Shown: piece by piece, positions 1 to 19,614 of the stretch
Layout of the letters: each line of letters begins with the position of its first letter
How positions within the stretch are numbered: position 1 is the first letter of the stretch
Assembly: GCF_946885725.1 (NCBI RefSeq)
Contig: NZ_CAMPGZ010000061.1
Location: 1-19,614 of the forward strand
DNA from: an uncultured Nocardioides sp.
GTDB taxonomy: Bacteria; Actinomycetota; Actinomycetes; Propionibacteriales; Nocardioidaceae
Length of the DNA: 19,614 bases
Reading direction: 5' to 3'
The notes under the pieces: model-generated
Database searches by the model: none
What the model was told of the DNA's origin: nothing
The model's input: only the letters and a program-made list of their open reading frames with translations
Position numbers and translations under genes: made by a program

Positions 1-571
1 TCTCGCGGGAGGCGCCGACGAGCTGGGCGAGCTCCTCCTGGGTGAGGTCGTGGTGCACGTGGATGCCGTCGTCGGCGGTGCGGCCGAAGCGGTCGGCGAG
101 GTCGAGCAGGGCCTTCGCGACGCGGCCGGGTACGTCGGAGAAGACGAGGTCGGCGACGACGTCGTTGGCCTTGCGGAGACGGCCGGCGAGCTGGGCGAGG
201 AGGCCGCGGGCGACGCCGGGGCGGCCCTCGAGCCAGCGCAGCAGGTCCTCGTGGGACAGCGAGAGGAACGACGTGTCGGTGACGGCGGTGACGGTCGCGG
301 AGCGCGGGCCGGGGTCGAACAGCGACAGCTCGCCGAACATCTGGCCGGGGCCGAGGATCGCCAGCAGGTTCTCGCGGCCGTCGGACGACGTGCGGCCGAG
401 CTTCACCTTGCCCTCGGTGACGATGTAGAGCTTGTCGCCCTCGTCGCCTTCGTGGAACAGGACCTCACCACGCCGTAGCCGCGACTCCGCCATCGAGGCG
501 CGCAGGGCGGTGGCGGCCTCGTCGTCCAGCGCGCTGAACAATGGGGCCTGGCGAAGCACGTCGTTGTCCAC
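1..571 (-). CDS. crp: Crp/Fnr (GlxR-like) transcriptional regulator, 3' end cut by window edge
   Basis: This is a cyclic-nucleotide-responsive global regulator of the Crp/GlxR type; 190 residues are visible and the C-terminal end is missing. The N-terminal cyclic-nucleotide-binding domain (about 8-125) carries the phosphate-binding cassette [14 protein letters not shown] at 80-93, with Glu81, Arg90 and Ser91 in the places of the E. coli cAMP contacts. A dimerisation helix follows (about 127-145), then [14 protein letters not shown] and the start of the winged helix ([15 protein letters not shown], 176-190). The GTG start at 571 is set by GAGGAGG a few bases upstream. It is divergent from nth, with a Crp-like palindrome between them, so autoregulation is likely. 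This crp-nth pairing is a conserved actinobacterial arrangement (Rv3676/Rv3674c). The family call is firm; the exact effector cannot be read from sequence. Confidence 0.93.
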
Positions 572-647
572 GATTCCTCCTCGTCACCGCAGCACGGTGT
601 TGCGCCGCGGTCGTGCAGGTCACATTCTGTCCCATCTCGTCCCCGCA

Positions 648-663
648 TGTGGACCGGGCCACA
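648..663. promoter_or_regulatory. Candidate Crp/GlxR operator
   Basis: TGTGG-N6-CCACA is a perfect 5+5 inverted repeat in the 130-bp gap between the divergent crp and nth genes. The accepted Crp/GlxR consensus is TGTGA-N6-TCACA, so only the fifth base of each arm differs. The centre lies about 46 bp upstream of the nth start, which is probably also its transcription start, and about 85 bp upstream of the crp start. Regulation of one or both genes is inferred. Confidence 0.6.
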
Positions 664-689
664 CCTCGGGCGGTGTCGGACGCACCGCC

Positions 690-695
690 TACGCT
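690..695 (+). promoter_or_regulatory. -10 element of nth, probably leaderless
   Basis: TACGCT fits TANNNT and ends 6 bases before the GTG at 702. No Shine-Dalgarno sequence precedes that start and no good -35 is visible. Transcription probably begins at or next to the start codon, with the Crp-like site upstream in an activating position. Confidence 0.45.
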
Positions 696-701
696 TCACT
701 C

Positions 702-1430
702 GTGCCCCGCAAGTCCACGCCGCTGCCCGTCGTCACGAAGCCCGACACGTCGCTCGTCCGGCGCGCGCGCAAGATCAACCGGGTCCTCGCCGAGACCTAC
801 CCCGACGCCAAGTGCGAGCTCGACTTCGACAACGCCTTCGAGCTGCTCGTGGTCACGGTGCTGTCCGCGCAGACCACCGACAAGCGCGTCAACGCGGTCC
901 GTCCGACGCTGTTCGCGGCGTACCCCGACGCCCACGCGATGGCCGCCGCCGACCGCGAGAAGCTCGAGCAGATCATCCAGCCCACGGGCTTCTTCCGGGC
1001 CAAGACCGAGTCGCTGCTCAAGCTCTCGCAGGCGCTCGTCGAGCGGTACGACGGCGAGGTCCCGGCGCGCCTCGAGGACCTCGTGACGCTGCCGGGCGTC
1101 GGCCGCAAGACCGCGAACGTCGTGCTGGGCAACGCGTTCGGCATCCCCGGGATCACCGTCGACACGCACTTCGGCCGCCTCGCGCGCCGGTTCGGGTGGA
1201 CCAAGGAGACCGACCCGGTCAAGGTCGAGCACGAGGTGGGCGCGCTGTTCCCGCGCAAGGACTGGGTGATGCTCTCGCACCGCCTGATCTGGCACGGCCG
1301 CCGCGTCTGCCACGCCCGCAAGCCCGCCTGCGGCGCGTGCACGGTCGCGAAGTGGTGCCCGTCGTACGGCGAGGGGCCGACCGACCCCGTCGAGGCCGCC
1401 AAGCTCGTGCGCACCGAAGGCAGGGCATGA
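702..1430 (+). CDS. nth: Endonuclease III (DNA glycosylase/AP lyase)
   Basis: This base-excision repair enzyme removes oxidised pyrimidines and cleaves the abasic site. The 242-residue protein has the helix-hairpin-helix LPGVGRKTA at 130-138 with catalytic Lys136. The second catalytic residue is Asp154 in VDTH. The [4Fe-4S] ligands are Cys203, Cys210, Cys213 and Cys219 (C-x6-C-x2-C-x5-C). The length is slightly above E. coli Nth (211) because of an N-terminal extension of about 20 residues. The GTG at 702 is chosen because TACGCT lies 6 bases upstream and homology begins soon after; the frame is open further upstream but not conserved in kind. The stop overlaps the next start (ATGA at 1427), so the two genes are translationally coupled. 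Confidence 0.95.
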
Positions 1431-2053
1431 GGGCAGTCCTCACGCTGCTGCTCCTGGCGCTGGTCGCCGGCTGCTCCATCGGTACGCCGCCTGACGACCC
1501 CGAGGCCGCCTCGAGCGCGACCGTCCCCGAGACCCGTGTCGACGTGGACACCCCCGAGCTGCGCCAGGCCAAGGCCGACGCGGGCATCGACGACTGCGAG
1601 CCGGGCAGGACCACCGAGGCGAACGACCTGCCCGACCTGACCCTGCCCTGCCTCGGTGGCGGCCCCGACGTCCCCCTGCGCTCGCTGCAAGGCCCGATGG
1701 TCGTCAACCTGTGGGCCCAGTGGTGCGAGCCGTGCCGGGACGAGCTGCCCTACTACCAGCGGCTCCACGAGGAGGCCGGCGACAAGGTGCTCGTGCTCGG
1801 CATCGACTACCTCGACACCCAGCCGGGCGGCGCGATCGAGCTGGCCGCGCAGACCGGGGTCACCTACCCGCTGCTCGCCGACCCCAGCGGCGCGCTGCGG
1901 CAGGACTTCCGCGTCCGGGGGCTGCCCGGTCTGGTCCTCGTCGACGAGGGCGGCCGGATCACCAACCCCGGCGGGCTGCCGACGTTCACGGTCATCCGCT
2001 CCTACGACCAGCTGACCGACCTCGTCGAAGAACACCTCGATATCCCTCTGTGA
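1427..2053 (+). CDS. TlpA/ResA-like thioredoxin-fold lipoprotein
   Basis: This is a membrane-anchored, extracytoplasmic thiol-disulfide protein of 208 residues. A lipoprotein signal peptide ends in LVAGC, with Cys16 as the lipidated residue. The thioredoxin fold begins around residue 70 and contains the redox motif WCEPC (Cys100, Cys103) and the cis-proline loop RGLPG near 165-168. Cys57 and Cys75 lie between anchor and fold and could form an extra disulfide. It overlaps nth by 4 bp and is followed after 44 bp by the NUDIX gene, the same order as Rv3674c-Rv3672c. A role in disulfide reduction or exchange at the cell surface is inferred. The MarP-like protease two genes downstream has a conserved periplasmic Cys pair and is a conceivable client. 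Confidence 0.9.
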
Positions 2054-2085
2054 CACGGTCGACGGGTCGGCTGGTGACGCCTGGG

Positions 2086-2091
2086 TACCCT
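2086..2091 (+). promoter_or_regulatory. -10 element of the NUDIX gene, probably leaderless
   Basis: TACCCT (TANNNT) ends 6 bases before the GTG at 2098, the same geometry as at nth. No Shine-Dalgarno sequence is present. It suggests an internal promoter in the 44-bp gap in addition to read-through from nth. Confidence 0.4.
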
Positions 2092-2097
2092 CGTCGC

Positions 2098-2826
2098 GTG
2101 TCCTCGACCCCTGTCGGCGGGAGCCCCGCCCTGCCCGCGTGGCTGGAGCCGGTGCGCCGGGCCGCCGCGGTGATCGGCGCCGAGGACCTGACTCGCTTCG
2201 TCCCGCCCGACGACGCCGAGCCGCGCGAGGGCGCGGTCCTGATGCTGTTCGGTGAGGGCCCGCTCGGCCCGGACCTGCTGCTCACCGAGCGCGCCCACGA
2301 CATGCGCTCGCACCCCGGTCAGGTGTCGTTCCCCGGCGGCTCGATCGACCCGACCGACCCGTCCCCCGAGGCGGCGGCGCTGCGTGAGGCGCAGGAGGAG
2401 ACCGGCCTCGACCCGGCCGGTGTCGACGTCTTCGCCACGCTGCCGCAGCTGTGGCTGCCGCCGAGCAACTTCGCGGTGACGCCGGTGCTCGGCTGGTGGC
2501 GCGAGGAGTCGCCGGTCTCCGTCGTCGACCCGCGCGAGGTGCACGCCGTACTCCGAGTGCCTATCGACGAGCTGCTCGACCCGCAGCACCGGGTGACCGT
2601 GCGGCACCCGTCGGGCTGGCTCGGGCCCGGCTTCCTGATCGGCGACGACAAGGACCTGATCCTGTGGGGCTTCACCGCCGGGATCATCGCGCGGCTGTTC
2701 GACTTCCTCGGCTGGACGAAGCCGTGGGACGAGACCCGCAAGCAGGACCTGCCGGACCACATGCTCGCCGCGGTGCGTGACCCCGCCGCCGACAGCAACT
2801 TCCCCAGCGATCGGGAGCGCCGGTGA
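2098..2826 (+). CDS. NUDIX hydrolase, CoA pyrophosphatase-like
   Basis: This 242-residue protein belongs to the NUDIX subgroup that cleaves coenzyme A and derivatives to phosphopantetheine and 3',5'-ADP. The subgroup signature lies at 62-81: LLTER, then MRSHPGQVSFPGG. It runs directly into the Nudix box with REAQEETG at 96-103, whose Glu residues bind the metal. A C-terminal part (LWGFTAGIIARL) is also typical. I chose the GTG at 2098 because it follows a -10-like TACCCT and the preceding gene ends at 2053. The stop overlaps the GTG of the protease gene by 4 bp. It matches Rv3672c in position. Substrate is inferred from the signature only. Confidence 0.9.
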   Translation: MSSTPVGGSPALPAWLEPVRRAAAVIGAEDLTRFVPPDDAEPREGAVLMLFGEGPLGPDLLLTERAHDMRSHPGQVSFPGGSIDPTDPSPEAAALREAQEETGLDPAGVDVFATLPQLWLPPSNFAVTPVLGWWREESPVSVVDPREVHAVLRVPIDELLDPQHRVTVRHPSGWLGPGFLIGDDKDLILWGFTAGIIARLFDFLGWTKPWDETRKQDLPDHMLAAVRDPAADSNFPSDRERR

Positions 2827-3995
2827 ACTTCCTGGACTGGTTCCTGGTCGTCGTCGTGCTCGCCTACGCCGTCTCCGGCTACTGGCAGGGCTTCATCTCC
2901 GGCGCGTTCGCCACGGCCGGGCTGCTGCTCGGCGGCCTCCTCGGTGTGCTGATCGCGCCGCGGCTGCTCGGCGACGCGGCGCCCGCCCTCTGGGTGTCGC
3001 TGGCCGCGCTGTTCGTCGTGCTCGTGTGCGCGTCCTTCGGCCAGGCCCTGCTGCAGTTCGCCGGCTCACGGATCCGCGACACGATCACGTGGCAACCCGT
3101 CCGTGCGCTCGACGCCGTCGGCGGTGCCGCCCTCAGCGCGGTCGCCGTGCTGGTCGTCTCGTGGGCGTTGGGTGTCGCGGTCAGCGGCGCGAAGCTGCCG
3201 TGGGTCAGCGACCAGGTGCGCGAGTCCGCCGTGCTCAAGCGGGTCGACGACATGATGCCGGCGCGCGCGGTGAGCGCCCTCGACTCCTTCAACGACGTCG
3301 TGGGGTCCAGCTTCTTCCCCCGCTACCTCGAGCCCTTCGCGCCCGAGCGGATCATCGAGGTCGGCCCGCCGCCAGGCAAGATCGCGCGCGACCCCGACGT
3401 ACGCCGTGCGGCCGCGAGCGTGGTCAAGATCCGCGGCGAGAACTCCTGCAACCGCGGCGTCGAGGGGACCGGCTTCCTGTACTCGCCCGACCGCATCATG
3501 ACCAACGCCCACGTCGTCGCGGGCGTCGACGACCCGAACGTCGTCGTCGGTGACACCGAGGTGCCGGCCACCGTCGTCCACTACGACGAGGACCTCGACG
3601 TCGCCGTGCTCGCGGTCCAGGACGTCGGCCGTCCCTTCCTCCGCTTCGACTTCGACGGCCAGGAGCGCGATCCGGGCGCGGTGCTCGGGTACCCCCAGGA
3701 CGGGCCGTACGACGTGCAGTCCGCCCGCATCCGCAGCGAGCAGCGGCTGCGCAGCCCCGACATCTACGGCCAGGGCACGGTGGTCCGCGAGGTGTTCTCA
3801 CTGCGCGCGCTGGTCCGGCCGGGCAACTCCGGCGGCCCGCTGGTCTCCGACGACGGCGAGGTCCTGGGCGTGATCTTCGCGGCGTCGGTCACCGACGACG
3901 AGACCGGCTACGCGCTCACCGCCGAGCAGGTCCGCGAGAGCGCCGCACGCGGCAAGCTCAGCGCCGACGAGGTGGACACCGGCCGCTGCGCGTAG
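2823..3995 (+). CDS. marP: MarP-like membrane serine protease (CvpA domain + trypsin-like domain)
   Basis: This 390-residue membrane-anchored periplasmic protease corresponds to M. tuberculosis MarP (Rv3671c), needed for acid and oxidative stress resistance. The N-terminal CvpA-like region has about four transmembrane helices (roughly 5-23, 28-48, 54-78, 98-122). The chymotrypsin-fold domain begins near 195. The triad is visible as His230 (TNAHVVAG), Asp259 (EDLDVAVL) and Ser336 (RPGNSGGPL). Cys209 and Cys389 flank the protease domain and match the pair that, as I recall, forms the activating disulfide in MarP. The GTG start overlaps the NUDIX stop by 4 bp, which implies coupling. The call is firm from architecture, triad and gene order. 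Confidence 0.93.
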   Translation: MNFLDWFLVVVVLAYAVSGYWQGFISGAFATAGLLLGGLLGVLIAPRLLGDAAPALWVSLAALFVVLVCASFGQALLQFAGSRIRDTITWQPVRALDAVGGAALSAVAVLVVSWALGVAVSGAKLPWVSDQVRESAVLKRVDDMMPARAVSALDSFNDVVGSSFFPRYLEPFAPERIIEVGPPPGKIARDPDVRRAAASVVKIRGENSCNRGVEGTGFLYSPDRIMTNAHVVAGVDDPNVVVGDTEVPATVVHYDEDLDVAVLAVQDVGRPFLRFDFDGQERDPGAVLGYPQDGPYDVQSARIRSEQRLRSPDIYGQGTVVREVFSLRALVRPGNSGGPLVSDDGEVLGVIFAASVTDDETGYALTAEQVRESAARGKLSADEVDTGRCA

Positions 3996-3998
3996 CAT
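3993..3998 (+). promoter_or_regulatory. Possible -10 element of the MarR-GNAT gene
   Basis: TAGCAT fits TANNNT and ends 9 bases before the ATG at 4008. It overlaps the marP stop codon. No convincing -35 at proper spacing is visible, so the promoter is weakly supported. The absence of a Shine-Dalgarno sequence before 4008 fits a leaderless transcript. Confidence 0.35.
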
Positions 3999-4018
3999 TC
4001 TCTGACCATGGTCAGAGA
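3999..4018. promoter_or_regulatory. 20-bp perfect palindrome, MarR-type operator over the start codon
   Basis: TCTCTGACCA and its exact reverse complement TGGTCAGAGA abut with no spacer, and the ATG at 4008 sits across the centre. Length and symmetry fit a winged-helix dimer operator. The first gene product is a MarR protein, so autorepression by blocking transcription start is the simplest reading. The palindrome is seen directly; the binder is inferred. Confidence 0.7.
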
Positions 4019-4943
4019 TAGTTCTCGCGGTGGTCTCGACAGGCTCGACCACCCGCCGGTCGCCGACGAGGTGGCCCGGGTCCGGTCGTTCAACCGGACG
4101 GTCACCCAGCGCGTGGGTGCGCTCGAGGACGACTACCTGTCCCGGCACCGCTCGCTCGGCGCGTCCCGGCTGCTCTGGGAGATCGACAGCGCGCCCGCCC
4201 CGACCGACGTACGCGACCTGCGCACCCGCCTCGGCCTCGACTCCGGCTACGTCTCCCGGCTGCTCGGCCTGCTCCGCGACGAGGGCCTGGTCGAGGTGGA
4301 GACCGACCCGTCCGACCAGCGCGTGCGCGTCGTGCGCACGACCGAGGCCGGCCGGGCCGAGCGCGAGGTCCTCGACAAGGTCAGCGACGAGCTCGCCGCC
4401 TCGCTGCTCGAGCCGCTCCCGGCAGGGGACCGCGCCCGGCTGGTCGAGGCGATGCGCACGGTGGAGCGGCTCCTCGTGCGCGGCATGGTCCGGATCGCCC
4501 CGGTCGACCCGCGCAGCCCGGAGTCGCTGCTGGCGCTGCGCGCCTACTTCGCCGAGATCGACGCTCGCTTCCCGCACGGGTTCGACCCGGGCACCAGCCT
4601 CGTGGCCGCTGACGACGAGCTCACCGGCGACCGCGGTGTGCTGCTGGTCGCGCGGCTGCACGACGAGGTGGTCGCCGCGGGAGGCGTCAAGACGCCGAAG
4701 GACGAGCCCGCGCTGCTCAAGCGGATGTGGGTCTCCAGCCGGGTGCGCGGCCTCGGTCTGGGTCGGATGCTGCTCACCGCCCTCGAGGACGAGGCCCGTC
4801 GGCGAGGCGCGACGCTCGTGCGGCTGGACACCAACCGGGTGCTCACCGAGGCGATCGCGCTCTACCGCTCCGCCGGGTACGTCGAGGTGGAGGACTTCAA
4901 CGGCGAGCCGTTCGCCGACGCCTGGTTCGCCAAGGAGATCTAG
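4008..4943 (+). CDS. MarR-GNAT fusion: DNA-binding regulator with acetyltransferase domain
   Basis: This 311-residue protein joins a MarR winged helix to a GNAT N-acetyltransferase. The MarR part covers about 22-160, with recognition-helix and wing region LDSGYVSRLLGLL at 77-89 and DPSDQRVRVV at 100-109. The GNAT part covers about 162-311, with the acetyl-CoA loop RGLGLGRML at 247-255 and a C-terminal ALYRSAGYVEVEDF segment. The ATG at 4008 lies inside a perfect palindrome; residues 8-16 are encoded by a dispersed repeat. A GTG at 4071 (residue 22) is a possible alternative start just before the conserved domain. It begins 12 bp after the protease gene. The acetylation substrate and ligand are unknown. 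Confidence 0.9.
   Translation: MVRDSSRGGLDRLDHPPVADEVARVRSFNRTVTQRVGALEDDYLSRHRSLGASRLLWEIDSAPAPTDVRDLRTRLGLDSGYVSRLLGLLRDEGLVEVETDPSDQRVRVVRTTEAGRAEREVLDKVSDELAASLLEPLPAGDRARLVEAMRTVERLLVRGMVRIAPVDPRSPESLLALRAYFAEIDARFPHGFDPGTSLVAADDELTGDRGVLLVARLHDEVVAAGGVKTPKDEPALLKRMWVSSRVRGLGLGRMLLTALEDEARRRGATLVRLDTNRVLTEAIALYRSAGYVEVEDFNGEPFADAWFAKEI
4029..4053 (-). repeat. Dispersed palindromic repeat, copy A, inside a coding sequence
   Basis: This 25-bp element has arms GGTGGTC and GACCACC. On the minus strand it reads GGTGGTCGAGCC then TGTCGAGACCACC, nearly identical to the copies at 12252 and 12291. It is in frame in the MarR-GNAT gene, contributing residues 8-16 if the ATG at 4008 is used. Its function is unknown. 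Confidence 0.75.
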
Positions 4944-4966
4944 GCGAGAGGGCCGACCCCGGCAAC

Positions 4967-4980
4967 AGGCCGAAGGTCCC
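4967..4980. promoter_or_regulatory. Possible DevR/DosR-like box upstream of the universal stress protein
   Basis: AGGCCGAAGGTCCC reads GGGACCTTCGGCCT on the minus strand. It resembles the GGGAC/GTCCC inverted half-sites of dormancy-response boxes upstream of actinobacterial universal stress genes, but one half is imperfect. It lies about 60 bp upstream of the start, in a 94-bp gap that holds no gene. This is a weak, family-based suggestion. Confidence 0.25.
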
Positions 4981-5037
4981 GTCCGGTCCCATCGTCCGGC
5001 CCTGCCCGCCGCCGCGCTCGCGGAGCAGCGTGGAGGC

Positions 5038-5937
5038 ATGACGACGACACAGGCACGTGGAAGCGTGGCCGTCGGCTACGACGGCACCCCTCACAGCGAG
5101 GTTGCTCTGACCTGGGCCGCACGGCACGCGGCCGCGGTGGCGAGGCCGCTGCTGGTCGTGCACGCGTGCGGTGTCCCCACCGGCTACATCGGCTACGGCG
5201 GCGCGACGCTCACGATCAACCGGCACGACCTGCGGGTCGCCGGTCGCAAGGTGCTCGACCAGGGCCTCGCGATCGCGAAGCGGACCGTCCCGACCGTCGA
5301 GCTGCGCGAGCACCTCACCGTCGGCGCGCCCCGCGACGTGCTGCGCGACGTGACCGCGTCGGGCGCCTACCTCGTCGTCGTCGGGACACGCGGTCACGGC
5401 CGGCTCGCGTCGTACCTCCTCGGCTCGGTCAGCGAGGGCCTCACCGTCGAGGCCACCTGCCCGGTCGTGGTGGTGCGCGACCACGAGGTCCCTGACAAGC
5501 ACAGCCCGTACGCCGGCGCGGTCGTCGTGGGCGTCGACGGCACCGAGGTGTCCCAGGGCGCGCTCGACGCGGCCTTCGCGCTGGCCTCCGTGGAGGGTCG
5601 GCCGCTCGCGGTCCTGCACGCGTGGGACGACGCCGTGCGCTGGCGCGACCTGACCGGCTACGAGGTGCGGCGCGAGACGTCGGCCGAGCACGAGCTGCAG
5701 ATCGCCGAGTCCCTCGCGGGCTACCGCGAGAAGTACCCCGACGTCGCGGTGTCCCTGCACCAGGTCGAGACCGACCCCCGGTGGGCGCTCGTCGACGCCT
5801 CCCGGCACGCCTACCTGGTCGCGGTCGGCACCCGGGGACGCGGGGACACCGCGGCACTCGTGCTGGGTTCGGTCAGCCGGTACGTCGTCGAGCACGCGCA
5901 CGGTCCGGTGATGATCGCCCGGGCGGACCCGTCGTGA
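5038..5937 (+). CDS. Tandem universal stress protein (two USP domains)
   Basis: This is a cytoplasmic stress or dormancy protein of 299 residues with two USP domains. Domain 1 runs from about 8 to 146 and domain 2 from about 160 to 298. Each ends with the ATP-binding loop pattern G-x2-G-x9-G-S/T: GTRGHGRLASYLLGSVS in the first and GTRGRGDTAALVLGSVS in the second, so both are probably nucleotide-binding. The N-terminal strand and acidic residue (VAVGYDGT, VVVGVDGT) are also present in both. GGAG lies 4 bases before the ATG at 5038. The stop overlaps the next GTG by 3 bases, so it is co-translated with the flavodoxin-like gene. In actinobacteria such proteins are often hypoxia-induced; a possible box lies upstream. 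Confidence 0.93.
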   Translation: MTTTQARGSVAVGYDGTPHSEVALTWAARHAAAVARPLLVVHACGVPTGYIGYGGATLTINRHDLRVAGRKVLDQGLAIAKRTVPTVELREHLTVGAPRDVLRDVTASGAYLVVVGTRGHGRLASYLLGSVSEGLTVEATCPVVVVRDHEVPDKHSPYAGAVVVGVDGTEVSQGALDAAFALASVEGRPLAVLHAWDDAVRWRDLTGYEVRRETSAEHELQIAESLAGYREKYPDVAVSLHQVETDPRWALVDASRHAYLVAVGTRGRGDTAALVLGSVSRYVVEHAHGPVMIARADPS

Positions 5938-6494
5938 CCGGTGACGCTGCGGCCACCGAGGCCCGGCCGCGAGTGCTCGTCGTCGCCGAGTCTATGTTCG
6001 GCAACACGGCTTCGATCGCGGCCGCGGTGGCGCAGGGGCTCGCGGAGGAGACCTACGTCGAGCTGACCACCCCGGTCGACCCGCCGCGCGAGGACGTCGA
6101 CCTGCTCGTCGTGGGCGCACCCACGCACGCGTTCTCGATGCCCCGGCCGGTCACCCGCGAGGAGGCGCGCCGGCAGGGTGCGATCGGCGTCACCGTCGCC
6201 CGTGGCGTCCGCGAGTGGATCGAGGACATCCCCACGCAGCCGCACCACCCGCGCATCGTCACCTTCGACACCCGCGTCATGCGGACCCGTCGGCTGCCTG
6301 GCTCCGCGGCCCGCGCGGCCGCCCGTGACCTGCGGGCGAAGGGCTACTCGCCGCTGGCCGCGTCGACGTCGTTCTTCGTCGACGACGTGCGGGGTCCGCT
6401 GGCCGACGGCGAGCTCGACCGGGCGCGCGCCTGGGGTGAGCGGCTCGGCTCGGTGCTCACTGCCGTGACAGCCAGTCCAGCAACAGGTCGCTGA
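5934..6494 (+). CDS. Flavodoxin-like protein
   Basis: This is a probable FMN-binding electron carrier of 186 residues. After a short unconserved N-terminus, the first strand VLVVAE leads to the phosphate loop ESMFGNT at 19-25, the hallmark of flavodoxins. The segment DLLVVGAPTHAFSMP near 55-70 matches the second flavin-contacting region. The GTG at 5934 is used because it overlaps the upstream stop (GTGA at 5934-5937). The 3' end overlaps the convergent hydrolase gene by 38 bp (6457-6494), so the final residues and the hydrolase C-terminus share DNA. It forms a two-gene unit with the universal stress protein, which suggests redox adjustment under stress. Partner proteins are not visible here. 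Confidence 0.88.
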   Translation: MTGDAAATEARPRVLVVAESMFGNTASIAAAVAQGLAEETYVELTTPVDPPREDVDLLVVGAPTHAFSMPRPVTREEARRQGAIGVTVARGVREWIEDIPTQPHHPRIVTFDTRVMRTRRLPGSAARAAARDLRAKGYSPLAASTSFFVDDVRGPLADGELDRARAWGERLGSVLTAVTASPATGR

Positions 6495-7350
6495 GCGCGT
6501 CGGGCGCCTCCTCCGGCAGGAAGTGCCCTGCGCCGGGGATCACCTCCTCGGTGAACGGCCCCACGACGTGCCGCTCGGTGGCCTCGAACGCGCCGGGCGG
6601 CAGGGCCGGGTCCTCGTCTCCTCGTACGGCGAGCACGGGCTGGGCGACGTCCGCGCGCATGGCCCGCTCGAACGACCGGCCGTCGGCGCGCACGCGGGAG
6701 CGGATCAGCCAGCGGTGGTACTCCAGCGCGCAGTGCGAGGACGGCCACTGGCTGATCGCCTGCTGGTACGTCGACACGACCTCCTCGTCGGGGAAGGCGT
6801 CGCCCGGAGCCGACCACGAGCGCAGGTGGTGCCGCAGGAAGCCGCTGTCCGCGCTCGCCAGACGGCGCTCCGGGAGCAGCGGCACCTGCATCGCCAGCAC
6901 GTGCCGCAGCGCGGGCGAGCCGGGGTGGCGACGCAGCCCGGCGAGCATCGCGTTCGGGTGCGGCGCGGCGATCGCGGCGAGCGCCGAGACCTCGCGGTGG
7001 TGCAGGGTCGCGGCCGCCCAGGCGACGTACCCGCCCCAGCCGTGCCCGACCAGCACAGCGCTTCGTTCGCCGAGCGCCTTGACCACGCCCGAGACGTCGC
7101 GGGCCAGCGTCACCGGGTCGTAGCCGTCGGGGGTCTTGTCCGAGCCGCCGTAGCCGCGCAGGTCCATCGCCACGGCCTGGTAGCCGGCGTCGGCCAGTCG
7201 CGGCAGCTGCGCGCGCCAGGCCCACCAGAACTGCGGGAACCCGTGCAGCAGCAGCACGAGCGGCCCGTCGTCGGGACCGGCCCCGACGCAGTGGAAACGC
7301 GCGCCGTTGGCGGCGACGTACCGGTCCGACCAGGGGCCGGGCAGCTCCAC
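6457..7350 (-). CDS. EphE-like alpha/beta hydrolase with altered nucleophile motif
   Basis: This 297-residue alpha/beta hydrolase resembles epoxide hydrolases and sits at the EphE (Rv3670) position. Seen directly are the oxyanion motif HGFPQFWW (36-43), MDLRGYGGSDK (62-72), a cap domain with Tyr195 and Tyr211 as candidate epoxide-activating tyrosines, acidic residues in RGDEDP (Asp245/Asp247) and the base His276 in GAGHFLPEE. The nucleophile elbow reads GHGWGG at 102-107. Epoxide hydrolases have Asp, and esterases Ser, at position 104, but here it is Gly, with codon GGC where GAC would give Asp. The enzyme may be inactive or altered. The GTG start at 7350 lies 9 bp after the membrane protein gene stop, implying an operon. 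Confidence 0.9.
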   Translation of the reverse strand: MELPGPWSDRYVAANGARFHCVGAGPDDGPLVLLLHGFPQFWWAWRAQLPRLADAGYQAVAMDLRGYGGSDKTPDGYDPVTLARDVSGVVKALGERSAVLVGHGWGGYVAWAAATLHHREVSALAAIAAPHPNAMLAGLRRHPGSPALRHVLAMQVPLLPERRLASADSGFLRHHLRSWSAPGDAFPDEEVVSTYQQAISQWPSSHCALEYHRWLIRSRVRADGRSFERAMRADVAQPVLAVRGDEDPALPPGAFEATERHVVGPFTEEVIPGAGHFLPEEAPDALSDLLLDWLSRQ

Positions 7351-7359
7351 GGTCCCGGG

Positions 7360-7797
7360 CTACGAGCGCTTGAGCAGGGAGGCGGACTCCTGCGCCTGGT
7401 GGATCGCGCGCTCCGGGGCGCGGACCTTCTTGACCTTGCGGACGCCGAGGAGGCCGAGCAGCCCGGCGACGAGGAGGTAGAAGACGAACACGATCAGGAA
7501 GCACCAGGCGAGGTGCAGCCCGGTCATCGAGATGAAGTAGGCAAGCGCGACCGAGAACATGATGATCGCGAGCACGGCGAGGAACGCCGCACCGCCGAAC
7601 AGCCCGAGACCGGTGCCGCCGGCCTTGAGCGAGACCCGGAGCTCGGACTTGGCGAGCTGGATCTCGCTGCGCACCAGCGCCGAAAGGTCACGGCTCGCGT
7701 CGGCGAACAGCTTGCCGAGCGTCGGGTCGTCGGGCGACGGCACCTCCGGCAGGCGGCGTCGCTTGCCCGGCGTCGTCTGCGGGGTGTTGCTCGTCAT
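7360..7797 (-). CDS. Small two-helix membrane protein, actinobacterial holin-X-like (Phage_holin_3_6)
   Basis: This integral membrane protein of 145 residues has a basic, proline-rich N-terminus. An amphipathic stretch follows (LFADASRDLSALVRSEIQLA, 30-49), which is the typical family signature. Two transmembrane helices lie at about 62-90 and 94-118, and the tail is basic. It matches Rv3669 in position. The family name holin comes from phage relatives, but no lytic role is shown for chromosomal copies and no endolysin is nearby. GAGGAAGG lies about 6 bases before the ATG at 7797. It is followed by the EphE-like hydrolase after 9 bp, so the two are probably co-transcribed. Function is unknown. 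Confidence 0.8.
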   Translation of the reverse strand: MTSNTPQTTPGKRRRLPEVPSPDDPTLGKLFADASRDLSALVRSEIQLAKSELRVSLKAGGTGLGLFGGAAFLAVLAIIMFSVALAYFISMTGLHLAWCFLIVFVFYLLVAGLLGLLGVRKVKKVRAPERAIHQAQESASLLKRS

Positions 7798-7815
7798 CCG
7801 GGCCTTCCTCTCTCC

Positions 7816-7858
7816 AGCTGCTCCGGAGCTGCTCCAGCCTTATTGCTCCGTGTGCTCC
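7816..7858 (-). repeat. Cluster of GGAGC boxes upstream of the holin-X-like gene
   Basis: AGCTGCTCC occurs twice with an 11-bp period (7816-7824, 7827-7835). GCTCC recurs at 7845-7849 and 7854-7858, giving four GGAGC boxes on the coding strand of the leftward gene that starts at 7797. They may be regulatory or simple sequence; no clear promoter could be assigned. Confidence 0.45.
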
Positions 7859-7893
7859 GCAGCGACCCTACCCGGGACGAGCCCCTGACATGC

Positions 7894-7934
7894 ACCACGC
7901 CCCGCCGCCCGGAACGGGATCGGCGGGGCGCGGT
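7894..7934 (-). terminator. Second, very stable terminator hairpin downstream of acs
   Basis: CGCCCCGCCG (7898-7907) pairs with CGGCGGGGCG (7921-7930). The stem extends by three more pairs beyond one mismatch, and the 13-nt loop can form its own CCCG/CGGG pair. No U-run follows, as is common in high-GC actinobacteria. It separates acs from the holin-X-like gene. Confidence 0.65.
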
Positions 7935-7951
7935 GCAGGGTCCTGCAGCGT

Positions 7952-7974
7952 CCTCCCGGAGAGATCCGGGGAGG
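7952..7974 (-). terminator. First terminator hairpin directly after the acs stop codon
   Basis: On the coding strand the sequence just past the stop reads CCTCCCCGGA, TCTC, TCCGGGAGG. This gives a 9-bp stem with one bulged C and a 4-nt loop. Together with the hairpin at 7894-7934 it forms a tandem terminator. Confidence 0.55.
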
Positions 7975-7976
7975 GG

Positions 7977-9968
7977 TCAGTCCTCGTCGGACTTGCCGCT
8001 GTCGAGGTTCTTGGAGATCAGGTCCATCACCGTGGAGTCGGCCAGCGTCGTCACGTCGCCGATCTCGCGGTGCTCGGCGACGTCCTTGAGCAGGCGGCGC
8101 ATGATCTTGCCGGAGCGGGTCTTGGGCAGCTCGGGCACGATCATCACCTGGCGCGGCTTGGCGATCGCGCCGATCTCCTTGGCCACGTGGTTGCGCAGCT
8201 CCTGGACGATGTCGGCGCCCTCGCCGGGCTCGTCGGCCTCCGCGACCGCGGACTCGCGCAGGATCACGAACGCGCACACGGCCTGGCCGGTGGTCTCGTC
8301 GGTCGCGCCCACGACGGCCGCCTCGGCGACCTTCGGGTGCGAGACCAGGGCGGACTCGATCTCGGTGGTGGACAGCCGGTGACCGGACACGTTCATCACG
8401 TCGTCGACCCGGCCGAGCAGCCAGATGTCGCCGTCCTCGTCCTTCTTCGCGCCGTCGCCGGCGAAGTAGTAGCCCTGCTTCTCGAACCGCGACCAGTAGG
8501 TGTCCTTGAACCGCTGGTCGTCGCCCCAGAGCGTGCGCAGCATCGCCGGCCAGGGCTCGGTCAGCACCAGGAAGCCGCCGTGGCCGTTGGGCACCGAGTC
8601 GCCGTTCTCGTCGACGACGTCGGCGGAGACGCCCGGGATCGGAGTCATCGCCGAGCCCGGCTTTCCGTGCGTGACGCCGGGGAGCGGGCTGATCATGATC
8701 TGCCCGGTCTCCGTCTGCCACCACGTGTCGACGACCGGGGTGCGGCCGGCGCCGATGGTCTCGCGGTACCAGATGTAGGCCTCGGGGTTGATCGGCTCAC
8801 CGACCGAGCCGAGCACGCGGATGCTGGACAGGTCGTGCTTCGCGGGGATGTCGCTGCCCCACTTCATGAACGTCCGGATCGCGGTGGGCGCGGTGTAGAA
8901 GATCGAGACGCCGTACTTCTCGACGATCTCCCACCAGCGGCCCTTGTGCGGAGTGTCGGGGGTGCCTTCGTACATCACCGACGTGGTGCCGTTGGCGAGC
9001 GGCCCGTAGACGCCGTAGCTGTGGCCGGTCACCCAGCCGACGTCGGCGGTGCACCAGTAGACGTCGGTCTCTGCCTTGAGGTCGAAGACCGCCCAGTGCG
9101 TGTAGGCGCAGCCGACGAGGTAGCCACCGGTGGTGTGCAGGATGCCCTTGGGCTTGCCGGTCGTGCCCGAGGTGTACATGACGTAGAGCGGGTGCTCGCT
9201 GTCGAAGTACTCCGCCGTGTGCTCGGGCGAGGCCTTGTCGACGGTCTCGTGCCACCACACGTCGCGGCTGTCGTCCCAGCCGACGTCCTGCCCGGTGCGC
9301 TTGACCACGACGACCTTGCGGACGATGTCGCCGGTCTTGCCGACGGCCTCGTCGACGGCGGGCTTCAGGGCGGAGGGGGCGCCGCGGCGGTAGCCGCCGT
9401 CGGCGGTGATCACCACGTGAGCCTCGCAGTCCTGGATGCGGCTGGCGAGCGCGTCGGCCGAGAAGCCGCCGAACACCACGGTGTGCGGGGCGCCGATGCG
9501 GGCGCAGGCCAGCATCGCGATCGCGGTCTCCGGGATCATCGGCATGTAGATCGCGACCCGGTCGCCGGCGGAGACGCCCAGCTCGGTCAGCGCGTTGGCC
9601 GCCTTGCAGACCTGGTCCTTGAGCTCGGCGTACGTGATCGTGCGGGTGTCGCCCTCGGGCTCGCCCTCCCAGTGGAAGGCGACCTTGTCGCCCTTGCCGG
9701 CCGCGACGTGCCGGTCCAGGCAGTTGACCGAGGCGTTGAGGGTGCCGCCCACGAACCACTTGGCGAACGGCGGGTCGTCCCAGTCGAGGACCTGGTCCCA
9801 CCTCTTGTCCCAGTCCAGGCGCTCGGCCTGCTCGGCCCAGAACCCCAGCCGGTCCTCCTTGGCCTTGGCGTACCAGTCCTCGGTGACGTTGGCGTTGGCG
9901 GCGAGGTCCTCCGGCGGGGCGAACCGCCGCTCCTCGTGCAGCAGGTTGGACAGGGTCTCGTCACTCAC
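7977..9968 (-). CDS. acs: Acetyl-CoA synthetase (AMP-forming)
   Basis: It converts acetate, ATP and CoA to acetyl-CoA via acetyl-AMP in the cytoplasm. The 663-residue length is normal. Visible motifs are the phosphate-binding loop [11 protein letters not shown] at about 265-275 and WWQTETG at 416-422, whose Trp417 is the acetate-pocket residue expected for Acs rather than longer-chain synthetases. The C-terminal catalytic lysine is Lys621 in [11 protein letters not shown], the residue normally inactivated by acetylation. The GTG start at 9968 follows GAGGAG. Two direct 11-bp repeats lie 17-38 bp upstream, and terminators follow the stop. It is next to an ActP-type symporter, so uptake and activation of acetate are encoded side by side. 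It matches Rv3667. Confidence 0.97.
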
Positions 9969-9984
9969 GGGAACACTCCTCGAC

Positions 9985-10006
9985 GGTGTCGTAGCGGTGT
10001 CGTAGC
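9985..10006 (-). repeat. Two direct 11-bp repeats upstream of acs
   Basis: GGTGTCGTAGC occurs twice in immediate tandem (GCTACGACACC on the acs strand), 17-38 bp before the acs start. The position suits an operator or overlaps the acs promoter. The same GGTGTCG core with an 11-bp period recurs at 19585-19614. Confidence 0.7.
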
Positions 10007-10016
10007 CGGGTCTGTC

Positions 10017-10044
10017 GGCCGGCCTGGGCTGACCCGGGCCGGCC
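10017..10044. terminator. Hairpin between the ActP-type symporter gene and acs
   Basis: GGCCGGCC (10017-10024) pairs with GGCCGGCC (10037-10044), with an inner GGG/CCC pair, and TGTTTC follows on the plus strand. A weaker inverted repeat (CCCTCCCCGGGAAGGG) lies nearer the symporter stop, at about 10082-10098. The hairpin probably ends the symporter transcript, which would give acs its own promoter in the 164-bp gap. Confidence 0.45.
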
Positions 10045-10132
10045 TGTTTCGCAACCTACCGGTCGTCCGGCTCCCGCACGACCCTCCCCGGGAAGGGCGT
10101 ACAGGAGCCGGCTGACCAGGTCAGTGCGCGGG

Positions 10133-11737
10133 TCAGTGCACGACGGCCCGCTCGGCGCCCGCGCCGGTGAGGGAGCGGACCTCGAGCTCGTCGTAGGCCT
10201 CCTCCGACGTCGGCTCCTTCGACGTGATGGTGCCGAGGAAGCCGCACAGGAAGCCGAACGGGATGGACACGATGCCCGGGTTGCTCAGCGGGAACAGGTC
10301 GAAGTCGGAGCCCGGGAAGAGCGCCGTCTCCGAACCCGAGACGACCGGGGACAGGACGACCAGCAGCACACAGCTGATCAGGCCGCCGTAGATGCTCCAC
10401 GTCGCACCGCGGGTGTTGAACCGGCGCCAGAACAGGTTGTAGATCAGCGACGGCAGGTTGGCGGACGCGGCGACCGCGAACGCGAGGGCGACCAGGAACG
10501 CGATGTTCAGCGTCTGCGCGGGAATCGCGAGGATGATCGCGATGCCGCCGATGATGAACGCCGCGATCTTGGCGACCCGCACCTCGTCGCGCTCGGACGC
10601 CTGGCCCTTCTTCCACACGTTGGCGTAGAGGTCGTGCGCGACCGAGGACGCGGAGGTGAGCGTCAGGCCGGCCACCACCGCGAGGATCGTCGCGAACGCG
10701 ACCGCGGAGATCAGGGCCAGGAGTACGGCGCCACCGGTGCTGCCCTCGCCGCCGCCGACGGCCTCGGCCAGGAGCGGCGACGCCAGGTTGCCGGCGCTGT
10801 CGGCGACTGCGCTGCCCTCACCCGTGGGGAGCAGGGCCGCCGCGCCGAAGCCCAGCGCGAGCGTCATCAGGTAGAACGCGCCGATCAGGCCGATCGCCCA
10901 CAGCACGGACTTGCGCGCCGCCTGCGACGTCGGGGTCGTGTAGAAGCGGATCAGGATGTGCGGCAGGCCGGCCGTGCCGAGCACGAGTGCCAGCGCCAGC
11001 GAGATGAAGTCGATCTTCGCGGTCAACGTGACGCCGTACCGCAGGCCCGGCTCGAGGAACGCCTGGCCCTTGCCGCTGTTGTCGACGGCCGCACCGAGCA
11101 GCTCGGAGAGGTTGAAGCCGAACTCGGCCAGCACGAGCAGGGTGATCAGCACGGTGCCGGTCATCAGCAGCACGGCCTTGACGATCTGCACCCAGGTGGT
11201 GCCCTTCATGCCGCCGACCGTGACGTAGAAGATCATCAGCAGGCCGACGCCCACGATCGTGAGGTTCTTCAGCGCGTCGCTGTTCACGCCGAGCAGCAGC
11301 GCGACCAGCGAGCCCGCGCCGACCATCTGCGCGAGCAGGTAGAAGATCGACACGACCACCGTCGACGTGGCGGCGGCGGTGCGGACCGGCCGCTGCTTCA
11401 TCCGGTAGGCGAGCTGGTCGGCCATCGTGTAGCGGCCGGAGTTGCGCAGCAGCTCGGCGACGAGCAGCAGCGCGACGAGCCACGCGACGAGGAAGCCGAT
11501 GGAGTAGAGGAAGCCGTCGTACCCGTAGAGCGCGATCGCGCCGGAGATGCCGAGGAACGACGCGGCGGACATGTAGTCGCCCGAGATCGCGAGACCGTTC
11601 TGGAAGCCGCTGAAGCTGCGGCCACCGGCGTAGTAGTCGGCCGCGCCCTTGGTCTGCCGGCTCGCCCAGACAGTGACGCCGATGGTCACCGCGACGACGG
11701 CGAGGAACAGGATCGTGGTGAGGGTCTGGGAGCTCAT
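10133..11737 (-). CDS. ActP-type sodium:solute symporter (acetate/monocarboxylate uptake)
   Basis: This is a polytopic membrane transporter of the sodium:solute symporter family, 534 residues, with about 13 hydrophobic segments. Features typical of ActP/MctC are SGDYMSAASFLGISG near residue 52, NSGRYTMADQLAYR near 99 and GLPHILIRFYTTP near 260. It most likely takes up acetate or other short monocarboxylates with a cation. The ATG at 11737 shares one base with the stop of the small DUF485 gene upstream (TGATG), so the pair is translationally coupled, as yjcH-actP is in E. coli. acs lies downstream beyond a hairpin. Substrate is inferred from family and context; pyruvate or propionate are alternatives. 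Confidence 0.88.
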   Translation of the reverse strand: MSSQTLTTILFLAVVAVTIGVTVWASRQTKGAADYYAGGRSFSGFQNGLAISGDYMSAASFLGISGAIALYGYDGFLYSIGFLVAWLVALLLVAELLRNSGRYTMADQLAYRMKQRPVRTAAATSTVVVSIFYLLAQMVGAGSLVALLLGVNSDALKNLTIVGVGLLMIFYVTVGGMKGTTWVQIVKAVLLMTGTVLITLLVLAEFGFNLSELLGAAVDNSGKGQAFLEPGLRYGVTLTAKIDFISLALALVLGTAGLPHILIRFYTTPTSQAARKSVLWAIGLIGAFYLMTLALGFGAAALLPTGEGSAVADSAGNLASPLLAEAVGGGEGSTGGAVLLALISAVAFATILAVVAGLTLTSASSVAHDLYANVWKKGQASERDEVRVAKIAAFIIGGIAIILAIPAQTLNIAFLVALAFAVAASANLPSLIYNLFWRRFNTRGATWSIYGGLISCVLLVVLSPVVSGSETALFPGSDFDLFPLSNPGIVSIPFGFLCGFLGTITSKEPTSEEAYDELEVRSLTGAGAERAVVH

Positions 11738-12075
11738 CAGCGCACCTCGCGGTCGTAGCGGCCCTGCAGGTCGGCGGCGATCGGGTCGAAGTTCTTGTTG
11801 GCGTACCGGCTGTACATGTAGGCGATCAGGAACGTCGACAGGAACTGGAGGAGGCCGAAGATCAGGGCGACGTTGATGTTGCCCACGACCTTGGTGGCCA
11901 TGAAGTCCTCGGCGAACGTCGACATCAGGACGTAGAGGAAGTACCAGAGCAGGAACGCCACCGTGGCGGGGATGGCGAAGCCGCGATAGCGCTTCCGCAG
12001 GGTCTTGAACTCGTCGGTGCTCGCCAGCTCGGCATAGATGGCGTGCCCGGAGGTCTGGTGGGGTGTCTCAGCCAC
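11737..12075 (-). CDS. DUF485 small membrane protein (YjcH-like)
   Basis: This 112-residue inner-membrane protein has two transmembrane helices, at about 32-55 and 66-88. A cytosolic N-terminus is followed by the family signature FKTLRKRYRGFAIP before helix 1. DUF485 proteins are almost always encoded next to ActP-type symporters and are presumed accessory subunits; their exact role is not established. The GTG start at 12075 is the first suitable one. Coupling to the symporter gene is by a one-base overlap. The upstream 252-bp gap holds two palindromic repeats and the presumed promoter of this pair. Confidence 0.88.
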   Translation of the reverse strand: MAETPHQTSGHAIYAELASTDEFKTLRKRYRGFAIPATVAFLLWYFLYVLMSTFAEDFMATKVVGNINVALIFGLLQFLSTFLIAYMYSRYANKNFDPIAADLQGRYDREVR

Positions 12076-12251
12076 GGATGGTCACCTCGATCAGGGGTCT
12101 CGGCCCGCGCTGGGCACACGGGCGTCGTGTGATGGGCGCCACGCTAGGAACGCGCGCTGGTGTGCCTGAAGGGGTGCGGCCGCGTTGCGCGCCGGACGGT
12201 GAATGCGTGTCGACGGGCGGCGGGTCACGCGCGACGAACGGTCGAGCGTCG

Positions 12252-12275
12252 GGTGGTCGAGCTTGTCGAGACCAC
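12252..12275 (+). repeat. Dispersed palindromic repeat, copy B
   Basis: It reads GGTGGTCGAGCT then TGTCGAGACCAC, with GTGGTC/GACCAC arms. It differs by one base from the inverted copy at 4029-4053. It lies 39 bp from copy C in the same orientation, downstream of the second symporter gene, and could also act as a transcription-terminating hairpin. Confidence 0.75.
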
Positions 12276-12290
12276 TCTCCCGCAAGGCCG

Positions 12291-12314
12291 GGTGGCCGAG
12301 CCTGTCAAGACCAC
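12291..12314 (+). repeat. Dispersed palindromic repeat, copy C
   Basis: It reads GGTGGCCGAGCC then TGTCAAGACCAC, two substitutions from the inverted copy A at 4029-4053 (three from copy B), one in an arm. It starts 39 bp after copy B, in the same orientation, and ends 13 bp before the symporter stop codon. Confidence 0.7.
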
Positions 12315-12327
12315 TGCTTGGGGGGCG

Positions 12328-13854
12328 CTACAGCGGGTACGGGCCCCGGTCCAGCTCGACCGCCTCGGGCGTGTGCAGGCGGACCATGGTGCGCGAGACA
12401 TGACGCGGCACGCGCTTGGGCGTCAGCAGCGAGACGACGACCATCACCACGAACGCCAACGGCACGGTCACCGCGGCGGGCTGCGAGGAGATGGTGCCGA
12501 GCCATCCCGGCGGCGTGGCGTCGAGCAGCGTGACCACGACCGCACCACCGGCGAGGCCGCCGCCGGCGAGCAGCCCGGCGATCGCGCCCGCGTCGGTGAG
12601 GCGCCGCCACCAGATGCCCAGCACCAGCAGGGGACAGAACGTCGATGCAGCAACGGCGAACGCGAGTCCGACGGCGCGGGCGACCCCGACGCCCTCGGCG
12701 GCCAGCGCGAGGAAGAGGGCCACCGCGACCGCGACGACCGCCGCCGCCTGGAAGGACCGCACGCCGCGGAACCGACGGCCCATCACGTCCTGGCTGATCA
12801 CGCCGGCCACGGCGATCGTCAGGCCGGACGACGTCGACAGGAACGCCGCGAACGCACCGGCCGCCGTCAGCGCGGACAACAGCTCGCCGCCCAGCCCCGG
12901 CACCATCCGGGACGGCAGCTCGAGCACGACGGTGTCGGGCGCCGCCGCGACGAGGTCGGGCGCGTAGAGCCGTCCGAGGGCGCCGTACACCGGCGGCAGG
13001 AAGTAGAAGAGGCCGAGCAGTGCGAGCACCACGAGCGTCGTACGACGAGCGGTGCGGCCGTCGGGGTTGGTGTAGAAGCGGACGACCACGTGCGGCAGGC
13101 CCATGGTGCCGAGGAAGGTCGCGACGATGATCGAGTACGTCGAGTACAACGGGTGCTCGCTCGCGGACACGAGCGGTGAGGACCAGAGGTCGCCGCTCAC
13201 GCCGCCGGCCACGACCGACGGGTCGGCCGGTGACGTCGCGCCGTCGCCGACCCAGACGGACAGCAGGAACATCGCGGGGACCAGCAGGGCGGTGAGCTTG
13301 AGCCAGTACTGGAACGCCTGCACGAACGTGATGCTGCGCATGCCGCCGAAGAACACGTTGACGAGCACGACCGTGGCGACGACGGTGCCGCCGACCCAGG
13401 GCGCGGTGCCGGCGACCGTGCCGAGGGAGAGGCCGGCTCCCTGGAACTGCGGCATGAGGTAGAGCCAGCCGATGCCGACGACCAGCAGCGACGAGAGGCG
13501 CCGGACGGAGCGCGACTCGAGCCGGGCCTCCGCGAAGTCCGGGAGCGTGTAGGCGCCGGAGCGGCGCAGCGGCGCGGCGACCAGGACGAGCAGGAGGAGG
13601 TAGCCGGCGGTCCAGCCGACCGGGTACCAGAGCATGTCGGTGCCGAACGCGAGGACCAGGCCGGCGACGCCGAGGAAGGACGCGGCGGAGAGGTACTCCC
13701 CGCCGATCGCGGAGGCGTTGAGTGCCGGCCGCACCGAACGCGAGGCGACGAAGAAGTCGCTGGTGGTGCGGGAGAAGCGCCAGCCGTAGGCGCCGATGCC
13801 GAGCGTGGCCAGGGCGACGAACGTGACCGCGGCGATGTCGAGCTCGGGCTGCAC
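12328..13854 (-). CDS. Second sodium:solute symporter (organic acid uptake)
   Basis: This is a polytopic transporter of 508 residues in the same superfamily as the ActP-type protein at 10133-11737, but clearly divergent from it. Shared landmarks are GGEYLSAASFLGVAG near residue 50, RRSGAYTLPDFAEARL near 98 and GLPHVVVRFYTNPDGRTARR near 255. The GTG at 13854 is chosen because it lies 8 bp after the upstream stop and gives the standard N-terminal helix. It is last in a leftward unit with a small membrane protein and a LytS/LytTR pair, so it is the likely output of that system. Acetate, pyruvate or a related acid is inferred as substrate. Confidence 0.85.
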   Translation of the reverse strand: MQPELDIAAVTFVALATLGIGAYGWRFSRTTSDFFVASRSVRPALNASAIGGEYLSAASFLGVAGLVLAFGTDMLWYPVGWTAGYLLLLVLVAAPLRRSGAYTLPDFAEARLESRSVRRLSSLLVVGIGWLYLMPQFQGAGLSLGTVAGTAPWVGGTVVATVVLVNVFFGGMRSITFVQAFQYWLKLTALLVPAMFLLSVWVGDGATSPADPSVVAGGVSGDLWSSPLVSASEHPLYSTYSIIVATFLGTMGLPHVVVRFYTNPDGRTARRTTLVVLALLGLFYFLPPVYGALGRLYAPDLVAAAPDTVVLELPSRMVPGLGGELLSALTAAGAFAAFLSTSSGLTIAVAGVISQDVMGRRFRGVRSFQAAAVVAVAVALFLALAAEGVGVARAVGLAFAVAASTFCPLLVLGIWWRRLTDAGAIAGLLAGGGLAGGAVVVTLLDATPPGWLGTISSQPAAVTVPLAFVVMVVVSLLTPKRVPRHVSRTMVRLHTPEAVELDRGPYPL

Positions 13855-13862
13855 CGGTCCGC

Positions 13863-14234
13863 CTAGCGTCGCTCGACGACGTCGGTGAAGTGTTGCTCGT
13901 TGCGCTCGGCGGCGCGGACGTAGAGCCAGCCGAGCACGAAGAGCAGCGGGTAGACCGCGACCGACAGCAGCACCCACGACAGCGGCATGCCGAGGACCTC
14001 CTTGGCCGCCAGGCCGGGCAGGAGCCGGAAGAAGGTCGGCAGCCCGCCGACGAGGACGACGAGGGTGACCACGACCAGGCCGGCGAGCCTCAGCTGCGCG
14101 CGCAGCAGCGAGGTCATGTAGATCTCGCCGAGCTGGGTCTGCGCGTCGATCTCCGAGGTGCCGGCGACCCGGCGGCGGACGGCGCCGGAGCGCTCGCTCG
14201 TCACCCGGACGCGACGCAGCGGCTGCTCGCTCAT
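13863..14234 (-). CDS. Small two-helix membrane protein, probable symporter partner
   Basis: This 123-residue protein has a basic cytoplasmic N-terminus (1-45) and two transmembrane helices, at about 48-70 and 82-107. The C-terminus is short and charged. Topology and position match the DUF485 subunit of the other symporter pair, though the sequences are not obviously alike. I infer an accessory role for the following symporter, whose start is only 8 bp away. The ATG at 14234 overlaps the response regulator stop by 4 bp (ATGA), so all three are probably coupled. No catalytic motif is visible. Confidence 0.75.
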   Translation of the reverse strand: MSEQPLRRVRVTSERSGAVRRRVAGTSEIDAQTQLGEIYMTSLLRAQLRLAGLVVVTLVVLVGGLPTFFRLLPGLAAKEVLGMPLSWVLLSVAVYPLLFVLGWLYVRAAERNEQHFTDVVERR

Positions 14235-14971
14235 GACCGTCCGTTGCTGCCGGGCCGGGCGCGCCGGACGAGCAGGTCGCGCAGCTCGCGCGTGTGCCGG
14301 CGGCTCACGGCGAGCTCCTCGTCTCCGACCACGACGGTGCAGCGGCCGCCGTCCATCCGCACCTCGGCGACGTGCGGCAGCGCGACGAGCAGCGAGCGGT
14401 GGATCCGCACGAAGCCGGCGTCGCGCCACTGCTCCTCGAGCGTGGTCAGCGGGCTGCGGATCAGGTGGCTGCCGTCGCCGGTGTGCAGCCGGGCGTAGTC
14501 GCCGTGCGCCTCGACGTACCGCACCTCGGAGCGGCTGACGAAACGGGTGACGCCGCCGAGCTCGACCGGGATCTGGTCGTCGCCGTGCGTGGGTTCGCTG
14601 CCCTGGGCGTCGCACACGCGACGTACGGCCTCGGCGAGCCGGTCCTCGCGCACGGGTTTGAGGACGTAGTCGACCGCGTTGAGCTCGAAGGCGTCGACGG
14701 CGTGGTCGTCGTACGCCGTGATGAAGACGACCGGCGGCGGCGACTTGAACCGCGACAGCACGCGAGCCAGCTCGAGTCCGGTGAGTCCGGGCATGCGGAT
14801 GTCGGTGAAGACCGCGTCGACGCCGCCCTCCTGGAGGACGCGCAGAGCCTCGGCGGCGCTGTCGGTCGTGACCACGTGGCCGACGCGCGGGTCGCGCTGC
14901 AGCAGCCAGGCGAGCTCGTCGAGAGCAGGGCGCTCGTCGTCGACGACGAGGACTCGTAAAGAAGCGTTCAC
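14231..14971 (-). CDS. LytTR-family response regulator
   Basis: This 246-residue DNA-binding response regulator has a receiver domain at 5-120. It shows the acidic pocket DDE (11-13), phospho-acceptor Asp57 (FTDIRMPG), Thr85 (FITAY) and Lys106 (LKP). The LytTR domain follows at about 140-238, with VRYVEAHGDYARLH and FVRIHRSLLVAL motifs typical of LytR/AgrA/BtsR. The GTG at 14971 gives a receiver domain of normal length and lies 34 bp after the kinase gene stop. Its partner is the LytS-type kinase just upstream. In other bacteria such pairs (LytST, BtsSR) control pyruvate-related uptake, which suits the symporter downstream. Targets here are inferred. Confidence 0.92.
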   Translation of the reverse strand: MNASLRVLVVDDERPALDELAWLLQRDPRVGHVVTTDSAAEALRVLQEGGVDAVFTDIRMPGLTGLELARVLSRFKSPPPVVFITAYDDHAVDAFELNAVDYVLKPVREDRLAEAVRRVCDAQGSEPTHGDDQIPVELGGVTRFVSRSEVRYVEAHGDYARLHTGDGSHLIRSPLTTLEEQWRDAGFVRIHRSLLVALPHVAEVRMDGGRCTVVVGDEELAVSRRHTRELRDLLVRRARPGSNGRS

Positions 14972-15005
14972 TCGGGGTCTCCGAGGCGGCCTGAAGGGGT
15001 CGTGC

Positions 15006-16127
15006 TCACTGGTGGACTCCCGGGGCGTACTTGGGCACCCGCACGATAACTCTGGTACCCGCTCCGGGGGCGGTTTCAACAACGAGGCCGTAGTCGTCGC
15101 CGAACGCGCTGCGCAACCGCTCGTCCACGTTGGCCAGCCCGACCGAGTCGGTGCCGGGGTCGCCGGTGAGCGCCCGGCGCACCCGCTCGGGGTCCTCGCC
15201 GACCCCGTCGTCCTCGACCGAGATCACCGCCTCGCGGTCGAAGTCCTCGGCGGTGATCTCGACGCGGCCGGGACCGTCCTTCTCCTCGAGACCGTGGCGT
15301 ACGGCGTTCTCCACGAGCGGCTGCAGGCACAGGAAGGGCACCACGACGGGCAGCACCTCGGGCGCGACGCGGAGCGTGACGTTGAGCCGATCGCCGAAGC
15401 GGGCCTTCTCGAGCACGAGGTAGCGCTCGATGGACTTCAGCTCCTCGGCCAGCGTGGTGAACTCGCCGTGCCGGCGGAACGAGTAGCGGGTGAAGTCGGC
15501 GAACTCCAGCAGCAGGTCACGGGCGCGCTCGGGGTCGGTGCGCACGAACGATGCGATCGCGGTGAGCGAGTTGTAGACGAAGTGCGGGCTGATCTGCGCG
15601 CGCAGGGCGCGGACCTCCGCCTCCATCAGGCGCGTGCGGGAGGTCTCGAGCTCGGCCAGCTCGAGCTGTCCCGACACCCAGTCGGCGACCTCCTCGGCAG
15701 CGCGGACGAGGCCTGCGGACGCCGACGACGCGAACACCTGGAACGTGCCGATCACGCGCTCCTCGACGGTCAGCGGGGCGACGATCACGTGCCGCAGCGG
15801 GCAGGTCAGGTCGTCGCAGGGGATGCTGCTCTGGCCGGCCACGACGGTCGCCCCGTCGGCGACCACCGGCGCGGCGAGACCGACGCACTGCTCGGCGTGG
15901 TGGTGCTGGCCGCCGTCCCAGGCGAGCAGGCGCTCGGTGTTGGTGAGCGCGACCGCCGGCGCCGCGAGCAGGCTGCGCAGGTGCCGCACGCTGCGCTGGG
16001 CCGACGACTCGGTGAGGCCGCCGCGCAGCGCCGGCGACGCGAGCGCGGCGGTGTGCAGCGTGCGGAACGTGGCGCGGTCCGCCTCGGTGCCGAGGTGCCG
16101 GCGCCGTACCCAGTCCCACCAGCTCAT
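15006..16127 (-). CDS. LytS-type sensor histidine kinase with GAF-like input domain
   Basis: This 373-residue soluble histidine kinase has no transmembrane segments. A GAF-like sensor region covers about 25-155 and contains Cys81, Cys104 and Cys109 in AEQCVG and IPCDDLTCPL, possible redox or metal ligands. The His_kinase domain has ISPHFVYNSL with phospho-acceptor His182. The ATPase domain shows the N box (ENAVRHGL, Asn274), VEDDGVGED and SVGLANVDERL. The ATG at 16127 is used; the methyltransferase gene ends 19 bp upstream. It is followed by its LytTR partner. The lack of the usual membrane-bound 5TM sensor of LytS/BtsS means the signal is probably intracellular. Confidence 0.92.
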   Translation of the reverse strand: MSWWDWVRRRHLGTEADRATFRTLHTAALASPALRGGLTESSAQRSVRHLRSLLAAPAVALTNTERLLAWDGGQHHHAEQCVGLAAPVVADGATVVAGQSSIPCDDLTCPLRHVIVAPLTVEERVIGTFQVFASSASAGLVRAAEEVADWVSGQLELAELETSRTRLMEAEVRALRAQISPHFVYNSLTAIASFVRTDPERARDLLLEFADFTRYSFRRHGEFTTLAEELKSIERYLVLEKARFGDRLNVTLRVAPEVLPVVVPFLCLQPLVENAVRHGLEEKDGPGRVEITAEDFDREAVISVEDDGVGEDPERVRRALTGDPGTDSVGLANVDERLRSAFGDDYGLVVETAPGAGTRVIVRVPKYAPGVHQ

Positions 16128-16146
16128 CGCAGAGTCGTTCCCCGGC

Positions 16147-16995
16147 TCAGCGGAAGTCGATCAGGAGGTTGTCGGTGTCGTCGTCCGTCGGCGGGTCGAT
16201 CGGGCCCTCGGGCTCGTCCTCGGCGTCGGGGTCGGCCTGCGCTCGGACGACGGCGCGGAAGCAGTGCGTGACGTAGGGCAGCAGCATGCCGTCGGCGCCG
16301 CGGCCGTAGCCGTCGTAGAGCGCGTCGACCTCGGCGAGCACCTGCCTCCGCTGCGCCTCGTCCATCGTCGCGACGTTGGAGCGGCTGGTGACGAGGTCGT
16401 GCAGCCGGTCGCGGTCCAGCGGCTGCCAGAACCGGAACTGCGCCTGCTCGACGAAGCCGAACAGCCCGGTGGCGAGCAGCTCCAGCGTCGGGTCGGTGTC
16501 CTGGTCCTGGGTGCCGATGATCCGGCCGAGGCGCTTCACCCACGGGATCCGGTCGTCGCGGAAGTTCCAGGTGAGCGAGATCCGGCCGCCGGGGCGCAGC
16601 ACGCGGGCGATCTCGGGGAGCGCGCGGTCGCGGTCGAACCAGTGGTACGCCTGGCCGACGACCACCACGTCCGCCCACCTCCGCCGTACCGGGATCTCCT
16701 CGGCGGTGCCGCGGGCGACGTGCGCGCCGGGGACGTTGCGGACCAGGTGACGAAGCATCTCGTCGAGCGGGTCGGTCGCGAGGACCGCGCAGTCCTTGGT
16801 GACGAGGCCGGCGGTGAGCTTGCCGGTGCCGGCCGCGAGCTCGACGACCCGCTGGGGCTCGCGGTCGTGGCCGTCGTCGCCCGCGAGCAGCCAGGCGACC
16901 GCCTCCTCGGGATACCCCGGCCGCGCGCGCTCGTAGGCGTCGGCCACGCCGGCGAACGACAGGGCGTGGCTGGTCGGGTCGGGCGGCGTCGTCAT
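16147..16995 (-). CDS. Class I SAM-dependent methyltransferase
   Basis: This 282-residue methyltransferase of the type-11 group has an N-terminal FAGVADAYERARPGYP segment common in the group. Motif I is VELAAGTGKLT at 51-61, the acidic ribose-binding position is Asp75 (ATDPLDEM), and VVVGQAYHWFD (about 111-121) and VLRPGGRISLTWN (about 132-144) mark later strands. The C-terminal 30 residues are acidic and low-complexity. TAGCCT lies 8 bases before the ATG at 16995, so it is probably leaderless. It may head the kinase operon (19-bp gap), but a functional link is not obvious. Substrate is unknown. Confidence 0.85.
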   Translation of the reverse strand: MTTPPDPTSHALSFAGVADAYERARPGYPEEAVAWLLAGDDGHDREPQRVVELAAGTGKLTAGLVTKDCAVLATDPLDEMLRHLVRNVPGAHVARGTAEEIPVRRRWADVVVVGQAYHWFDRDRALPEIARVLRPGGRISLTWNFRDDRIPWVKRLGRIIGTQDQDTDPTLELLATGLFGFVEQAQFRFWQPLDRDRLHDLVTSRSNVATMDEAQRRQVLAEVDALYDGYGRGADGMLLPYVTHCFRAVVRAQADPDAEDEPEGPIDPPTDDDTDNLLIDFR

Positions 16996-17003
16996 CGCTG
17001 GCG

Positions 17004-17009
17004 AGGCTA
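17004..17009 (-). promoter_or_regulatory. -10 element of the methyltransferase gene, probably leaderless
   Basis: On the minus strand TAGCCT (TANNNT) ends 8 bases before the ATG at 16995, with no Shine-Dalgarno sequence between. A clear -35 is not visible. It is back to back with the promoter of the rightward gene at 17061. Confidence 0.4.
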
Positions 17010-17024
17010 CTGGTCTCGACCATC

Positions 17025-17053
17025 TTGGGCCGCGCGACGCCTCGTCGTAATGT
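17025..17053 (+). promoter_or_regulatory. Promoter of the RHH-like gene, leaderless
   Basis: TTGGGC (17025-17030) and TAATGT (17048-17053) are separated by exactly 17 bp, and the ATG at 17061 follows 7 bases after the -10. The first transcribed base should be at or next to the A of the start codon. Confidence 0.6.
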
Positions 17054-17068
17054 CGATTACATGATTAC
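17047..17068. promoter_or_regulatory. Three ATTAC/GTAAT boxes across the -10 and start codon
   Basis: GTAAT (17047-17051) and ATTAC (17056-17060) form an inverted repeat with a 4-bp spacer. A further ATTAC (17064-17068) follows after the ATG. These AT-rich pentamers stand out in a high-GC region and overlap both the -10 and the first codons, as expected of an autoregulatory operator. The binder is unknown. Confidence 0.5.
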
Positions 17069-17582
17069 AAGCGAGCAGCAGGAGCGGGTGCGCGGCTGGT
17101 TCACCGGCCGGCTGCCCGACGAGTGGAAGGTCGTGCCGCCCGAGGTGACGGTCGACCGAGACGAGATCACGGTGATCCTCACGATCGCCGACGTGGACCT
17201 GCCCGACGACGCCTCCGAGGCCGAGCGCGACGAGGCCCGCGCCGGCCGGGTCAAGGCGTTCCGCGAGGACACCCGCGAGCGCCGGATCGGCATCGCCCGC
17301 GAGGCCGAGCGCCGCTTCGAACGGAAGGTGTCCTGGGGCGTCCGGGTGGGGGAGTACGGCGAGATGTTCACCCACCTCGCCGCCCCGGTGATGACCCGGC
17401 TTCGTCAGCCGCAGCGGATGGTGCTCGACACCCTCGTCGACGCCGGCGTCGCCCGGTCGCGCTCCGAGGCGCTGGCCTGGTGCGTGCGCCTGGTCGGCCA
17501 GCACGAGGAGGAGTGGCTCGGCGAGCTGCGCGAGGCGATGGACAAGGTCGCGGAGGTGCGCACGAAGGGCCCGGCCGCCTGA
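17061..17582 (+). CDS. Uncharacterised protein with ribbon-helix-helix-like C-terminal segment
   Basis: I do not recognise a named family for this 173-residue protein. The first 50 residues look like two or three beta strands (WKVVPPEVTVDRDEITVIL). Residues 52-92 are a highly charged helix rich in Arg and Glu. Residues 115-145 contain LVDAGVARSRSEALAWCVR, which resembles the ribbon-helix-helix pattern of a strand followed by SRSEAL helices. The C-terminal helix is again charged. DNA binding is therefore possible but unproven. The gene is leaderless, its start lies among repeated ATTAC boxes, and it is followed by a perfect hairpin, so it appears to be a single-gene unit with possible autoregulation. 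Confidence 0.8.
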   Translation: MITSEQQERVRGWFTGRLPDEWKVVPPEVTVDRDEITVILTIADVDLPDDASEAERDEARAGRVKAFREDTRERRIGIAREAERRFERKVSWGVRVGEYGEMFTHLAAPVMTRLRQPQRMVLDTLVDAGVARSRSEALAWCVRLVGQHEEEWLGELREAMDKVAEVRTKGPAA

Positions 17583-17589
17583 CGGCGCC

Positions 17590-17615
17590 CCTGCGGTTTG
17601 GTCCCCAACCGCAGG
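17590..17615 (+). terminator. Terminator hairpin after the RHH-like gene
   Basis: CCTGCGGTT and AACCGCAGG form a perfect 9-bp stem with an 8-nt loop (TGGTCCCC), starting 7 bases after the stop codon. No U-run follows. Confidence 0.7.
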
Positions 17616-17685
17616 AATCCGACGGCGGATCCTGCAGTCTGTGACCAATCGATGGTGCGCCCGGCCGACCAAGCCGGCTCGTCGT

Positions 17686-17691
17686 TACGCT
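17686..17691 (+). promoter_or_regulatory. -10 element of the Fic-like gene, probably leaderless
   Basis: TACGCT, the same hexamer as at nth, ends 8 bases before the GTG at 17700. No Shine-Dalgarno sequence or good -35 is visible. Confidence 0.4.
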
Positions 17692-17699
17692 CGGCGACC

Positions 17700-18419
17700 G
17701 TGACCGACCCCCTGTCCCGGCTCGCCGGACTCGAAGGCGTGGCCTCCGCCATGGCCGCCACCCGCGACGGCATCGACGCGCTGCTGCGCGACCGAGGACT
17801 CCGCCGTACCTCTCCCGAGCAGACCGCAGAGTCGCTCCTCCGCGGCGCCCACGCCAGCGCCGTCCTCGAGGGATCGGAGGACAGCCTCGAGACGGCTCGC
17901 GAGGGGGCGGGCGACGAGGTGACCCAGGCCGCCGTCCGGGTCAGCACCGAGCTGCTCTCCCTCGTCCCGACGCTGAAGGCCGCGCCGCTCCAGGCATTCG
18001 CCCGGCTGCACACCCTCGCCGGCAAGGGTGTTGTCGACGACGCCGACCTCGGCCGCCCCCGCGACGCGGAGGCGGCGACCAGGCTGCGCGACCTCGCCGC
18101 GACGCTGTCCGCGCCCACCGAAGCGCCCGCGCTCGTCGTCGCCGCCGTCGCCCACGCCGACATCGCCACGGCCGCGCCGTTCTTGTCGCACAACGGCATC
18201 GTGGCCCGCGCCGTCGAGCGCCTGCTGCTCGTCGCGCGCGGCGTCGACCCGACGTCCGTCACCGTGCCGGAGGCGGGACATCTCGCGCTGCGGCGGGAGT
18301 ACGAGTCGAACCTGCGCGGCTACGCGAGCGGCGGGCAGGCCGGCGTACACGCGTGGCTGCTGTACGCCGCGGAGGCGTTCGCGAAGGGGGCGGAGTCCAG
18401 CCCGGTCGTCTCTCCATGA
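17700..18419 (+). CDS. Degenerate Fic-fold protein (Rv3662c/SCO3559-type, often annotated oxidoreductase)
   Basis: This 239-residue protein lies where Rv3662c and SCO3559 lie in their genomes. I see three Fic-like parts. The first is a helix with HASAVLEGSE at 51-60, like the SSxIEG motif of Fic N-terminal regions. The second, HADIATAAPFLSHNGIVAR (152-170), aligns with the Fic core HPFxDGNGRxxR. The third is a C-terminal helix with YESNLRGYASG and HAWLLYAA, like the segment after the Fic core. In the core the catalytic His becomes Ala159, the Asp/Glu becomes Ser163, the first Gly His164 and the first Arg Ile167, so AMP transfer is unlikely. No oxidoreductase motif is visible. The GTG at 17700 follows a TACGCT element. 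It converges with the HAD gene across a 301-bp gap. Confidence 0.75.
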   Translation: MTDPLSRLAGLEGVASAMAATRDGIDALLRDRGLRRTSPEQTAESLLRGAHASAVLEGSEDSLETAREGAGDEVTQAAVRVSTELLSLVPTLKAAPLQAFARLHTLAGKGVVDDADLGRPRDAEAATRLRDLAATLSAPTEAPALVVAAVAHADIATAAPFLSHNGIVARAVERLLLVARGVDPTSVTVPEAGHLALRREYESNLRGYASGGQAGVHAWLLYAAEAFAKGAESSPVVSP

Positions 18420-18439
18420 CGAGCGACATGACGAGCGAC
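18416..18439 (+). repeat. 12-bp tandem duplication at the end of the Fic-like gene
   Basis: ATGACGAGCGAC is present twice head to tail, spanning the stop codon of the Fic-like gene (TGA at 18417-18419). It is probably a replication-slippage duplication. Confidence 0.7.
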
Positions 18440-18450
18440 CTGACATGCGA

Positions 18451-18481
18451 GCGGCACCCGTGGGAGATCCCAGAGTGCCGC
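18451..18481. terminator. Terminator-like hairpin serving both flanking transcripts
   Basis: GCGGCAC (18451-18457) pairs with GTGCCGC (18475-18481). Inside, TGGG pairs with CCCA around an AGAT loop, with a small internal loop between the stems. It is placed to end the rightward Fic-like gene and the leftward candidate RNA. No U-run is present. Confidence 0.6.
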
Positions 18482-18614
18482 CGCTGACACATGAGACCGA
18501 TGGCTACCAAGCGTGCACCAATGTTGTCGTCCCGGGTGAACCCGTGGATCGACGCCCAATAGGAAGGGTAGGTCGCCGCGTGGGTACCTGGCTCATGTGC
18601 GGGTCTGGAGTTGT
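18451..18614 (-). ncRNA. Candidate Ms1/scr3559-like 6S-like small RNA
   Basis: The call rests on position, promoter and fold. The gap between the HAD-IB gene and the Rv3662c-like gene is where, as I recall, M. tuberculosis MTS2823 (Ms1) and S. coelicolor scr3559 are encoded, on the strand of the HAD gene, as here. A -35/-10 pair (18649-18621) predicts a start near 18614. The body closes by a perfect 8-bp stem between 18592-18599 and 18488-18495 (CACATGAG/CTCATGTG). An inner stem of GGTACC with GGTAGCC follows (18583-18588 with 18502-18508). A further stem-loop at 18526-18553 has a CGGG/CCCG stem. The hairpin at 18481-18451 ends it, giving about 164 nt. Ms1 binds core RNA polymerase; that role is inferred here. 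Ends are approximate. Confidence 0.6.
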
Positions 18615-18620
18615 GTCTCC

Positions 18621-18649
18621 TTTGTACGCCGGGGTCCGGACTGGGACAA
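18621..18649 (-). promoter_or_regulatory. Promoter of the candidate small RNA
   Basis: On the minus strand TTGTCC (18649-18644) and TACAAA (18626-18621) are separated by 17 bp, each with four of six consensus matches. It starts downstream of the HAD gene terminator and points leftward into the structured region. Confidence 0.5.
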
Positions 18650-18670
18650 CCCTTCACCCCGATGGTCTAG

Positions 18671-18697
18671 GTGCGGCTACGGGGGATTCCGCGGCAC
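18671..18697 (-). terminator. Possible terminator of the HAD phosphatase gene
   Basis: GTGCGGC (18671-18677) and GCGGCAC (18691-18697) pair with one mismatch around a 13-nt loop, 24 bases beyond the HAD stop codon. It would insulate the small RNA promoter from read-through. Confidence 0.4.
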
Positions 18698-18720
18698 TGG
18701 TCTAGGGGCGCCGACCGGCC

Positions 18721-19536
18721 TCAGCTCGGGCCGCGCGTGACCCTCCGCTTCGCCGCGACGTACACCGCGCTGCCGACCGCCGCGGCCGTGCCGAGCGCCA
18801 GTCCCGCGAGCACCGGCTTGCTCTGTGGAAGGCGCATCCGGCTGCGCAACGCCACCGGTCGCGTGAACACCAGCACCGGCCAACCCCGCTGCGTCGCCGT
18901 ACGTCGCAGCTCCTTGTCGGGGTTGACGGCGTAGGGGTGACCGACGACCTCGAGCATGTGTACGTCGGTGATCGAGTCGCTGTAGGCGTAGCTGCGCGAC
19001 AGGTCGTAACCCTTCTCGCGGGCGAGCTCCTTGATGGCGGTCGCCTTGTTCTCGCCGTACGCGTAGTAGTCGATCTTGCCGGTGTACTTGCCGTCGATGA
19101 TCTCCATGCGCGTCGCGATCACCCCGTCGGCACCGAGCATCTCGCCGATCGGCTCCACCACTTCGGCGCCCGACGCCGACACGATCACGACGTCGCGGCC
19201 AGCGAGCTGGTGCTCCTCCATCAACGACACCGCCTCGTCGAACACCAGCGGGTCGACGATCGTGTGCAGCGTCTCGGCGACGATGTCGCGCACCGTCTGC
19301 ACGTCCCAGCCGGCGCAGAGCTCCGACAGGAACTCGCGCATCTTCTCCATCTGGTCGTGGTCGGCGCCGCCGACGAGGTACACGAACTGCGCGTAAGCGC
19401 TGCGCAGCACCGCCCGGCGCGAGATCAGCCCACCCGCCTGAAACGACTTGCTGAAGGCGAGCGTGCTCGACTTGGCGATGATCGTCTTGTCGAGGTCGAA
19501 GAACGCGGCCGGGCGCCCGGTTGCCCGAGGACCCAT
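18721..19536 (-). CDS. HAD-IB family phosphatase with C-terminal membrane anchor (Rv3661/SCO3558-type)
   Basis: This 271-residue haloacid dehalogenase superfamily hydrolase is related to SerB and CicA. Motif I is FFDLDKTII with nucleophile Asp14 and acid Asp16. Motif II is VSAS, motif III is a Lys in ENKATAIKEL, and motif IV is YSDSITDVHML with two acidic metal ligands. A hydrophobic helix near the C-terminus (PVLAGLALGTAAAVGSAVYV) followed by KRR suggests a membrane anchor, which SerB lacks. The ATG at 19536 is preceded by GGAGG at good spacing. The substrate is unknown; phosphoserine or a phospholipid-type phosphate are both possible. In Streptomyces the orthologue is linked to morphological differentiation. 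Its gene borders the candidate small RNA on one side and 11-bp tandem repeats on the other. Confidence 0.9.
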   Translation of the reverse strand: MGPRATGRPAAFFDLDKTIIAKSSTLAFSKSFQAGGLISRRAVLRSAYAQFVYLVGGADHDQMEKMREFLSELCAGWDVQTVRDIVAETLHTIVDPLVFDEAVSLMEEHQLAGRDVVIVSASGAEVVEPIGEMLGADGVIATRMEIIDGKYTGKIDYYAYGENKATAIKELAREKGYDLSRSYAYSDSITDVHMLEVVGHPYAVNPDKELRRTATQRGWPVLVFTRPVALRSRMRLPQSKPVLAGLALGTAAAVGSAVYVAAKRRVTRGPS

Positions 19537-19584
19537 GGTGTCCGCCTCCTGTCGGTCGTTGCTCGTGGCTGCTGGGGGTCTTGA

Positions 19585-19614
19585 GGGTGTCGCTGGGGTG
19601 TCGCTGGGGTGTCG
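19585..19614 (-). repeat. 11-bp tandem repeat upstream of the HAD gene, cut by the window edge
   Basis: GGGTGTCGCTG occurs twice, and a third partial copy (GGGTGTCG) runs off the window. It lies 49-78 bp upstream of the HAD start. The GGTGTCG core and the 11-bp period match the pair upstream of acs. Confidence 0.7.

Follow-up and report, generated by a model that had tools for sequence, protein, structure and literature searches.

The window, i.e. the whole stretch of 19,614 nt that was analysed, raises the question of what occupies a gap of 301 nt (18420-18720) between the stops of two convergent genes, that of a HAD-IB family hydrolase and that of its convergent partner. A preliminary description of the locus had proposed that this gap is the counterpart, in this lineage, of the Ms1 and scr3559 RNAs. 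Reciprocal models, synteny and covariation support the proposal. We put the probability that the gap holds an Ms1-type RNA gene with the action of Ms1 at roughly 90%, with binding of RNA polymerase predicted by homology. The fold, its covariation, the conservation of the promoter, the homology and the synteny were all established by computation. The two genes and the predicted RNA gene between them are located as follows:

17598-18419, plus strand: convergent partner gene, the downstream neighbour of the RNA; a homologue is common in the class genomes that have an R1 match (see below).
18445-18614, minus strand: predicted Ms1-type RNA gene of ~165-170 nt, recognized by matches of the models R1, R2 and RF02566 (see below); both ends are predicted, the start at ~18614 and the end at ~18450.
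18721-19536, minus strand: HAD-IB family hydrolase gene, the upstream neighbour of the RNA (Pfam PF12710; NCBIfam TIGR01490, 208.7 bits).

Ms1 of M. smegmatis is an RNA of ~300 nt for which a short 5′ hairpin has been described. According to passages of three publications (PMC4191392, PMC11077062, PMC9130861), it binds core polymerase that carries no primary sigma factor, with a central bubble that is important for the binding; the RNA builds up in stationary phase and influences both outgrowth and the level of polymerase. One synteny trait of Ms1 is present in the window, i.e. the RNA lies 3′ of the HAD-IB hydrolase gene on the same strand and is convergent with the partner, which was equated with the oxidoreductase/Fic neighbour of Ms1 by position, Pfam and NCBIfam searches with the partner protein (17598-18419) having yielded 0 matches. 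The order and orientation of the neighbours had been likened to those of both RNA families before, and the gene layout as well as the neighbours found across the class (see below) agree with this. Among the matches listed, the closest relatives of the HAD protein belong to the Nocardioidaceae (Nocardioides, Marmoricola, Pimelobacter), with at most 83% identity in the best segment. In Table 4 of PMC9130861, Ms1 is predicted by synteny for genera that include Nocardioides, Marmoricola, Pimelobacter, Aeromicrobium and Kribbella. These candidates share the bacterial family and the intergenic place with the window element, and the parts of that paper considered here describe them as called from gene annotations and BLAST and give no consensus structure for them. 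Ms1 in Nocardioidaceae had thus already been predicted from synteny, and the shared sequence and folding are now demonstrated directly.

Loci were examined for the HAD gene in the best 80 of at least 560 confirmed relatives. Fifty-eight of the 80 loci hold ACCCACGC and TGGTA at the right spacing and were chosen for alignment on this basis, so that the conservation of these two strings in the resulting alignment (A1) is due to selection. A1 comprises the window and 57 loci, L059 having been left out for a long insert; nearly all sequences are from Nocardioidaceae or Propionibacteriales, and one is from Jiangella. The covariance model R1 was built from the 58 sequences of A1, window included. 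A second model, R2, was built from 64 class-wide sequences (A3) that were meant to exclude Nocardioidaceae and RF02566-type loci, the former by score and neighbour identity rather than by name. Because A3 and a further class-wide alignment, A2, were gathered and aligned with R1, and because L061 is part of both A1 and A3, R2 is not fully independent of R1.

The leftward promoter TTGTCC-N17-TACAAA of the preliminary description is present upstream of the predicted RNA:

18644-18649, minus strand: −35 box (TTGTCC).
18621-18626, minus strand: −10 box (TACAAA), separated from the −35 box by a 17-nt spacer.

The pattern is conserved. In 55 of 59 motif-selected sequences (the window and 58 loci) TTG-N3, a spacer of 16-19 nt and TA[GC]A[ACG][ACG] are found just upstream of the element, compared with 66 of 11,600 random 97-nt stretches from those loci. 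The spacer between the TTG box and the −10 box is 17 nt in 52 of the 55 positive sequences and 18 nt in the other three, and a −10 box of the form TA[GC]A[AC][AC] occurs in 57 of the 59. Four sequences (L025, L028, L061 and L067) are devoid of the promoter pattern. The TACAAAGGA of the −10 region of the window is also found in L116, a locus recognized by RF02566, and in the scr3559-type locus L158. Generic scans for sigma-70 promoters and U-tail terminators between 17800 and 19200 retrieved nothing; the −10 box of the window ends in A, and the generic sigma-70 scan demands a T. By pattern, the element has a housekeeping-type promoter of its own, as is characteristic of Ms1.

The fold has a minimum free energy of −79.3 kcal/mol, versus −58.1 kcal/mol (sd 3.8) for shuffled sequences (z −5.6), and none of 200 shuffles was as low. 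In A1, 95.3% of the structure cells are paired, compared with 36-42% after sliding the partners by 1-3 columns. The covariation score is 0.248 versus 0.146 (sd 0.005) for shuffled alignments, none of 500 being as high, and double-sided changes occur at 18 of the 39 pairs. The stems are listed below with their double-sided changes, the pair counts in A2, as in A3, being favoured by the fitting of these alignments to the structure of R1:

18592-18600, minus strand: closing stem P1, 5′ arm; double-sided changes at four of eight pairs in A1 and at eight of eight in A2.
18487-18495, minus strand: closing stem P1, 3′ arm, with the same covariation.
18555-18568, minus strand: small hairpin CCC-N8-GGG; changes at three of three pairs in A2 and at none of the three in A1.
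18526-18553, minus strand: apical hairpin; changes at six of seven pairs in A1 and at seven of seven in A2.
18451-18481, minus strand: terminator-like hairpin of 31 nt (GCGGCAC...GTGCCGC); changes at eight of 11 pairs in A1, with 98.4% of the cells paired.

The structural elements named in the preliminary description can all be located among these. Its perfect 8-bp closing stem is formed by CACATGAG (18599-18592) and CTCATGTG (18495-18488, both minus strand) and covaries in A1 and A2. Compensatory changes in this stem, 18592-18599/18488-18495, are found within A1; one pair is G-C in 38 sequences, A-U in 15 and unpaired in five, and the adjacent pair is U-A in 40, C-G in nine and unpaired in seven. 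The small stem-loop has equivalents at 18568-18555 and 18553-18526, and the inner 6-bp stem, for which no coordinates had been given, fits both a core helix (see below) and the hairpin 18553-18526. The terminator-like hairpin is that at 18481-18451, which carries the compensatory changes listed above and has no U-run. The paired cells of A1 contain 164 G-U and 25 A-C combinations; this excess of G-U indicates that the transcribed strand is the leftward one. The first 14 nt of the predicted RNA are unpaired in the minimum free energy fold. Overall, the predicted and covarying structure conforms to a closed rod with an open middle and a 3′ hairpin, which is typical of Ms1.

Covariance searches in both directions connect the element with the two known RNAs. 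R1 matches the window at 18615-18442 with 152 bits, the window being part of its training set, and R2 reaches 125.2 bits with the window outside its training set. When the gap was compared with 4227 Rfam families, the best was RF02566 (Ms1), which aligns over its full length (model positions 1-304) with 18622-18439 on the same strand, its closing stem falling onto P1. The match has 20.8 bits (E 0.0017) and stays far below the gathering score of 162, which is a curation threshold and not a biological trait. A scan of the whole window gave no Rfam match in the gap up to E 5, because the E-value then covers 19.6 kb, while the gap alone gave RF02566.

In the reverse direction, R1 and R2 recover the loci at the RF02566 threshold and the locus with the scr3559 primers. 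At the gathering threshold, RF02566 is found in five of 19 loci scanned with Rfam (229-288 bits; of 20 loci fetched, L124 is outside this set). R1 matches all five, weakly and with overlap on the same strand, and R2 gives 46.4-64.0 bits. After the expected loci, R2 scores highest (13.9 bits) on L118, where it hits the opposite strand of the Ms1 region; elsewhere it does not exceed 12.8 bits. Sites for the two scr3559 RACE primers (PMC9130861) are present in L158, with 0 and 2 mismatches, one inside and one 21 nt before the R1 match, on the same strand; L158 places the scr3559 region in a relative and not in S. coelicolor itself. The two primers likewise have sites at the corresponding position of L125, L126, L127, L131 and L161, with 0-4 and 3-8 mismatches, whereas in 13 of the 19 loci tested, Kitasatospora loci included, they were not both found there. 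Three of the loci with primer sites (L125, L126 and L131; 0-6 mismatches) also miss the gathering score of RF02566. In the parts of PMC9130861 considered here, a structure-based homology search across Actinobacteria is reported as unsuccessful, Rfam candidates for Ms1 are confined to the vicinity of mycobacteria, and scr3559 is stated to have no BLAST-detectable similarity to M. smegmatis Ms1. A single model joining the mycobacterial, Streptomyces and Nocardioidaceae groups was not met in literature searches on neighbouring topics, which covered open-licence PubMed Central papers.

By its sequence and structure, the gap element qualifies as an Ms1 homologue that is predicted to be shorter (~165 nt) than the studied ones and to have no 5′ hairpin. 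It shares with Ms1 (RF02566)/MTS2823 the neighbours, the orientation, the TACAAAGGA of the −10 region, the closing stem, the ACCCACGCGG...GCACGCUUGGUA core and the terminal hairpin. In contrast, the mycobacterial RNA has ~304 nt and a 5′ hairpin like that of M. smegmatis Ms1, which is absent from the window. We take this hairpin to be a trait of the longer form and not a defining one, because R1 matches of similarly short length are numerous across the class. With scr3559/Str13 of Streptomyces coelicolor the element shares the kind of intergenic place and the strand, and the core and the −10 region are the same in L158; scr3559 is longer (~230 nt), and in L158 more sequence separates the promoter from the closing stem. 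Polymerase binding of Ms1 was demonstrated in mycobacteria, and passages of PMC9130861 report experiments showing scr3559/Str13 to be expressed and bound to the polymerase core, whereas for the window RNA binding is postulated by homology.

The element might instead be a true 6S RNA, which would bind the sigma-carrying holoenzyme and template short product RNAs. Its rod with an open middle and no 5′ hairpin resembles 6S RNA, its length is closer to that of 6S RNA (~180 nt) than to that of mycobacterial Ms1, and a 6S-like assignment has been argued for the same intergenic region of S. coelicolor in passages of PMC8539372. However, no Rfam 6S family matches the gap up to E 10, the list being headed by RF02566, and scr3559 is described in part of PMC11077062 as enriched far more strongly with RNAP than with HrdB. 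scr3559 is also reported to bind core and, in stationary phase, to associate to some extent with HrdB. We regard the 6S assignment as very improbable.

Descent from Ms1 with a changed job, e.g. that of a base-pairing regulator, would be compatible with the loss of most of two mycobacterial segments, which have 14 versus 57 and 29 versus 107 aligned positions in the window RNA and in RF02566, respectively. It is opposed by the core of the RNA, the strands of which are among the most conserved parts class-wide, the sequences compared comprising loci that were matched with the core-binding RNAs:

18576-18588, minus strand: 5′ strand of the conserved core, GGTACCCACGCGG; G18587 and each base of A18585-C18578 recur in at least 95% of 71 other sequences.
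18502-18518, minus strand: 3′ strand of the conserved core, GTGCACGCTTGGTAGCC; 11 of 17 positions reach this level (at least 95% of the 71), and the consensus fold pairs the strand with its 5′ counterpart.

These values refer to 71 sequences of A2, from which the window and five rows regarded as Nocardioidaceae had been removed, and are upper estimates of conservation, since the model selected the sequences. At 25 positions the base of the window is present in at least 95% of the 71; 20 of these lie in the two core strands, spanning G18587-C18578 and G18516-C18503, and five in the hairpin region. Because the core pairs hardly vary, covariation argues neither for nor against pairing there. A changed job appears to us to have very little chance of being correct, and an action like that of Ms1 is preferred.

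The Ms1-type element was found in 76 of the 80 loci retained for the HAD gene, i.e. in the 57 of A1 and in 19 further ones by R1 at E ≤0.001; the R1 locus scan covered 34 sources, and 47 of the 57 A1 loci are counted on their inclusion in A1. It was not found in the fetched stretches of four loci (L016, L049, L064 and L080). The stretch of L064 ends two bases past the HAD stop, and for the other three R2 detects a copy elsewhere in the genome, beyond the stretch fetched. At the class level, R1 matches 83 of 197 genomes, some of the matches being training sequences, as the 197 include G002 and contigs matching those of L029, L033 and L065; R2 has a match in 107 of these 197 genomes. In 80 of the 83 genomes the R1 match is accompanied by one or both of the expected neighbours, and in 79 of the 83 the HAD gene precedes it on the same strand, the partner follows it on the opposite strand, or both. 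In one of the 79 (L134) the HAD gene lies downstream as well, and in L132 the partner is on the strand of the RNA and upstream of it. At the phylum level, R2 matches 19 of 246 genomes at E ≤0.01, of which 17 had already been drawn for the class, and the other two (E 0.001 and 0.0075) are about what is expected by chance in 246 genomes. R1 matches 14 of the 246, all of them already drawn for the class. Searches over 40 genomes were run with stricter filters, under which weak matches are lost.

Within the fetched stretches of the 83 class genomes matched by R1, a partner homologue is present in 70 and a HAD homologue in 51, and short flanks may lower the latter count. In three loci (L162, L164 and L166) neither neighbour was found in the fetched stretch, despite Ms1-like R1 matches.

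The least probable of the alternatives, which we regard as almost negligible, is that there is no separate RNA gene and the element is simply the 3′ tail of the HAD messenger or a terminator common to both convergent genes; it lies downstream of HAD on the same strand in 50 of 51 class genomes with a HAD homologue, and its hairpin, rich in compensatory changes, may well also end the partner transcript, but the conserved promoter and the concentration of near-invariant positions in the core argue against this reading, as do seven loci in which the RNA, flanked by the stops of HAD and partner, has the inverse orientation to the HAD gene, and five in which it lies ~530 to 2400 nt from the HAD stop. 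Promoter-like sequence, judged by eye, is still attached in all 12 of these loci; a promoter that travels with the RNA is indicative of a separate gene and not of a messenger tail. A coding gap was set aside by eye; the indels of A1 vary in length and have no common frame.

For the Ms1-type RNA, the following course of action can be proposed. The housekeeping-type promoter would start the RNA leftward near 18614, and the hairpin 18481-18451 would end it. The RNA is expected to fold into a closed rod composed of P1, the near-invariant two-strand core, which is unpaired in places, and two small hairpins at its far end. Homology with Ms1 and scr3559 suggests that the core and the open region would bind RNA polymerase core free of the primary sigma factor, most likely at growth stop, which may keep a reserve of the enzyme for regrowth. 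We infer the transcript ends, the growth-phase control, and the polymerase binding and its effect.

A wider proposal is that Ms1 goes back to a single ancestral RNA of this actinobacterial class, that the core, near-invariant and two-stranded, ACCCACGC facing ACGCuUGGUA, is the element that binds the polymerase core, that the short form is a natural minimal Ms1, and that lineages reported to be devoid of Ms1 (Catenulispora) keep it away from the HAD gene. In our judgement this could equally well prove right or wrong. Sequences related to the window bridge the three groups, which are tied together by their models and the class-wide matches. The short core is thereby pinpointed, and mutating it would test how sigma-free polymerase is held.

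For Catenulispora, no Ms1-sized gap is reported in the parts of PMC9130861 considered here. In Catenulispora pinistramenti, the genome of L080, R2 has an Ms1-like match at L170:4840-5030 (minus strand) with 52.9 bits (E 2.5e-7). TTGGCA-N17-TAGAAA lies upstream of it, a partner homologue (40.8% identity) is ~1.5 kb away, and the HAD gene would be at a distance of ~21 kb if this contig is that of L080. Several pairs of the model are broken in this match, and the single-sequence minimum free energy structure does not have the fold of the model, both of which speak against it.

A second RNA family was encountered in the vicinity of the HAD gene. 6C RNA (Rfam RF01066) is present in 12 of the 19 scanned loci (L114-L123, L130 and L131), in 11 of them upstream of the HAD gene, and in the remaining one (L122) no HAD match was found. 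The window itself stops 78 nt upstream of the HAD start, and its last 55 bases contain, as judged by eye, C-rich direct repeats on the minus strand.
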